64,000 bases of DNA. Origin: Algoriphagus lutimaris. Its GTDB lineage: Bacteria; Bacteroidota; Bacteroidia; Cytophagales; Cyclobacteriaceae. Positions 1 through 64,000 of this stretch are shown piece after piece (positions within the stretch are counted from its first letter, which is position 1; each line of letters begins with the position of its first letter). The stretch is from positions 1-64,000 of the forward strand of contig NZ_JAFIDJ010000002.1 of assembly GCF_017051705.1 (NCBI RefSeq), written 5' to 3'. The translations under genes and the position numbers were made by a program. The notes below the pieces were generated by a model. That model made no database searches, was not told the DNA's origin, and worked only from the letters and a program-made list of their open reading frames with translations.

Positions 1-60
1 AACCACATAAACCTTCCCTCGTCTTTCTCAGGTTATATTATTTTTTCGCCTTACATCACT

Positions 61-69
61 TCAAAGAAC
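61..69 (-). promoter_or_regulatory. boxA-like rRNA leader motif
   Basis: Read on the minus strand this is GTTCTTTGA, which resembles the boxA antitermination motif found between the promoters and the 16S rRNA gene in rRNA leaders. It lies downstream of three tandem minus-strand promoter-like boxes, and there is no protein gene from 1 to 542. I infer that an rRNA operon begins just beyond the left edge. Nothing else is recognisable in 1-60. Confidence 0.5.
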
Positions 70-157
70 TTGATGCCACTCATCTGTGGCCTCTGTCGAT
101 CTCTCAAAACTCACGTTTCAAGAACCATTTTTTTTTCCTTCCTTGCTGAAGGGAGTG

Positions 158-187
158 CAAAGGTAAGAAGCTTTTTTTAATCCGCAA
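158..187 (-). promoter_or_regulatory. Promoter, leftmost of three tandem promoters (probable rRNA operon)
   Basis: On the minus strand a TTG box (187-185) is followed after 19 nt by TACCTTTG (165-158), an exact match to the Bacteroidota -33/-7 consensus TTG-N17-20-TAnnTTTG. It is followed by GCACTCCC, which is repeated with small changes after the other two boxes. The arrangement fits stacked strong promoters firing leftwards. Confidence 0.65.
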
Positions 188-271
188 CACTCTTTGCTTT
201 TTTTTATTTTTTAAAAGTCTCAAAAACCTCGATCTCTTCCACTTTTAACCCCTTCTCTGTCCAAGGGTGCG

Positions 272-279
272 CAAAGGTA
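272..279 (-). promoter_or_regulatory. Promoter -7 box, middle of three tandem promoters
   Basis: TACCTTTG on the minus strand, followed by GCGCACCC. It lies about 114 bases upstream of the leftmost box in minus-strand reading. No TTG sits at the expected -33 distance, so it is supported mainly by the exact -7 match and the shared downstream sequence. Confidence 0.5.
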
Positions 280-387
280 AGTGTTCTTTTTTGACTTCCT
301 ATCCCTTTTGCAAAATTTTATTTCCTTTCAATTCCTAAGCCTCTCAGCCTCCCCGTTTCCCTCCGCCGTTCGCGTCGTTTGGGAGTG

Positions 388-417
388 CAAATATCCTACT
401 TTTATCCGTAACAACAA
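388..417 (-). promoter_or_regulatory. Promoter, rightmost of three tandem promoters
   Basis: On the minus strand TTG (417-415), a 19-nt spacer and GATATTTG (395-388), one mismatch from TAnnTTTG, followed by GCACTCCC, the same downstream string as at the leftmost box. It is the first promoter of the leftward tandem set. Confidence 0.5.
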
Positions 418-481
418 TATCATTCCTCAAAAAATATCTCCCCCTAACATAAACCCCTGAAAAAGAAGAATAAAAATTTTA

Positions 482-520
482 GGAAATAAAAATGCCCTGA
501 TAAGCTTTTTATCAGGGCAT
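482..520 (-). terminator. Intrinsic terminator of the DUF1080 gene pair
   Basis: A 12-bp perfect stem (492-503 with 509-520, starting ATGCCCTGATAA) has a 5-nt loop. In minus-strand reading it is followed by TTTTTATTT. It lies about 20 bases beyond the stop of the DUF1080 gene ending at 543. Confidence 0.85.
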
Positions 521-542
521 AAATTTCTAGTTAAATCGAGAA

Positions 543-1139
543 TTATAGCTTTTTCAAAACAATGTTTCGCCAATACACCTTAATTCCTCCTCCATCATGG
601 ATCTGAAGACAGATTCCGCCTTTTCCTTCTCCGATTTTAGCATCTGAGAAGTTTACCATCTCATGACCGTTCAAATAGGAAGTGACATTATCGCCTTTTA
701 CCACGATTCTCATCTTGTTCCATTCTCCGAACTTCAAATATTTATCTTTTTCAGGATCCGGCTTAACCAACCAACCCCTTCCATAGGACTCGTAAATACC
801 TCCGGTATCATGCCCTGGAGGAGCTACCTCCACTTGCCAACCAGAAACTTTGGTGCCATCAACTGTAGATCTGATAAAAACACCACTATTTCCGTTTGCC
901 TCTTGCTTGAACTCCAAGGTGACTTCAAAATCATCGTAATGCTCATCTGTCCCTAAATATCCATAACCTTTGTCCGGGCCACTTTCAGAAATTAATAGCC
1001 CATCCTCTACATACCACTTCTCAGTCCCATAGATTGTCCAGCCAGAAAGATCTTTTCCATTGAACAACTTTACTTTCTTCTGGGCAAAAGCCAAGTTTAC
1101 AGATCCCAACAATAAAGCGGCAATCAATAATTTTTTCAT
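543..1139 (-). CDS. DUF1080 (3-keto-disaccharide hydrolase family) secreted protein
   Basis: 198 aa with a cleavable signal peptide (residues 1-19, ending in AFAQ), then one DUF1080 beta-sandwich domain. Family hallmarks seen are LFNGKDLSGW near the start, the NSGVFIRS strand, a GWQVEV strand and the closing LQIHDGGGIKVYWRNI. The family includes enzymes that hydrolyse 3-keto-glycosides and glycan-binding relatives; periplasmic or surface location is expected. Its ATG overlaps the stop of the upstream DUF1080 lipoprotein gene by 4 bases (ATGA), so the two are translationally coupled. The substrate cannot be read from sequence. Confidence 0.88.
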   Translation of the reverse strand: MKKLLIAALLLGSVNLAFAQKKVKLFNGKDLSGWTIYGTEKWYVEDGLLISESGPDKGYGYLGTDEHYDDFEVTLEFKQEANGNSGVFIRSTVDGTKVSGWQVEVAPPGHDTGGIYESYGRGWLVKPDPEKDKYLKFGEWNKMRIVVKGDNVTSYLNGHEMVNFSDAKIGEGKGGICLQIHDGGGIKVYWRNIVLKKL

Positions 1140-1897
1140 AGTTTTCTAATTTTTAAATTTTTGAACCAAGTAACGGCTCCGTGATCTTGAAGTGATATTA
1201 AACCTGTTTTTGAAATTGCATAATCTGGGAAGTCATTCCATTTTCCAGAATTACGAGCAGCAGTCCACTCTTCAGAATAAGGAATAAACTCTACCGTCTT
1301 CTTTCCATTTAACCAATAACTCGCGCCTTCTTCGGAAAAAATAATTCTAGAAGTATTCCATTCACCCGCTGGCTTAACAGCACCCTCATAATCCGGTTCT
1401 GTCATCGCATAATCAGCACCAATAGATTGCCATTTTTCTAAAGGATCAGGAAACCCTAATTGATCAATTACTTGGTACTCTGGTCCAGTTTCATAAGGAG
1501 CATGGTATTTTGGATCTTCCACTACATGATACAAAACGCCGCTATTCCCACCTGGAGAAATCTTCCATTCCCATACCATTTCAAACTCCTCAAATTCCAT
1601 TGGACCAAACACAATATCTCCTCCAATGTCTCCTCCTTTTCCTAATGCTTTTAAGGCACCATCTTCTACGGTCCAGCCATCTGGAAATGTATCGCCATTA
1701 AAGGCTCTCCAACCAGAAGGGTCTACCCCATCAAATAATAGCATCCATCCCTCTGATCTTTCTTCCTCCGTCAACGTGTTGTCCGGAATAACTACTTCTT
1801 CCACTACTTCTGTCTCTGTAGCTTCTTCAGCTGGCTTTGGCCCACAGGACCAAGCTAAGGCTATCAATGCCACCCAAGCTAATTTTGTGTTTTTCAT
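1136..1897 (-). CDS. DUF1080 (3-keto-disaccharide hydrolase family) lipoprotein
   Basis: 253 aa. A lipoprotein signal peptide ends in a lipobox with Cys at residue 18 (LAWSC), followed by a low-complexity Glu/Thr/Val linker to about residue 40 and then a DUF1080 domain with WMLLFDGVDPSGWRAF, GGNSGVLYH and LISLQDHGAVTWFKNLKI. The acidic stretch after the Cys resembles Bacteroidota surface-export signals, so outer-surface anchoring is likely but inferred. It is the first gene of a two-gene unit and overlaps the next DUF1080 gene by 4 bases. Probable role in 3-keto-glycoside hydrolysis, consistent with Gfo/Idh/MocA oxidoreductases 7 kb away. Confidence 0.88.
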   Translation of the reverse strand: MKNTKLAWVALIALAWSCGPKPAEEATETEVVEEVVIPDNTLTEEERSEGWMLLFDGVDPSGWRAFNGDTFPDGWTVEDGALKALGKGGDIGGDIVFGPMEFEEFEMVWEWKISPGGNSGVLYHVVEDPKYHAPYETGPEYQVIDQLGFPDPLEKWQSIGADYAMTEPDYEGAVKPAGEWNTSRIIFSEEGASYWLNGKKTVEFIPYSEEWTAARNSGKWNDFPDYAISKTGLISLQDHGAVTWFKNLKIRKL

Positions 1898-2020
1898 ATG
1901 ATTTATTCTCTGTTTATTTTTCTCCTTAAAATTAAACCCAAAAGTTAATTGAAATTTTTAATAAAGTTATTTAAGAAACTCGATTTTTTCAAGTCTAGGA
2001 ATAATCCCAATACATACCGG

Positions 2021-2785
2021 TCAACTGAATGAATTTGACAAATATTGTTTGGTTCCCAACATCCTGCTCCCATACCAAGAGAAGTACTCGCCATCAACCA
2101 GACAAATCTTGGTTTCGGACAAATGACTCTCGAAATACTCAATATGTTTCTCTTTAAAAGGAAAGGGTTCAGAACTTAGTAGCAGGTAATCCGGATGAAT
2201 TTCCACCAATTCGTCTAAAGAGACTTTCGGATACCTATTTTCAGAAATCCTGTTTTCAAACCCACCGAAGGTAAGTATTTGATCAATAAATGTATTTTTA
2301 CCAACGACCATTAAGGGATCCTTCCATATTAAATAGACACAAGTCCCTTTCCTTTCTAAAGGTGTTTGAAAGTCAGTTTCTAATTGTACTGCAATTTTTT
2401 CTGCTTGCTCTCCTACCTCCAGCATTTCTCCAATACTACGGATCATTGCGATCCCGTCTGTTACTGTGTTCACATCGCTCATCCATACAGGGTATTCCTT
2501 CATTAAATTCTCAATAGCCTTTTGGTCATTCTCCTCCTTGTTACCAATAATCAAGTCTGGTTGAAGAGAATGAATCATATCCATCCTATAATTCTTAGTT
2601 CCCCCAACAATGGCTTTTCTTTTTATTAAGCCTTCTGGATGGACGCAGAATTTTGTAATTCCAATTACCCTATCCTCCAATCCCAAATCAATCAACAATT
2701 CCGTTTGAGATGGGACAAGGGAAATAATTCTTTTTGGAGGATTCGAGAGACGAACCTTTCTCTTAAGTTGATCAGTATAAAGCAT
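2021..2785 (-). CDS. BtuF-like periplasmic-binding-fold protein without signal peptide
   Basis: 254 aa from the chosen ATG. An in-frame ATG at 2821 would add 12 residues of unfamiliar sequence. The protein has the helical-backbone metal/cobalamin receptor fold, with family motifs PPKRIISLVPSQTELLIDLGL near the N-terminus, then PDLIIGNKEEN and a C-terminal HPDYLLLSSEPFPF. No signal peptide or lipobox is present with either start, so it should be cytosolic, unlike transport-type BtuF. It follows the M42 peptidase in the same direction and is probably cotranscribed with it and the carboxyltransferase. No BtuCD genes or cobalamin riboswitch were seen nearby. Function uncertain. Confidence 0.75.
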   Translation of the reverse strand: MLYTDQLKRKVRLSNPPKRIISLVPSQTELLIDLGLEDRVIGITKFCVHPEGLIKRKAIVGGTKNYRMDMIHSLQPDLIIGNKEENDQKAIENLMKEYPVWMSDVNTVTDGIAMIRSIGEMLEVGEQAEKIAVQLETDFQTPLERKGTCVYLIWKDPLMVVGKNTFIDQILTFGGFENRISENRYPKVSLDELVEIHPDYLLLSSEPFPFKEKHIEYFESHLSETKICLVDGEYFSWYGSRMLGTKQYLSNSFS

Positions 2786-2847
2786 CTGGCCAAAAGTGTC
2801 ATTGGGGTAACTCTTTTCCACTCGCTACCCCAAATGACCTATGTGAA

Positions 2848-3912
2848 TTATTTAATATACTTGAAGTCAAAACTTGGATCAAAGTCCATAATGAATTCAA
2901 ACATCAGATCAATTACTTGTCCAATATCGGACTTGCTCGCGGTTTCTACGGTAGTATGCATGTACTTTAAAGGAAGGGAAATTAATGCAGAAGGCACCCC
3001 TTCGTTGGAATAAGCAAAAGCATCTGTATCTGTACCTGTCACTCTGGAAGCCGCTGACCTTTGAAACGGTATATCTTTCTTTTTAGCTGTTTCAATAATC
3101 AAATCCAAGAGTTTCTTATGAACAGAAGCGCCATATGTTAATACGGGACCCTTCCCAGCAGTTTGATCTCCACTAGTTACCTTATTATATAAAGGAGCAG
3201 TCGTATCATGACATACATCAGTGATTATAGCCACATTGGGTTTAATATTGGCAGCTATCATTTGAGCTCCTCTTAAACCAATCTCTTCTTGAACGGCATT
3301 TACCACATAAAGTCCAAAAGGAAGCTTCTTTCCAGATTCTTTAATCTTTTTTGCTACCTGGGCAATCATATAGCCCCCAATTCTGTTATCCAAGGCTCTT
3401 CCAGAATAGAATTTACCATTCAACTCAGTTAATTCATCTTTGAAGGTAATGACACAGCCTACATGAATACCCAATTCCTCAACCTCTTCTTTTGATCTAG
3501 CACCTACATCAATAAAGATATTGTCCAATGTAGGAGCATCTTCTTTGCCTTCTTTCCTAACATGAATTGCAGGCCAACCAAAAACTCCTGGAATTACTCC
3601 TTTATCTGTATGAATATTTACCCGCATAGATGGAGCTATCATATGATCAGATCCTCCATTTCTCCTTACATAAATGTAACCATCGTCTTTAATGTAGTTG
3701 ACAAACCAACTTATCTCATCCGCATGGGCTTCTATAACTAATTTATATGTTGCTTCTGGATTGATCACCCCAACAGCTGTACCATAATTATCTGTGAAAT
3801 AATCATCAACAAATGGTTTGACGTAATCAATCCATATCTGCTGACCGGATGCTTCAAATCCTGTTGGTGAAGCATTATTTAAATACCTATATAAAAAGGT
3901 GTTGGACTCCAT
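2848..3912 (-). CDS. M42 family metallopeptidase (glutamyl aminopeptidase/endoglucanase M type)
   Basis: 354 aa, the usual M42 length. The dinuclear metal-site motifs are all present: EAHADEI (His63, Asp65), ALDNRIGGYM with the bridging Asp, QEEIGLRGA with the catalytic Glu pair, DVCHDT, and YMHTTVET near the C-terminus. The family forms large cytosolic tetrahedral aminopeptidase particles that trim peptides left by other proteases. It lies 37 bases downstream of the carboxyltransferase gene and is followed by the BtuF-like gene, all on one strand. A shorter M42-like paralog lies at 59915-60823. Confidence 0.9.
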   Translation of the reverse strand: MESNTFLYRYLNNASPTGFEASGQQIWIDYVKPFVDDYFTDNYGTAVGVINPEATYKLVIEAHADEISWFVNYIKDDGYIYVRRNGGSDHMIAPSMRVNIHTDKGVIPGVFGWPAIHVRKEGKEDAPTLDNIFIDVGARSKEEVEELGIHVGCVITFKDELTELNGKFYSGRALDNRIGGYMIAQVAKKIKESGKKLPFGLYVVNAVQEEIGLRGAQMIAANIKPNVAIITDVCHDTTAPLYNKVTSGDQTAGKGPVLTYGASVHKKLLDLIIETAKKKDIPFQRSAASRVTGTDTDAFAYSNEGVPSALISLPLKYMHTTVETASKSDIGQVIDLMFEFIMDFDPSFDFKYIK

Positions 3913-3949
3913 AATCTTTATTCTATTGTATAATTGGGATTAAACTTAA

Positions 3950-5533
3950 TTATAGCGGAATATTTCCGTGTTTCTTTCTAGGTAATTTATCTACCTTATT
4001 TTCGAGCATTTTATATGCCTTGATCAATTTTGAACGTGTTTCGGAAGGAATGATCACCTCATCTATAAATCCTCTGTGAGCAGCGCGATAAGGGTTCGCA
4101 AACTTTTCTGTATAGTCCTCCACTTTCTCCTGTAACTTCTTTTCAGGGTCATTTGCCTCTGCTATCTCCTTCTTGAAAATAATTTCTGAAGCTCCCTTTG
4201 CCCCCATTACCGCAATTTCTGCGGTAGGCCAAGCAAAATTAAGATCCGCTCCTATGTGTTTTGAATTCATGACATCGTAAGCACCTCCATAAGCTTTACG
4301 GGTAATCACCGTTATCCTAGGCACGGTAGCTTCCGAAAACGCATAGAGTAATTTTGCTCCATTGCTGATGATGCCATTCCACTCCTGATCTGTTCCTGGC
4401 AAAAATCCTGGCACATCTACCAATACCAGCAATGGTACATTAAAACTATCACAAGTCCGAACAAATCTAGCCGCTTTAGTAGATGCATGGTTATCTAATA
4501 CTCCTGCCATGGATTGAGGCTGGTTTCCTACAACCCCAATACTTCTACCTGCAATACGTGCAAAGCCTACGACAATGTTGTCTGCATAATTCTCATGAAC
4601 CTCTAAAAAAGAATCTTCATCGACAATTCCTTTTACTGCATCTCGTATATCATATGGATGGTTTGGGTTCTCGGGAACCAGAGAATTAAGCTCTTCCCTA
4701 CTTTCGTCTTCCAAAAATTCGTATGGATAAACCGGGGCTACCTCTTCACAGTTTTGAGGCAGGTAACTCAAAATGCTTTTGATATGCTTAATACATTCCA
4801 ATTCATTAGGACAAGCAAAATGAGTCACCCCACTCTTGGTGCTATGGGCAGAGGCTCCTCCTAACTCCTCTGCCGTTACAGTTTCTTGGGTCACAGTTTT
4901 GACGACATTCGGACCTGTTACAAACATGTAAGAGGTATTCTCCACCATAAAAATAAAATCTGTGATGGCTGGAGAGTAAACAGCTCCTCCGGCACATGGT
5001 CCCATGATGGCAGAAATTTGAGGAATTACTCCTGAAGCTAATGTATTTCTGTAAAAAATATCAGCATACCCTCCCAAGGAATTGACCCCTTCCTGAATAC
5101 GGGCACCTCCAGAGTCATTCAATCCAATTACAGGGGCGCCATTTTTCATGGCCATATCCATGATTTTACAAATTTTCTCGGCATGAGTTTCTGACAGGGA
5201 ACCCCCAAACACCGTAAAATCTTGGGAAAACACATACACTAATCTCCCATTGATTTCTCCATAGCCAGTGACTACTCCGTCGCCTAAATAATGCTCTTTA
5301 TCCAAACCAAAATCCTTGGCCCGGTGCATAACAAATCGATCTAATTCCTGAAAAGTCCCTTCATCCAACAATAATTCTAATCGTTCTCTAGCAGTTAACT
5401 TCCCTTTTTTATGTTGGGCTTCAATCCTCTTTTCCCCTCCTCCTTTTAAAGCATCTGCATTTTTCTGTTTTAACAACTCTATCTTCCCATCTATGCCGGG
5501 AAGAATATATTTGGGCGTATTGTTTTCGTTCAT
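3950..5533 (-). CDS. Acyl-CoA (propionyl-CoA type) carboxylase beta subunit, carboxyltransferase
   Basis: 527 aa, full length for the PccB/MmdA carboxyltransferase family. N-terminal and C-terminal crotonase-fold domains are both present, with [19 protein letters not shown] and [12 protein letters not shown] in the first half and [27 protein letters not shown] and [10 protein letters not shown] in the second. It transfers CO2 from biotin to propionyl-CoA or a related acyl-CoA to give methylmalonyl-CoA, and needs a biotin carboxylase/BCCP partner that is not encoded here. It heads a probable three-gene cluster with the M42 peptidase and the BtuF-like protein. Distinguishing PccB from MmdA is not possible from one subunit. 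Confidence 0.9.
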
Positions 5534-5554
5534 ACGATTTACATTAGACTAGTT

Positions 5555-5562
5555 CAAATATA
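5555..5562 (-). promoter_or_regulatory. Promoter -7 box for the carboxyltransferase cluster
   Basis: TATATTTG on the minus strand matches TAnnTTTG exactly and lies 22 bases upstream of the ATG at 5533. No TTG stands at the expected -33 distance, so support is partial. The rest of the 258-base divergent gap (5534-5791) shows nothing else I can support. Confidence 0.4.
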
Positions 5563-5791
5563 GCAGGCTTTCGCAGGGATGGAAAAAACTCTTTAGAATG
5601 AGTCCATCAATTACAAATTATAATTACCTACTCAAGAGGAAATTTTAAGTTCTTTACTTGAAAGCTGACCTTCAATTTAACCTATTTCATATAAAATTGG
5701 CCTTTTTAAAAAAATCTTGGAATAAAATTAAAGTGGAAAGCACTCATTTCAAATAACTTTCTATATTCGCCCATCCAAAAATTGGCAACCT

Positions 5792-6739
5792 ATGAATACC
5801 CAAAAGGCGGCGGTAATAGATATGGGGACCAATACATTTCATTTGTTATTGGTTGAGTTGAATGAATCCGGATTCAAAACTATTTACAAGGAAAAAATCC
5901 CTGTAAAGCTGGGAAAGGGTGGAATCAACCAAAATAATTTAGCAGACGACGCTCAAAAAAGAGCTTTTCATACCTTAAAACATTTTAAAAACCTGATAGA
6001 TGGTGAAAACATCAATCAGGTTTTTGCTTTTGCAACCAGTGCAGTCCGCAATGCAGAAAATGGCCTTGCCTTTGTTCAGCAGGTGAAAGAAGAAATCGGA
6101 ATAAGCATACAAGTGCTTTCGGGAGAGGAAGAAGCACAAATGATCTATGAAGGCATTTGCCTTTCTGGCTCACTTAATGGACAAGTAGAGCTTATGATGG
6201 ATATTGGTGGTGGATCCGTTGAATTTATTATCGGCACTTCCCAAGAAGTCTTTTGGAAAAAGAGTTTTGAAATAGGAGGCCAGCGACTTCTAGAGCTTTT
6301 TCATTACCATGACCCCATTCTTCCTGAAGAAGTGGCCAAGCTAGAGTCTTATCTGGAAACTAAACTTGGATCTTTGATTGAAGCAATTAAGACTTATAAA
6401 CCAACTGGATTGGTAGGGGCTTCTGGAACTTTTGACACCCTCACGGATATTTATTACGAATCCATGCTTCAGTGTAAACTGACTGGACAACATGTATTTG
6501 AACTTCCTATCAATGAATTTGAAAAAATTCACGATATGCTATTGACTAAAAACAAAGAAGAAAGACTTCAAATCCCTGGAATGATCCCCATGCGGGTGGA
6601 TATGATCGTAGTTGCTTCCAGTTTAATTGAATTTATACTGAGGTATATACCTGTTCGGTCCATCACCTGCTCTCATTACGCCCTCAAAGAGGGAGCTATT
6701 TCTAGGGTTTTAAAGCAAATCTCAGCAATCAAAGCCTAG
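5792..6739 (+). CDS. Ppx/GppA phosphatase family protein (exopolyphosphatase-like)
   Basis: 315 aa, the short form with only the two ASKHA-fold phosphatase domains and no C-terminal HD extension. The phosphate-1 loop AVIDMGTNTFHLLL is near residue 8 and the phosphate-2 loop MMDIGGGSVEFII near residue 135; SGEEEAQMIYEG and GASGTFDTL are further family blocks. Members remove phosphate from polyphosphate or convert pppGpp to ppGpp in the cytosol; the two roles cannot be told apart here. It is divergent from the carboxylase cluster, and a 12-bp palindrome (6744-6755) follows its stop. Confidence 0.88.
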   Translation: MNTQKAAVIDMGTNTFHLLLVELNESGFKTIYKEKIPVKLGKGGINQNNLADDAQKRAFHTLKHFKNLIDGENINQVFAFATSAVRNAENGLAFVQQVKEEIGISIQVLSGEEEAQMIYEGICLSGSLNGQVELMMDIGGGSVEFIIGTSQEVFWKKSFEIGGQRLLELFHYHDPILPEEVAKLESYLETKLGSLIEAIKTYKPTGLVGASGTFDTLTDIYYESMLQCKLTGQHVFELPINEFEKIHDMLLTKNKEERLQIPGMIPMRVDMIVVASSLIEFILRYIPVRSITCSHYALKEGAISRVLKQISAIKA

Positions 6740-6813
6740 TATTAAACCTAGGTTTATTTGATTCCTATTAGAAATCTGCCCGTTTGAAGCCGATTCACCA
6801 AATTCAAAAACTC

Positions 6814-7884
6814 ATGACCTATTCTTACGAACAACTACGAGATTTCACTTTTGGAATATTAACTAAAATTGGCTGCCCAGAAGATCAGGCAAAAACGGCC
6901 ACAGAAGTTCTTCTCTCTGCTGACCTGAGAGGCGTAGATAGTCATGGAGTAGCTAGACTTTCGGGGTATGTTAGACTTTGGGAAAAAGGCAGGATCAATG
7001 CGACTCCTAACCTAAAAATAGTCCATGAAACACCTTCTACTGCAGTAGTGGACGGGGATGGAGGTTTAGGTCTGGTCGTGGCTCCATTTGCCATGCAAGT
7101 GGCAATCGAGAAAGCTAAAATCGCAGGGACCGGATGGGTATCGGTAAAAAATTCCAACCATTATGGAATTGCAGGCTATCATGCAATGATGGCTTTGCAA
7201 CATGATATGATTGGTATTTCCTTGACTAATGCTAGTCCTTTGGTTTCTCCGACTTTTTCGAAGGAAAGATTATTAGGCACCAATCCTATCTCTGTAGCTA
7301 TTCCAGCCAAAGACCAACCAGCATTCGTTGCAGACATGGCAACTACTACAGCAGCTAATGGAAAATTGGAGATTTTACAACGTAAAGGCTTAGATACTCC
7401 TACAGGTTGGGTACAAGACAAAGAAGGAAATCCTACCACTTCCGCAAATGGAGTTAAAGATGGTGGAGCCTTATTACCATTGGGAGGAGATCGCGAGCAT
7501 GGGTCGCATAAAGGATATGCCCTAGGATCGATTGTAGATATTTTTTCAGCAGTTCTTTCAGGTGCCAATTACGGCCCTTGGGTTCCACCTTTCGTAGCAT
7601 TTTTGGAGCCTGACCCAAATCCAGTGGGAAAAGGAATCGGTCATTTCTTTGGAGCCATGCGTGTGGATGCGTTCCGCCCTGCAGATGAATTTAAATCCCA
7701 TATGGATAATTGGATCACTCGATTTAGAGCAGCGAAACCAACACCCGGAAATGAGAAGGTCTTAATCCCGGGAGATCCAGAGCGGGAATTGGAGGGGATC
7801 CGAATGAAAGATGGCATTCCATTACTTGATCCAGTGGTGAAAGATTTGACGGAATTGGGAGACCGCTTTGGGGTAAAATTTTAA
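6814..7884 (+). CDS. Ldh family oxidoreductase (malate/L-lactate/ureidoglycolate dehydrogenase type)
   Basis: 356 aa from the ATG chosen at 6814. A TTG at 6784 would add 10 residues, but MTYSYEQLRDF is the usual family N-terminus. Motifs of the type-2 malate/lactate dehydrogenase fold are present: DLRGVDSHGVARL, the catalytic-region NSNHYGIAGYHA, GTNPISVAIPA and DMATTT, and HKGYALGSIVDIFS. These enzymes are NAD(P)H-dependent and reduce 2-keto acids in the cytosol. The substrate is not determinable. It follows the Ppx gene in the same direction after a gap of about 75 bases. Confidence 0.88.
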   Translation: MTYSYEQLRDFTFGILTKIGCPEDQAKTATEVLLSADLRGVDSHGVARLSGYVRLWEKGRINATPNLKIVHETPSTAVVDGDGGLGLVVAPFAMQVAIEKAKIAGTGWVSVKNSNHYGIAGYHAMMALQHDMIGISLTNASPLVSPTFSKERLLGTNPISVAIPAKDQPAFVADMATTTAANGKLEILQRKGLDTPTGWVQDKEGNPTTSANGVKDGGALLPLGGDREHGSHKGYALGSIVDIFSAVLSGANYGPWVPPFVAFLEPDPNPVGKGIGHFFGAMRVDAFRPADEFKSHMDNWITRFRAAKPTPGNEKVLIPGDPERELEGIRMKDGIPLLDPVVKDLTELGDRFGVKF

Positions 7885-7933
7885 TTATGTAGTTTCAGAA
7901 CATTATTTAATTTATCAAATAAAATTTTTTCTC

Positions 7934-8392
7934 ATGGAATTAATCAAGTTAGATAGTGCTATTCTAAAGCTGCATCCAAAAGCTGGAAAATCCTTTAATT
8001 CACATAGCGCTCTACTGGATTCCATTTCAGAAAAAGAAGTTCCGGATCTGATAATTTCTGAAATCAACAGGTATACTAATGACCTAAATGAATTGAAAGG
8101 GTCGGATTCAAACATGGACAGACGGATAAAAAAAGTTATCCGTTTGGTATTAAAACTTTTAGAAAAGGAGTGTCAGCTAGTTGCTAAAAATCACTATAGA
8201 AATTTATGGTTGGCACTGGGCATTTCTGCCTTTGGGATTCCCATGGGGGTAGCATTTGGAGCAAGTTTAGGGAATATGGCATATCTAGGAATTGGATTGC
8301 CTATCGGAATGGCAATTGGGATTGCGGTTGGAATGTCAAAAGACAAAGAAGCTTTATCTCAAGGAAAACAATTGTACTGGGGAGGAGAGTAA
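7934..8392 (+). CDS. Hypothetical protein with C-terminal glycine-rich membrane hairpin
   Basis: 152 aa with no family I recognise. Residues 1-90 are polar and mostly helical-looking with many Lys, Asp and Glu. Residues about 93-133 form two hydrophobic segments very rich in Gly and Ala (GIPMGVAFGAS, GIGLPIGMAIGIAVGM), which resemble a glycine-zipper transmembrane hairpin, followed by a short charged tail. A soluble N-terminal domain anchored by a C-terminal hairpin is the likely topology. It sits between the Ldh-family gene and the Gfo/Idh pair on the same strand. Function unknown. Confidence 0.65.
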   Translation: MELIKLDSAILKLHPKAGKSFNSHSALLDSISEKEVPDLIISEINRYTNDLNELKGSDSNMDRRIKKVIRLVLKLLEKECQLVAKNHYRNLWLALGISAFGIPMGVAFGASLGNMAYLGIGLPIGMAIGIAVGMSKDKEALSQGKQLYWGGE

Positions 8393-8510
8393 TTTCGAAA
8401 TCAGTACTTTTTATCATTCCTATTTTTGGGGGAACCTCCCTTCCTTTTCCCCTTGCTAGAATCAGGGCTTTTTGTAATTTAAAGCAACAAATTACTCAAA
8501 CCCAGAATTC

Positions 8511-9878
8511 ATGAACCAGCTCAACAGACGAGAATTTTTAAAAGGCAGCTCTACCCTCCTCACATTAGCAAGTTTTGGATTACTTGGCATGGACTTCAAA
8601 GATCAAGAAGGTCCTTTACGAGTCGCATTGATTGGTACTGGCTGGTATGGCAAATCCGATCTTTTCCGATTGATTCAAGTGGCAGATGTGGAAGTTGTCG
8701 CCCTATGCGATGTAGATAACAAACAATTGGAGGAAGCAGGAAAACTGGTTGCAACGCGCCAAAAGTCCAAAAAAGTCCCTGCCCTGTATGAGGACTACAA
8801 GGAACTTTTAGCGAAAGAAAAACCTGAATTTGTACTCGTAGGAACTCCAGATCATTGGCATGCGCTGATTGCCATTGATGCAGTTAAGAGCGGAGCACAT
8901 GTGTATCTACAAAAGCCCATTTCTGTTGATGTCATCGAAGGAGAAGCCATCCTGGCCGCAGCAAGAAAATATGACCGCAAAGTTCAAATTGGAACTCAAC
9001 GCAGAAGCACACCGCATTTGGTACAGGCAAAGAAGGAAATTATTGATTCCGGGAAATTAGGGAAAATATCACATGCAGAGGTTTGTTGCTATTACCATAT
9101 GCGCAATAGAAGTCATCCAGATATAATTCCTGTTCCTGCAAATTTGAATTATGATATGTGGGCTGGTCCAGCTCCGAAGCTCCCATATCGAGGAATCCTT
9201 CATAGAGGATGGAGAGCATTTATGGAATATGGAAACGGCATCGTAGGAGACATGTGCGTTCACATGTTGGATGCCGTTCGATGGATGCTGGATTTAGGTT
9301 GGCCGGTTCAAGTAACTTCTACAGGAGGAATCTATGTCGACAAGGCCTCTATATCTAATATTTCCGATACCCAAACAGCTATTTTTGAATTTCCGGAGCT
9401 CAATGTGGTCTGGCAACATCGAACTTGGGGAAATCCAGTTGATAGAGATTATCCTTGGGCATTTAAGATATATGGCGAAAATGGAATGCTTGCGGGTAGT
9501 CCCATGCGAGCTGATTTTTACCCTGAAGGAAGAAATAATGGAGAGCCAATCCATTACCCCGTAGTTTTGGAAAAAGAAAAATTCCCAGAAGATGTTACCG
9601 AAAAAGACATCGAAATTCATGCAGCTCCAGCTACACGTGAGCAAATGAAAGACTGGCTTCAAGCAATAGAACAAGACACTTTGCCTGTGGCAGATGTGTT
9701 AGAAGGCCACATTTCTACGGCTTCTTGTATTCTTGCGAATATGTCTATGAATTTAGGAGGAAGACCTTTAAAATATGACCCTAAAACCATGACGGTTCTG
9801 AACGATTCTGAAGCCACTGCCCTATTGAGAAGACCGTATCGAGAGGGCTATATACATCCAGAGCCTGACAACATTTAA
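8511..9878 (+). CDS. Gfo/Idh/MocA family oxidoreductase, Tat-exported (copy 1)
   Basis: 455 aa. The N-terminus carries a twin-arginine signal (NRREFLKGSSTLLTLASFG), so the protein is exported folded with its cofactor. A Rossmann domain follows (VALIGTGWYGKSDL), then VLVGTPDHWHALIAIDAVKSG, the catalytic-type Lys in YLQKPISVD, and a C-terminal alpha/beta dimer domain. Relatives oxidise or reduce sugar C3 hydroxyls with bound NAD, a step of 3-keto-glycoside metabolism; this role is inferred. It is nearly collinear with the next gene and clearly a tandem duplicate. Confidence 0.9.
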   Translation: MNQLNRREFLKGSSTLLTLASFGLLGMDFKDQEGPLRVALIGTGWYGKSDLFRLIQVADVEVVALCDVDNKQLEEAGKLVATRQKSKKVPALYEDYKELLAKEKPEFVLVGTPDHWHALIAIDAVKSGAHVYLQKPISVDVIEGEAILAAARKYDRKVQIGTQRRSTPHLVQAKKEIIDSGKLGKISHAEVCCYYHMRNRSHPDIIPVPANLNYDMWAGPAPKLPYRGILHRGWRAFMEYGNGIVGDMCVHMLDAVRWMLDLGWPVQVTSTGGIYVDKASISNISDTQTAIFEFPELNVVWQHRTWGNPVDRDYPWAFKIYGENGMLAGSPMRADFYPEGRNNGEPIHYPVVLEKEKFPEDVTEKDIEIHAAPATREQMKDWLQAIEQDTLPVADVLEGHISTASCILANMSMNLGGRPLKYDPKTMTVLNDSEATALLRRPYREGYIHPEPDNI

Positions 9879-9978
9879 TTTTCTAGGTAAAACAGGTGCC
9901 GCATACCCGCTATTCCATTTGGTAAAGGTTTGGCTTTTTGTATCTTAAGAGGTACAATAAACCTCAAACCCCAACTTA

Positions 9979-11346
9979 ATGAATGCTCTCAACCGAAGAG
10001 ATTTTCTCAAAGGCTCTTCTGCCTTAGCTACACTCGCCAGTTTTGGATTGTTAGGAATGGACTTTAAAGACCAGGAAGGTCCATTAAAAGTGGCATTAAT
10101 CGGAGCTGGCTGGTATGGAAAATCTGACCTTTTTCGGCTAATTCAAGTAGCTGATGTAGAAGTAGTGGGATTAAGCGATCCCGATCAGCACATGTTACAA
10201 GCTGCTGGTGAAATGGTGGCTACTAGGCAAAAATCTGGAAAAGTCCCAACTTTATACGAAGACTATAAAGAACTTTTAGCAAAGGAAAAACCTGAATTCG
10301 TCTTGATCGGATCTCCTGATCATTGGCATGCCTTGCAATGCATCGATGCTCTCAAAGCAGGAGCCCATGTATATGTGCAAAAACCTATTTCTGTGGATGT
10401 CATAGAAGGCGAAGCTATGGTAGCAGCAGCAAGAAAATATGGCAAAAAAGTTCAGGTAGGAACTCAACGTAAAAGTACTCCTCACCTGATCGATGCCAAA
10501 GAACAGATCATTGACTCAGGAAAATTAGGTAAAATTTCTCACGTGGAGATCTGCTGTTATTATCATATGAGAGCCAATGGCAACCCACCTGTAGAGCCAG
10601 TTCCAGACTTTTTCAATTATGAATTATGGACCGGCCCTGCTCCATTACGCCCATATGATGGACTTCCTCATAGACGATGGTGGAGAACCTTTATAGAATA
10701 TGGAAACGGCATAACAGGAGATATGTGCGTTCATATGCTGGATACAGTTCGATGGATGTTAAAGCTAGGCTGGCCGACAAAAATAAGTTCAACCGGTGGT
10801 ATTTTTGTTCAGAAAGATGGAAAGTCAAATATTTCAGATACACAATCCGCCATCTTCGAGTATCCAGAACTCAATGTTGTTTGGCAACATCGTACTTGGG
10901 GTAACCCTGATGATCCGGAATATCCATGGGCGTTCAAGATTTTTGGAGAAAAAGGAATGTTGGCTGGAAGCACTATGCAGGCGGATTACACTCCTGTAGA
11001 TAGAAATGAAAAGCCCATCCATTTTGAATGTCTTTTTGAAAGAGAAAAATACCCAGAAGATGTAAATGAACCTGACATCGAATTAAATGCTGCGCCTGCG
11101 ACAAGACTACACATGAAAGACTGGCTAAAATCGATTAACCAAAACACCTTGCCAGTTGCGGACATTGAAGAAGGACATATCTCCACAGCTTCATGTATTC
11201 TAGCTAATATTTCGATGGATTTGGGAGGAAGAATTCTGAAGTATGATCCCAAAACCATGACAGTGGTAGGAGATAAAGAAGCGACAGCCCTGTTGAGAAG
11301 GCCCTATAGACAAGGGTATATACACCCTGAACCAAAATCTGTATAG
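9979..11346 (+). CDS. Gfo/Idh/MocA family oxidoreductase, Tat-exported (copy 2)
   Basis: 455 aa, exactly the length of copy 1 and alignable along its whole length. It has a twin-arginine signal (NRRDFLKGSSALATLASFG), the VALIGAGWYGKSDL nucleotide loop, SPDHWHALQCIDALKAG, and YVQKPISVD with the probable catalytic Lys. Differences concentrate in the loop after CCYYHMR and in the C-terminal substrate-facing part, suggesting diverged substrate range. The 100-base gap to copy 1 keeps a GGCTTTTTGTA...CTCAAACCC segment that also precedes copy 1, so the duplicated unit included upstream DNA. A terminator follows. Confidence 0.9.
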   Translation: MNALNRRDFLKGSSALATLASFGLLGMDFKDQEGPLKVALIGAGWYGKSDLFRLIQVADVEVVGLSDPDQHMLQAAGEMVATRQKSGKVPTLYEDYKELLAKEKPEFVLIGSPDHWHALQCIDALKAGAHVYVQKPISVDVIEGEAMVAAARKYGKKVQVGTQRKSTPHLIDAKEQIIDSGKLGKISHVEICCYYHMRANGNPPVEPVPDFFNYELWTGPAPLRPYDGLPHRRWWRTFIEYGNGITGDMCVHMLDTVRWMLKLGWPTKISSTGGIFVQKDGKSNISDTQSAIFEYPELNVVWQHRTWGNPDDPEYPWAFKIFGEKGMLAGSTMQADYTPVDRNEKPIHFECLFEREKYPEDVNEPDIELNAAPATRLHMKDWLKSINQNTLPVADIEEGHISTASCILANISMDLGGRILKYDPKTMTVVGDKEATALLRRPYRQGYIHPEPKSV

Positions 11347-11365
11347 GAAATTTAGAATCCAATCG

Positions 11366-11407
11366 TAAAACCGGCTACAAAAGATGTGGTCGGTTTTATT
11401 ATTTTTA
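11366..11407 (+). terminator. Intrinsic terminator after the Gfo/Idh/MocA pair
   Basis: Stem 11366-11378 with 11386-11398 (13 pairs including two G-T), a 7-nt loop, then TTATTTTTA on the plus strand. It lies 20 bases after the stop of copy 2. Confidence 0.75.
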
Positions 11408-11427
11408 GGCTTCCTTGAAAAGAACAT

Positions 11428-11925
11428 ATGATTCAAATAAACCCTGCCACAACCGAAGATTTAAAACATGTTCAGGCAATAGCCCATCAAACATGGCCGC
11501 ATACCTTTGGGAAGATTCTCAGCCCAGAGCAAATCGACTACATGCTCGATTGGATGTATGACTTGAAAATGCTTGAGAAGCAGCAATTGGAAGAAGGACA
11601 CACCTTTTTGCTGGCCGAAGAAATGGGGCAAAAATTAGGGTTTACTGGATTTCAGATAGATCAGGAAACCGGGAAGACTAAAATCCATAAGATTTACATT
11701 TTACCCTCCGCCCAAGGAAAAGGGATTGGTAAAAAATTGATCCAGGCGATTAAAGAAGCCGCTCTGAAAAAAGATCAATCCAGTCTTCTTCTTAATGTAA
11801 ACAAGTACAATGAAGGAGCAATCCAATTTTATCAATACTTAGGTTTCGTCAATATTAAAAGTGAAATTAATGACATAGGGAACGGCTATGTGATGGATGA
11901 CTATGTATTTGAGATGAAGCTTTGA
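11428..11925 (+). CDS. GNAT family N-acetyltransferase
   Basis: 165 aa single GNAT domain. The acetyl-CoA pyrophosphate loop is visible as LPSAQGKGIGKKL around residue 95-107, followed by the LLNVNKYNEGAIQFYQYLGF block typical of the fold's final strands. The cytosolic enzyme transfers acetyl from acetyl-CoA to an amine; the N-terminal pattern (HQTWPHTFGKILSPEQIDYMLDWMY) resembles GNATs annotated as diamine or small-molecule acetyltransferases, but the substrate is unknown. It is convergent with the TruA-like gene, separated by 38 bases. Confidence 0.85.
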   Translation: MIQINPATTEDLKHVQAIAHQTWPHTFGKILSPEQIDYMLDWMYDLKMLEKQQLEEGHTFLLAEEMGQKLGFTGFQIDQETGKTKIHKIYILPSAQGKGIGKKLIQAIKEAALKKDQSSLLLNVNKYNEGAIQFYQYLGFVNIKSEINDIGNGYVMDDYVFEMKL

Positions 11926-11963
11926 GTTTTTGCTGAGATTTCTCAGTAGTCCATCCCTCGAAA

Positions 11964-12755
11964 TTACACTTTTACATTTTTCAAAACTGTCTCCCAAAGC
12001 AGCAATCCATTAGCTGGTGCAGGAGGTAATTTCTCAAACTTTTCAGGGGATTCAAACCTTTGAAGAATTTCAGCAATTTCCATTTCTCCTTTACCAATTT
12101 GCCATAGGGCAGACATCATCATTCGAACTTGATGGTGTAAAAAACCCGTCCCGGTAATTTCAAAATAAAAGATGTCCTCAGGAAAAAACTGTCCTTGAAA
12201 TTCATTGGAACTAACTATCCCCGCTGAAATCACTTCGCGATGGTAATCCGTTTTATTTTCTGAAGGCCTACAGAAGCCTTTGAAGTTATGCACACCAATA
12301 AATAATTCACAAGCTTTCTTCATTGCTTCCCAGTTTAACTTAGTTGGAACATTGACCATAAAAGCAGAAGCAAACGGATGGAATGATAAAAAACTGGAAA
12401 AATAGTAACGATAGATTTTCTGTTGAACGGATTGAATAAGGTTAAAGCTTGCCGGAACCTCCTGCACTTTATTCAATTTGATATCCTGAGGTAGATGTTC
12501 ATTTAATTGGGGTAAAAGAGAATCCATATCTATTGATTCTCGCATAAAAAGTTGCGCATATCCTCCCAGACAAGACACCCCTGAATCTGTTCGACTTCCA
12601 CCAATTAGAGAGAAATCCTCATGCCCCAACACATGTCTCAGAACCCTTTCCAAACGTCTTTGAACTGTCGGTTGGTTAGGCTGAGGGGCCCAACCTTTAT
12701 ACCTTGCCCCGAAATAGGAAATAGAAAATAAATAAGAATAAGGTCTGGATTGCAT
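11964..12755 (-). CDS. truA: TruA-type tRNA pseudouridine synthase
   Basis: 263 aa from ATG 12755 (MQSRPYSYLF). An in-frame start at 12812 would add 19 residues and overlap the upstream PHP gene, so it was not used. The catalytic Asp lies in GGSRTDSGVSCLGG, in place of the more usual RTDAGVHA; the FEITGTGFLHHQVRMM block and the closing PPAPANGLLLWETVL match the family. TruA isomerises uridine 38-40 in the tRNA anticodon arm. The altered catalytic loop makes a paralog with a different target possible. It lies 43 bases after the PHP-domain gene. Confidence 0.78.
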   Translation of the reverse strand: MQSRPYSYLFSISYFGARYKGWAPQPNQPTVQRRLERVLRHVLGHEDFSLIGGSRTDSGVSCLGGYAQLFMRESIDMDSLLPQLNEHLPQDIKLNKVQEVPASFNLIQSVQQKIYRYYFSSFLSFHPFASAFMVNVPTKLNWEAMKKACELFIGVHNFKGFCRPSENKTDYHREVISAGIVSSNEFQGQFFPEDIFYFEITGTGFLHHQVRMMMSALWQIGKGEMEIAEILQRFESPEKFEKLPPAPANGLLLWETVLKNVKV

Positions 12756-12798
12756 TTTCAAATATAATATCCAAACTGTAAACGGGGTATTTCTCTTT

Positions 12799-14004
12799 TT
12801 AATTAGCAACAACAGGCTGAGTCCAAGCTACTTCGGTATCTCCTAATTGATATGGATTTTCTTTGGGTTTAGAGGAAATGATTTTCGCACGAACATACAT
12901 ATCCCCCTCAACTAAAGTGTATTCAGCTTTTATTCCACTTACTTCCTCCAACAACACGCCACTTTGCTCTGGGGCAGATTTTTTAGTACCAAAAAATTGA
13001 ATGGTATAGTCTACGCCGGTTTCTGGATCCACTTCCACACCCAGTATTTTCCCGTCAAAATCTATGGAACTCAATGTCACACCTGTAGTAGCGTAAAAAT
13101 CCCCTTGTTCCATTGCCTCAATTAGTGACTCTGGATTTAAATCTTTGGCCAACACCATTACCCAGCCTCTTCCTGGATTACTACTATTTTGATCAAACAC
13201 ATGGTAATTATGCGCATCATCTACTGCTAATCCATATAATAATGGCTTGTTAGCTCTCAAATAGGCAGACTGGACTTTGTCCCAAAGCACTTCCATACTT
13301 GGTCTTAAAGAATCTCCATAATTATTTACCTGAGGATGACCATTATACACTTCAAAAAATCGCTCTCCATTCAATTCAATCATATCCTCAGGCGTAATTG
13401 CCCAGATAAAATTTGGATGATTGATATGTAAAAACATGGGAACCCCAGTGGAATCCCTTTGAGCTTTGACACGATCCAATCCATTTTGTAAAATCTCTGA
13501 TACGGAATTACCTCCTTCTGCAGGAATCAACTTTTGAATATTAGTCACATTCATGTGTAGTGGCTTTTTCTCAAAGCTTTCGGTCAGTTCCTGAGATTGA
13601 ATTATCAAAAACTCACCTTCCTCTTCAAACATTGGCCTATATTCAGACAGGGTCTTTAATTTCACTTCAATCCTCCCTGTAGAATCTTCCCGATAAATCA
13701 CCTCATCTCCATACTTATCCAAGTATTTCTGAAAGCCTAACTCATGAGAAGGAGATTTAGGAATCAGTTTCCACTTTTCGCCTGTGGCCAAGGTATTATG
13801 ATCTGAAAGCACTACGAAATCATAGTCATTTGACTTATACCAGTCCATGATCATTTCAGGATAATTATCTCCATCAGACCAATAGGAATGAGTATGCAGG
13901 TTTCCTTTGAACCATTGTTTTTGAGGGGATTCTTCTAAAGGCTTTTCTCCGCATGAAAAAAGGCTCAAACCAAGGATTGCTAGTAGAAAAGATGAGTATC
14001 TCAT
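12799..14004 (-). CDS. PHP-domain metal-dependent hydrolase, lipoprotein
   Basis: 401 aa. The signal peptide ends in a lipobox with Cys at residue 18 (LSLFSC), followed by an acidic-containing tether (GEKPLEES), so outer-membrane anchoring is likely. The PHP phosphoesterase domain shows GNLHTHSYWSDGDNYP (metal-binding His-x-His and Asp), VVLSDHNTL, a MFLHINHPN block and AVDDAHNYH. These are the metal ligands of the PHP fold, which usually hydrolyses phosphoesters. The C-terminal 100 residues look beta-rich. Substrate unknown. Possibly cotranscribed with the TruA-type gene. Confidence 0.82.
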   Translation of the reverse strand: MRYSSFLLAILGLSLFSCGEKPLEESPQKQWFKGNLHTHSYWSDGDNYPEMIMDWYKSNDYDFVVLSDHNTLATGEKWKLIPKSPSHELGFQKYLDKYGDEVIYREDSTGRIEVKLKTLSEYRPMFEEEGEFLIIQSQELTESFEKKPLHMNVTNIQKLIPAEGGNSVSEILQNGLDRVKAQRDSTGVPMFLHINHPNFIWAITPEDMIELNGERFFEVYNGHPQVNNYGDSLRPSMEVLWDKVQSAYLRANKPLLYGLAVDDAHNYHVFDQNSSNPGRGWVMVLAKDLNPESLIEAMEQGDFYATTGVTLSSIDFDGKILGVEVDPETGVDYTIQFFGTKKSAPEQSGVLLEEVSGIKAEYTLVEGDMYVRAKIISSKPKENPYQLGDTEVAWTQPVVAN

Positions 14005-14084
14005 AGTTATTTACTTCAAAAGTTTAATCTCCAATATAATCAAGTGATCCTTATCCAAGGGTAGTTTTAAGAAACATTTTTCTC

Positions 14085-14131
14085 TATTAAAAAAATACGA
14101 AAGAACCACCTATAAATAGGTGGTTCTTTCG
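14085..14131 (-). terminator. Intrinsic terminator of the ilv-leu operon
   Basis: A perfect 15-bp stem (14098-14112 with 14117-14131, starting CGAAAGAACCACCTA) has a 4-nt loop. In minus-strand reading it is followed by TATTTTTTTAA. It lies about 50 bases after the leuB stop and marks the end of the nine-gene operon. Confidence 0.92.
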
Positions 14132-14182
14132 ATAAAATTCGAGATTACAAATCTCCAATAGCTATTTTCTTAGTGTTTAACC

Positions 14183-15250
14183 TTAAGCCAAAATCTTAGC
14201 CGCTAGCCAATCTCCCACTTCAGAAGTCTTGTAAGATGGTCCTCCATCTGCAATATCCTCTGTCACATATCCTTCCGCAAGGGATTGATTCACCACATCA
14301 GAAATTAATTGAGCTTCTTCTTTCAAGTCAAAGGCGTACTCAAACATCATCGCTGCAGAAAGTACTGTAGCCAATGGATTAGCAATGTCTTTTCCAGCTG
14401 CTTGAGGATAAGAACCGTGAATTGGTTCAAATAATTTGATGGAAGTACCCAAAGAGGCAGATGGCATCAATCCCATAGATCCAGAGATTACAGAAGCCTC
14501 ATCCGTCAAGATGTCACCAAACAAGTTTTCTGTAATTAAAACATCGTATGCCTTTGGCCATTGGATCAAACGCATGGCTACTGCATCTACAAATTCGTAT
14601 TCCACTTTTACATCAGGATATTCAGGAGCCAATTCCTGAACTGTCTCTCTCCATAGTCTGGAAGTAGCCATCACATTTGCTTTGTCCACGCAAGTCAATA
14701 ACTTTCTTCTTTTCTGAGCTGCCTCAAATCCCATTCTAGCAAGACGTGTGATCTCTTCCTTGCTATATACATTGGTATCAAAAGCTTTCGTTCCTTGCTC
14801 ATTTCTTCCTCTAGGTTCCCCGAAATAAACCCCTCCGGTCAACTCTCTAAAGAACACGAAATCAACTCCTTCTACTCTTTCCAATTTCAATGGTGATTTA
14901 TGTACCAAAGAAGGGAATGTGAACGTAGGGCGAACGTTAGCAAACAAACCCAATTTTTGTCTCATTAAAAGAAGTCCTTGCTCAGGCCTTACTTTTGCCT
15001 TAGGATCATTGTCATACTTTGGATCACCAATCGCCCCGAATAGAACTGCATCCGATGCAGCAGCAATTTCATGGGTAGAATCTGGATAAGGCAGTCCCGT
15101 GGCATCAATTGCTGCCGCTCCAACTACTGCTTCTTTAAATGAGATTTGGTGTCCGAATTTCTGTCCAATTGCTTTTACAACTTTGACAGCCTGGTCGATT
15201 ACTTCAGGGCCGATGCCGTCACCCGGCAACAGCGCGATATTCATTTCCAT
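14183..15250 (-). CDS. leuB: 3-isopropylmalate dehydrogenase
   Basis: 355 aa. It oxidises and decarboxylates 3-isopropylmalate to 2-ketoisocaproate with NAD, the third leucine-specific step. Motifs are [12 protein letters not shown] at the N-terminus, the substrate-binding [22 protein letters not shown] with its Arg residues, [15 protein letters not shown], and [24 protein letters not shown] with the metal-binding Asp residues. It is the last gene of the operon. Its start overlaps the end of the preceding synthase gene by 32 bases; an ATG two codons later would still overlap. The same enzyme type can process 3-methylmalate in the citramalate route. Confidence 0.96.
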
Positions 15251-16808
15251 AGAATTTGGATTCTTCTTGGGTTGGATTTTGATTAAATGTTTCGACGATA
15301 TTCAGCATTTTCTCTGTGGCCATCATCGCTGCCACGGTCTGATCTGGATCAAGACCTTTAGTTTTAAATATTTTACCATAATCCCAGGTGATCACCGTTT
15401 CCACAAAGGCATCGGTCTTTCCTCCTGGAGGAATGGAAACATGATAATCTATCAGTTTGGGAAGCTCTTTTTTTAGCCCCTTGTAAATTTTGCGAAGCGC
15501 TCTCATGAAAGAGTCATACTGACCATCACCAGTAGCACTTTCATCATAGGTTTTTCCATAGACCTTCATCCTGAGTTGAACCGTAGGTTTCAAGCCTTTG
15601 GAATGAGTCATATGATATCCCTCAATGTGGATATTCTTTTTGATGGAATTATTCTGAAGTACGTCGGAAATGATGTATGGAAGGTCTTCGGTAGTGACGC
15701 GCTCTTTTTTATCTCCCAGTTCAATGATTCTTTGGGTAACTTTGGTCAATTCATCCTTCTCTAAGGAAATACCCAATTCTTCTAAATTCTTTAGAATATT
15801 GGCTTTCCCAGAAGTTTTCCCTAATGCATACTTACGCTGTCTACCAAATCGCTCTGGCATTAGGTCATTGAAATATAGGTTCTTTTTATTGTCCCCATCC
15901 GCATGGATTCCTGCAGTCTGAGTAAATACATTTTCACCTACCACCGGTTTGTTTGCAGGTATATGTTGCCCAGAAAATTGCTCCACCAATTTACTGACCC
16001 TGTAGATCTTCTGCTCTTGAACATTGATCTCTAAGTCCGTAAAATCCTTGATCACTGCAATCACAGATTCCAAAGGTGCATTTCCTGCACGTTCGCCTAA
16101 TCCGTTGACAGTAGTATGAATTCCTGTTACTCCATTTAAAATCGCTTCCATGGCATTGGCCACCGAAAGATCATAATCATTGTGGGCATGAAAATCAAAA
16201 TGTACATCCGGAAATTGTGCTACAATTTCAATAATATAGGCTTTGGTCTCTTCAGGAGATAATAAGCCCAAGGTATCTGGAAGCATAATTCTCTTCACCG
16301 GCTGTTTGGAAAGAAACTCGATGAGGTCAAGCGTATATTTCTTAGAATTACGCATTCCATTACTCCAATCCTCTAGATAGATATTGACATCGATCCCATT
16401 TTCCTGAGCATGGGCAATACTTTGAGCAATGTCTGCAAAGTGCTGTTCTTGAGTTTTCTTTAATTGATGCGTCAAGTGATTTAATGACCCTTTAGTCAAC
16501 AAATTCATCACTTTTGCACCTGCTTGAATAAGCCAATTGACAGATGCTGGAGTGTCTACAAAACCCAACACTTCCACTCGATCCAAATAGCCTTTTTCAG
16601 CTGCCCAATGGGTGATTTTTTGTACTCCCTCCAGCTCACCGTCAGAAACGCGAGCCGAAGCCACTTCAATCCTATCTACCCGGAGTTCTTCCAAAAGTAG
16701 CTTAGCAATTTGTAGCTTTTCAGAAGGCAAAAAGGAAACACCTGAGGTCTGTTCTCCATCCCTCAGGGTTGTATCCATTATTTCTATGCGTCTCTGATGA
16801 TTCATCAA
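15219..16808 (-). CDS. Second 2-isopropylmalate/citramalate synthase family protein
   Basis: 529 aa DRE-TIM metallolyase: [15 protein letters not shown] at the N-terminus, the metal-site [12 protein letters not shown] near residue 200, [12 protein letters not shown], and a C-terminal LeuA regulatory domain after about residue 390. It is clearly distinct from the leuA product five kilobases upstream. In sequence style ([25 protein letters not shown]) it resembles the CimA branch, which condenses pyruvate with acetyl-CoA to citramalate for threonine-independent isoleucine synthesis. Its place between leuD and leuB supports a role in the shared isomerase/dehydrogenase route. Substrate assignment is inference. 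Confidence 0.82.
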
Positions 16809-16811
16809 CGT

Positions 16812-17402
16812 TTATCTTGTTTTTTCAAACTCATCGATCTCAGACTCCATGCTCAGCAAGTAGTCGATATCGTCAAAGCCATTTTGCATATTATCCTTTT
16901 TATAGGCATTAATGTCAAAAGACTCAGTCTCTCCTGTGGAGAGCAAGGTGATTGTTTGAGCAGGAATGCTTACTTCAATTTCCGTTGCCGGATTTTCGGT
17001 GATCGCATCCAATAGTTTATCTGCAAATTCCGGCGAAACCGTCACTGGCAATACACCAATATTCAGACAGTTATTTTTGAAAATATCTGCAAAGAAGCTG
17101 GAAACCACACATCTGAACCCATAATCATAGATGGCCCAAACTGCATGCTCTCTACTGGATCCTGATCCAAAGTTTTTCCCCGCTACTAGAATTTTACCAG
17201 AATAAGTAGGGTCGTTCAAAACGAAATCCTTTTTTGGATTTCCTTCTACATCATATCTCCAATCACGGAAAAGATTGTCACCAAAACCTTCACGCTCTGT
17301 TGCTTTTAGGAAACGAGCAGGGATGATTTGGTCTGTATCTACGTTTTCTGTAGGCAAAGGAACTGCCGTACTCGTTAAAACGGTGAATTTATCGTAAGCC
17401 AT
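16812..17402 (-). CDS. leuD: 3-isopropylmalate dehydratase small subunit
   Basis: 196 aa swivel domain of isopropylmalate isomerase. Visible motifs are VDTDQIIPARFLK near residue 22 and GKNFGSGSSREHAVWAI around residue 74, the segment closing over substrate. It pairs with LeuC, encoded 10 bases upstream, to convert 2- to 3-isopropylmalate (and citramalate to 3-methylmalate if CimA is active). Its stop lies 3 bases before the start of the second synthase gene. Confidence 0.95.
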   Translation of the reverse strand: MAYDKFTVLTSTAVPLPTENVDTDQIIPARFLKATEREGFGDNLFRDWRYDVEGNPKKDFVLNDPTYSGKILVAGKNFGSGSSREHAVWAIYDYGFRCVVSSFFADIFKNNCLNIGVLPVTVSPEFADKLLDAITENPATEIEVSIPAQTITLLSTGETESFDINAYKKDNMQNGFDDIDYLLSMESEIDEFEKTR

Positions 17403-17412
17403 TTTCTTTCTT

Positions 17413-18822
17413 TTAGGATTCTACAAACACTTCGCGTGGATCGGTGATTTTACCGGTTACAGCTACTGCAGCAACGGTCAAAGGAGAAGCCAGCATCGTT
17501 CTGGCACCTGGTCCTTGACGTCCTTCGAAGTTTCTGTTGGAAGTGGAAACTGCATATTTACCTGCTGGAATTTTATCATCATTCATTGCTAGACATGCAG
17601 AACATCCAGGTTGTCTCAACTCAAAACCTGCTTCTTCCAATATTTTCACCAAACCTTCTTCTTGGGCCATTTTCTCCACTTCTTTTGATCCAGGAACAAT
17701 CCAAGCAGTGATGTTATCTGCTTTTTTATGACCTTTCACAAAACCTGCTACCGCACGGATATCTTCGATTCTGCCATTGGTACAAGATCCAACAAAGACA
17801 TAATCCACTTTCTTACCTTTCACAGGCTCACCTGGGGCAAAACCCATATATTCCAAAGATTTCAAGTAAGAAGTTTTATTGCTTCCTTCCATTCCTTCCG
17901 TAGTAGGAATATTTCCAAGAACTTTAATACCCATACCTGGATTGGTACCATAGGTAATCATTGGTTCAATATCAGCCGCATCAAAATGGTATTCTTTATC
18001 AAAAACAGCACCTTCGTCAGTTTTCAATTGAGACCACTCTGCCACTGCCTTATCCCAATCTTCACCCTTAGGAGCATATTGTTTTCCTTTTAGGTATTCA
18101 AATGTAGTCTCATCAGGAGCTATCAATCCACCTCTTGCACCCATCTCTATGGACATGTTACAAATGGTCATTCTTGCTTCCATAGACAAACTTTGAATGG
18201 CAGTTCCTGCATATTCTACAAAGTAACCTGTAGCTCCTGCAGCGGAAATTTTAGAGATGATATAAAGGATGATATCTTTCGAAGTCACACCAGCCCCCAA
18301 CTCACCATCAACGGTGATTCTCATTTTCTTTGGCTTGGACTGCATAATACACTGAGTGGCCAAAACCATTTCCACTTCTGAAGTACCAATTCCGAAGGCA
18401 ATAGCTCCAAAAGCTCCATGTGTGGAGGTATGGCTATCTCCACAGACAATGGTCATTCCTGGTTGGGTAATTCCCAATTCAGGTCCGATTACGTGAACGA
18501 TACCATGATGGGCAGATCCCAAATCATGCAACTCAATTCCATATTTCCTACAGTTTTCACGAAGTCTCTCCACTTGCATGCGAGAAAGCTTGTCTTTGAT
18601 CGTCTGATCCTGGTCTACTGTTGGAACGTTATGATCTGGTGTTGCAATTGTACGATGAGGATATTTTACTGAAACCCCTCTTTTCTCCAGATTTAGGAAT
18701 GCTACTGGAGAGGTAACTTCATGGATAAAATGCTTATCTATGAAGAATACATCTGGTCCAGAAGGTACAGAACGTACCACATGAGCATCCCAGATTTTAT
18801 CGAATAATGTTGTCTTTTCCAT
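17413..18822 (-). CDS. leuC: 3-isopropylmalate dehydratase large subunit
   Basis: 469 aa aconitase-superfamily catalytic subunit carrying the [4Fe-4S] cluster. The cluster Cys residues lie in [14 protein letters not shown] and in [10 protein letters not shown] near residue 410. [23 protein letters not shown] is the strongly conserved active-site block. Full length for bacterial LeuC. It starts 4 bases after leuA and is followed by leuD, with which it forms the heterodimeric isomerase. Confidence 0.96.
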
Positions 18823-18826
18823 GATT

Positions 18827-20335
18827 TTAAGCAGTCGTATATTCTTTGACTGGTATTTTGTTTAGCGCATCAACAAAAGCTTGGGCAGAAGCCAAAACTA
18901 TGTCCGTATTAGAAGAGAACCCATAATAAGGCTTATCTCCTTTGATCAATCTCATGTGTACTTTAGCCACGTCATCACTACCATGGGTAATTGCCTGAAT
19001 TAAGAACTCTTCTAAGTCTACCTGTGGTTTTACAATCTTATCAATTGCTTTCAATACTGCATCTACCGGGCCATTCCCATGAGAAGTCGCTTGATGTTGC
19101 TCCTCTCCAATTGTTAATGAAACCTTCGCTTGAATAGACCCATTAGAAGAATAGGAAACTTCTCCAAGCTCAATGAAATTTGACTCCTCTATATATTTTC
19201 CTACCAAGCCCATCAAGTCCTTTCTACCAATATCCCTTTTGCTATCTGCAAGGACCAAGAAAGCTTCATAGACTTCTCTCAATGCATCTCCTTCCAACTC
19301 AACACCCAAAGCATCTAAATGGTGCTTCAAAGCTGCTCTTCCGGATCTTGCCGTCAAAACAATGGTTGACTCTTCTACTCCAACATCTTTTGGATCGATG
19401 ATTTCATAGTTTTCTCTATGCTTCAACACGCCATCTTGGTGGATACCTGATGAGTGGGCAAATGCATTTCTACCAACAATTGCCTTATTCGGTTGAACAG
19501 GCATATTCATCAGCTTAGAAACCAATCGGCTAGTTTTATAAATTAGAGGGGTAACGATTTCTGTATGAACAGGGATGGATTGATGACATTTTATTGCCAT
19601 CACTACTTCTTCCATAGAAGTATTACCTGCTCTTTCACCAATTCCATTAATAGTAACTTCTACTTGACGGGCACCTTGTTGAACACCGGCAACCGTATTG
19701 GCAGTGGCCATTCCCAAATCATTGTGACAATGTGTGGCGATGATCGCCTTATCTATGTTTGGGACATTATTCTTAAGACTCGAAATAATCGCACCATATT
19801 GCTCAGGCAAACAATATCCTGTAGTATCAGGAATATTTACCACAGTCGCTCCTGCTTTGATTACCTCTTCAATGATTTTGCAAAGGAAATCGGGCTCCGA
19901 ACGTCCTGCATCTTCTGCATAGAACTCGACATCGTCCACAAATTGTCTTGCAAACTTAACGGCCGCCACTCCACGCTTGATGATATCATCTGGCGTAGAG
20001 CGGAGCTTATATTGTATATGGTAAGGAGACACACCGATACCAGTGTGAATCCTACCTTTCTTTGCAAATTTGAGTGCCTGGGCTGCTACTTCGATATCCT
20101 TCTCAACGGCTCTCGAGAGGGCACAAATGATTGGGTTTGAAACTGCCTTTGAAATCTCCACCACCGAGTTGAAGTCCCCCGGACTGGAAATTGGAAAGCC
20201 GGCTTCGATGATATCTACACCTAGTTCTTCCAAAGCTTTCGCCACCACAATTTTCTCCTGGGTATTTAGCTGACACCCTGGAACTTGCTCCCCATCTCTT
20301 AGGGTTGTGTCAAATATCCATAGCTTTTCACTCAT
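18827..20335 (-). CDS. leuA: 2-isopropylmalate synthase
   Basis: 502 aa. It condenses 2-ketoisovalerate with acetyl-CoA, the committing step of leucine synthesis. Catalytic TIM barrel: [15 protein letters not shown] at residue 9, [16 protein letters not shown] around residue 200 with the metal-binding His pair, and [16 protein letters not shown]-terminal allosteric domain (about residue 390-502, with [12 protein letters not shown]) is the usual site of leucine feedback. It lies 18 bases after ilvC and 4 before leuC. Confidence 0.95.
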
Positions 20336-20353
20336 TGTTCTTGGGTTTTAGGT

Positions 20354-21397
20354 TTAATTGTTTTCTGGTCTCAATTGTCTGACGACAGCACCTGCTTGCC
20401 ACATTTCAGAATCTCTCAATTCTTTCAATTCAGCTTCCAATTTCACTCTATAATCTTCTTTCGAATTCGAATCAATAGACTTCTGTGCCTCTTGACCAGT
20501 TTTTACACTATTATATAATTCTTCAAATACTGGCTTGGTTGCATCTCTGAAAGGCTTCCACCAATCCAAAGCTCCTCTTTGAGCTGTAGTGGAACAGTTT
20601 GCATACATCCAATCCATGCCATTTTCTGCTACCAACGGCATCAACGATTGAGTTAGTTCCTCTACTGTTTCATTGAATGCTTCGGAAGGAGTATGTCCAT
20701 TTTCTCTTAACACTTCGTACTGCGCTGCAAAAATCCCTTGGATCGCCCCCATAAGTGTACCTCTTTCTCCAGTAAGGTCTGAAGTAACTTCTCTATAGAA
20801 ATCAGTTTCGAACAAGTATCCTGATCCAACTCCGATTCCCAAAGCTATAACTCTGTCTTTGGCCTTACCAGTTCCATCTTGATAAATTGCATAAGAAGAA
20901 TTCAATCCTCTACCCTCTACAAACATTCTTCTCAAAGAAGTTCCAGAGCCTTTTGGAGCCACCAAGATCACATCGATGTCCGGTGGAGGGATAATTCCAG
21001 TTTTTTCTTTGTAAGTCACGCCGAACCCATGAGAGAAATATAATGCTTTCCCTGGAGTAAGGTGTTTTTTAACTGTTGGCCAAAGAGCAATCTGACCAGC
21101 ATCAGAAAGAAGGAATTGAAGAATTGTACCTCTTTCGCAAGCTTCTTCTAATTCGAACAAGGTCTCACCTGGCACCCAGCCATCAGCAACAGCTTTATCC
21201 CAAGTTTTTGATCCTTTTCTTTGACCTACAATCACGTTAAAGCCATTGTCTTTCAGGTTTAGTGCCTGACCAGGTCCTTGAACCCCGTAGCCTAATACCG
21301 CAATAACTTCATCCTTTAGGACTTCTCTAGCTTTTTCCAAAGGAAATTCTTCTCTGGTAACTACATTCTCCTCTACTGTGCCGAATTTTAATTTCAT
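20354..21397 (-). CDS. ilvC: Ketol-acid reductoisomerase (class I)
   Basis: 347 aa, the short class I form. It isomerises and reduces acetolactate or acetohydroxybutyrate with NADPH and two Mg2+. The Rossmann loop GYGVQGPGQALNL lies near residue 37 and the cofactor-discriminating VGQRKGSKTW follows. ETDFYREVTSDLTGERGTL and the later EELTQSL block hold the acidic metal ligands. A 187-base gap precedes it, the longest within the operon, with a possible internal promoter; leuA follows after 18 bases. Confidence 0.96.
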   Translation of the reverse strand: MKLKFGTVEENVVTREEFPLEKAREVLKDEVIAVLGYGVQGPGQALNLKDNGFNVIVGQRKGSKTWDKAVADGWVPGETLFELEEACERGTILQFLLSDAGQIALWPTVKKHLTPGKALYFSHGFGVTYKEKTGIIPPPDIDVILVAPKGSGTSLRRMFVEGRGLNSSYAIYQDGTGKAKDRVIALGIGVGSGYLFETDFYREVTSDLTGERGTLMGAIQGIFAAQYEVLRENGHTPSEAFNETVEELTQSLMPLVAENGMDWMYANCSTTAQRGALDWWKPFRDATKPVFEELYNSVKTGQEAQKSIDSNSKEDYRVKLEAELKELRDSEMWQAGAVVRQLRPENN

Positions 21398-21441
21398 GTT
21401 CTTAAAATTTGATTTTCAATGAATCTTTGAAATTCAGGGAT

Positions 21442-21449
21442 CAAAATTA
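21442..21449 (-). promoter_or_regulatory. Possible internal promoter before ilvC
   Basis: TAATTTTG on the minus strand matches TAnnTTTG, 45 bases before the ilvC ATG. A TTG lies only 15 nt upstream, shorter than usual. The same 187-base gap (21398-21584) holds a GGATCAA/TTGATCC inverted repeat, a small ACTTC/GAAGT hairpin followed by T residues, and four tandem copies of about TGATT next to the ilvN stop. Tentative. Confidence 0.3.
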
Positions 21450-21584
21450 ATTGATCCTATTTTTCAAAATACTCATCTCATGAGTTTATTTATTTGTTAA
21501 AATTTCTCATGGAATCTAAATGGATAAAAAACTTCAGAGAAGTCTTTACCACATCTCGATTTCATAGGTTTGATTTGATTTGAT

Positions 21585-22085
21585 TTATTTTACGTAACTA
21601 TCAATGGTATGCATCCTTTTAGCTATTGCTACCCTACCTGATCGGGCAAATTCCAAAAGACCATATCCTTTTAATATTTCTAGAAGTTCCTGCGTTTGTT
21701 CTTTGTGGCCAGATAATTCAAGCACAACGAACTCTGGTTCGGCTGCAATAATCTTAGCATTGTGCTGACGAATTATTTTTTCCAGACCTCCATCCAACTT
21801 TGATACTGGAATTTTATAGAGGGCAATCTCTTGATAGACTACCCCATCATCTTCATGATAAAATGCTTTGATCACATCGATGATTTTCTCTATCTGGTTC
21901 ACCAACTGAATGACAGTATCTTCACTTGCTGTCACCTCGATTGTAATCCGGTGAATCCCTTCGATTCTGCTTTCTGAAGCAGTAAGTGCATCAATATTGA
22001 TTCCTCTTCTCGTAAAGATGATGGTGATGCGGTTGAGAATACCGATAAAATTTTCGGTAATCACAAAAATGGTATAACGTTTCAT
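21585..22085 (-). CDS. ilvN: Acetolactate synthase regulatory (small) subunit
   Basis: 166 aa. An N-terminal ACT domain (YTIFVITENFIGILNRITIIFTRRGINIDAL, residues 3-33) binds the feedback amino acid. The C-terminal half matches the ALS_ss_C domain, with ELSGHKEQTQELLEILKGYGLLEFARSGRVAI. It associates with the IlvB catalytic subunit and confers valine control. It starts 9 bases after ilvB. The symbol ilvH would serve equally. Confidence 0.94.
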   Translation of the reverse strand: MKRYTIFVITENFIGILNRITIIFTRRGINIDALTASESRIEGIHRITIEVTASEDTVIQLVNQIEKIIDVIKAFYHEDDGVVYQEIALYKIPVSKLDGGLEKIIRQHNAKIIAAEPEFVVLELSGHKEQTQELLEILKGYGLLEFARSGRVAIAKRMHTIDSYVK

Positions 22086-22094
22086 AGGCCGGAA

Positions 22095-23789
22095 TTAACT
22101 TAGTCTTACCTCTTCTACAGAACAGCCCGTTGCGATCATCGGGAAAACATTGTCTTCCTTCTCTACCACCACTTCTAAGAAGTACGGCCCATCATGAATT
22201 AACATATCTTCAATTGCCTCATTCAAATCTGACCTGTCTGATATTTTTTGGGATTTGATACCATAGGCTTCTGCAATTTTCACAAATTCAGGATTATCCA
22301 ATTCAGTAAATGAATAGCGCTTATCGAAGAACATTTGTTGCCATTGTCTCACCATTCCTAAATAATTATTATTCAGCAAGATGATTTTTACTGGAGCTTT
22401 GGTCTGCATGATGGTGCCAAACTCTTGAATAGTCATCTGGATCCCTCCATCCCCAACTACACAAATTACTTGTCTGGAAAAATCAAACATTTGAGCTCCG
22501 AGGGCTGCAGGCAATGCAAAACCCATGGTTCCCAATCCTCCAGATGTAACCTGGGTACGAGACTTCTTATAATTGAAATACCTCCATGCAATCATTTGGT
22601 GTTGACCGACGTCTGTAACCAATACTGCATCGTCTGCTTTGTATTGGTTCACCTGATAAATCACCTCCCCCATGGTGAGTCCCACCTTTGTTGGGGTGAT
22701 ATCATGTTTAACGACTGCTGCATCTTCCTCACGCTCCAATTCACGGAATTTCTCCAACCATTCATGATGGGATTTTGCTGCAACAGCCTCTGTCAATAAG
22801 CTCAAACTATCTTTGCAATCACCCAAAACTGAATGATGACATCTTATGGTTTTATTGATTTCTGCAGGATCCAATTCCAGATGGATAATCTTCGCTTGCT
22901 TAGCATAACGTTTTACATCCCCTGTCACTCGATCATCAAACCTCATTCCAACAGCAATTAAAACATCGCATTGGTTGGTAAGGATATTCGGTGCATAATT
23001 CCCATGCATTCCTAGTTTCCCCACATAAGAAGGATGATCCTGTGGTAATGCACCAGATCCCAATAATGTGGAAGCTGCGGGTATTCCAGATTTATCCAAG
23101 AATGCTTTGAACTCTTCCTCTGCTTTGCCTAAAACCACCCCTTGCCCATAAAGCACATAAGGTCTTTCTGCGGCATCAATCATTTCTGCTGCTTTCTGTA
23201 TATCAGATTTATTGATTTCAATTTTGGTCTTATAGGACCTGAATCCTAGGCAAGGAACATAATTGAATTCCCCAAAATCAGTTTGTGCATTTTTAGTAAT
23301 ATCTATCAAAACTGGCCCTGGTCTTCCTGATCTCGCTATGAAAAACGCTTTGGCAATTGCCGGAGCTATTTCTTCCACAGTTCTAACTTGGATATTCCAC
23401 TTAGTACAAGGCATAGACATCCCTACAACATCAGTTTCCTGAAAAGCATCAGTCCCCAATAAATGCGCAGCTACCTGTCCAGTAATACATACCAATGGAG
23501 TACTATCTATTAGTGCATCCGCTAATCCTGTAATCAAATTAGTAGCCCCAGGACCTGAGGTTGCTAAACAGACACCGACTTTCCCAGAGACTCGCGCATA
23601 CCCTTGAGCAGCATGAATCGCTCCTTGCTCATGGCGGGTAAGAACATGTTTGATTTGATCGTGGTAATCATACAGTGCATCATACACCGGCATGATTGCT
23701 CCTCCAGGATATCCGAATATAATCTCGGCATTTTCCTCTATGAGAGTTCTGACTACCACATCTGCTCCTCGGATCATCAAGTCTTTCAT
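22095..23789 (-). CDS. ilvB: Acetolactate synthase catalytic (large) subunit
   Basis: 564 aa thiamine-diphosphate enzyme condensing pyruvate with pyruvate or 2-ketobutyrate. The N-terminal PYR domain shows IFGYPGGAIMPVYDAL and the catalytic Glu in LTRHEQGAIHAAQGYAR (around residue 55); the C-terminal PP domain shows VVGDGGIQMTIQEFGT and the NNNYLGMVRQWQ metal and diphosphate motif. It starts 4 bases after ilvD and is followed directly by ilvN. Confidence 0.95.
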   Translation of the reverse strand: MKDLMIRGADVVVRTLIEENAEIIFGYPGGAIMPVYDALYDYHDQIKHVLTRHEQGAIHAAQGYARVSGKVGVCLATSGPGATNLITGLADALIDSTPLVCITGQVAAHLLGTDAFQETDVVGMSMPCTKWNIQVRTVEEIAPAIAKAFFIARSGRPGPVLIDITKNAQTDFGEFNYVPCLGFRSYKTKIEINKSDIQKAAEMIDAAERPYVLYGQGVVLGKAEEEFKAFLDKSGIPAASTLLGSGALPQDHPSYVGKLGMHGNYAPNILTNQCDVLIAVGMRFDDRVTGDVKRYAKQAKIIHLELDPAEINKTIRCHHSVLGDCKDSLSLLTEAVAAKSHHEWLEKFRELEREEDAAVVKHDITPTKVGLTMGEVIYQVNQYKADDAVLVTDVGQHQMIAWRYFNYKKSRTQVTSGGLGTMGFALPAALGAQMFDFSRQVICVVGDGGIQMTIQEFGTIMQTKAPVKIILLNNNYLGMVRQWQQMFFDKRYSFTELDNPEFVKIAEAYGIKSQKISDRSDLNEAIEDMLIHDGPYFLEVVVEKEDNVFPMIATGCSVEEVRLS

Positions 23790-23793
23790 AGGC

Positions 23794-25473
23794 TTAGAAT
23801 TTATCTGTTACACAACCTTCGGATGCTGTGGCAACAAGTTTATTGTATTTTTTCAAAGTTCCCTGCAAATCAGAGATCTCTTTTGGCTTCCAGGTTTTCT
23901 TTCTTTCGGCCAGTTCTTCATCAGTAATCGCTACTGAAAGTTTTAAATTATCTGCGTCAATGGTGATAATGTCTCCATTCCTCACCAATCCAATAGGTCC
24001 TCCACAAAACGCTTCTGGAGTAACGTGACCCACTACAAAACCGTGTGTTCCGCCGGAAAATCTTCCATCTGTAATCAAGGCAACATCTGATCCCAGACCA
24101 GCTCCAATAATCATGGAAGTAGGCTTCAACATCTCTGGCATACCAGGTCCACCTTTCGGCCCGATATTACGGATCACGATTACCTCACCTTTTTCAATTT
24201 TATGATCCCTGATGGCATCATTGGCTTCCTGCTCTGAGTCAAAAACATGAGCGGGACCTGTAAATGAACTTCCTTCTTTTCCTGTGATCTTAGCCACAGC
24301 ACCTTCTGGCGCTAGGTTTCCAGAAAGTATACAAAGATGTCCAGTAGCTTTAATTGGAGTTTCCAATGGGTGAATCACATTCACCATGGAAGGAATTATA
24401 GCCTCAACATTTTCAAGGTTCTCTGCCAAGGTCTTACCAGTTACAGTAAGACAATCTCCGTGCAAAAATCCATTTTGAAGCATGTACTTCATAAAGGCAG
24501 GAAGTCCACCTTGCTCATGCAAATCCTCCATCATATACTTCCCTGAAGGCTTAAAATCACCAATCATAGGAGTTTTTGCATTGATCGCTTTAAAATCTTC
24601 TAGATTAAAATCCACCCCTGCTGTTCTGGCAATCGCAATGATATGCATGACAGCATTGGTACTTCCTCCCAAAGCAATGGCTACCGTCACTGCATTTTCA
24701 ATGCTCTTCCTAGAAATGATATCGCTTGGCTTGATATCCTTTTCCAACAAGACTCTCATATATTTATTGACCTCCTGACATTCTCTCAATTTCTCTGGAG
24801 AATTAGCCGGATAGGAAGAAGAATAAGGCAAAGACATTCCCATGGCTTCAATAGCAGAAGACATGGTATTGGCAGTGTACATGCCTCCACAAGCACCTTT
24901 GCCTGGACAAGCATTTCTAATTACACCATCATAATCTTCATCAGAAATATCTCCGTTTACCCGCTTTCCAAATGCTTCAAAGGCAGAAACAATATTCAGT
25001 TTTTCACCTTTATAATGTCCTGATGCAATGGTTCCTCCATAAAGTAAAATAGAGGGCCTATTTGTTCGAATCATACCCATCAAAGCGCCTGGCATATTCT
25101 TATCGCAACCAGCTACCGCTACACATCCATCAAAAGAGTGCCCGATGATAAATGATTCAATGGAATCTGCAATAATCTCTCTGGAAACCAATGAGTAACG
25201 CATACCCAGCGTACCCATAGTCGTTCCGTCAGATATCCCGATGGTATTAAAAACTAAACCGGTCAAATCTTGCTCCTGAGAGGAGGCTTTGATCAGACCG
25301 GCAAAGTCGTTCAGGTGCATATTGCAGGGATTACTTTCATAGCCACAACTCGCTATCCCTACAAATGGCTGTTTCATCTTTTTATCGCTCATGCCGGTGG
25401 CATACAACATAGCCATTCCGGCCGGATGCTCCGGATTTTCGCTGATTTCCCAACTGTGTTTTTTCAGGGTCAT
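23794..25473 (-). CDS. ilvD: Dihydroxy-acid dehydratase
   Basis: 559 aa iron-sulfur dehydratase that makes 2-ketoisovalerate and 2-keto-3-methylvalerate. Cluster Cys residues are visible in [25 protein letters not shown] and [21 protein letters not shown]; the C-terminal part has [19 protein letters not shown]. First structural gene of the operon: its ATG lies only about 10 bases after the U-tract of the attenuator terminator, so expression of all nine genes depends on readthrough there. Confidence 0.96.
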
Positions 25474-25483
25474 AATAGAGTGT

Positions 25484-25517
25484 AAAAAAAAGTGCCTCAG
25501 GTTTAGTGAGGCACTTT
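25484..25517 (-). terminator. Attenuator terminator of the ilv-leu operon
   Basis: In minus-strand reading an 11-bp perfect stem (AAAGTGCCTCA at 25517-25507 with TGAGGCACTTT at 25499-25489) encloses a 7-nt loop and ends in eight T residues (25491-25484). It stands in the leader, directly upstream of ilvD rather than after a gene. Its left arm can alternatively pair with 25556-25547. Confidence 0.92.
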
Positions 25518-25556
25518 AGATTTGGTTAATTCATTATAAATAGTCTAGTGCCTCAC
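25506..25556 (-). promoter_or_regulatory. Antiterminator hairpin of the ilv-leu attenuator
   Basis: GTGAGGCACT (25556-25547) is a perfect 10-base complement of AGTGCCTCAC (25515-25506), which is also the left arm of the terminator. The two hairpins are mutually exclusive. The first arm starts two bases after the stop codon of the leader peptide, so a ribosome reaching the stop would cover it and favour termination; a ribosome stalled earlier would leave it free. Confidence 0.88.
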
Positions 25557-25558
25557 AT

Positions 25559-25609
25559 TTAACATCCAATGAGAATAATTAAGCTTAGCAAAATGACTAC
25601 TTTAAACAT
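25559..25609 (-). CDS. Branched-chain amino-acid leader peptide of the ilv-leu operon
   Basis: A 16-codon frame from ATG 25609 to TAA 25561-25559 encodes MFKVVILLSLIILIGC. Ten of 16 residues are Val (2), Ile (4) or Leu (4), the three end products of the operon it precedes. It begins about 36 bases after the predicted transcription start and ends two bases before the antiterminator arm. This is the expected layout of a ribosome-mediated attenuator in which scarcity of any of the three charged tRNAs stalls translation and permits readthrough into ilvD. The end resembles a lipobox, but nothing follows the Cys, so a lipoprotein is unlikely. Confidence 0.88.
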   Translation of the reverse strand: MFKVVILLSLIILIGC

Positions 25610-25651
25610 ATTTATGTCGAATGATTTCTTGAATCGATTTTTATTTCTTCA

Positions 25652-25682
25652 CAAACTTAAAACTGAATTTTCAGACTTACAA
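25652..25682 (-). promoter_or_regulatory. Promoter of the ilv-leu operon
   Basis: On the minus strand TTG (25682-25680), a 20-nt spacer and TAAGTTTG (25659-25652) match the Bacteroidota consensus. The start site is predicted near 25645, giving a leader of about 170 nt that contains the leader peptide and both hairpins. The AT-rich DNA from 25690 to about 25970 carries a short direct repeat of GCCGTTTTTT (near 25775 and 25798) and no gene I can support. Confidence 0.75.
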
Positions 25683-25975
25683 TATTTAATTTTACCTCAG
25701 CACTATTTGCCAGATATTTTATATAAGTAAATTCTATTTTTTCAATTTTAAATTCTACAAGAAAAGAATTTTACGCCGTTTTTTAAGAAATAGATTTGCC
25801 GTTTTTTCAATTTTCAAAATTTTGTACTGATTTCAGTTATTTGTGAAAATTTTTAAAAATCTCTGCCTTCTATTAAATAGATTCTAATTAAAGCATCATT
25901 TCTTTTAAAAAGAAAGATCATTTAAAGTTATTTAGTAAAAAGTCTAATCTTTTTCCTTCAAGACTAAGAATCTTC

Positions 25976-25983
25976 TAATTTTG
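25976..25983 (+). promoter_or_regulatory. Promoter -7 box for ispE
   Basis: TAATTTTG matches TAnnTTTG on the plus strand, 20 bases before the ispE ATG. No TTG stands at the expected -33 position. Confidence 0.4.
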
Positions 25984-26003
25984 GATAAATCCTTTTTAAT
26001 CCT

Positions 26004-26813
26004 ATGATTTGTTTTCCTAACGCCAAGATCAATTTAGGCCTCCACATTACTGCAAAAAGAAAAGACGGATTTCATGAGATTGAAACATGCATGTATCCCA
26101 TTCCTCTTTTTGACGCGTTGGAAATTATAATTGACCACAAAAAATCATCTTGGAACAGCAGCGGATTACCAATTCCTGGAAACCCTAAGGATAATCTCAT
26201 CTTAAAGGCCTATCAATTACTCAAAAAAGATTTCCCAAACCTTCCCCACATTAATGTTCACCTGCATAAAAACATTCCCATGGGAGCAGGATTAGGAGGA
26301 GGATCTGCAGATGCCGCATTTGCGTTGAATCTGATGAACAACCTATTTGACTTAATTTTAGATGATTTCTTTTTGGAAGAATATGCCGCTTCATTGGGAA
26401 GTGATTGCCCTTTCTTTATCCAAAACATGCCAAAGATTGCGACTGGAAGAGGTGAAATACTGGAAGAAGCAGCTATTGACCTGAAAGGCACCCACCTGGT
26501 TTTGATTAACCCAGGAATACATATTGGAACAAAAGAAGCCTATGCAGGAGTGACTCCAGCCTCCCCAAAAAAATCTTTAAAAGAGGTTTTGAAAGATAGA
26601 TCCAAATGGAAAGATGAATTATCAAACGACTTTGAATCCAGCGTATTTAATTCCTATCCAGAAATCAGAGGTATTAAAGAGCAGCTTTATCATGCTGGTG
26701 CTTTCTATGCCTCCATGTCTGGCTCAGGGTCTTCTGTGTTCGGGCTCTTTGAGAACAAGTCTAAAAAAATAGAATGGGAAAACCACTATTTCGTTTTTGA
26801 GTCTTCACTTTAA
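26004..26813 (+). CDS. ispE: 4-diphosphocytidyl-2-C-methyl-D-erythritol kinase
   Basis: 269 aa GHMP kinase of the MEP isoprenoid pathway. FPNAKINLGLHITAKRKDGFHEIET at the N-terminus, the ATP loop PMGAGLGGGSADAAFAL around residue 92-108, the GSDCPFFI block with the catalytic Asp, and the C-terminal ASMSGSGSSVFGLF are all present. Together with ispH at 45.6 kb it shows the organism uses the MEP pathway. Its stop overlaps the stop of the convergent EamA transporter gene by 3 bases. Confidence 0.95.
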   Translation: MICFPNAKINLGLHITAKRKDGFHEIETCMYPIPLFDALEIIIDHKKSSWNSSGLPIPGNPKDNLILKAYQLLKKDFPNLPHINVHLHKNIPMGAGLGGGSADAAFALNLMNNLFDLILDDFFLEEYAASLGSDCPFFIQNMPKIATGRGEILEEAAIDLKGTHLVLINPGIHIGTKEAYAGVTPASPKKSLKEVLKDRSKWKDELSNDFESSVFNSYPEIRGIKEQLYHAGAFYASMSGSGSSVFGLFENKSKKIEWENHYFVFESSL

Positions 26814-27724
26814 GAGATACCTGTCATTCTCTTTGATTTTCTCCTACGGTTAAAATAGTTAAGTACTGGATAGGATAACACCGAAACCAATATAATGGCT
26901 GTACCTAAGTAAAACTCAGGTGTCATCTTTTCACTTTCTCCAAAAACCAATACCGCAAGTACAATTCCATAAACTGGTTCCAGGTTAATTGTCAGGTTAA
27001 TTGAAAATACAGATAAGCGCTTCATCAATTCTACAGATACTGAAAAAGCATATACTGTACACACTCCACCAAGTATTAGTAGCCAAAACCAATCATACCC
27101 TTCCCAATTAAGTTTCACTCCCCCTTCACTGACGAATAGGGAGTAAATTGGCATAAACAAAGCCGAACACAGACAGGCTCCTGCCATCTCATAAAAGGTA
27201 ATTTGATAAGGGCTGTATTTTTGGGTGAGGTTTCCATTGATTACTGAAAATACAGCCGCAAGCAATGCAGAAGCAAGCGCCATTATCAGTCCTAACCAAT
27301 AGCCTCCCTCAAAGGAAAAAATCACTAATAAGCCGGAAATCACCATCAAGCCCAGAGCCACTTCATACCATTTAATCTTGGTTTTATTAAATATTGGCTC
27401 AACAAAAGCGGTCCAAAGTGAAGTGGTGGCCATTCCCGCCAGACATACAGAAGCGGTGGAAACTTTGGCTGACCAAAAGAACAGGATCCAGTGGGTAGCA
27501 ATAATAAATCCTACTCCAGTCACTTGAATCATGTCTTTAGGCTTAATGATTAGCCTTTTCTTCTTGATTAAAAATAAAAATGCTACTCCAATCGTGGCTA
27601 TCAATGTTCTGTAAAAAACCAGTTCGATGGAAGGAAGACTTATCAGCAAGCCTAAAATCGCTGTAAAACCCCAAATCAATACGATGAAATGAAGCATCAA
27701 ATAATCCTTAATTGAGGCAGTCAT
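26810..27724 (-). CDS. DMT superfamily (EamA) transporter
   Basis: 304 aa inner-membrane protein with about ten hydrophobic segments arranged as two EamA repeats (residues about 10-135 and 150-290). The second repeat shows the typical NLEPVYGIVLAVLVFGE end. A cluster of basic residues (FNRRRKSKR) closes the protein. Members export amino acids or other metabolites; the substrate is not readable. It follows lptG with no gap and is the last gene of tgt-lptG-eamA. Confidence 0.88.
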   Translation of the reverse strand: MTASIKDYLMLHFIVLIWGFTAILGLLISLPSIELVFYRTLIATIGVAFLFLIKKKRLIIKPKDMIQVTGVGFIIATHWILFFWSAKVSTASVCLAGMATTSLWTAFVEPIFNKTKIKWYEVALGLMVISGLLVIFSFEGGYWLGLIMALASALLAAVFSVINGNLTQKYSPYQITFYEMAGACLCSALFMPIYSLFVSEGGVKLNWEGYDWFWLLILGGVCTVYAFSVSVELMKRLSVFSINLTINLEPVYGIVLAVLVFGESEKMTPEFYLGTAIILVSVLSYPVLNYFNRRRKSKRMTGIS

Positions 27725-28798
27725 TTATCTTGGGACAGTTTTATAAAGTACCAATCCAGTTAATGCAAAAACGATGTTTGGCAACCAAACAGAAAGGATC
27801 GGGTAAGTCGCCCCATTTTCTGCAAAGGTCCTGGAAAGTATAAATAAAAGAATGTATACAAAAGCTAGCAAAAATCCCATGGCAATTTGAAAACCTGAGC
27901 CCCCCCGCGTTTTCCTAGCGGACATGATCACTCCTATAAATGTTAATATAATGGCTGCAAAAGGAGACATGAATCGCACGTATCTTTCAATTTTGTAAAA
28001 TGCCACATTATCGGCTCCGCGCTCTTCAAGCACCCTAATTTGTCTCCCTAATTCAGGAAGTTTAAGCGTCTCATGATGATTATCAGGCAAGTCAAAATCA
28101 TTGGGCGTGATAGACAAAGTAGTATCCTTTCGTTCTCCTACAGTATAAATCTCCCCTCTCTCGTTCAACTCTCTCAGTCTCCAATTCCTCAAGGTCCATG
28201 CATTTTTTGCTGTATCCCACTCAATTCGATCAGATGAAAGTTTAGCGATCAATTCTCCGTCTCTGATGGTTTCCAGAGTAAAGCTATATCCGGTATTCCC
28301 CGTTTTATAAAACCTACTGAGATAGGCATAGGAATCAGCCCCCACCTTAATATGTTGATTGGTTTCAGAGGAGGTATTCTTTTTATCCAAATAACTGACA
28401 CGGAATTCAGTAACTCCCGCAGTAGCTACAGGAAGCACCCATCCATTCAACAAGAAACTGACCCCTCCAATCATCATGGCAGCAAAAATAAATGGCCTTA
28501 ATAAACGTGGAAAGCTCACCCCAGAACTTAAAATAGCAATGATCTCTGTTCTTCCCGCCATTTTGGAAGTAATGAAAATAACAGAAATAAATACAGTAAT
28601 GGGAGTTAATAGATTGTTGAGATACAATCCATAATTCCCCATATATCGTAATATTTCCCCAGTAGGAACATTATTACGAATGTAGGTATCATTTTTTTCT
28701 GTAAAGTCTAGTACCAATACAATAAGGATCAACATGACCACTACAAAAAAATAGGTCTTTAAAAAATCCTTAATGATTAGTTTGTCGAGCAGTTTCAT
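27725..28798 (-). CDS. LptF/LptG family lipopolysaccharide export permease
   Basis: 357 aa. Three transmembrane segments at the N-terminus (to about residue 125), a periplasmic beta-jellyroll domain (about 140-265) and three more segments at the C-terminus give the typical YjgP/YjgQ layout. The cytoplasmic coupling region TEIIAILSSGVSFPRLLRP is conserved. With LptB and LptC, such permeases extract LPS from the inner membrane for transport to the cell surface. LptF and LptG cannot be told apart with confidence. It lies 3 bases after tgt. Confidence 0.88.
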   Translation of the reverse strand: MKLLDKLIIKDFLKTYFFVVVMLILIVLVLDFTEKNDTYIRNNVPTGEILRYMGNYGLYLNNLLTPITVFISVIFITSKMAGRTEIIAILSSGVSFPRLLRPFIFAAMMIGGVSFLLNGWVLPVATAGVTEFRVSYLDKKNTSSETNQHIKVGADSYAYLSRFYKTGNTGYSFTLETIRDGELIAKLSSDRIEWDTAKNAWTLRNWRLRELNERGEIYTVGERKDTTLSITPNDFDLPDNHHETLKLPELGRQIRVLEERGADNVAFYKIERYVRFMSPFAAIILTFIGVIMSARKTRGGSGFQIAMGFLLAFVYILLFILSRTFAENGATYPILSVWLPNIVFALTGLVLYKTVPR

Positions 28799-28801
28799 GG
28801 A

Positions 28802-29932
28802 TTACAGTCTGGTACTTACTTTTTTCACCATTTGATCTTTCCAAACGGCAAAGTCCCCTGCAAGGATATGTTCCCTAGCTTGTTTCACCAACCAAAGGTA
28901 AAAACTCAAGTTATGTATACTGGCAATCTGTGCCGCCAAAATCTCTTTACTGATCACTAAATGTCTTAAATAGGCTTTGGAATAAAATGTACTCACATGC
29001 CCTCCGATTGCTGAATCTATTGGAGAAAAATCATCTTTCCATTTTTCATTTCTAATATTAATGATCCCTTCAGATGTGAAAAGCATTCCATTTCGAGCAT
29101 TTCGGGTAGGCATGACACAATCAAACATATCTACCCCCAAAGCAATACACTCCAAAATATTGGCTGGTGTACCCACTCCCATTAAGTACCTGGGTTTATC
29201 TGTAGGTAAAATATCTGTAACCAACTCCGTCATTTCATACATCATTTCTGCAGGCTCACCTACAGAAAGTCCTCCAATGGCATTCCCCTCTTGATGGGTA
29301 TTAGCGATAAACTCAGCGCTCTTTTGCCTTAGGTCTTTATAAACGGAACCTTGAACAATGGGAAAAAGGGTTTGGCTATATCCGTACTTCCCTTCTGTAG
29401 CATCAAATCTTTCGATACAGCGCTTCAGCCATCGATGGGTCATTTCCATCGAATTTCTCGCATAGGCATATTCACAGGGATAAGGAGTACATTCATCAAA
29501 GGCCATAATGATATCAGCCCCAATAGTACGCTGGATATCCATTACATTTTCTGGCGTAAAATGATGTTTGGATCCATCAATATGGGATTTGAACATCACC
29601 CCATCCTCCTTAATTTTCCTTGTACCGGAAAGAGAAAATACTTGATATCCACCACTATCTGTCAATATTGGTTTTGACCAACCATTGAATTTATGGAGGC
29701 CGCCTGCTTTTTCCAGAATGTCCAATCCAGGCCGGAGATATAAATGATAGGTATTCCCTAAAATGATCTCTGCTTTGACATCATACAGTAATTCCCGCTG
29801 ATGCACTGCTTTTACGGAACCAGCGGTTCCTACAGGCATAAAAATAGGGGTTTCTATTTCACCGTGGTCAGTTTTAACCAACCCGGCCCTGGCTTTACTT
29901 TTAGAATCTTGGTGAGATAAGGTAAACTTCAT
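28802..29932 (-). CDS. tgt: tRNA-guanine transglycosylase (queuine tRNA-ribosyltransferase), zinc-ligand-poor variant
   Basis: 376 aa. It exchanges guanine 34 for a queuosine precursor in GUN-anticodon tRNAs. The TIM-barrel motifs are complete: ILTDSGGYQVFSL with the active-site Asp, ADIIMAFDECTPYP, GGLSVGEP, and GVDMFDCVMPTRNARNG with the catalytic Asp. The C-terminal zinc site is unusual: where most bacterial enzymes have a Cys-x-Cys-x2-Cys cluster after DFSPID, this protein reads SAIGGHVSTFYSKAYLRHL, with no Cys. First gene of a cluster with lptG and eamA. Confidence 0.94.
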   Translation of the reverse strand: MKFTLSHQDSKSKARAGLVKTDHGEIETPIFMPVGTAGSVKAVHQRELLYDVKAEIILGNTYHLYLRPGLDILEKAGGLHKFNGWSKPILTDSGGYQVFSLSGTRKIKEDGVMFKSHIDGSKHHFTPENVMDIQRTIGADIIMAFDECTPYPCEYAYARNSMEMTHRWLKRCIERFDATEGKYGYSQTLFPIVQGSVYKDLRQKSAEFIANTHQEGNAIGGLSVGEPAEMMYEMTELVTDILPTDKPRYLMGVGTPANILECIALGVDMFDCVMPTRNARNGMLFTSEGIINIRNEKWKDDFSPIDSAIGGHVSTFYSKAYLRHLVISKEILAAQIASIHNLSFYLWLVKQAREHILAGDFAVWKDQMVKKVSTRL

Positions 29933-29985
29933 AGGTTAAAACGCAGAGTTGTAGAGGCAATCCGCAAAATGTATGATCTTGACTA

Positions 29986-29993
29986 CAAAAATA
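29986..29993 (-). promoter_or_regulatory. Possible -7 box for tgt cluster
   Basis: TATTTTTG on the minus strand matches TAnnTTTG, 53 bases before the tgt ATG. No convincing -33 box. Confidence 0.3.
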
Positions 29994-30029
29994 TACGCTT
30001 ATTCTTAAATGACTTGCTGAATTTGATTT

Positions 30030-30037
30030 TATATTTG
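30030..30037 (+). promoter_or_regulatory. Promoter -7 box for the GT2-sigma-rsmG cluster
   Basis: TATATTTG is an exact TAnnTTTG match 17 bases upstream of the glycosyltransferase ATG. The nearest upstream TTG is only 13 nt away, so the -33 element is uncertain. Confidence 0.45.
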
Positions 30038-30054
30038 CCCAGCAAAATTGACCT

Positions 30055-31191
30055 ATGGGCCTATTTTTACTTTGGTTTTTCTTCGGTGTGGGAATATTTA
30101 TTCAGGTAATTTACCTGCTAATAATATTTGGGCGCACCGCATTTTCAAAGCCTCAAAAGGCAAATTCAGACCCTCAAAAGGAAGAAGGGGTTACTGTTCT
30201 CATTTCTGCTCACAATGAATTCAAAAACCTTAAAACCCTGATCCCTAAACTGTTTGAGCAAGACTATCCTTCATTTGATGTAATGATCGTGAATGATAGG
30301 TCTACAGATAGAACGAAGCGACTCTTAGAAGAAATGATGTCAATCTACCCAAGGCTTCGCTCCGTTACTATCAAGTACACCCCTGCCCATGTTACCGCCA
30401 AAAAGTTTGCCATGACGCTGGGAATTAAAGTTTCTAAAAATGATGTGATTCTATTGACAGATGCAGATTGCATCCCAAACTCAGATCAATGGATTCGCAA
30501 AATGACAGCACCTGTACGTCAGGAAGGAAAAACTTTTGCGCTTGGATTTTCTGGATACGAAAAAGTAAAAGGCTTTCTTAACAATTGGATCCAGTATGAA
30601 ACACTATTAACTGCCCTTTATTACTTATCTTTTGGTCTTTGGAAGGCCCCTTTTATGGGAGTCGGAAGAAACTTATGTTATAGAAGGAGTTTTTTCATGG
30701 AGGTAAAAGCATTTAAGGGGTTTTGGCATATAGAAGGTGGAGACGATGATTTATTTGTTAACCAATATGCAACTGGAAAAAATACAGCGATTGTTTTGGA
30801 TCCAGATGCAAATACCACTTCCAAACCAAAGGTCACTTTCAAAGAATATATGGTGCAGAAGAAAAGACATCTTCATGCAGGAAAATATTATCGATCAGAA
30901 GACAAACAAAAAATTGGATTCTTCTCTCTTTCTCATGCATTATTCTGGTTAAGTGGCATTGGATTGCTGATTTATTTCGGAATTGAGCAGAGTTGGGAAC
31001 AATTTTTTATTGTTTTCGGTATTATTCTATTAAGGTCTGTTATAGTTGTCCGCATTTTTGCGTCAGCTAGTAAAAAGATCCAAGGGACTAAAGCTCCAAA
31101 AAATAGCTGGATGCATGATTTCTTGTATTTAGGTTACTTTTGGGTTTTGGGAACTATTTCCCACCAGGCAAAAGACATCCAATGGAAATAA
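30055..31191 (+). CDS. Family 2 glycosyltransferase, membrane-bound
   Basis: 378 aa. One N-terminal transmembrane segment, a GT-A catalytic domain and two or three C-terminal segments. Motifs are TVLISAHNEFKNL, VMIVNDRSTDRT, the metal-binding LLTDADCIPNS, the acceptor-site HIEGGDDDLFVNQ and VQKKRHLHAG, which resembles the QxxRW block of processive enzymes. It transfers a sugar from a nucleotide-sugar onto a lipid or polysaccharide at the inner membrane. Its last 10 bases overlap the start of the sigma-factor gene, so the two are coupled. Confidence 0.87.
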   Translation: MGLFLLWFFFGVGIFIQVIYLLIIFGRTAFSKPQKANSDPQKEEGVTVLISAHNEFKNLKTLIPKLFEQDYPSFDVMIVNDRSTDRTKRLLEEMMSIYPRLRSVTIKYTPAHVTAKKFAMTLGIKVSKNDVILLTDADCIPNSDQWIRKMTAPVRQEGKTFALGFSGYEKVKGFLNNWIQYETLLTALYYLSFGLWKAPFMGVGRNLCYRRSFFMEVKAFKGFWHIEGGDDDLFVNQYATGKNTAIVLDPDANTTSKPKVTFKEYMVQKKRHLHAGKYYRSEDKQKIGFFSLSHALFWLSGIGLLIYFGIEQSWEQFFIVFGIILLRSVIVVRIFASASKKIQGTKAPKNSWMHDFLYLGYFWVLGTISHQAKDIQWK

Positions 31192-31793
31192 ACGAACGAG
31201 GTTTTTCAAATAAAGCATTAGAAGATTTTGCTTTGATCGATCAAGCGGTCCAAGCCAAAGATCAACAAGCCTATGCAAGTTTGATGAAGAGGTATAAAAA
31301 AGCCGTTTATTTCATGATTCTAAAAATGATCCGAAATGCCGATGATGCAGAGGATTTGACCATGGAAGCTTTTGCCAAGGCTTTCAAAAATTTAGATCGT
31401 TTCAAAAAGGATTATACATTCAGTACTTGGCTTTTTAGAATTGCCACAAACAACACCATTGATTTTATCCGAAAGAAAAAACTCAAAACCATGAGTTTAA
31501 ATAATACATTAACGGATGATGGGGGTAATTCAGTAAATATTGATGTAGAGGATGATGACAACAATCCACAGGATGAATTCATCAAATCCCAGCGAATCGA
31601 AATGGTACGAATTTTTGTGGATAAACTTCCTGCAAAATATCGTAAGCTGGTTCAGCTCCGATATTTTGATGAATTGTCTTATGAAGAAATTGCACAGGAA
31701 TTAGAAAAACCTCTTGGTACTGTCAAAGCACAATTACACCGATCCAGAGAACTCCTATATGAAATAGCATCTGGTAAAGAAAAACATATTTAA
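31182..31793 (+). CDS. Sigma-70 family (ECF-type) RNA polymerase sigma factor
   Basis: 203 aa from ATG 31182 (MEINERGFSNKALEDF). The ATG at 31140 would add 14 residues lying inside the glycosyltransferase gene. Region 2 is seen as DAEDLTMEAFAKAFKNLDRF and FSTWLFRIATNNTIDFIRKKK; region 4 as KYRKLVQLRYFDELSYEEIAQELEKPLGTVKAQLHRSRELL. A longer acidic linker (DDGGNSVNIDVEDDDNN) separates them. No anti-sigma gene is adjacent, so it may be a constitutive alternative factor. It shares one base with rsmG. Confidence 0.9.
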   Translation: MEINERGFSNKALEDFALIDQAVQAKDQQAYASLMKRYKKAVYFMILKMIRNADDAEDLTMEAFAKAFKNLDRFKKDYTFSTWLFRIATNNTIDFIRKKKLKTMSLNNTLTDDGGNSVNIDVEDDDNNPQDEFIKSQRIEMVRIFVDKLPAKYRKLVQLRYFDELSYEEIAQELEKPLGTVKAQLHRSRELLYEIASGKEKHI

Positions 31794-32437
31794 TGAACCC
31801 TGGAGTCGAACTTATTCAAGCTTATTTCCCTGAACTTTCGGAAAAGCAATTAGAGCAGTTTTCAAGGCTTGGCGAAATTTATTCTGACTGGAATTCCAAA
31901 ATCAATGTGATCAGCCGGAAAGATATGGATCAATTTTATGTACGCCATGTCTTACACTCCTTGGGGATTTCCAAAGTGATGGCGTTTCAACCAGGTACCA
32001 AAGTTTTGGACATTGGGACAGGAGGAGGATTTCCAGGAATTCCTCTAGCCATTCTATTTCCCGACACTCATTTTCATCTGGTTGATTCCATAGGTAAAAA
32101 AATCAATGTAGTAAAAGATGTTACCAAACAACTGAAACTTTCCAATGTAGAAGCCCAGCAAACCCGAGCTGAAGAATTGGTAAGAAAATACGATTTTGTA
32201 GTGAGTCGGGCAGTGACCCGAATGATCAACTTTTATCCTTGGGTAAAAAATAAAATACGTAAAGAAGACTTCAATGAATACCCCAACGGCATCCTTTATT
32301 TAAAAGGTGGTGATGTGGATGAAGAACTAGAGGAACTTGGAAAATCTTACGTTGTTTATCATTTAGAAGATTATTTTAAGGAAGATTTTTTTGAGACCAA
32401 GAAGGTCGTATACATGCCTTGGGAGGACAAAAAATAA
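31793..32437 (+). CDS. rsmG: 16S rRNA (guanine-527 N7) methyltransferase
   Basis: 214 aa, normal length. The SAM-binding motif VLDIGTGGGFPGIPLAIL lies around residue 67-84; NVISRKDMDQFYVRHVLHSLGI and the VVSRAVTRM block are family signatures. It methylates G527 in helix 18 of 16S rRNA. Its ATG overlaps the sigma-factor stop codon by one base (TAATG). Confidence 0.94.
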   Translation: MNPGVELIQAYFPELSEKQLEQFSRLGEIYSDWNSKINVISRKDMDQFYVRHVLHSLGISKVMAFQPGTKVLDIGTGGGFPGIPLAILFPDTHFHLVDSIGKKINVVKDVTKQLKLSNVEAQQTRAEELVRKYDFVVSRAVTRMINFYPWVKNKIRKEDFNEYPNGILYLKGGDVDEELEELGKSYVVYHLEDYFKEDFFETKKVVYMPWEDKK

Positions 32438-32525
32438 TTTTCAATTTTCTCTGACAATTAGCACCAGAAGTACTGGCAGCTTTACGAGATTAGCCCTAAT
32501 TTGAAGGCTCAATTTCCCAAGCTGT

Positions 32526-35500
32526 ATGTATTTAATTTTTGATACCGAAACCACAGGTTTACCTCGCGATTACAACGCCCCTATGTCCGATGTGGACAAT
32601 TGGCCCCGACTGGTTCAGTTAGCTTGGCAGCTGCATGATGCAACAGGAAAACTGATTTCCAATCATAATTATATTATCAAGCCTGAGGGCTTTACCATTC
32701 CTTATAATGCCGAAAAAGTACATGGCATCTCTACCAAGAGAGCTTTGGCTGAAGGACATGACCTCAAGCAAATTCTCGGAATATTCGAAGGGGACGTTGG
32801 GCAAGCCCAATACTTAGTAGGACACAATGTTGAATTTGATATCAACGTCGTTGGATCGGAATTTCTTCGTGTCGAGGCTCCCATGCCCCTGACCAATACC
32901 CAGCTCGATACCAAAGATATATCTACAGATTTTTGTGCAATACCAGGAGGCAGAGGAGGAAAATATAAATGGCCTACGCTTACCGAATTGCATCAAAAAC
33001 TTTTTGGGGAAGGATTTGGGGATGCCCATGATGCTGCATATGATGTGGATGCTACAGCACGATGTTTCTTTGGACTGATCAAGCAGGGAGTACAACCTCC
33101 CGAAGCAGGACTGACGCTTGAACAAGTGATTTATGAGGCACCCAAACTTGCAGAGGCAAACTTTGCTCAAGCAAAAGATGACCAAAAGGCTTCAGCCAAA
33201 GACATTCTAAAACAAGCTGGTAAAGCGGATATTTCGGACTTAACCGATGTCCCTTTTACTCACTTGCATGTACATAGCCAATATTCCGTTTTACAGGCAA
33301 CCTCCGAAATCCCAGCATTAATCAGTAGAGCTAAAGAATTAGGAATGAATGCCATTGCTTTAACGGATCATGGCAACATGATGGGGGCTTTCCATTTTGT
33401 AAAGGAGGCCATGGCCAAGGAAATCAAGCCGATTTTAGGTTGTGAATTCAATCTATGTCGAGACCGGAAAAACAAATCCAATAAAGATGATGGTTTCCAG
33501 ACAGTATTGATTGCCAAAAATAAGGCAGGTTATCATAACCTTGCGAAACTAGCATCCTACGCCAACATCGAAGGATTTTACTACGTCCCAAGAATTGACA
33601 GAGAGGTATTGGTGGAATACAAGGAAAACTTGATCGCCACAACCGGCGGACTTTGGGGAGAAATCCCTTTCTTGATTTTGAATGTGGGTGAAACGCAAGC
33701 AGAAGAAGCCTTCTTATGGTGGAAAGAACAATTTGGAGAGAACTTTTATGTGGAACTCAACCGACACGGGGTTCCAGAAGAAGAAAAAGTCAATGAAGTT
33801 TTATTGGAGTTCGCCAAAAGGCATGATGTAAAATATTTTGCAGCCAACAACACTTATTATAATGAAAAAGTCGATGCCAAAGCGCATGATGTATTGCTTT
33901 GTGTAAAAGACGGGGAGCTGGTAGAAAAACCGAAAAAATATATTGGGAAGCGGGGAAGAGAATTCAGGTATGGTTTTCCAAACGATGAATTCTATATCAA
34001 AAGCCCTGATGAAATGAAGAAGCTTTTCGCCGATTTACCAGAGGCAATAGAATGCACTCAGGAAATCGTCAATAAGATAGAAGCTTATAAACTTGCTAGA
34101 GAGGTCCTGCTTCCAAAGTTTGATATTCCAGAGCAATTCAAGCATCCGGAGGATGAAGTAGACGGAGGAAAAAGAGGTGAAAATGCATTTCTAAGACACC
34201 TCACTTATGAAGGTGCCCGAAAAAGGTACAAGGAGATCACTCCTGAAATTGAAGAGCGGCTGGATTTCGAATTGGCAACCATTGAGAAAACAGGGTATCC
34301 TGGCTACTTCTTGATTGTCCAGGATTTTACTGGAGAAGCTAGAAAAATGGGAGTTTCGGTCGGCCCTGGAAGGGGCTCCGCCGCTGGATCAGCAGTAGCA
34401 TATTGTATTGGAATCACCAATGTTGACCCTATAGAATACGATCTCCTTTTTGAGAGATTCCTAAATCCAGATAGGGTTTCACTTCCCGATATTGATATTG
34501 ACTTTGATGACGAAGGAAGGCAACGAGTGATTGATTATGTTATCAAAAAATATGGGTCTAATCAGGTAGCTCAAATTATTACCTATGGCACCATGGCTGC
34601 CAAATCAGCTATAAGGGATACTGCTAGGGTTTTGAATTTACCTTTAGCGGAAGCAGGAAAATTAGCCAATCTGGTTCCTGACATCAAGCTCAAAGCACTT
34701 TTTGCAATGGCAGGAAATAGAGCAGCCCTATCCGATAAATTGAAAGGGCAAGGTGAGTTGATCGCTAAAGCAGACGAATTGATCCGGATCTCCAAAGGTC
34801 AGGATGATTTATCCAAAACCATCAATCAAGCCACTATGTTGGAAGGTTCTGTCAGAAACTTGGGTATCCATGCCTGCGGTGTCATCATTACTCCTGATGA
34901 TATTACCAACTTCGTGCCTGTGGCTTTGGCAAAGGATTCAGATATGGTCTGCACTCAGTTTGACAACTCAGTGGTAGAATCAGCAGGGCTTTTGAAGATG
35001 GACTTTTTGGGCCTAAAAACCCTTACCCTAATCAAAACTGCTATTCGAATTGTCAAAGAAAGGCATGGGATAGAATTGGATGCTGATAATTTCCCTATCG
35101 ATGATGAAAAAACCTACGAGCTTTTCCAGAGAGGTGAGACTGTTGGGATATTCCAATATGAATCTGCTGGGATGCAGAAATACATGCGAGAACTGAAACC
35201 CACTGTTTTTGCAGACTTAATTGCCATGAACGCCTTGTATCGACCAGGGCCTTTGGCTTATATCCCTTCCTTCATTAAGAGAAAACATGGTACCGAGGCC
35301 ATCGAGTACGATTTGGAGGATATGAAGGAATACCTAGAAGAAACCTATGGTATTACGGTTTACCAAGAGCAGGTGATGTTGTTATCCCAAAAATTAGCGG
35401 GATTCACCAAAGGTGAGGCTGACGTACTTCGTAAAGCGATGGGTAAGAAGCAGAAGGATGTCCTGGATAAAATGAAACCAAAATTCATTGAACAGGCATC

Positions 35501-36812
35501 TGCCAAAGGTCATGACGCAAAAAAACTAGCCAAAATATGGACTGACTGGGAGGCATTTGCATCTTACGCCTTTAACAAATCTCACTCTACCTGTTATGCA
35601 TGGATTGCTTATCAGACCGCTTATTTAAAAGCTCATTATCCTGCGGAATACTTGGCTTCTGTATTGAGTAATAACATGAATGATATTACTCAGGTTACCT
35701 TCTTTATGGAAGAATGTAAACGAGCAAACATTCCTGTACTTGGTCCTGATGTCAATGAATCGAAAAATGGGTTTACCGTAAATGCAGCAGGAGAAATCCG
35801 ATTTGGAATGGCAGCCATTAAAGGAGCTGGCTCCGCTGCAGTAGATGAAATTATCAAAGAAAGAGAGGCTAATGGACCCTTTAAAAACATCTTTGATTTT
35901 GCGAAGCGGGTCAATTCCAAAGCCCTCAACAAGAAGACCATGGAAGCATTAGCTATGGCTGGTGGCTTTGATTGCTTTAAGGAGCATCACAGAAGACAAT
36001 ACCTAGAAGCAGCAGATGGTGATTTAACCCTGATTGAAAAGGCTACAAAATATGCTCAGAAGGTACAGCAAGAGGAAGATAGTGCTCAAGTAAGTTTATT
36101 TGGTGGAAGTGGTGGTAGCATGGATATTCCTTTACCTTCCGTGGCTCCTATGGAGCCTTTTTCCCAGCTACAACAATTAAACATAGAGAAAGAGGTGGTT
36201 GGTCTTTATATCTCAGGGCATCCCCTAGATCAATACCGATTAGAAATTGAATCCTTTACCAATGCCAACCTTCCAGAATTAAATGATCTGGAAAGTCTCA
36301 AAAACAAAAAAGAATTAAAGATTGCTGGATCAGTCAGCAGTTTCGCACATAGAACCACTAAAAATGGAAAGCCTTTTGGAACTTTAACGTTAGAAGATTA
36401 CCATGGAGGGTTCACCTTCTTCTTGTTTGGAGAGGATTATGTGAAGTTTAAAGAGTACTTTATGACGGGATGGTTTCTATTCCTAACCGGGCAAGTCGTC
36501 GGTAAAAAGTGGGCAGAGAATGAGCTGGAGTTTAAAATCACCAATATCATGTTGCTGAGTGAAGTTCGAGGAAAAATGGTCAAAGGATTACGGGTGAATA
36601 TTGACTTGGATGATTTGACTTATGATTTAATGGAAAAACTGGAGTCCATTACCGAGAAATACAAAGGTGATGCGAAACTGTATTTTGATGTGGTGGATAG
36701 AAAAGAGAATATCTCATTGGAGCTTTTCTCTAAAAAATTCTCTATTGACCCTAGCGCAGAGATGATTAATGAATTGAAAGAAATTCCAGAAGTCGTCTAT
36801 AAAGTGATCTAG
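32526..36812 (+). CDS. dnaE: DNA polymerase III alpha subunit with fused N-terminal 3'-5' exonuclease
   Basis: 1428 aa, well beyond the roughly 1160 of E. coli DnaE. Residues 1 to about 190 form a DnaQ-like DEDDh exonuclease: DTETTGL at 6-12, GHNVEFD near 99, and AHDAAYDVDAT near 167. A PHP domain follows from about residue 244 (HLHVHSQYS, LTDHGNM). The palm carries GPGRGSAAGSA near 613 and the catalytic PDIDIDF near 654. Finger and clamp-binding regions and a C-terminal OB domain (ELKIAGSVSSF) complete it. It is the replicative polymerase, here with proofreading in the same chain. Confidence 0.95.
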   Translation: MYLIFDTETTGLPRDYNAPMSDVDNWPRLVQLAWQLHDATGKLISNHNYIIKPEGFTIPYNAEKVHGISTKRALAEGHDLKQILGIFEGDVGQAQYLVGHNVEFDINVVGSEFLRVEAPMPLTNTQLDTKDISTDFCAIPGGRGGKYKWPTLTELHQKLFGEGFGDAHDAAYDVDATARCFFGLIKQGVQPPEAGLTLEQVIYEAPKLAEANFAQAKDDQKASAKDILKQAGKADISDLTDVPFTHLHVHSQYSVLQATSEIPALISRAKELGMNAIALTDHGNMMGAFHFVKEAMAKEIKPILGCEFNLCRDRKNKSNKDDGFQTVLIAKNKAGYHNLAKLASYANIEGFYYVPRIDREVLVEYKENLIATTGGLWGEIPFLILNVGETQAEEAFLWWKEQFGENFYVELNRHGVPEEEKVNEVLLEFAKRHDVKYFAANNTYYNEKVDAKAHDVLLCVKDGELVEKPKKYIGKRGREFRYGFPNDEFYIKSPDEMKKLFADLPEAIECTQEIVNKIEAYKLAREVLLPKFDIPEQFKHPEDEVDGGKRGENAFLRHLTYEGARKRYKEITPEIEERLDFELATIEKTGYPGYFLIVQDFTGEARKMGVSVGPGRGSAAGSAVAYCIGITNVDPIEYDLLFERFLNPDRVSLPDIDIDFDDEGRQRVIDYVIKKYGSNQVAQIITYGTMAAKSAIRDTARVLNLPLAEAGKLANLVPDIKLKALFAMAGNRAALSDKLKGQGELIAKADELIRISKGQDDLSKTINQATMLEGSVRNLGIHACGVIITPDDITNFVPVALAKDSDMVCTQFDNSVVESAGLLKMDFLGLKTLTLIKTAIRIVKERHGIELDADNFPIDDEKTYELFQRGETVGIFQYESAGMQKYMRELKPTVFADLIAMNALYRPGPLAYIPSFIKRKHGTEAIEYDLEDMKEYLEETYGITVYQEQVMLLSQKLAGFTKGEADVLRKAMGKKQKDVLDKMKPKFIEQASAKGHDAKKLAKIWTDWEAFASYAFNKSHSTCYAWIAYQTAYLKAHYPAEYLASVLSNNMNDITQVTFFMEECKRANIPVLGPDVNESKNGFTVNAAGEIRFGMAAIKGAGSAAVDEIIKEREANGPFKNIFDFAKRVNSKALNKKTMEALAMAGGFDCFKEHHRRQYLEAADGDLTLIEKATKYAQKVQQEEDSAQVSLFGGSGGSMDIPLPSVAPMEPFSQLQQLNIEKEVVGLYISGHPLDQYRLEIESFTNANLPELNDLESLKNKKELKIAGSVSSFAHRTTKNGKPFGTLTLEDYHGGFTFFLFGEDYVKFKEYFMTGWFLFLTGQVVGKKWAENELEFKITNIMLLSEVRGKMVKGLRVNIDLDDLTYDLMEKLESITEKYKGDAKLYFDVVDRKENISLELFSKKFSIDPSAEMINELKEIPEVVYKVI

Positions 36813-36903
36813 AGTTCCGACTGTCAATTAATTTTATCAATGGGCAATAGATAAAAAAATGAAATCCATCGGAACTTATTATCCTTCAATCGGCTTTTGC
36901 TCA

Positions 36904-36911
36904 TATATTTG
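36904..36911 (+). promoter_or_regulatory. Promoter -7 box for trxA
   Basis: TATATTTG matches TAnnTTTG exactly, 32 bases before the trxA ATG. No TTG at the usual -33 distance. Confidence 0.4.
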
Positions 36912-36943
36912 GAAAAATTAAGCAAAATTAAACTTAACATACA

Positions 36944-37264
36944 ATGGGAAAAGCAATTGAAATCACGGATGCTAATTTCGAAGAAGTAATCAAATCAGAA
37001 CAACCAATTTTGGTAGACTTCTGGGCAGAATGGTGTGGACCTTGTAAAATGATTGGTCCTGTGGTAGAAGAATTAGCAGGTGATTATGAAGGAAAAGCTG
37101 TGATCGGCAAAGTAGATGTTGACTCAAACCCTTCTGTAGCACAAGCATTTGGAATCAGATCTATACCTACACTATTATTCTTTAAAGGTGGAGAAATTGT
37201 GGACAAGCAAGTTGGAGCTGTTCCAAAGTCTGTTTTGGCTCAAAAATTAGATGCTCAGCTTTAA
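36944..37264 (+). CDS. trxA: Thioredoxin
   Basis: 106 aa, single thioredoxin fold with no signal peptide, so cytosolic. The redox motif WCGPC has Cys31 and Cys34; DFWAEWCGPCKMIGP and the cis-Pro block SIPTLLFFKGGE are canonical. It reduces disulfides in ribonucleotide reductase and other partners. Monocistronic: a promoter box lies upstream and a strong terminator directly downstream. Confidence 0.95.
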   Translation: MGKAIEITDANFEEVIKSEQPILVDFWAEWCGPCKMIGPVVEELAGDYEGKAVIGKVDVDSNPSVAQAFGIRSIPTLLFFKGGEIVDKQVGAVPKSVLAQKLDAQL

Positions 37265-37284
37265 TAAAGCGAAACAATAGAAGT

Positions 37285-37317
37285 AAAGCCGTAAGGAAAT
37301 CCTTACGGCTTTTTTTT
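37285..37317 (+). terminator. Intrinsic terminator of trxA
   Basis: A 12-bp stem (AAAGCCGTAAGG at 37285-37296 with 37301-37312) has a 4-nt loop and runs into a T tract on the plus strand. It lies 20 bases after the trxA stop. Confidence 0.9.
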
Positions 37318-37331
37318 ATCTTAATGGTTCC

Positions 37332-38387
37332 ATGAATGAACAATTAATTTCTTTAGACGAATTCTGGGAGCTGAGAGGACAAATCCCCATCGTGGATGCA
37401 CGAAGCGAAAATGAATTTCAGCAAAGCCATATTCCAGGTTCTGTCAACTTACCTATTCTTACCAATGAGGAGAGAATCAAAGTGGGTACATTATATAAAA
37501 AAGAAGGGTCCATAAAGGCTACCATTGAAGGATTTAAATTGGTTGGTCCAAGATTCTACAAGATTCAAAATACTGCCGTTGAAAATTTCCATGAAAAAAA
37601 AGTGCTGATTTACTGCTGGAGAGGTGGGATGAGAAGTCAGATCCTATCTTGGCTACTCAGCATGATTGGCTTTCAAGTTTACCGATTAGTCGGAGGCTAC
37701 AAAGCCTATAGAAACTTCACATTTCAACTGGTAAGACGGAACTGGAATCTCCTTGTTTTAGGGGGAAAAACAGGAGTGGGGAAAACCCGTCTTTTAAATG
37801 CCTTGACTTATTATGGTGAACAAATTTTGGATTTGGAAGCCATCGCAAACCACCGAGGTTCTGCATTTGGAGGCATCGGACAAAAGCCCCAACCCAGCGT
37901 AGAACAATTTGAAAACTTGATGGCAGAAGAATTACGACACAAAGACCCAAAACAAATCATTTGGTTAGAGAATGAGAGCCAACGCATTGGAAAAATCATC
38001 ATCAATGATAAATTTTTTGAATGCATGGAAAGTGCTCCTTTGATTAATATTAAAAAATCCGAAGAAGAACGAATAGCCTTAATAAAAGAAGTGTATTCTA
38101 CTCTTCCAAAAGAAGAGTTAATCGCAGCAGTAACTAGGTTGAAAAAGAAATTAGGAGGTTTGAGAACTACTCAGGCTATTGAAGACATTATCAATGATCA
38201 ACATGAATCCTGGATTTCAAATTTGCTGATCTATTATGACAAATCTTATCAATTTGATTTTGATAAACGCAATCCAAAATCGATTCAAACTTTGGATTTG
38301 GAAGGATTGGATATTGAAAAATCCTGCCAACTATTAATAAACTCAAAAAACCTACTGAATGGAAAACAAATCAATCCGGCTTACTGA
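37332..38387 (+). CDS. mnmH: tRNA 2-selenouridine synthase
   Basis: 351 aa. An N-terminal rhodanese domain carries the catalytic Cys95 in VLIYCWRGGMRSQ, and a C-terminal P-loop domain carries GGKTGVGKT at 144-152. MnmH (SelU, YbbB) replaces sulfur by selenium at the wobble 2-thiouridine of tRNAs for Lys, Glu and Gln, using selenophosphate. The selenophosphate synthetase gene selD overlaps its 3' end by 29 bases, a direct functional pairing. No selA or selB is in the window. Confidence 0.93.
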   Translation: MNEQLISLDEFWELRGQIPIVDARSENEFQQSHIPGSVNLPILTNEERIKVGTLYKKEGSIKATIEGFKLVGPRFYKIQNTAVENFHEKKVLIYCWRGGMRSQILSWLLSMIGFQVYRLVGGYKAYRNFTFQLVRRNWNLLVLGGKTGVGKTRLLNALTYYGEQILDLEAIANHRGSAFGGIGQKPQPSVEQFENLMAEELRHKDPKQIIWLENESQRIGKIIINDKFFECMESAPLINIKKSEEERIALIKEVYSTLPKEELIAAVTRLKKKLGGLRTTQAIEDIINDQHESWISNLLIYYDKSYQFDFDKRNPKSIQTLDLEGLDIEKSCQLLINSKNLLNGKQINPAY

Positions 38388-39405
38388 ATGGAGTGAGGGT
38401 TCAGGTTGCGGATGCAAAATTGCACCTGCCATTTTGGATCAAATTCTTTCTTCAAGCCAATCATTTTCTCAAAGCGACCCAAAACTTTTGGTAGGCAATT
38501 CGGGTAAGGACGATGCTGCAGTATACCAGGTATCAGATGATTTGGCATTGATCAATACCGTAGATTTTTTCACTCCAATAGTGGATGACCCTTTTGACTT
38601 TGGAAGAATCGCCGCAGCCAATGCGATTTCTGATGTATATGCCATGGGAGGCAAACCTATTTTTGCCAATGCTATATTAAGCTGGCCAGTAGAAAAATTA
38701 GCTCCAGAGCTCGCAGCAAAAGTAATGGAAGGAGCCAAAAGCATATGTAAAACTGCCGGAATAGAATTAGCAGGTGGTCATTCCATCGCAGCAAAAGACC
38801 CCATTTTTGGACTTTCTGTCAATGGAACAATTAACCCTAGAAAAATTAAAACAAATCAAGGAGCTCAATCAGGAGATCTACTTTACTTGACCAAGCCTTT
38901 GGGAATAGGAGTTTTGGCTACTGCTCTCAAACGTGAAAAAATACAGGAAGAAGATTACCAACTTCTATTAGATACGGCTTGTCGATTGAATTCAATAGGT
39001 GAAATCATAGGGAACCATGAAGAGGTTCATGCAATGACTGATGTCACAGGATTTGGTCTACTTGGCCATTTAATAGAAATGTGTGAGGCAGCTGATCTTA
39101 CAGCAGAGATTGAGCTTCACAAGCTTCCTATGATCAAAGGAGTCCAAGAATATATCAAACAATTCATTTTCCCTGATAACACCTATAGAAACTGGAAAGC
39201 CTACAGTTCTAAAACGAAAGGAGTGGTAGGAATGGATCTTGTTCAATTATGTGATCCTCAAACAAGTGGAGGCCTTCTATTGGCTGTAGACCCAGAAAAC
39301 CAAACGTGGTTTGAGGAAGCTATGAAGCAGCAAAGCCAAGCTATATGGGAAATAGGGAAGTTTAATAATAGATCAGAAGCAACTGTAGAAGTGAAAAAAA
39401 TTTAG
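38359..39405 (+). CDS. selD: Selenide, water dikinase (selenophosphate synthetase)
   Basis: 348 aa. It makes selenophosphate from selenide and ATP. The N-terminal glycine-rich active loop GSGCGCK places Cys17 and Lys20 at the same positions as in the E. coli enzyme; it is the Cys form rather than the Sec form. The AIRS fold shows GKDDAAVYQ, NTVDFFTPIVDDPFDFGRIAAANAISDVYAMGG split over two strands, and TDVTGFGLLGHL. It overlaps mnmH by 29 bases in another frame, indicating a selenouridine unit. Confidence 0.95.
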   Translation: MENKSIRLTEWSEGSGCGCKIAPAILDQILSSSQSFSQSDPKLLVGNSGKDDAAVYQVSDDLALINTVDFFTPIVDDPFDFGRIAAANAISDVYAMGGKPIFANAILSWPVEKLAPELAAKVMEGAKSICKTAGIELAGGHSIAAKDPIFGLSVNGTINPRKIKTNQGAQSGDLLYLTKPLGIGVLATALKREKIQEEDYQLLLDTACRLNSIGEIIGNHEEVHAMTDVTGFGLLGHLIEMCEAADLTAEIELHKLPMIKGVQEYIKQFIFPDNTYRNWKAYSSKTKGVVGMDLVQLCDPQTSGGLLLAVDPENQTWFEEAMKQQSQAIWEIGKFNNRSEATVEVKKI

Positions 39406-39431
39406 GACCAATGACTATTGACCCCAAATTT

Positions 39432-39992
39432 TTAATGGCTTCCTAAAGGGGAAACCCCTCCTGAAACCATGAATTTCATCACATCTGAGTTTTTTACTCC
39501 GGTAAGCGGAGTCACTTTATCTTTTGGCACCAAAAAAACGTTTCCAGACACATTGTAGCTGTGTGGGAAATAAACAGCCACCATATCAACTTCCCCTACC
39601 ATTGACATATCATCTTGGGTAATAAAGCCTAACCGAATTAAGGTATCAGAAATCTGAACTTTTACGGGAGATGAGAACTTCTTTTTCTCCCCAACAAAGG
39701 CCCCCATCAAATCCTTAATACTGGTGTAAATCAGGTTTACCAATGGAATTCTTACCAGTCCTTTTTCTAGCCAATCAAATAAGGGCTTGGCAAAGAATAA
39801 GCTAGCCAAATATCCAACAAAGGTGATTAACGCCAACACCATCAAGATGCCGATCCCCGGAATGGATACAGGAATCAGATTATCTAAAAATAGGATAGTT
39901 TGAATAATAATGTAAAGTGTTACCACAACAGGGGTAACAAATAACAAGCCTCTTAAGAAATACGATAGAATGCGCTTGTAAGTAAATGCCAT
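39432..39992 (-). CDS. DUF502 family membrane protein
   Basis: 186 aa from ATG 39992 (MAFTYKRILSYFLRG). A TTG-started extension to 40025 would lie inside a terminator hairpin and was rejected. Two transmembrane segments (about residues 12-32 and 45-68) precede a soluble domain with IPLVNLIYTSIKDLMGAFVGEKK, the DUF502 signature, and a VAVYFPHSYNVSGNVFLVPKDKV strand set. Function unknown; the family is widespread in membranes of Gram-negative bacteria. It is convergent with selD. Confidence 0.85.
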   Translation of the reverse strand: MAFTYKRILSYFLRGLLFVTPVVVTLYIIIQTILFLDNLIPVSIPGIGILMVLALITFVGYLASLFFAKPLFDWLEKGLVRIPLVNLIYTSIKDLMGAFVGEKKKFSSPVKVQISDTLIRLGFITQDDMSMVGEVDMVAVYFPHSYNVSGNVFLVPKDKVTPLTGVKNSDVMKFMVSGGVSPLGSH

Positions 39993-40006
39993 ACTTTTAA
40001 AATTAA

Positions 40007-40039
40007 AATCCTGATTATTACTCAATAATAATCAGGATT
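40007..40039 (-). terminator. Terminator of the DUF1080 gene at 40073
   Basis: A perfect 14-bp stem (40007-40020 with 40026-40039, starting AATCCTGATTATTA) with a 5-nt loop lies 33 bases after the DUF1080 stop in minus-strand reading. The following sequence (TTAATTTTAAAAG) is T-rich but not a pure tract. It separates this gene from the DUF502 gene. Confidence 0.7.
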
Positions 40040-40072
40040 TCTATAAGGTGCTTAAGATTGAAATTAAAATAA

Positions 40073-40696
40073 TCAATCAGGAAGGATTTTTACTTTCACA
40101 CTTCTGTAATAAATGACGGATCCTGGATCGTGAGCCTGCAAGGCAATAGTACCATGGTCTAATTTTTTGGTACCCAAATCACCTTCTCTATCTTCACTTT
40201 CATCATATTCGTTGATGGTTTCCCCATTGACTTTCACAGTTACCTCATCCCCTTTCACAATGATGTGCTCGGTATACCATTCTCCATCTTCCACATAGGT
40301 TTCTTTTACGTCCTTAAAGGAATATACACTTCCGGTTTTTCTCCAATCACCATGTGTTTGGTTTACCTGAATTTCATGTCCAATATTTGGCCAGCCATTT
40401 TCTTGGTATTGAGTATGAATGAAAATCCCAGAGTTTGCCTTCGGCATTGTTTTCAATTCCACAATCAATTCAAAGTTATTAAAGTCATGGTTCCCTACAT
40501 CTCCCATATAAAACATATGACCCCTTGGTCCTTCGACTTTCAAGATTCCGTCAGAAATAGTAAATGAATCAGGGTTTTCAGAAATTTTCCAACCATCAAA
40601 ATTTTTACCGTTGAATAGCTCCACCCATTCTCCTGTTTGTGCTGATAGGTTTATTGAAGCTAAAAAGAAGAGCGCTATTAAAAATGTGTTTTTCAT
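40073..40696 (-). CDS. DUF1080 (3-keto-disaccharide hydrolase family) secreted protein
   Basis: 207 aa from ATG 40696 (MKNTFLIALFFLAS), which gives a clean signal peptide ending in LSAQ; a longer frame from 40738 was not used. The domain shows VELFNGKNFDGWKI, KANSGIFIHTQYQ, GHEIQVNQTHGDW and IALQAHDPGSVIYYRSVKV, a standard single DUF1080 sandwich like the two at the left edge. It is probably periplasmic and acts on 3-keto sugars or binds glycans. It stands alone between two terminators, downstream of the nqr operon. Confidence 0.87.
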   Translation of the reverse strand: MKNTFLIALFFLASINLSAQTGEWVELFNGKNFDGWKISENPDSFTISDGILKVEGPRGHMFYMGDVGNHDFNNFELIVELKTMPKANSGIFIHTQYQENGWPNIGHEIQVNQTHGDWRKTGSVYSFKDVKETYVEDGEWYTEHIIVKGDEVTVKVNGETINEYDESEDREGDLGTKKLDHGTIALQAHDPGSVIYYRSVKVKILPD

Positions 40697-40758
40697 GATT
40701 ACAATACGTATTAGATTAGAACAGAAATTTAAAGCCAAATAGTGAATATCTCCCTACC

Positions 40759-40798
40759 CGACAAATAAAAATCCCGAAGAATTACTTCTTCGGGATTT
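40759..40798 (-). terminator. Intrinsic terminator of the nqr operon
   Basis: A perfect 13-bp stem (AAATCCCGAAGAA at 40769-40781 with 40786-40798) with a TTAC loop, followed on the minus strand by TTATTTG. It lies 30 bases after the nqrE stop, so the operon ends without nqrF. Confidence 0.87.
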
Positions 40799-40828
40799 AA
40801 GTATTTTAAACGAACGTTTTCGCTGGGA

Positions 40829-41440
40829 TTACAAATCGATTCCCATGAACGACATAAATGCTATACCCATCAATCCGGTTAAAAGCATAGTAATTCCAAG
40901 ACCTTTCAAACCATTTGGAACATTCGAATATTTTAATTTTTCTCTGATGGCTGCAAGTGCTACAATCGCTAAACAGAAACCTGTTCCTGAACCGAATCCA
41001 TAAACCGCAGATTCTGCAAGGGTATAATCTCTCTGAGCCATAAATAGAGACCCTCCTAGAATTGCACAATTTACCGCAATCAAAGGAAGGAAAATACCTA
41101 AAGCACCATAAAGAGCTGGAGCGAATTTTTCCACTACCATCTCAACCAACTGCACCATCGCAGCGATAATCGCGATAAACATGATAAATCTCAAGAAAGA
41201 AAGATCTACGGAAGCAAGGTCCGCCATAGCCCAAGAAAGAGCACCTTCTTTTAATACATATTCATTCAATAACCAGTTTACGGGTACAGTTACAGTTAAA
41301 ACGAAAATAACCGCAGCTCCCAAACCGATTGCTGTACTCACTTTTTTTGATACCGCCAGGAAAGAACACATCCCAAGGAAGTAAGCGAAAACCATATTGT
41401 CGATAAAGATCGACCGAATACCTAAGTTAAATAATTCCAT
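40829..41440 (-). CDS. nqrE: Na+-translocating NADH:quinone reductase subunit E
   Basis: 203 aa integral membrane protein with about six helices, homologous to NqrD and to Rnf[20 protein letters not shown] and the later [11 protein letters not shown] carry the two Cys thought to hold an intramembrane iron centre, together with NqrD. It belongs to the six-subunit sodium pump that couples NADH oxidation to Na+ export. Last gene of nqrABCDE; a terminator follows directly. Confidence 0.95.
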
Positions 41441-41455
41441 TTTCTTTACTGGTTT

Positions 41456-42139
41456 TTAGTGTTCAACATATCCTGTTTTGGTACGTTGTACCCAGATGAT
41501 CAATCCTAAGATAATAAATGCTCCTACTGGAGACACCATCAGACCATTGGTAGCCAATTTGAAGTCAGGCCCAAAAATACCTGAAACAGTATCAAAAACT
41601 GGAATACCGAAGACAGAACCTGAACCCCAAAGCTCTCTAAAGAAAGCCACTGTTAAGATGATCCAAGAATAACCTAATGCAGATCCCAAACCATCCAATA
41701 CAGAATCATATGGTTTATTTCCCAATGCAAAGGCTTCCAATCTACCCATTACAATACAGTTGGTGATGATCAAACCCACGAATACAGAAAGTTCTTTATA
41801 CATATCGTATGCAAAAGCTTTCAATACTTCGTTTACCAAGGTTACCAAAGTCGCTACCACTGCAAGCTGCACAATAATACGTACACGACCAGGAATGGTA
41901 TTTCTCATCAAGGAGATGACAAAATTGGACATAGCGATTACGAAAATCACAGAAATAGCCATTACCAAAGTAGGTTTCATCTGTGTAGTTACCGCCAAGG
42001 CAGAACAAATCCCCAATACCTGTATAGTAATTGGGTTTTCGTCTACCAAAGGATCTGTTACTAATTTTTTGCGACGCTTTGAAAGAAGGGCCTCAGCTGG
42101 CTTTTTCTCTATCGCTTTTTCTAAAGTTTCAGCACTCAT
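41456..42139 (-). CDS. nqrD: Na+-translocating NADH:quinone reductase subunit D
   Basis: 227 aa with about six transmembrane helices after a polar N-terminus of some 30 residues. Conserved Cys residues lie in LGICSALAV and ITNCIVMGRLEAFAL, matching the NqrE partner. Homologous to RnfE. It lies 15 bases before nqrE and 30 after nqrC. Confidence 0.95.
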   Translation of the reverse strand: MSAETLEKAIEKKPAEALLSKRRKKLVTDPLVDENPITIQVLGICSALAVTTQMKPTLVMAISVIFVIAMSNFVISLMRNTIPGRVRIIVQLAVVATLVTLVNEVLKAFAYDMYKELSVFVGLIITNCIVMGRLEAFALGNKPYDSVLDGLGSALGYSWIILTVAFFRELWGSGSVFGIPVFDTVSGIFGPDFKLATNGLMVSPVGAFIILGLIIWVQRTKTGYVEH

Positions 42140-42169
42140 GTTGATTATTTTCAGTGAGTTGTAATTCGG

Positions 42170-42934
42170 TTAAAGAGCGGCTACAGCCTGAGATGATTTC
42201 TTAGACTCGATATAAGCCTTATAATGTCCCAAGTAATTTTTCACCATGTTATTTACACCAGTACCAGTAATTGTAGCACCAGACATTCCATCAATTTTGT
42301 GAGGTTCAGAAGAATAATCTTTGCCTTCTCCTTTTTGCATTTGTACCCCAACCAATTCTCCAGACTCATCATAAATTTCTTTACCAGAGAATCTAGACTG
42401 AACTTCTGGAGTAGTGATTCTAGCACCTAGGCCAGGAGTTTCTCCCGCATGGGACAAGGTAATACCTCCAATGGTATTCATATCTGTATCTAAAGCTAGG
42501 TATCCCCAAATAGCATCCCATAGACCTGCTCCATATAATGGCAGAATATAAGATTTCACTTTGGAATCATCTCCTTCTTCATGATAGATAAACACAGGGT
42601 ATAATCTATCTTCAGCAGGTAGCTTATAATTCTTCGCTACATCCACATTCTCAGCAGAAACAGCAACCCCATTTTTCTCAGTTACTTCTTTTCCATTGAT
42701 ATCTACCACAGTAGCTCCAATATGGCTACTATAATATGAATTCACTTCCTGCGGTGTCATGGAAGCAATCTCTTCACTGCTTACCACCGCACCTAAAATT
42801 TGCTTTTTCTTATCCAATGCAATGGCTTCCTGCTGTCTTGGCCCCAATAATTGTGCGGTTCCAGAAAGAAGTAAACCTAATACTACGGTAAGGATTACAG
42901 AAAAAGTAATGATATATGTATTAGACTGTTGCAC
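42170..42934 (-). CDS. nqrC: Na+-translocating NADH:quinone reductase subunit C
   Basis: 254 aa. One N-terminal transmembrane helix (about 8-28) and a periplasmic FMN-binding domain. The flavinylation motif DGMSGATIT places the FMN acceptor at Thr221. Attachment needs the ApbE flavin transferase, not encoded in the window. Its start overlaps the end of nqrB by 14 bases. Confidence 0.95.
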   Translation of the reverse strand: MQQSNTYIITFSVILTVVLGLLLSGTAQLLGPRQQEAIALDKKKQILGAVVSSEEIASMTPQEVNSYYSSHIGATVVDINGKEVTEKNGVAVSAENVDVAKNYKLPAEDRLYPVFIYHEEGDDSKVKSYILPLYGAGLWDAIWGYLALDTDMNTIGGITLSHAGETPGLGARITTPEVQSRFSGKEIYDESGELVGVQMQKGEGKDYSSEPHKIDGMSGATITGTGVNNMVKNYLGHYKAYIESKKSSQAVAAL

Positions 42935-44123
42935 GTTGTAACCTCCTTGTTTTGTTAGCTTTTACTACATAATAATCGATCAGCGGAGCAAATACGTTCA
43001 TAAACAATACTGCAAGCATGATTCCTTCTGGATAAGCAGGGTTCGTAACACGAATGATTACTGTCAGAACACCGATCAACATTCCGTAAATCCACTTACC
43101 TGTTTCAGTTTGAGCAGCTGATACTGGATCAGTTGCCATAAATACCAAACCAAAAGCCATACCTCCCATTACCCAATGGTATTGAGGCGGTAAAGCCATG
43201 TATTCATTCACAGCCAATAGGTTCAAAATTGCTCCCATGATATAAGCTCCAGCAAATCCAGAAACAATAATTTTCCAGCTTGCTACTCCAGTTCCTATCA
43301 AAATAACCGCTCCAACAAGCGCCATTAAAGTAGAAGTCTCTCCAATTGAGCCTGGAATCCATCCCATGAACATGTTCATGAAACTAAAATCTCCACCAAT
43401 AGAAGCATTATGTGCATTTAAGGCCTCCACAGCTGTCTGTGTACCTTCGACACCTGCATTGTAAGCAACTGAAAGAGCAGTAGCTCCAGAAAAACCGTCC
43501 ACTGCAGTTGCATCACTTAAATAAGTCCAAACTTGATCTCCAGAAATTTGAGCTGGGTAGGCAAAGTATAAGAATGCTCTAGCAGTCATGGCTACGTTCA
43601 AGATATTCATCCCAGTACCACCAAATACTTCTTTTCCAATAACTACTGCAAAGATGGTAGCTAATGCTACTTGCCACAATGGAATAAAAGGAGGCATCAC
43701 TAAAGCGATCAACATCCCTGAAACCAAGTAACCTTCACTAATAGGATGATTTCTGATTACACAGAAAGTAAATTCAGTTAAAAGACCAACCGCATATGAA
43801 ACGATTAGTGTTGGTAGGACAGCCATTGCACCGAAAAGTGCTTTATCCACAAAGGTAGCTTCCTCTCCTACTGCAAGAAAATGCTGATACCCTACATTTA
43901 GAATCCCGAAAAGAAGCGCTGGAATCATGGCGATTACCACCGTGATCATCACTCTTTTCAAATCTACAGCATCTTTAATCTGTGCACCTTTTGCTTTTGT
44001 AGTCAAATCAGGAGCAAAAGCAATTGTGCGGTGACCTTCGTAAAGCGTGTAGAATTTCTCCCATTTACCACCCTTTTCGAAATTCGGCTTAAGCTTATCA
44101 AATAAGTTTTGTAATGCCTTCAT
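42921..44123 (-). CDS. nqrB: Na+-translocating NADH:quinone reductase subunit B
   Basis: 400 aa, about ten transmembrane helices, homologous to RnfD. The covalent FMN site is DGFSGATALS with Thr215. GKEVFGGTGMNILNVAMTARAFLYFAYP and the C-terminal FMATDPVSAAQTETGKW are family signatures. It houses the main sodium path and the riboflavin site. Starts 4 bases after nqrA and overlaps nqrC by 14. Confidence 0.96.
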   Translation of the reverse strand: MKALQNLFDKLKPNFEKGGKWEKFYTLYEGHRTIAFAPDLTTKAKGAQIKDAVDLKRVMITVVIAMIPALLFGILNVGYQHFLAVGEEATFVDKALFGAMAVLPTLIVSYAVGLLTEFTFCVIRNHPISEGYLVSGMLIALVMPPFIPLWQVALATIFAVVIGKEVFGGTGMNILNVAMTARAFLYFAYPAQISGDQVWTYLSDATAVDGFSGATALSVAYNAGVEGTQTAVEALNAHNASIGGDFSFMNMFMGWIPGSIGETSTLMALVGAVILIGTGVASWKIIVSGFAGAYIMGAILNLLAVNEYMALPPQYHWVMGGMAFGLVFMATDPVSAAQTETGKWIYGMLIGVLTVIIRVTNPAYPEGIMLAVLFMNVFAPLIDYYVVKANKTRRLQRATV

Positions 44124-44127
44124 ATTT

Positions 44128-45480
44128 TTAACTATACATTAATAATTCAATCCCATTTCTTACCAGTTCCTGCAAATCATTCTTCGAAGGATCTACAAAT
44201 TCGCATAAGGCCACGTCCTCTTCAATAATTTCATAAAGCCCTAGCTCCTCCATCTCATCAAAATCTTCGGAAACGATTGCCTTGAAAAGATATGTTGGAA
44301 GAATATCCATTGGAAGTACTTTTTCAAATACACCAGAAACTACAAATGGTCTTTCTTCACCATGAGTATTCGTATCTACCTTAAACTCACCTTTGTGAAG
44401 GAAAGAGAAAATTCCCAATGCTTTGCTGAAGCTAAGTTTTGTAGTAGTAGGCTTTAGCCAACCCAAAAACTCTTCGTAATCACCTTCTGGAATTACTGTT
44501 ATTTGGTTGTGGTAGAATCCAACAAAGCCATCCAATGAGATTTTCTCACCAGAAAGAACATTCCCAGAAACTACTCTTACATGCCCTGAATTCAGGTTAC
44601 CCTTCGTAAAGGTAGACACACAAGCACCGCTAAATGTTTTTACATAAGCTGCTTTTGTTACTTCAGATCCAGTAATAGCAATTATCTTAGAAGCATCATA
44701 AATCCCTTCCAAAAGCAATTTACCTATCTGAACCACACCATAAGGATTTACTGTCCAAGCAATCTCCCCTTTGTTGATTGGGTCAAGATGGTGAATTTGG
44801 ATTCCTACGTTCCCCGCAGGATGTGGACCTGAAAATTTATTGATCTCAGCATTTTTAACATTTGCAAAAACTGCCGGTGGGGTAGAAGCACCATCTAGAT
44901 TCAAGTGAACTTTTCCAGAAGTCAATTTTGCCAAGGCATCAATTCCAGCCTGAAAATATTTATCCTCTCCTTTTAAAGTAAACCCGTAATCAGCAGCCAA
45001 AGGATTGGTATCAAAACCTGATACGAAAATCGCTTTAGGAATATCTGTTGGATTAGCTACAACCCCATAAGGTCTTTGAATGATATTTGGCCAAATTCCA
45101 GACCCAGCAATCTTGGCTGCCAAAGCATCTCTGTCAAGAGAAGCTACATCAGCCTTACCAAGATCCTCGTGGGAAATTGTTTGGTCTGCAAGGATCTTGA
45201 TTTCAAGAAGCTTTCTCTTCTCTCCTCTTTTGATCTCTACTACCTCACCGGAAACCGGAGAAGCATAGATAACCTGATCCATGGCTTTATCGAACATGAT
45301 GGGAGTACCAGCCTTTACGGTATCTCCTTCGTTGACAAGTACTTTTGGTCTTTGAAGACCTACAAAGTCCGTCGGCTTAATCGCGAAGGTTTGAGCTGGT
45401 GCAAAATCAGCTAACTCCTGATTAGCCTTTCCTACCAGTTTGATATCAAAACCTTTCTTAAGCTTCACTATTTTAGACAT
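44128..45480 (-). CDS. nqrA: Na+-translocating NADH:quinone reductase subunit A
   Basis: 450 aa peripheral subunit of the pump, without membrane helices, homologous to RnfC but lacking its Fe-S Cys motifs. LKKGFDIKLVGKA at the N-terminus, the biotinyl-lipoyl-like VNEGDTVKAGTPIMFDK strand and the ASPVSGEVVEIKRGEKRKLL block are typical. It starts the nqrABCDE operon. Confidence 0.95.
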   Translation of the reverse strand: MSKIVKLKKGFDIKLVGKANQELADFAPAQTFAIKPTDFVGLQRPKVLVNEGDTVKAGTPIMFDKAMDQVIYASPVSGEVVEIKRGEKRKLLEIKILADQTISHEDLGKADVASLDRDALAAKIAGSGIWPNIIQRPYGVVANPTDIPKAIFVSGFDTNPLAADYGFTLKGEDKYFQAGIDALAKLTSGKVHLNLDGASTPPAVFANVKNAEINKFSGPHPAGNVGIQIHHLDPINKGEIAWTVNPYGVVQIGKLLLEGIYDASKIIAITGSEVTKAAYVKTFSGACVSTFTKGNLNSGHVRVVSGNVLSGEKISLDGFVGFYHNQITVIPEGDYEEFLGWLKPTTTKLSFSKALGIFSFLHKGEFKVDTNTHGEERPFVVSGVFEKVLPMDILPTYLFKAIVSEDFDEMEELGLYEIIEEDVALCEFVDPSKNDLQELVRNGIELLMYS

Positions 45481-45515
45481 ATCTGTTTTTAACTATGAGC
45501 CTTTGAAAAACGCCC

Positions 45516-45523
45516 CAAATCTA
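45516..45523 (-). promoter_or_regulatory. Possible -7 box for the nqr operon
   Basis: TAGATTTG on the minus strand matches TAnnTTTG, 35 bases before the nqrA ATG. No TTG at the right distance, so only the -7 element is supported. Confidence 0.38.
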
Positions 45524-45616
45524 ATAAATACAATTTTTATTTAGGGAGTATATGGGATATTATGTTTCACTTTTTAAGAGAATGGTTGCCAATTATTTCT
45601 GAAGGCAATATTTGTT

Positions 45617-46513
45617 TCAGATCGGCAAGGCACTTTCTTCCATTGATTCTAGATGAGATTTTACTTGTTCCATTAACCACATTGGCGTCGAAGTGGCTCC
45701 ACAAACACCTACTTTATCTTCAGGCCTGAACCAATCAGGATTCATTTCTGTCTCATTTTCAATGAAATAACTTCGTTCATTTTCATTGAGACAAACTTGA
45801 TAAAGTGCTTTACCATTGGAGCTTTTCTTTCCCGACACAAACAAGATCACGTCATTTTCATGTGAAAACTTCTGCAATTGTGGTTCCCTATTGGAAACTT
45901 GTCTACAAATAGAATCATTGGCATTAAATGGAACCTCCTCATAATTTGAATTGGCTTTTTTGATTCTATCTTCGATTTTTCCGGATAACTCGTAAAATCC
46001 TTTGGTGCTTTTGGTGGTTTGACTAAACAAGGTTACGGGTCTAGTGTAGTCAATTTTATCCAAATCGCTTTCTTCCATCACCACGATTGCCTTCTCAAGC
46101 GTCTGTCCTGTCAGGCCAATTACTTCCGCATGACCTTTTTTGCCATAAATCACAATTTGACCATTCTCTCTTTCCATTCTATCAAAAGCTGTTTTCACCC
46201 GGTGTTGCAGCTTTAATACGACAGGACAGGAAGCGTCAATCAATTCAATATTATTTTTAATGGCAGTCTTATATGTTTCAGGGGGTTCACCATGAGCTCG
46301 AATCAGCACTTTACAATCGCTAAGATCTTGTAATTCTTCCCGATCGATTACCACCAAACCTTTTTCACGTAAGCGTTTTACCTCCATATCGTTGTGCACG
46401 ATATCCCCGAGGCAATAAAGCTTTTCGCTTTGCTCCATTTCATCTTCTGCCATTTTGATGGCAAATTCAACACCGAAGCAATAACCAGAATTTTTATCTA
46501 TGGTTACCTGCAT
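45617..46513 (-). CDS. ispH: 4-hydroxy-3-methylbut-2-enyl diphosphate reductase
   Basis: 298 aa from ATG 46513 (MQVTIDKNSGYCFGV); an upstream frame to 46555 adds 14 Lys/Ser-rich residues within the cmk gene and was rejected. It carries out the last MEP-pathway step, making IPP and DMAPP with an Fe-S cluster held by Cys in GYCFGV (residue 12), DASCPVVLK and DSICRQVSNRE. RAHGEPPE and GVCGATSTP, both family hallmarks, are present. It overlaps the 3' end of cmk by 20 bases, so the two are cotranscribed. Confidence 0.95.
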   Translation of the reverse strand: MQVTIDKNSGYCFGVEFAIKMAEDEMEQSEKLYCLGDIVHNDMEVKRLREKGLVVIDREELQDLSDCKVLIRAHGEPPETYKTAIKNNIELIDASCPVVLKLQHRVKTAFDRMERENGQIVIYGKKGHAEVIGLTGQTLEKAIVVMEESDLDKIDYTRPVTLFSQTTKSTKGFYELSGKIEDRIKKANSNYEEVPFNANDSICRQVSNREPQLQKFSHENDVILFVSGKKSSNGKALYQVCLNENERSYFIENETEMNPDWFRPEDKVGVCGATSTPMWLMEQVKSHLESMEESALPI

Positions 46514-47201
46514 AGCTTTTTTCTTTTTCAATGATTTGCTTAGCCTTGTCGACAATTTGAGCCACTTGTTCCTGAAAGGTCAAGTAACTGGTATCGATTT
46601 CTATGGCATCAGATACTTTGATCAATGGGCCTACTTCACGAGAAGAGTCTATTTCATCCCTTTTCGCTAGGTTATTTTTTATTTCTTCCAAATCTACCAT
46701 GTCTCCTTTTTCAAGCAACTCTTGTTGACGCCTTTCGGCACGAGTCTGTAAATCTGCACTCATAAAAACTTTTAACTCTGCATCAGGAAATACAACAGAA
46801 CCTACATCTCTTCCATCCATCACTACTCCCTTCTTTTTGCCAAATCCTTTTTGTTGAGCAACTAGCTCTTTGCGAACTTCTTTAATCGCAGCAATTTCAC
46901 TCACCTTGGAAGAGATTTTCATCTTGCGGATTTCACTCTCTACATTCAAACCATTCAAATAGGTTTCCTGTTGCTCAGTTTCAGGATTGTAATGAAAACT
47001 GATATGAAGATTTTTTAAAGCTTTATCCACCTCATGCGGATTTGAAATCGTCACAAAATTATTTAAAAAATGTAAGGTTGCCGCACGATACATGGCCCCC
47101 GTATCTATATAGGTATAGCCTAATTCTTTGGCAACTGCCTTAGCGGTCGAACTCTTACCACATCCTGAATATCCATCAATAGCAATGACGATTTTACTCA
47201 T
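46494..47201 (-). CDS. cmk: Cytidylate kinase
   Basis: 235 aa. It phosphorylates CMP and dCMP. The P-loop is AIDGYSGCGKSSTAK at residues 6-20, followed by YIDTGAMYRAATL, MDGRDVGSVVFPDA and the LID-region RAERRQQELL. Overlaps ispH by 20 bases at its end. A good promoter lies upstream in the divergent gap with the adenine deaminase gene. Confidence 0.95.
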   Translation of the reverse strand: MSKIVIAIDGYSGCGKSSTAKAVAKELGYTYIDTGAMYRAATLHFLNNFVTISNPHEVDKALKNLHISFHYNPETEQQETYLNGLNVESEIRKMKISSKVSEIAAIKEVRKELVAQQKGFGKKKGVVMDGRDVGSVVFPDAELKVFMSADLQTRAERRQQELLEKGDMVDLEEIKNNLAKRDEIDSSREVGPLIKVSDAIEIDTSYLTFQEQVAQIVDKAKQIIEKEKSYAGNHR

Positions 47202-47239
47202 TCAAAAAACCTGCTTTAATCCGCTTTTTATTTAAGGCA

Positions 47240-47267
47240 CAAATATAGTAGTTTTAATCTAAACCAA
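47240..47267 (-). promoter_or_regulatory. Promoter of the cmk-ispH operon
   Basis: On the minus strand TTG (47267-47265), a 17-nt spacer and TATATTTG (47247-47240). Both elements match the Bacteroidota consensus; the start site would lie about 30 bases before the cmk ATG. Confidence 0.6.
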
Positions 47268-47332
47268 TCCCCAACGGAGCAAAGACCTCATGAATTCCTG
47301 AGTTCCTTGTCTTATTTTTAATTGATTACATC

Positions 47333-48955
47333 ATGATTATCAAAGGTCAGCTTGTTGACATTCCAAAAAAGGACATTTACACCGTTTCGTTAGAAGTAAA
47401 AGAAGGCAAAATCATTCAAATCACCACGATTGATCAAGACCCTAGCCTTCCCTTTTTAATGCCCGGATTTATTGATGCCCATGTGCATGTGGAGAGCTCC
47501 ATGTTGGTTCCTTCCGAATTTGCTCGATTAGCAGTAGTCCATGGAACAGTGGCGACCGTTTCTGATCCCCATGAAATAGCAAATGTATGTGGAATGCAGG
47601 GCGTGGAGTACATGATCGATAATGGCAAACAGGTTCCTTTCAAATTTTACTTTGGAGCCCCCTCCTGCGTTCCGGCCACCCCATTTGAAACTGCCGGAGG
47701 GGAAATCAATGCCCAAGACATAGAAACTCTGATGAGCAGACCCGAAATCCACTACTTAGCAGAAATGATGAACTGGCCTGGCACGGTAAACCAAGACGAA
47801 TTAGTGATGGAGAAAATCCGGATTTCCCAGAAATATGATAAACCCATCGATGGACATGCACCTGGATTAAAAGGAGAATTGGCAGAAAAGTATGTAAGTG
47901 CTGGGCCTAGCACTGACCATGAATGCTTTACGGCTGAAGAGGCTCTCGGAAAATTAAAGCTGGGAATGAAAATCTCCATTCGGGAAGGCTCTGCGGCCAA
48001 AAATTTTGAAGCCTTGATCGACCTGATAGATGTGTATCCAGATAGGATCATGTTTTGTTCGGATGACAAACACCCAGACAATCTGGCAATTTCCCATATC
48101 AATGAATTGGCTGCCCGTGCTGTCGCAAAAGGTAAAAATGTTTTCGATGTATTGAAAGCAGCTTGTATGACGCCAATTGAACATTATTCTTTAAAAGTTG
48201 GGCAATTGAGAGAAGGCGATCCTGCAGATTTTATTCTAGTAAGCGACCTAAAAGATTTCCAAGTCATCAACACTTATATTAATGGTGAGAAAGTCGCTGA
48301 AAAAGGAAAGACACTGATTCAGCCTATTAAAAATGAGATCATAAACAACTTTCATACTTCACTTAAGAAACCGGAAGACTTTCGTATCCAAGCCAATAGC
48401 GCCAAAGTGCGAGTTATAGAAGCCTTGGATGGGCAATTGATCACTCCTGAAATTTCTGGTAAAATCCTGATTAAAAATGGATTTGCTGAATCAAATCCTT
48501 CAGATGATATTTTGAAAATCACCGTGGTAAACCGCTATGAAGATGCGCAACCTGCAGTAGCTTTTATTAAGAACTTTGGATTAAAAACTGGAGCAATTGC
48601 TTCCTCAGTGGGCCACGACTCTCACAATATAATTGCAACAGGAGTTGACGATGAATCCATTTCCAAAGCAGTGAATTTAATTATTAAAGCAAAAGGAGGT
48701 GTATCGGCTGTATCTGGAAATCAAGAAGAAATTCTTCCACTTCCTGTGGGTGGAATTATGTCTGCCTCGGATGGCTATGAAGTAGCAACAGCATACACAA
48801 GAATTGATCAACTTGCCAAAGTGATGGGTTCGACCCTAAACTCTCCTTTTATGACTTTGAGCTTTATGGCTTTACTCGTCATTCCTGATTTGAAACTGAG
48901 TGACAAGGGACTGTTTAACGGGCAAAGGTTTGAATTTACTGAAGTGTTTATTTAA
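47333..48955 (+). CDS. ade: Adenine deaminase
   Basis: 540 aa amidohydrolase that converts adenine to hypoxanthine and ammonia. [16 protein letters not shown] carries the first metal ligands, followed by [18 protein letters not shown] and CSDDKHPDN with the metal-binding Asp. The C-terminal third ([30 protein letters not shown]) is characteristic of Ade rather than of dihydroorotase relatives. It works in purine salvage together with hpt at 59.4 kb. Confidence 0.95.
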
Positions 48956-48961
48956 AATAAA

Positions 48962-48994
48962 AAACCCTCCAGCTTTCCAGAACTTAGAGGGTTT
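48962..48994. terminator. Bidirectional terminator between ade and prfC
   Basis: An 8-bp stem AAACCCTC/GAGGGTTT with a 17-nt loop lies between two convergent genes. The minus-strand exit runs into TTTTTTATTTTAA; the plus-strand exit into AATTTTTAA. The stem is short for its loop, so efficiency is uncertain. Confidence 0.6.
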
Positions 48995-48999
48995 AATTT

Positions 49000-50580
49000 T
49001 TAATATTCCGAAGTAAAATGGAATTCGATTTCCGGATAATTATCCTGCACCATTTGAAGCCAGGCTTTGGATTCTGCCATAAAGACTAGCTTGCCATCTT
49101 TATCATGCGCGATATGACGGTTTTTAGATCTGACAAATTCTTCCAGCTGCTTTTTATCCTTACTAGTGATCCAGCAGGCTTTGTATAAATTCATCGGGTG
49201 GAATTCCACGGTGGCATTGTATTCGTTTTTCAATCGGAATTGAATGACCTCAAACTGAAGTTGCCCCACTGTTCCTACCACTTTTCTAGACCCCATATCA
49301 AAGGTAAAGAGCTGCGCCACTCCTTCTTCCATCAATTGCTGAAGCCCTTTTTCCAATTGCTTGGTTTTCATGGCATCCTTATTCACCACCTCACGAAAAA
49401 TCTCAGGAGAGAAGCTTGGGATCCCCACAAACTGCATGTTTTCCCCATCGGTCAACGTATCCCCGATTTTCAGATTTCCTGTATCGTACAATCCCACAAT
49501 ATCCCCTGGAAATGCCTCATCGATCATCTCTTTGTCCTGAGCCATAAACTGAGTTACATTGGAAAATCTTAGGGGCTTAGGACCGCGAACGTGGTTATAC
49601 GGTTTATTTCTTTCAAATTTCCCTGAACAGATTCTTAAGAAGGCAATTCTGTTTCGGTGATTCGGATCCATATTGGCGTGGATCTTAAATACAAAACCAG
49701 AGAATTTCTTCTCATCAGGAAGTACTTCCCGGTCTTCTGTTCTTCGGCTTTTGGGTGCTGGAGCAATTTTAATAAACGTATCCAGCATTTCATTGATCCC
49801 GAAATTATTTACCGCGGAACCAAAAAATACCGGAGCAACTTTCCCTTCCAAATATTCTTGGGTATTGAATTCAGGATATACTCCTTCGATTAATTCTACA
49901 TCATCACGTAATTGATTGGCGAAATTTTTCCCAATCAATTCGTCCAGTTCAGGGTCCTGAACATCCTCAAATACCTGGCGTACATCACTCAATTTTCGCT
50001 GGGAAGGGGTAAACAAATTCAATTTATGATCGAATAGGTTGTACACTCCCTTAAAGCTTTTTCCCATCCCAATAGGCCAGGAAAGTGGATGGCACTGAAT
50101 ATTCAACTTTTGTTCCACTTCTTCTATCAACTCATAGGGATCACGTCCTTCTCTATCGAGTTTATTGATAAAACAAATCACAGGAGTATTTCTCATTCGA
50201 CATACCTCCATCAACTTCTCTGTCTGCATCTCCACTCCTTTCACACAGTCAATGACCATGATTACCGAGTCGACAGCAGTCAAAGTTCTGTAAGTATCTT
50301 CGGCAAAATCCTGGTGCCCCGGGGTATCGAGCAAATTTATTTTGATGTCTTTGTACTCAAAACCCATGACGGAAGTAGCCACAGAGATACCTCTTTGCTT
50401 TTCTATCGCCATCCAGTCAGATTTGGTAGCAGTATCGATTTTATTGGATTTTACTGCCCCAGCTGTTTGGATTGCTCCTCCAAATAATAACAGTTTCTCG
50501 GTCAATGTTGTCTTCCCTGCATCAGGGTGAGCAATAATGGCAAAGGTTCTGCGCTTCTTTATTTCGTCAGTCAAACTCAT
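49000..50580 (-). CDS. prfC: Peptide chain release factor 3
   Basis: 526 aa from ATG 50580 ([22 protein letters not shown]), the standard family start. An ATG 24 bases upstream at 50604 lies inside the predicted -7 promoter box and was not used. A GTPase: P-loop [13 protein letters not shown], switch [18 protein letters not shown] motif FINKLDREG. The domain after residue 300 matches RF3 rather than EF-G ([25 protein letters not shown]). It recycles RF1/RF2 after termination. Confidence 0.95.
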
Positions 50581-50601
50581 GGGAGATATCAAATTAGGGG
50601 G

Positions 50602-50609
50602 CAAAGGTA
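50602..50609 (-). promoter_or_regulatory. Promoter -7 box for prfC
   Basis: TACCTTTG on the minus strand, 22 bases before the chosen prfC ATG; it decides the start, because the longer frame would begin within it. No -33 TTG found. The 265-base gap 50605-50869 shows no gene and no other recognisable element. Confidence 0.45.
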
Positions 50610-50869
50610 GGTAAAAACCACTAAAAATGAGACAGAAGTTCCAAAGTAGGATTTATGAAATACGAAATACGATTTACTAGATCCCTATAGAGTCAAAATC
50701 CCTCTACAATTCTGAACATATTTAAAAAGAAAAAATAGAATCAACCTGAAATAGATCATAATCCTCTAATTTCCATCTATTTTTCTTTTTACATTCATCA
50801 TAAAAAGTAAACTATTATCCAAAATGCCCGAGGTTCTCATAGATCTCTTAAATCAAACTTCGTAATTCG

Positions 50870-52108
50870 TCAATACTCTAGAATTCCTTCTGTTATAAAT
50901 TGAGATGCTCCTTCAGCACTACAATGAAGCACGATTCTAAAAGTAGTTCCAACACCCACTTCTGAATGTTTGACAAAGATCTTCCCTCCATGGTATCCTT
51001 CAATAATTCTTTTAGCCAAGGTCAAACCTAAGCCCCATCCTCGTTGGCGGGTTGAAAAACCGGGATTAAAGACTTTCTTATACATTTTTTTATCCATGCC
51101 TTTTCCGGTATCGGTGATATCAATAATCACAAACTTTTCAGAATCCTGAATCACATCAATAGTAATAGAGCCTTTCCCTTTCATGGCATCTACTGCATTT
51201 TTACAGATATTTTCCACCACCCATTCAAAAAGGGGCTTATTCATCATCGCTTCCAAGTCTCTGGTATCGGAATTGATCGTCAAGTCTACTTTGGTGGAAA
51301 TCCTCGGTCTTAAATAATTTACTGTCTCTTCGAGACTATAGTATAAGTTGCCTGGTTGAATAACCGGCTTACTCCCAATACTGCTAAACCGCTCGGTCAC
51401 CATCCTCAACTTCACCACATCTTTATCCATCTCCGTGATGATTTCCTTATTCTCTTCCCAAACTGGAGAGTTCCGCAAATAATCGATCCAAGCCATCAAA
51501 GAAGCAATAGGAGTTCCTAGTTGATGTGCGGTTTCTTTTGTCAATCCAGCCCAAACCCGGTTTTGCTCGGAAATCTTACTTTGATTAAATAGGGTATAGG
51601 CAAGCACCCCAAAAAGTAAAATGACTGCCAACTGAACATAGGGGTAATATTTTAAATTAGTCAGGAGCTCAGAGTTTCTATAATAGACTAGGATGTCCGC
51701 TTCTTGAAGCAGAATAGGTTCGTATTCCGCTTGCATTTCTACCAACTCCAACTCCAATGTTTTGGCAGAATCGGCACTTGTTGCCTTAGCTTTGAATGGG
51801 ATATTTCTAAACTCTATCGGTTCACCAGCGGCATCCACCATAATGATGGGGATAGAATAATTTTGCTGAATGATTTCCTGATTGATAAAGGTTAGGTTTT
51901 CAACATTCGTAGCTGCATATTCAAGAGCGGAAGACAGTAACTCTATCTGCCTTCTTTCTCGTTCTCTCAACTCCTCTACCAACACATTGGTATAAAAGAT
52001 AGAACCCCCACCTATAATAATAGAAACAGCAATTACAAGCCATTTGACTTGTTTCCTGTTTTTATAGAGGTCAAGTGTGGTAAGATCTTGAAAACGATTT
52101 TTCATCAA
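50870..52108 (-). CDS. Sensor histidine kinase, membrane-bound, no adjacent response regulator
   Basis: 412 aa. Transmembrane helices at about 23-42 and 157-174 flank a periplasmic sensor region of about 115 residues. The phosphoacceptor is probably His195 in KETAHQLGTP. The ATPase domain has the N box NICKNAVDAM, the G1 box DTGKGMD, the F box FNPGFSTR and the G2 box GWGLGLTLAKR. It autophosphorylates and would pass phosphate to a response regulator; no such gene is next to it. Signal unknown. It is divergent from the broken dps. Confidence 0.88.
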   Translation of the reverse strand: MMKNRFQDLTTLDLYKNRKQVKWLVIAVSIIIGGGSIFYTNVLVEELRERERRQIELLSSALEYAATNVENLTFINQEIIQQNYSIPIIMVDAAGEPIEFRNIPFKAKATSADSAKTLELELVEMQAEYEPILLQEADILVYYRNSELLTNLKYYPYVQLAVILLFGVLAYTLFNQSKISEQNRVWAGLTKETAHQLGTPIASLMAWIDYLRNSPVWEENKEIITEMDKDVVKLRMVTERFSSIGSKPVIQPGNLYYSLEETVNYLRPRISTKVDLTINSDTRDLEAMMNKPLFEWVVENICKNAVDAMKGKGSITIDVIQDSEKFVIIDITDTGKGMDKKMYKKVFNPGFSTRQRGWGLGLTLAKRIIEGYHGGKIFVKHSEVGVGTTFRIVLHCSAEGASQFITEGILEY

Positions 52109-52248
52109 TATAAATAAGTACTTAAAGGTACAAACTGAAGAATTCGATAGATCGTATAACTTCCCTATAGAAATTATCAGCTGGCTTTACCTCTAGACGG
52201 ATCGTAAATTTATACTTTAATAAATCAGAGAAAAACAAAGTAATAAAT

Positions 52249-52718
52249 ATGAAAACGAACGAAATCGGATTAGAGGTAAAAGAAAGCCAAATCCTGGTAG
52301 AAAAGCTAAATGAATTATTAGCAAATTATCAGGTCTACTATCAAAATCTAAGAAATTTTCATTGGAATGTTTCAGACCTAACTTCTTCGAACTTCATGCA
52401 AAATTCGAAGAGTTATATAACGAGGCTAATACAAGTATTGATGAAGTAGCTGAAAGAATTCTTACCCTTGGTGCCAGACCTTTATCTTCCTTTGCAGAAT
52501 ATATTGAAACTTCAATAATCGAAGAGGCTAAAAAGGTGAAGGATCCCATGGTGATGGTGGAAACTGTGAAAAGCAATCTTCAAACCTTACTTAAAATTGA
52601 AAGAGAAACTTTAGAAGCTTCGAGTCGCTCCAATGATGAAGGAACCTCCTCTTTAATGAGCGATTATATTACTTCAAAAGAAAAAGTTGTTTGGATGCTT
52701 TCAGCATACCTAAGATAA
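52249..52718 (+). pseudogene. dps: dps (DNA-protecting ferritin-like protein), frameshifted
   Basis: Two overlapping frames together encode one complete Dps. Frame 1 from 52249 gives the N-terminus through NLRNFHWNVS; the rest (PNFFELHAKFEELYNEAN through KVVWMLSAYLR, stop 52716-52718) continues in frame 2. The Dps pattern predicts a Gly between Ser and Pro, and restoring one G near 52375 (TCAGACCT to TCAGGACCT) rejoins the frames to about 156 aa, the normal Dps length. Dps stores iron and shields DNA under stress. As written, frame 1 stops after 66 residues. It could be a real recent mutation or a base-calling error. Confidence 0.88.
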
Positions 52719-52723
52719 GAAAG

Positions 52724-52752
52724 AAAAAACCGGGTAAAAACCCGGTTTTTTT
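52724..52752. terminator. Bidirectional intrinsic terminator between dps and the ABC permease
   Basis: A 10-bp stem AAAAACCGGG (52725-52734) with CCCGGTTTTT (52741-52750), 6-nt loop, with T tracts on both exits. It serves the convergent dps and ABC-transporter genes. Confidence 0.88.
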
Positions 52753-52767
52753 ACATTATAATTTTAT

Positions 52768-54078
52768 TTATTGACTGGTTCGAATCCATTTCCAAAGTAA
52801 TTTATAAGATGGTTTTGTACCATGCATCAAAATTCCAATTCTATAAATCTTGCCAGCCATCCAGGTTGTAAATAAAAACCCTCCTATCAGCAGTCCCATA
52901 GAAAGAGCTAAATCTGTCCATGGCACCCCATAACTCACTCTTCCCATCATCGCAATTGGAGATGTCAATGGAATAACTGACAACCAAAAGGAAGCTGAAC
53001 TATCTGGATCATTCAAGACAAACACAAACAAGCCCATGTAAGCAACAATTAATGGAATGGTCACTGGAAACATAAACTGCTGAGCTTCTGAGGGAGCTTC
53101 CACGGCAGAGCCTATCGCGGCAAAAAGCGCTCCGTACAATAAGTATCCGCCCAAGAAATAAAACAGAAAGCTCAATACCAATCCTAAAAAATCAATCCCT
53201 GAAAGTACCTGCATAATCTCAGCCACATCACTAGTAGGAGTCATAGTAGAGACGAGTTCAGGATTAGCCATTTCCAAAGCTGTTTGTTGAGGCATTTGCA
53301 TTCCCAAATACCCCATAACGATCGTAGAAAGCGTTCCGATTAATACTACCCAAATTAAAAATTGAGTCAAGCCTACCGCACCGATCCCCACGATCTTACC
53401 AAGCATCAGTTGAAATGGTTTCAAAGAAGAAACCAAAATTTCTACGATTCGGCTGGACTTTTCTTCTATCACTCCTTGCATAATTTGATTACCATACACA
53501 AAAATGAAAATATAAATAAGGATTCCTGTGAGAAAGCCAAGCGCATAATTGACAGTTGCATCATTGACGGTTTCTTCTCCTTGCTCGTCTAATGTGATAG
53601 ATCGTATTCCTACTTTGGTTCGGACTTCATTTATAATTTTTGGATCAATTCCACTCTCAAAAAGTCTTTGATCCTCTATTTTCTTTCTAAGGTTGTTTTC
53701 TAGATAGGCAATCAAACTCATGCTTGGGTTATCTTCCCCATAAAACACAATCCCTTCTGGGTCTTTCAAATCAAACTTGGGGATATATAAAAAACCATAT
53801 CGATCCCCATCTTGAACCATTTGTTTTGCATCTTCCTTTCCTATGTCTGAAAATGAAAATGCATATTGTTCAGAACTTTCAAGGAAAAACATTTTGTTCT
53901 CATCCACCACCTCGATAATTCTTAAAGATTGAGAACCCTCCTCTCCCAAAGAAATCCATACAAATATCCCCATAATCGCAGGAAATATTAGGGGAGTGAT
54001 CAAGGTGGCTAGCAAAAACGATTTTTTCTTGACTCTTGCTAAGTATTCACGTTGGATGACAAGCCAGATTTTATCCAT
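52768..54078 (-). CDS. ABC-2 type transporter permease (NatB-like)
   Basis: 436 aa. One transmembrane helix near residue 25-45, a large extracytoplasmic region, then about five helices from residue 180 onwards. VIQREYLARVKKKSFLLATLITPLIFP and GVIEEKSSRIVEILVSSLKPFQLMLGKIVGIGAVGLTQF are the hallmark segments of NatB/YhaP-type ABC-2 permeases. It works with the ATPase encoded upstream, whose gene it overlaps by 8 bases, to export an unknown substrate (sodium or a small molecule in characterised relatives). Confidence 0.88.
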   Translation of the reverse strand: MDKIWLVIQREYLARVKKKSFLLATLITPLIFPAIMGIFVWISLGEEGSQSLRIIEVVDENKMFFLESSEQYAFSFSDIGKEDAKQMVQDGDRYGFLYIPKFDLKDPEGIVFYGEDNPSMSLIAYLENNLRKKIEDQRLFESGIDPKIINEVRTKVGIRSITLDEQGEETVNDATVNYALGFLTGILIYIFIFVYGNQIMQGVIEEKSSRIVEILVSSLKPFQLMLGKIVGIGAVGLTQFLIWVVLIGTLSTIVMGYLGMQMPQQTALEMANPELVSTMTPTSDVAEIMQVLSGIDFLGLVLSFLFYFLGGYLLYGALFAAIGSAVEAPSEAQQFMFPVTIPLIVAYMGLFVFVLNDPDSSASFWLSVIPLTSPIAMMGRVSYGVPWTDLALSMGLLIGGFLFTTWMAGKIYRIGILMHGTKPSYKLLWKWIRTSQ

Positions 54079-54964
54079 TTTGAGTTGCTTTTACTTGATG
54101 AATAAAAATCTCTTCCATACTTGGAACGACTTCCTGAAATTGTCTAACCTCTCCATATTGCATCAATTCGCTCAACAATTGATTCGGAGTTTTCCCACTA
54201 AGGGGAAGGGTGAAGTTATAAATCCCATCCTCTTCCTTGATAATCCATTCATGTGGAAGTGGGTCTTTCAAATCAGCTAAGGAAATACTATACACTTCAG
54301 GCCTGAAACTTTTTTTGACTTCGCGTATGGTTCCATCCAAAATTTTTCTGGAACGATTGATCATGGCCACTTGATCACAAAGCAACTCTACGGATTCCAT
54401 TCGATGCGTGCTCAAAATAACCGTTGTGCCTTTTCCCTTTAGTTCCAAAATCTCATTTTTGATCAATTCTGCATTCACCGGGTCGAAACCGGAAAATGGT
54501 TCGTCTAAGATCAACAAAGGTGGCTCGTGTATGATGGTAGAAATGAATTGGACTTTCTGGGCCATGCCTTTAGATAAGTCTTCAATCTTTTTCTCCCTCC
54601 AATTATTTATATCCAGTTTCTCTAACCAATAATTTATTTTGTCTTTGGCTTGGGAATGACTCAGTGCCTTCAATCTGGCAAAATACATCAGCTGGTCCCA
54701 AACCTTCATTTTTTTATAAAGCCCTCTTTCCTCTGGCAAATAGCCTATTTTGGCAACATGAGAAGGATTTAATCGCTCTCCACTGATCCAAATCTCTCCG
54801 GAATCTCCTTCAATGATTTGGTTGATGATTCTAATTAATGTGGTTTTCCCTGCTCCATTAGGCCCCAAGAGTCCAAAAATCACTCCTTTTGATACAGAAA
54901 GGTCTATATCCCTGAGTGCAACATTGGTTCCGTAAGATTTATTGAGGTTCTTTATTTGAAGCAT
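54071..54964 (-). CDS. ABC transporter ATP-binding protein (NatA-like)
   Basis: 297 aa. Walker A GLLGPNGAGKTTLIR near residue 32-46, Q-loop region PEERGLYKKMKVWDQLMYFARL, signature DLSKGMAQKVQFI, Walker B LLILDEPFSGFDPV, and the H-loop in STHRMESVE. The signature has LSKGM, as in many NatA/DrrA-type ATPases, rather than LSGGQ. A C-terminal domain of about 80 residues follows. It lies 18 bases after the secreted hypothetical gene and overlaps the permease gene. Confidence 0.9.
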   Translation of the reverse strand: MLQIKNLNKSYGTNVALRDIDLSVSKGVIFGLLGPNGAGKTTLIRIINQIIEGDSGEIWISGERLNPSHVAKIGYLPEERGLYKKMKVWDQLMYFARLKALSHSQAKDKINYWLEKLDINNWREKKIEDLSKGMAQKVQFISTIIHEPPLLILDEPFSGFDPVNAELIKNEILELKGKGTTVILSTHRMESVELLCDQVAMINRSRKILDGTIREVKKSFRPEVYSISLADLKDPLPHEWIIKEEDGIYNFTLPLSGKTPNQLLSELMQYGEVRQFQEVVPSMEEIFIHQVKATQNG

Positions 54965-54982
54965 ATAGCCAAAAATCCTTTT

Positions 54983-55870
54983 CTATTCTATCGTTAAAGA
55001 CCCAACTGCCACATCAAGAATAAGTTCGAGCAATCTTGGATCTGACTCTTTAAAGCCTTTAGTAATATAGGTGTGTTTATCGATAGATTTTAGATATTTT
55101 GGAAGAGTGGTTCTGCACATAGCTGTTGTTTTCATCCGGATTTTGATCGGATAAGAATCGTCCGGTAAATTTAATCTTAAAGAACCTGCTCCAACAGCTG
55201 CTATTACCTGACACTTATTAGGCATTGCATCGGAAAAGTTTAAATCGAGTGAGCCATAGTTCACTTCGAAAATCATTTTGGAGGCATTTGAAAAATTCAC
55301 ATCGTCAATTTCTATGGTACCCATATTCAAAGTCACCAATAAGGTATCCATCTGAACCTGGTTAGGATCCTTGGATCCATAATGGACCAATACGTCTGCA
55401 CTAGCACTATGCACTTTCAATTTGCTCACAGGGAGCTGGGCTAGGTCAATTTCAGTTTTTCCCATCCCGAGATTGAATTCGAGATTATACAGGAAGTTGG
55501 AGGCAAGTCCTAAATCCCATGTATGATCAAAATCTGAACTATTCCCAGAAAATAATTTGGAGGTAATACTTTTTCCGAGGTTATCCGACTCCACATTTTT
55601 GTGGACTAAAGAAGATTCAAGAATATTATTCTTGATTTCGTAAGAAAACACTGGGAGGATATTCGTCTGTTCAAGATGACCGTGGATATATAAAGGCTCC
55701 ATTGATCTTATCCGCTTGACAAGAGTGGTACTTTTGTAAGAGGAAAAGGTCAAATGAACCATTTCATAGCCTTTTTTCTCGCTAATCTTGAATTCTTTAA
55801 CTAGCTGTGCCCAACTCACACCTACACTTCCAATGATTCCCAGAAACAGCAGACACAATTTTCTAAGCAT
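54983..55870 (-). CDS. Secreted hypothetical protein, beta-repeat (adhesin-like) C-terminus
   Basis: 295 aa, no named family recognised with confidence. A signal peptide (residues 1-21, ending in SWAQ) is followed by a region of mixed strands and then, from about residue 130, repeated short strands with a G-x-(I/L)-x-(I/L/V) rhythm: NLGMGKTEIDLAQLP, NMGTIEIDDVNF, NYGSLDLNFSDAM, GAGSLRLNLPDDS, AVGSLTIE. This looks like the beta-roll found in DUF4097-type proteins. Periplasmic or outer-membrane location is likely. It leads a unit with the NatAB-like transporter (18-base gap). Confidence 0.7.
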   Translation of the reverse strand: MLRKLCLLFLGIIGSVGVSWAQLVKEFKISEKKGYEMVHLTFSSYKSTTLVKRIRSMEPLYIHGHLEQTNILPVFSYEIKNNILESSLVHKNVESDNLGKSITSKLFSGNSSDFDHTWDLGLASNFLYNLEFNLGMGKTEIDLAQLPVSKLKVHSASADVLVHYGSKDPNQVQMDTLLVTLNMGTIEIDDVNFSNASKMIFEVNYGSLDLNFSDAMPNKCQVIAAVGAGSLRLNLPDDSYPIKIRMKTTAMCRTTLPKYLKSIDKHTYITKGFKESDPRLLELILDVAVGSLTIE

Positions 55871-55906
55871 ACCGATAGGTTACGAGGCGACTATAAAAAG
55901 GTTCTT

Positions 55907-55941
55907 TAAAAATATAAAAAAAGCCAGAATTGCTTCTGGCT
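55907..55941 (-). terminator. Intrinsic terminator of grpE-dnaJ
   Basis: An 8-bp stem AGCCAGAA (55922-55929) with TTCTGGCT (55934-55941), TTGC loop, followed on the minus strand by TTTTTTTATATTT. It lies 10 bases after the dnaJ stop. Confidence 0.85.
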
Positions 55942-55951
55942 AATTGAATTT

Positions 55952-57061
55952 TTAGAAAAACTCTTTCATTTTATCGAAAAAAGTTTTGTCTGATTTTCCT
56001 GGATCGGGCCTGAAGTTCTCCGAAAATCTAAGATCTTCCAAAGATTGCTTTTCTTCTTTGGATAACTGAGTAGGAGTCCAAACATTGACCATGATCAATT
56101 GATCACCTTTACTATACCCATTGATATCTTTGATACCTTTTCCTTTCAAACGAAGCATTTTTCCGCTCTGGGTCCCAGGTTCTATTTTGATTTTCACTTT
56201 ACCGTCTATGGTAGGAACTTCTATAGAAGCGCCTAATGCTGCATCTATAAAGGATACATATAAGTCATAAATGACATTATTGCCATCTCTTTGAAGAACT
56301 TGGTCTTCAATCTCTTCAATAACGATCAATAAATCTCCAGCGATTCCTCCTGGAGTCTCATTTCCTTTTCCAGACATGCTAAGCTGCATCCCTTCAGCAA
56401 CACCACCTGGAATGTTGATAGAAATTACTTCTTCCTTGACAATCAAGCCTCTTGCATCAGCATCAGCTGGCTTTTTATCAACGATTTGTCCACTTCCGCC
56501 GCAAACATTACAATTACTGGCTGAAACCATTTGGCCCAGCATGGTATTGACTACTTTCTTGATTTGTCCTGTGCCTTGACAGGTTGAACAATTTTTGAAA
56601 GTAACCCCAGGAGCTACGACATGTCTTTTGACCTTTATTTTTTTCTCAACACCGTTTGCTACCTCAGCAAGATTCAATTTTAATTTAACGCGCAGGTTGG
56701 TTCCCTTTTTAGTTCTACGACCTCCTCCGCCGCCTGCTCCACCAAAGAAAGATCCAAAACCTCCTCCTCCGAAAATATCGCCGAATTGAGAGAATATATC
56801 ATCCATATTCATACCTCCCCCGTAGCCGCCATTGCCAGAAACACCTTGATGACCAAATTGATCATATCGCTGACGTTTATCCTGGTTACTTAAGACTTCA
56901 TAGGCCTCAGCAGCTTCTTTGAACTTTTCTTCCGCTTCTGGATTGTCCGGGTTTTTATCCGGGTGATATTTAATTGCAAGTTTTCGATATGCCTTTTTAA
57001 TCTCATCAGAAGATGCAGACTTTGACACTCCTAATACCTCGTAATAATCTCTTTTTGCCAT
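55952..57061 (-). CDS. dnaJ: Chaperone DnaJ (one zinc centre missing)
   Basis: 369 aa. J domain at 1-70 with the HPD motif (YHPDKNPDN), a Gly/Phe-rich linker (about 75-125), a Cys-rich region and two C-terminal substrate domains. The Cys-rich region is reduced: only CSTCQGTG and CNVCGGSG are present, whereas canonical DnaJ has four such motifs forming two zinc centres. Where the outer pair would lie are KNV-like and DARGLI sequences without Cys. By position the retained pair is the inner one. DnaJ delivers unfolded clients to DnaK; grpE lies 7 bases upstream. Confidence 0.93.
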
Positions 57062-57068
57062 ATTTTCT

Positions 57069-57635
57069 TTATGCTCCAGTTACCACTTTGGCAAATCTTA
57101 CAACTTTGTCACCAAGTGTATATCCTTTTTCAACTACATCAATTACTTTACCGCTTAATTCTTCGGTAGGGGCTGGTATTTGGGTTATTGCTTCTTGGGT
57201 ATCTGCATCAAAAGGCTTACCAACCAAATCTTCCATTGGCTTCAACCCTTTGCTTTCCAAAATTCTCATCAATTTTTGATAGATCAAGAAGTTACCTTCA
57301 TCTTCCTTTGAATTCTCTTCTTGCTTACCCGATACTTTCAAGGATCTTTCAAAATCATCAACCACAGGAATCAAATCCCGAAGCACTTCTTCGGATGCAG
57401 TGGTAATTAAATCCAATCGTTCTTTTGAAGTCCTCTTTCTAAAGTTCTCAAAATCAGAATATAATCTTAAATATTTATCTTTCAAATCAGCAACTTCTGC
57501 AGTTAATTTTTCTTCTACGGAAACGACCTCTTCTTTACCTAAGTCCTCTGAACTTACTTGCTCCTCTGGAGAATCCTTCACTAATTGCTCCTCTGACTGG
57601 TCCATTTCTTTATCTTCGTGTTCTTTATTTTTCAT
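57069..57635 (-). CDS. grpE: Nucleotide exchange factor GrpE
   Basis: 188 aa. An acidic, Glu-rich N-terminal region (about 45 residues) leads into the long dimerisation helix ([25 protein letters not shown]) and a C-terminal beta domain ending in [17 protein letters not shown], the family hallmark. It releases ADP from DnaK in the cytosol. It forms a two-gene unit with dnaJ; dnaK is not in the window. No CIRCE-type inverted repeat was seen upstream. Confidence 0.93.
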
Positions 57636-57711
57636 TTTAAAATTCGCAATAGTTGATACCTGCCATTTAACAATATTATTGCCATCCTATTCAAACTGAC
57701 AATCTGACATT

Positions 57712-58707
57712 TTAATCCTTATGAATTGCCTGCCAAATCATGTCTTTTAGCTTATCTAAGTTATATTGACTGACAGAAGAAATGAAAACAGAAGGTATTC
57801 CTTCCGGTAAATCTTCTTCCATTTCTTTCATTAATTCCTCATCCAACATATCTGCTTTGGAAACTGCCAGTAATCGTTGTTTGTCCAAGAGCTCAGGATT
57901 GTACTTCTCCAATTCATTTAATAAAATGGAATACTGTTCTTTAATGCTAGGAGCATCTGCAGGAACCATAAACAGCAAAATTGAATTTCTCTCAATATGT
58001 CTCAAAAACCGGATACCAAGCCCTCTTCCTTCAGCTGCCCCTTCAATAATCCCGGGAATATCAGCCATCACAAAGGATTTATCATCCCTATAACCTACTA
58101 CTCCTAAATTCGGAACTAGTGTAGTAAAAGGGTAATCCCCGATTTCTGGCTTCGCTGCAGAAATAGATGACAGTAATGTACTTTTTCCAGCATTTGGAAA
58201 GCCTACCAAACCAACATCAGCGAGTAATTTAAGTTCCAAAATTATCCACTCCTCAATCCCCTCTTCACCTGGTTGGGCATAATGAGGTGCTTGATTGGTA
58301 GAGCTTTTAAAGTGATCATTACCTAATCCTCCTCTTCCTCCTCTCGTCAAAATCACTTCCTGACCATCCTCGGTAATTTCAAACCTTTTTTCTCCCGTTT
58401 CTGCATCTTTGGCGACTGTACCCAAAGGCACATCGAGAATCATATCTTTTCCATCTGCACCTGACCTTCTACCTCCTTCACCTGCTTTACCTGATTCGGC
58501 AATTACATGCTTCTTATATTTCAGGTGAAGCAAAGTCCAGTGCTGAGAATTACCCCTCAAGATAATATGACCTCCTCTTCCTCCATCACCTCCATCAGGA
58601 CCACCTTTTGGCACATGCTTTTCCCTACGGAAATGAAGTGAACCTGCCCCTCCAGCACCTGACCGGGAACAAAACTTTACGTAGTCTATGAAATTTGAAT
58701 CTGCCAT
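57712..58707 (-). CDS. obg: GTPase Obg/CgtA
   Basis: 331 aa. The N-terminal Gly-rich Obg fold (residues 1-158) has [36 protein letters not shown] split over its six-helix bundle. The G domain follows with P-loop [12 protein letters not shown], switch [24 protein letters not shown] and the SKAD base motif. It ends near residue 331 without the C-terminal OCT domain of some Obg proteins. Involved in large ribosomal subunit assembly and stress signalling. A terminator separates it from adk. Confidence 0.94.
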
Positions 58708-58710
58708 TGT

Positions 58711-58744
58711 TTAAAATAAAAAGGCTAAGCATTGAAGCTTAGCC
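58711..58744 (-). terminator. Intrinsic terminator between adk and obg
   Basis: An 8-bp stem GGCTAAGC (58723-58730) with GCTTAGCC (58737-58744), 6-nt loop, followed on the minus strand by TTTTTATTTTAA. It ends the hpt-adk unit upstream of obg. Confidence 0.82.
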
Positions 58745-58779
58745 AAATGTGGATTGCAAAATTAGGAAAATTAAGCCAA

Positions 58780-59352
58780 TCAGTAGCTATCAATCACTGA
58801 AGTGATTTGATTGAAGATTTCACTGATCTCTCCTACTCCATTGATTTTCTGAAACTTTCCTTGATTTTCGTAATAAGTTGCCACTGGAAGAGTTTCATTC
58901 ATATATACTTGAATCCTCGTTGTAATCTTCTCGTCATCTTGGTCATCTGCTCTATTAGAGGTCTTTCCTCTTTCTTTAATTCTCTCTCTGAGAATATCCT
59001 GAGGCACATCTAAAGCGATCATTCCTGAAATTTCCAATTGATGCTTTGCCAGCATTTTATCCAAAGCCTCTGCTTGAGCGGTAGTTCTAGGAAATCCATC
59101 AAAAATAAATCCCTGAGAATCTTTAGTCTCACTTATTTTCTCTTCTACCATCTTAATAACCACCTCATCTGGAACCAAATGTCCCTCATTCATATATTTC
59201 TTTGCGAGAAGACCAAGCTCAGTTCCCTCACCGAGGTGTTTTCGGAACAAGTCTCCTGTAGAAAGATGGGTCAGTCCATATTTTTGGATCAATTTTTCAC
59301 TTTGAGTGCCTTTGCCCGCACCTGGAGGGCCAAATAAAACGATATTGTACAT
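58780..59352 (-). CDS. adk: Adenylate kinase
   Basis: 190 aa, the short form without the zinc-binding LID insertion. P-loop FGPPGAGKGTQSEKL at residues 6-20, then HLSTGDLFRKH, GFIFDGFPRTTAQAEAL and RADDQDDEKITTRI. It interconverts AMP, ADP and ATP. It follows hpt after 15 bases in the same direction. Confidence 0.95.
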   Translation of the reverse strand: MYNIVLFGPPGAGKGTQSEKLIQKYGLTHLSTGDLFRKHLGEGTELGLLAKKYMNEGHLVPDEVVIKMVEEKISETKDSQGFIFDGFPRTTAQAEALDKMLAKHQLEISGMIALDVPQDILRERIKERGKTSNRADDQDDEKITTRIQVYMNETLPVATYYENQGKFQKINGVGEISEIFNQITSVIDSY

Positions 59353-59367
59353 TCCTGATCTTATTAA

Positions 59368-59904
59368 TTAAGGAGTATCAAGTTGATAGATTTCTTTTAA
59401 ATTTCTGCCTAAACCATCATAATCAAGGCCATAGCCGACCACAAATTTATTGGGAATTTCAAAACAGACATAATCAATCGGGTAATTAAACCGAAAAGCT
59501 TCTGGCTTAAACAACAAAGTCACCAAGGAAACACTTGCTGGATTCAAGGCATAAATCTGCTTTAACATGTGATCCATGCTGATTCCTGTATCAATTATAT
59601 CCTCTACGATAATGACATTTTTATTTTCTAAATTTTCTTGAATACCAAGAAGAGCAGTTACTTTTTCTGAACTTTTAGTTCCTTGATAGGAACTGATTTT
59701 AACAAAAGTGCACGAAACTGGTAGATCTATGCTTCGACAGAGATCTGCCATAAACATAAAAGACCCATTCAGTACTCCCAACAAAAGCACCTCTTTTTCC
59801 GAAAAATCCTGCGTGATCTGAGCCCCAACTTGGGAAATCTTTTGCTTTAATTGATTCTCATTAATAAAGGGGATAAAAGCTTTGTCTTTAATTTCTACAG
59901 TCAT
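59368..59904 (-). CDS. hpt: Hypoxanthine phosphoribosyltransferase
   Basis: 178 aa type I phosphoribosyltransferase. The PRPP loop is VIIVEDIIDTGISMDHML around residue 95-112; VLLGVLNGSFMFMADLCR and the hood-region DYVCFEIPNKFVVGYGLDYD complete the match to Hpt. It salvages hypoxanthine (made by the ade product) and guanine to IMP and GMP. It lies 10 bases after the M42-like peptidase gene. Confidence 0.92.
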   Translation of the reverse strand: MTVEIKDKAFIPFINENQLKQKISQVGAQITQDFSEKEVLLLGVLNGSFMFMADLCRSIDLPVSCTFVKISSYQGTKSSEKVTALLGIQENLENKNVIIVEDIIDTGISMDHMLKQIYALNPASVSLVTLLFKPEAFRFNYPIDYVCFEIPNKFVVGYGLDYDGLGRNLKEIYQLDTP

Positions 59905-59914
59905 GGCTCTTCAT

Positions 59915-60823
59915 TTAAAGTTTCTCCATTAAAATTTTATATAAATCTATCATCGATCTCAAATCAGCCAGTGACACTTTTTCATTAGGGGAATGAACAT
60001 GATCTTCTGGGGCTCCAATAAAACACCAATCTATTGCATAGGGAGAGAATTGAATTTCTCTTCCGTCACTTCCCCCATAGTTTTCGACCTCTAATTGAAA
60101 AGGCAGCTGACTTTCTTTAGCAATCGAAATAATTTTGTCCAAAAACTTTCTTCTTGGGATAAATTTATCGCGAATGGAAATAGCGACACCCTCATGATGC
60201 TTTACTCCTTCTGTCACCCAAGTAACATCTGATATCAAAGCTTGCTTGATGGGGGAGTTTTCTTGAATAAATTTTAGTAAAAAGGGCATACTCCCTCCCC
60301 CATGCTCTTCATAAGTAGAAAATACAACCCACCCATTTTCAAGGTTTTCGCATAACTTGAGCGCATTATAAACTCCTAGCCTATTATCTAAATAAGCTCC
60401 TTCTATAAATTCTGAACCGATACGGATATTCTGTTCAAATGATAAACATGTACCAGGCTCAATACCTCTAGGAAAATCATGGAAAAGACTTTCTTCATCC
60501 CCTTGCAGTCTGCACCTGATTGCTCCCAAACTATCTTCGCCCACTAGCCAAGTTCCAGGAATAATTTCAGGGCCACCAACAGGAATCAATTGATTATCGT
60601 ATCTTGACATAAAACCAATTGTATCTATATGGGCAAAAACAGCAGTCCTTGGGTTGCCAAATTTCAGGAGTAAACAGTCATGAAATTCTTCACCGGAAAA
60701 TATTTTTGGTGAAACATTCCATATTTTCTTTTGTTTTTCGACATATTTGTATAAGAATTGTGTTGTTGCGGACTCATCTCCAGAAACACCCTTCAACTCT
60801 AATAATTGATTTAATAATTTCAT
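59915..60823 (-). CDS. M42-like metallopeptidase (short paralog)
   Basis: 302 aa, about 50 residues shorter than typical M42 enzymes such as the one at 2848-3912. Metal and catalytic motifs are all recognisable: VFAHIDTIGF, AYLDNRLGVYNAL with the bridging Asp, STYEEHGGGSMPF with the Glu pair, SDVTWVTEG, and DHVHSPNEKVS near the C-terminus. The fold's PDZ-like insertion appears reduced. Probably a cytosolic aminopeptidase or deacylase; substrate unknown. First gene of the unit with hpt and adk. Confidence 0.82.
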   Translation of the reverse strand: MKLLNQLLELKGVSGDESATTQFLYKYVEKQKKIWNVSPKIFSGEEFHDCLLLKFGNPRTAVFAHIDTIGFMSRYDNQLIPVGGPEIIPGTWLVGEDSLGAIRCRLQGDEESLFHDFPRGIEPGTCLSFEQNIRIGSEFIEGAYLDNRLGVYNALKLCENLENGWVVFSTYEEHGGGSMPFLLKFIQENSPIKQALISDVTWVTEGVKHHEGVAISIRDKFIPRRKFLDKIISIAKESQLPFQLEVENYGGSDGREIQFSPYAIDWCFIGAPEDHVHSPNEKVSLADLRSMIDLYKILMEKL

Positions 60824-60919
60824 TTTGGCATTAAATATGTGCTGTAATTGTCAATAGACTGTAAAAATGTTAAGAATTATTTGATCAGTGGAATTGCGAA
60901 TTAAATAATTCATCTAGAT

Positions 60920-60948
60920 TTGCAGTAAGTTAAAAGTTTATAAATTTG
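60920..60948 (+). promoter_or_regulatory. Promoter of the first ompA-like gene
   Basis: TTG at 60920-60922, an 18-nt spacer and TAAATTTG at 60941-60948, an exact Bacteroidota match. The predicted start gives a 5' leader of about 40 nt. Confidence 0.65.
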
Positions 60949-60995
60949 TAGTCACATCAATCAAACACTTAAAATTTGAACAAAAATTTTTTGTT

Positions 60996-62276
60996 ATGAA
61001 AAAACTAATACTCTCAACACTTATGGCTGGAGCTTTGGCATTCAGCGCCAATGCTCAGAAGGAATTCGACAAATGGTCATTGGAAGTTAATGGCGGCTTT
61101 AATAAGCCTATGGCGCCTCTATCCCCAGGGTTTCTTTCCCCAACCCTAAATCTTGGTCATGTTGATTTCGGAGCTCGTTACATGTTTAATGAGAAATTCG
61201 GCCTTAAGCTTGATTATGGTTTTGGTTCTATGAAAGAGGTTAAGGATGAATCTCCATCGTTCAACACCAAATATTACAGATTGGATCTTCAGGGAGTAGT
61301 AAACCTTGGTAGAATTATGAACTTTGAGTCATTCACTAGATCTTTTGGATTGTTATTTCACGGTGGAGCGGGTATTGGTAACGTGAACCCTGAAGAAAAT
61401 ACGTACAATGATTTTACTGACGATGTTTACAATTTCATTTTTGGAGTTACTCCTCAGTTTAAATTAGGCAATGGTGTAGCTTTAGTAGCTGACATCAGTA
61501 CAATTCTTAATGGTCGTCAGACTGTAACTTGGGATGGTGATGGTGCTTTAAGACCTGCAATTGACAATGGTTTTTATGGAACTAACGGAACTTGGTGGAC
61601 TGGTACTTTAGGTCTTCAATTCTATTTGGGTTCTGCTGAGCAACATGCTGACTGGTACATCGCAGCTGACAAGTATGCTACTAAAGAGGAATTAGCATCT
61701 CAAATCAACGGAATCAAAGATATGTTGAAAGATTCTGACGGTGATGGCATTCCTGATTACTTAGATAAAGAACCAAATACTCCAGCTGGAGCAAGAGTTG
61801 ATTCTCATGGCGCTACTATGGATTCTGACGGTGATGGTACTCCTGATCATTTGGATAAGTGTCCTTTCCTTCCAGGTCCAGCATCTACCAACGGATGTCC
61901 TGTTGAAGAAGTAGTTGAAGAAGTAGATTACCTTAAGAAAGCGATAAATGATGGATATGTAAATGTTTACTATGCATTTGATAGCGCTAAACCACTTGGA
62001 TATTCTACTAGCTCTGCTAACTATGTAGCTAACTTCATGAAAAAGAATCCAGGAGTTAGTGTTGAAATCAAAGGATATGCTGATGAATTAGGTCCTGAAG
62101 ATTACAACATGAAACTTTCTGAAAAAAGAGCTAAAGCTGTTTACGACTTATTAATTGCTTCTGGAATTGATGCTTCAAGACTTTCTTACAAAGGTTATGG
62201 AGAAGATACTAGCGTTGACAAGTCTTCTGCTGACGCAAGACAAATGGCAAGAAGAGCAAGCTTCGAAGTGAAGTAA
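60996..62276 (+). CDS. OmpA family outer-membrane protein with TSP3 repeats (copy 1)
   Basis: 426 aa. Signal peptide 1-20 (ending SANAQ), an eight-strand-type beta-barrel to about residue 225 (FGARYMFNEKFGLKLDYGFGS and a final WWTGTLGLQFYLG strand), thrombospondin type-3 calcium repeats (DSDGDGIPDYLDKEPNTP and DSDGDGTPDHLDKCPFLP, about 246-305), and a C-terminal OmpA peptidoglycan-binding domain (about 320-426, EIKGYADELGPEDYNMKLSEKRAKAVYDLL). It anchors the outer membrane to the cell wall. It is a tandem duplicate of the next gene and has a strong promoter and its own terminator, consistent with high expression. Confidence 0.94.
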   Translation: MKKLILSTLMAGALAFSANAQKEFDKWSLEVNGGFNKPMAPLSPGFLSPTLNLGHVDFGARYMFNEKFGLKLDYGFGSMKEVKDESPSFNTKYYRLDLQGVVNLGRIMNFESFTRSFGLLFHGGAGIGNVNPEENTYNDFTDDVYNFIFGVTPQFKLGNGVALVADISTILNGRQTVTWDGDGALRPAIDNGFYGTNGTWWTGTLGLQFYLGSAEQHADWYIAADKYATKEELASQINGIKDMLKDSDGDGIPDYLDKEPNTPAGARVDSHGATMDSDGDGTPDHLDKCPFLPGPASTNGCPVEEVVEEVDYLKKAINDGYVNVYYAFDSAKPLGYSTSSANYVANFMKKNPGVSVEIKGYADELGPEDYNMKLSEKRAKAVYDLLIASGIDASRLSYKGYGEDTSVDKSSADARQMARRASFEVK

Positions 62277-62295
62277 GCTTCAATCAATAAAATTT

Positions 62296-62325
62296 AAAAG
62301 CCCGGATGATCCGGGCTTTTTTTTT
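62296..62325 (+). terminator. Intrinsic terminator after ompA-like copy 1
   Basis: A 10-bp stem AAAAGCCCGG (62296-62305) with CCGGGCTTTT (62311-62320), 5-nt loop, and a T tract on the plus strand, 20 bases after the stop. Confidence 0.9.
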
Positions 62326-62361
62326 GCCTTAAAATAATATCAAGAATGGTATGATTTTTTC

Positions 62362-62369
62362 TAATTTTG
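62362..62369 (+). promoter_or_regulatory. Promoter -7 box for ompA-like copy 2
   Basis: TAATTTTG matches TAnnTTTG, 27 bases before the chosen ATG at 62396. A start at 62351 would place the promoter inside the gene, so this box supports the shorter frame. No -33 TTG. Confidence 0.45.
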
Positions 62370-62395
62370 TCACACACCCTAAAAATTACACCTTC

Positions 62396-63688
62396 ATGAA
62401 AAAACATCTATTGGCTTTCATCCTTTTTAGCCTTGGATTTTCTGCGTTTTCGCAATCAGAATTTAACAAATGGTCTCTTGAAACAAACCTTGGTTTCAAT
62501 AAACCTATGGCTCCACTTACGCCTGGATTCTACAGCCCAACCTTAAATGTTGGCCATATTGATTTTGGAGTCCGGTATATGATAAATGAAAAATTTGGCT
62601 TTAAAGGAGATGTAGGCTTTGGTTCATTTAATGAAGTGAAAAATGAAAGTCCTGAATTCAAAACCAACTATTTGAGAGCCGATGTTCAAGGAGTCGTGAA
62701 TTGGGGGAGAATTTTGAATTTTGAATCCTTCTCTAGAAGGATAGGCTTATTGGGTCATTTGGGAGCTGGATTTGGTAGAATGAGCTTTAACCAGACGGCT
62801 TTAAACCAGGTTCCCGAGTATCAATACAATATAATTACTGGCATTAAACCTCTATTTAAAATTAGTAATCGAGTTGCACTTACTGGTGATGTTTCTGTAA
62901 TCTATAATGGAAGACAAACCTACACGTTTGATGGGAATGCCTATAATGCCAAAGTTCAGCCTGATGATTTAACCCAAAATCCTTTTGTCCATGCGCCAGG
63001 CACATGGTGGACTGGCACATTAGGACTAAATGTTTATTTAGGTTCTGCAGAGGAGCACGCAGATTGGTTTATTGCGGCAGATAAATATGCAACGAAAGAG
63101 GAACTTGCTACTCAAATCAACGGAATCAAAGACATGCTAAAAGATTCTGATGGGGACGGTATTCCTGATTATTTGGATAAAGAGCCCAATACTCCTGCCG
63201 AAGCTCGAGTTGATTTTCATGGAATCACTTTGGATTCAGATGGGGATGGTACTCCTGACCATCTCGACAAATGTCCTTTCTTGCCAGGCCCTGCTTCAAC
63301 GAACGGATGCCCTGTGGAGGAAGTAGTTGAACAAATGGATTATCTTAAGAAAGCCATCAATGATGGATATGTAAATATTTATTTTGCTTTCGATAGTGCG
63401 ACCCCTTTAGCCTATTCTGCTTCTGCCGCGAATTATGTCGCGAATTTTTTAAAGAAAAACCCTGGAGTTTCTCTAGAAGTGAAAGGATATGCGGATGAGT
63501 TAGGTCCAGAAGATTATAATATCAAACTTTCTGAAAAAAGAGCAAAAAGTGTTTATGACATTTTAATTTCATCTGGAATAGATGCGAGTCGACTATCCTA
63601 CAAAGGGTATGGAGAGGATACAAGTGTAAATAAATCCTCTTCTGATGCAAGACAAATGGCAAGAAGAACAAGCTTTGAAATAAAGTAA
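62396..63688 (+). CDS. OmpA family outer-membrane protein with TSP3 repeats (copy 2)
   Basis: 430 aa from ATG 62396 (MKKHLLAFILFSLGFSAFSQ), which gives a clean signal peptide; the frame extending to 62351 was rejected. Domain order matches copy 1: beta-barrel to about residue 230, two TSP3 calcium repeats, and the C-terminal OmpA domain (EVKGYADELGPEDYNIKLSEKRAKSVYDIL). The TSP3 and OmpA parts are nearly the same as in copy 1, while the barrel loops have diverged, suggesting selection on surface-exposed parts after duplication. A terminator follows. Confidence 0.93.
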   Translation: MKKHLLAFILFSLGFSAFSQSEFNKWSLETNLGFNKPMAPLTPGFYSPTLNVGHIDFGVRYMINEKFGFKGDVGFGSFNEVKNESPEFKTNYLRADVQGVVNWGRILNFESFSRRIGLLGHLGAGFGRMSFNQTALNQVPEYQYNIITGIKPLFKISNRVALTGDVSVIYNGRQTYTFDGNAYNAKVQPDDLTQNPFVHAPGTWWTGTLGLNVYLGSAEEHADWFIAADKYATKEELATQINGIKDMLKDSDGDGIPDYLDKEPNTPAEARVDFHGITLDSDGDGTPDHLDKCPFLPGPASTNGCPVEEVVEQMDYLKKAINDGYVNIYFAFDSATPLAYSASAANYVANFLKKNPGVSLEVKGYADELGPEDYNIKLSEKRAKSVYDILISSGIDASRLSYKGYGEDTSVNKSSSDARQMARRTSFEIK

Positions 63689-63703
63689 GTCTAAAAACTT
63701 GAT

Positions 63704-63738
63704 AAAGCCCGGTTTCAAAAGAGCCGGGTTTTATTTTA
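63704..63738 (+). terminator. Intrinsic terminator after ompA-like copy 2
   Basis: Stem AAAGCCCGG (63704-63712) with CCGGGTTTT (63724-63732), including one G-T pair, an 11-nt loop, and a TATTTTATC exit on the plus strand. Same position and style as the terminator after copy 1. Confidence 0.78.
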
Positions 63739-63748
63739 TCTTCGTAAC

Positions 63749-64000
63749 ATGTTTATACTTTCTGAGACGCCGTCAATTGCAAATCATTTCATCAATGAGC
63801 TTCGTGATATTGAAACTCAAAAAGATAGAATGCGATTTAGAAAAAATCTGGAACGGTTAGGAGAATTACTTGCGTATGAAATCTCCAAAGAATTAGAATT
63901 TAAAGACATTGAAGTAAAAACCCCATTGGCGATCGCACCATCTAAAACAATCACCTCTGACCTGGTAATCATTACGATATTAAGGGCCTCACTTCCTTTC
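63749..64000 (+). CDS. upp: Uracil phosphoribosyltransferase, N-terminal part (cut by window end)
   Basis: 84 codons from ATG 63749 to the window edge, open throughout. The N-terminus (MFILSETPSIANHFINELRD, then TQKDRMRFRKNLERLGELLAYEISKEL) and the following VKTPLAIAP, VIITILRASLPF match uracil phosphoribosyltransferase, which salvages uracil to UMP with PRPP. The PRPP-binding loop would lie beyond the edge. Too short for the six-frame listing because it has no stop here. It lies 60 bases after copy 2 of the ompA-like pair, beyond a terminator. Confidence 0.88.
   Translation, partial: MFILSETPSIANHFINELRDIETQKDRMRFRKNLERLGELLAYEISKELEFKDIEVKTPLAIAPSKTITSDLVIITILRASLPF

Follow-up and report, generated by a model that had tools for sequence, protein, structure and literature searches.

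The region upstream of ilvD on the minus strand of the window, by which we mean the whole 64,000-nucleotide stretch of DNA analysed here, very probably specifies a ribosome-mediated transcription attenuator, for which the classic four-segment design is the likeliest form. We draw this reading from the sequence, in which four things are observed directly: the parts of the element, their conservation among relatives, the covariation of the pairing arms, and the register of the control codons. The gene behind the leader, ilvD (23794..25473, minus strand), is the first of the operon and matches TIGR00110 above its cut-off; it is followed on the same strand by ilvB, ilvN, ilvC, leuA, leuC, leuD, a cimA-like gene and leuB (14183..23789), all assigned with NCBIfam models, the best model for the cimA-like gene being NF042433 (citramalate synthase) at 704.3 bits, below the cut-off of 950. 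These assignments agree with the first-pass annotation, which had placed an ilv-leu operon 3' of the leader. Gene order and strand suggest that ilvD through leuB lie on one transcript and, if such a transcript is real, a single attenuator would suffice to regulate most of the synthesis of Val, Ile and Leu. Within the operon, the gap between ilvN and ilvC (21398-21584, 187 bp) has a predicted fold of -40.3 kcal/mol, a value without shuffle control.

All of the leader features are on the minus strand, where every coordinate given in the first-pass annotation was checked and holds. The leader frame, MFKVVILLSLIILIGC, extends from an ATG at 25609 to a TAA at 25561-25559 and has 16 codons, of which 10 specify Val, Ile or Leu (V/I/L); its control codons, V4 to I14 (GTA GTC ATT TTG CTA AGC TTA ATT ATT CTC ATT), occupy 25568..25600, and no Shine-Dalgarno sequence is obvious by eye in front of it. 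Of the codons used, GTC provides 10% of Val codons, and CTA and CTC provide 10% and 5% of Leu codons, in 14 window genes, a usage that is suggestive only. Segment 1 lies within the frame (codons 3-9, 25583..25602), and its partner in the 1:2 hairpin is 25556-25538. Arm A, GTGAGGCACT (25547..25556), belongs to segment 2 and begins two bases past the leader stop; arm B, AGTGCCTCAC (25506..25515), is segment 3, and arm C, TGAGGCACTTT (25489..25499), is segment 4 and the right half of a terminator stem of 11 pairs (25517-25507 with 25499-25489). The stem runs into a T8 run (25484..25491) to make an intrinsic terminator, followed after ten bases by the ilvD ATG at 25473. This B:C (3:4) hairpin before the first gene has a predicted energy of -15.7 kcal/mol, and the A:B (2:3) antiterminator, which excludes it, has a duplex energy of -15.8 kcal/mol. 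The distance from leader stop to ilvD ATG is 85 bases, with the terminator in between.

A three-arm element of this form with a T-run, sought with exact 8-nt arms, is found only here on both strands of the 64-kb window. None arose when 60 sequences of 64 kb were simulated from a first-order Markov model and searched on one strand, and the arrangement is not a product of chance. A search for plasmid copies of the element gave no match.

Upstream of the leader, conserved promoter-like boxes span 25652..25691 (minus strand) and are, we assume, of the Bacteroidetes -33/-7 promoter type. A 19-nt motif, AATTAAATATTGTAAGTCT (25691-25673), contains the TTG of the -33 box (25682-25680), and the -7 box, TAAGTTTG (25659-25652), lies 20 bases after this TTG. 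The spacing in TTG-N20-TAnnWTTG is 20 in 56 of 59 same-genus upstream regions and 19 in two more, the pattern not being found in the remaining one; the first 12 bases of the 19-nt motif are present in all 59 and the entire motif in 42. The 12 constant bases around the -33 box exceed what a promoter would appear to need, and may be a factor site. A wider regulon defined by the 19-nt motif was considered and rejected, as with up to 3 mismatches the organism's own genome contains 7 matches, compared with 7 for the backwards pattern; an exact match is present in this genome at the leader site only.

The ilvD gene is closest by identity to those of Algoriphagus (Cyclobacteriaceae), with 96% identity to that of A. 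iocasae, although the collection may omit the nearest records. Upstream DNA could be read in 59 of 60 same-genus genomes (in G036, which was left out, the contig begins too near), and all 59 have the leader frame, arms A, B and C and the T-run (6-8 T); in each of them both the A:B duplex and the terminator score -11.0 kcal/mol or better. For broader comparisons we used a strict detector demanding a terminator of -9.5 kcal/mol or better, a frame of 12-40 codons that starts with ATG or GTG and contains at least 7 and at least 38% V/I/L residues, together with A:B pairing near the leader stop at a duplex energy of -8 kcal/mol or better. It is positive for 96 of 191 ilvD upstream regions (189 genomes, 59 of the regions same-genus) and for one of 1910 dinucleotide shuffles; the positives come from 39 of 115 genera and 7 of 28 families, including 33 of 74 genera within the family. 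The upstream set left out partial matches (G088, G091, G128) and second, sub-cut-off ilvD copies. Over-cut-off places that were left out are G201, G206, G155, G202, G227, G185, G223, G214, G188, G228, G225 and G193, and sub-cut-off places left out are L193, L194, L195 and L197.

Within the genus the detector is positive for 53 of the 59 regions; the six misses (G002, G006, G008, G011, G013 and G051) keep the arms and have V/I/L below the threshold. These six are small, partly incomplete genomes, and Val is absent from four of their six leaders, for example MTYSLFLLLRFSILLSNSK; from these leader sequences, sensing in the six genomes may have narrowed towards leucine. Among named relatives, a set that overlaps the 191 upstream regions, 74 of 80 are positive, A. 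iocasae (L284) and A. aestuarii (L285) among them, four fail the V/I/L threshold only, and two have too little upstream DNA. Outside the genus, a number of the negative regions seem to hold the end of a different coding sequence immediately upstream of ilvD (judged by eye in part of the sequences, and uncounted), such that ilvD would not be the first gene of its operon there. A phylum-wide sample, which left out eleven over-cut-off ilvD places, gave one positive among 29 loci, 28 of which come from other classes. In five loci from other classes (L256, L257, L260, L261 and L263) a long, near-perfect hairpin without a T-run is located shortly before ilvD, and in L257 and L261 at least a V/I/L-rich stretch, seen by eye, precedes it, possibly a non-terminator version.

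Covariation of the arms was examined in an alignment of 42 non-redundant leaders drawn from this genus and its relatives at genus level (G104, being long, was left out), using as a control structures with partners shifted by 1-3 columns. The A:B cells are paired in 90.7% of cases (31-47% when slid) and the B:C cells in 96.8% (27-55% when slid). Cells with two-sided changes number 14 for A:B, compared with a shuffle mean of 4.5, and 6 for B:C, compared with a shuffle mean of 0.7, with none of 500 shuffles as high in either case, though a slide of -1 of B:C gives 7 such cells to the 6 of the true structure. Counts of pairs are less discriminating: three B:C pairs have a two-sided change (0.7 in shuffles), and the observed number of such pairs is reached in 239 (A:B), 4 (B:C) and 79 (1:2) of 500 shuffles; for additional pair types the corresponding figures are 491, 266 and 131. 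The most informative change is seen in all three arms, where C to U in B (column 119) is matched by G to A in both A (column 68) and C (column 134); it is present in four rows (G077, G090, G093 and G126) that perhaps reflect one event. A second C to U change in B, in G016, is matched in C and leaves a G-U pair with A. Both pairings are thus maintained in the 42-leader alignment, which supports the proposal that A:B and B:C are mutually exclusive hairpins, and the comparative test put forward as capable of refuting the attenuator came out in its favour, with relatives keeping the leader frame and the arms still pairing despite base changes.

The position of the control codons also follows a pattern across the 39 genera. 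V/I/L codons are rare immediately before arm A (0/22 at one codon, 1/33 at two and 7/36 at three), rise to 16/39 at four, and predominate further upstream (33/39 at five, 37/39 at six and 37/39 at seven); the last V/I/L codon is at least 12 bases upstream of A in 29 of 39 genera. Part of this register arises because arm A was sought solely from 12 bases before to 32 bases after the leader stop, near which the frame ends. Over all 39 genera the last V/I/L codon is placed no more tightly relative to A (standard deviation 5.8) than relative to the stop (4.5); it is so only without the two genera whose frame enters A, when these values are 3.1 and 4.1. The mean V/I/L fraction is 0.57 in frame, in genera that the detector had picked at 38% V/I/L or more, and 0.32 and 0.09 in the other two frames. 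The enrichment is therefore specific to the reading frame and placed upstream of arm A, which supports control by Val, Ile and Leu as originally suggested.

The front edge of a ribosome usually lies 15 bases ahead of its P site. With such an edge, a stall anywhere from V4 to I14 would leave arm A uncovered, and a ribosome that has reached the stop would mask it to about 25549. When folds are computed with the RNA blocked to the ribosome front edge, a stall at Leu7 or Ile14 yields A:B, at the stage where B is newly transcribed, and the fold for a ribosome on the stop codon contains B:C alone. The transcription start, translation of the leader, stalling, termination and the response to starvation we infer, and the events would run as follows. 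RNA polymerase would transcribe the leader while a ribosome translates the 16-codon frame behind it; given an adequate supply of charged Val-, Ile- and Leu-tRNA, the ribosome would get to the stop and mask arm A, B would pair with C, and transcription would stop at the T8 run before ilvD. Should any of these tRNAs be short, the ribosome would stall at codons 4-14 with arm A free, covering segment 1 as well if it stalled at the earlier control codons, and A:B would form before C is made, such that polymerase would read on into ilvD-leuB. If no ribosome is present, segments 1 and 2 could pair with each other, again leaving B to the terminator. The detector result (96/191 versus 1/1910), the covariation and the codon register together support the reading as a ribosome-mediated attenuator.

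Leaders before trpE-like genes of the same genus also count in favour of the attenuator. We examined 12 such loci (L235-L246), none of which is above the trpE model cut-off. In all 12 a Trp cluster marks the leader (WWW in 11 of them and GWW in the other) and a terminator is present, a count made with loose thresholds, without shuffle control, and with further trpE-like matches left out. The peptides are of the MKTIANKYWWWH...GKAQKAVA type and the terminator is strong, L237 being the organism's own trpE-like gene. For hisG loci in the family, and again with loose thresholds and no shuffle control, 28 of 29 have an upstream frame (ATG, GTG or TTG start) with at least 4 His, and a terminator-like hairpin is also found in 16 of 29. 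The His-rich frames (L206-L234, the organism's own hisG being L230) reach runs of HHHHH.

The number of segments in the ilvD leader warrants closer consideration, as the first-pass annotation had described a compact three-segment design rather than a four-segment one. This was not supported and is probably wrong, since codons 3-9, within the frame, can pair with 25556-25538, a stretch made up of arm A and the bases that follow. We regard four segments, as in the E. coli type, as the probable arrangement. The 1:2 cells are paired in 71.7% of cases (33-42% when slid), and those with two-sided changes number 31 compared with a shuffle mean of 18.0, with none of 500 shuffles as high, though a +3 slide gives 32. 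Within the genus, TAGTC/GACTA in segments 1 and 2 changes to TGGTC/GACCA, and the pairs at columns 15 and 78 are AU in 17 leaders, GU in 10, GC in 7 and UA in 1, with 7 unpaired. Relative to codon-order shuffles, which retain codon content, the cognate frame gives negative z in 33 of 39 genera (mean -0.99, standard error 0.17, the genera being related and not independent), and relative to other genera's post-stop regions z averages -0.72 and is negative in 30 of the 39; an earlier 40-group version, in which an extra group (G152 and G210) was spurious, gave a mean z of -1.20 with 33 negative. With nothing blocked, the best predicted fold of the full leader is the 1:2 hairpin plus the terminator. 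An attenuator in which A:B and B:C alone matter and segment 1 is without function therefore seems unlikely, being at odds with the 1:2 pairing and the codon-order result, while it fits the greater conservation of A:B and B:C than of 1:2, the weakness of 1:2 in the window alone (43 of 300 codon-order shuffles are as good, which fails a 5% level), and the predicted fold with no ribosome and B just made, which is A:B rather than 1:2.

Two further explanations dispense with sensing by the ribosome. That an RNA-binding protein, a tRNA (T-box) or a metabolite sets the choice between the hairpins, with the frame incidental, is quite improbable: the frame nucleotides are conserved within the genus, as expected of an RNA element, but the V/I/L enrichment is frame-specific and upstream of arm A while the leader sequences diverge, the same-genus trpE-like leaders have WWW or WW instead, and no Rfam family, T-boxes and known riboswitches included, has a match at gathering score on either strand of the 64-kb window. 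We give similarly little credence to a leader that is translated without amino acid sensing, and that aids reinitiation only or holds the termination fraction constant. Reinitiation at leader genes has been proposed for many phyla including Bacteroidetes in a passage of PMC4833913, but the frequency peaks given there are at about 10-16 bases, compared with the 85 bases, terminator included, from leader stop to ilvD. In the similar-looking ilvB leader of Streptomyces coelicolor, a codon substitution was without effect (in the part of PMC1262725 consulted), a precedent for a non-sensing leader that would, by analogy, count against the attenuator reading here. Against such a leader, the control codons fit the pathway product in the ilv and trp operons, and partly in the his operons. 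The attenuator that we favour appears to be conserved in a bacterial group where this type has been little studied.

The best-known cases of peptide attenuation come from Proteobacteria and Actinobacteria. Apart from ermC, a survey published in 2010 was aware of none beyond these two groups until it added a Firmicutes case of its own (PMC2965389), a thetaiotaomicron map mentions short frames that resemble leader peptides (PMC7366714), and the Flavobacterium psychrophilum transcriptome, in the corresponding passage, has signs of leader-peptide attenuation before amino acid operons (PMC9723704). In the open-licence PubMed Central literature we found no Cytophagales paper on an ilvD leader element and no test of transcription-translation coupling in Bacteroidota. 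We put forward tentatively, and with somewhat more doubt than conviction, that ribosome attenuation is a main and long-standing form of amino acid control across Bacteroidota, acting on ilv, trp and probably his, with the footprint spacing kept while leader sequences turn over. If this is true, polymerase and ribosome would be tightly coupled on these Bacteroidota transcripts, and other Bacteroidota classes may use the hairpin version without a T-run that was seen by eye. The diverged natural variants in 39 genera, whose V/I/L codons keep an almost constant distance to arm A, constitute a comparative data set and offer a testable genomic argument for such coupling in Bacteroidota; they would also permit leader peptides to be annotated in such genomes for the ilv and trp operons, and perhaps for his.

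The element shares with the E. coli ilvGMEDA, leu and trp attenuators a product-rich leader peptide, a stop codon between segments 1 and 2, a 2:3 antiterminator, a 3:4 terminator with a U-run, and, probably, a 1:2 hairpin. The likeness described is one of architecture; the leader here has 16 codons, lies in an A+T-rich setting, and stands behind what we take to be a Bacteroidetes-type promoter. With the Corynebacterium glutamicum ilvBNC attenuator it shares Leu and Val control codons, and three hairpins (terminator, antiterminator and, probably, anti-antiterminator) that in that organism have been tested by mutation; the corynebacterial case differs in that the first gene is ilvB and not ilvD, the uORF is leaderless, and the phylum is another one (all from the part of PMC11857589 consulted). 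Actinobacterial ilvB leader peptides differ also in that their mode is described as unclear in the passage concerned (PMC1262725). The F. psychrophilum case has the phylum and the proposed mechanism in common with ours, there deduced from transcriptome structure, and differs in that the passage gives neither operon nor architecture (PMC9723704). The mechanism proposed here is that of the classic textbook attenuators, and that same passage provides a precedent in print for it within the phylum (PMC9723704).
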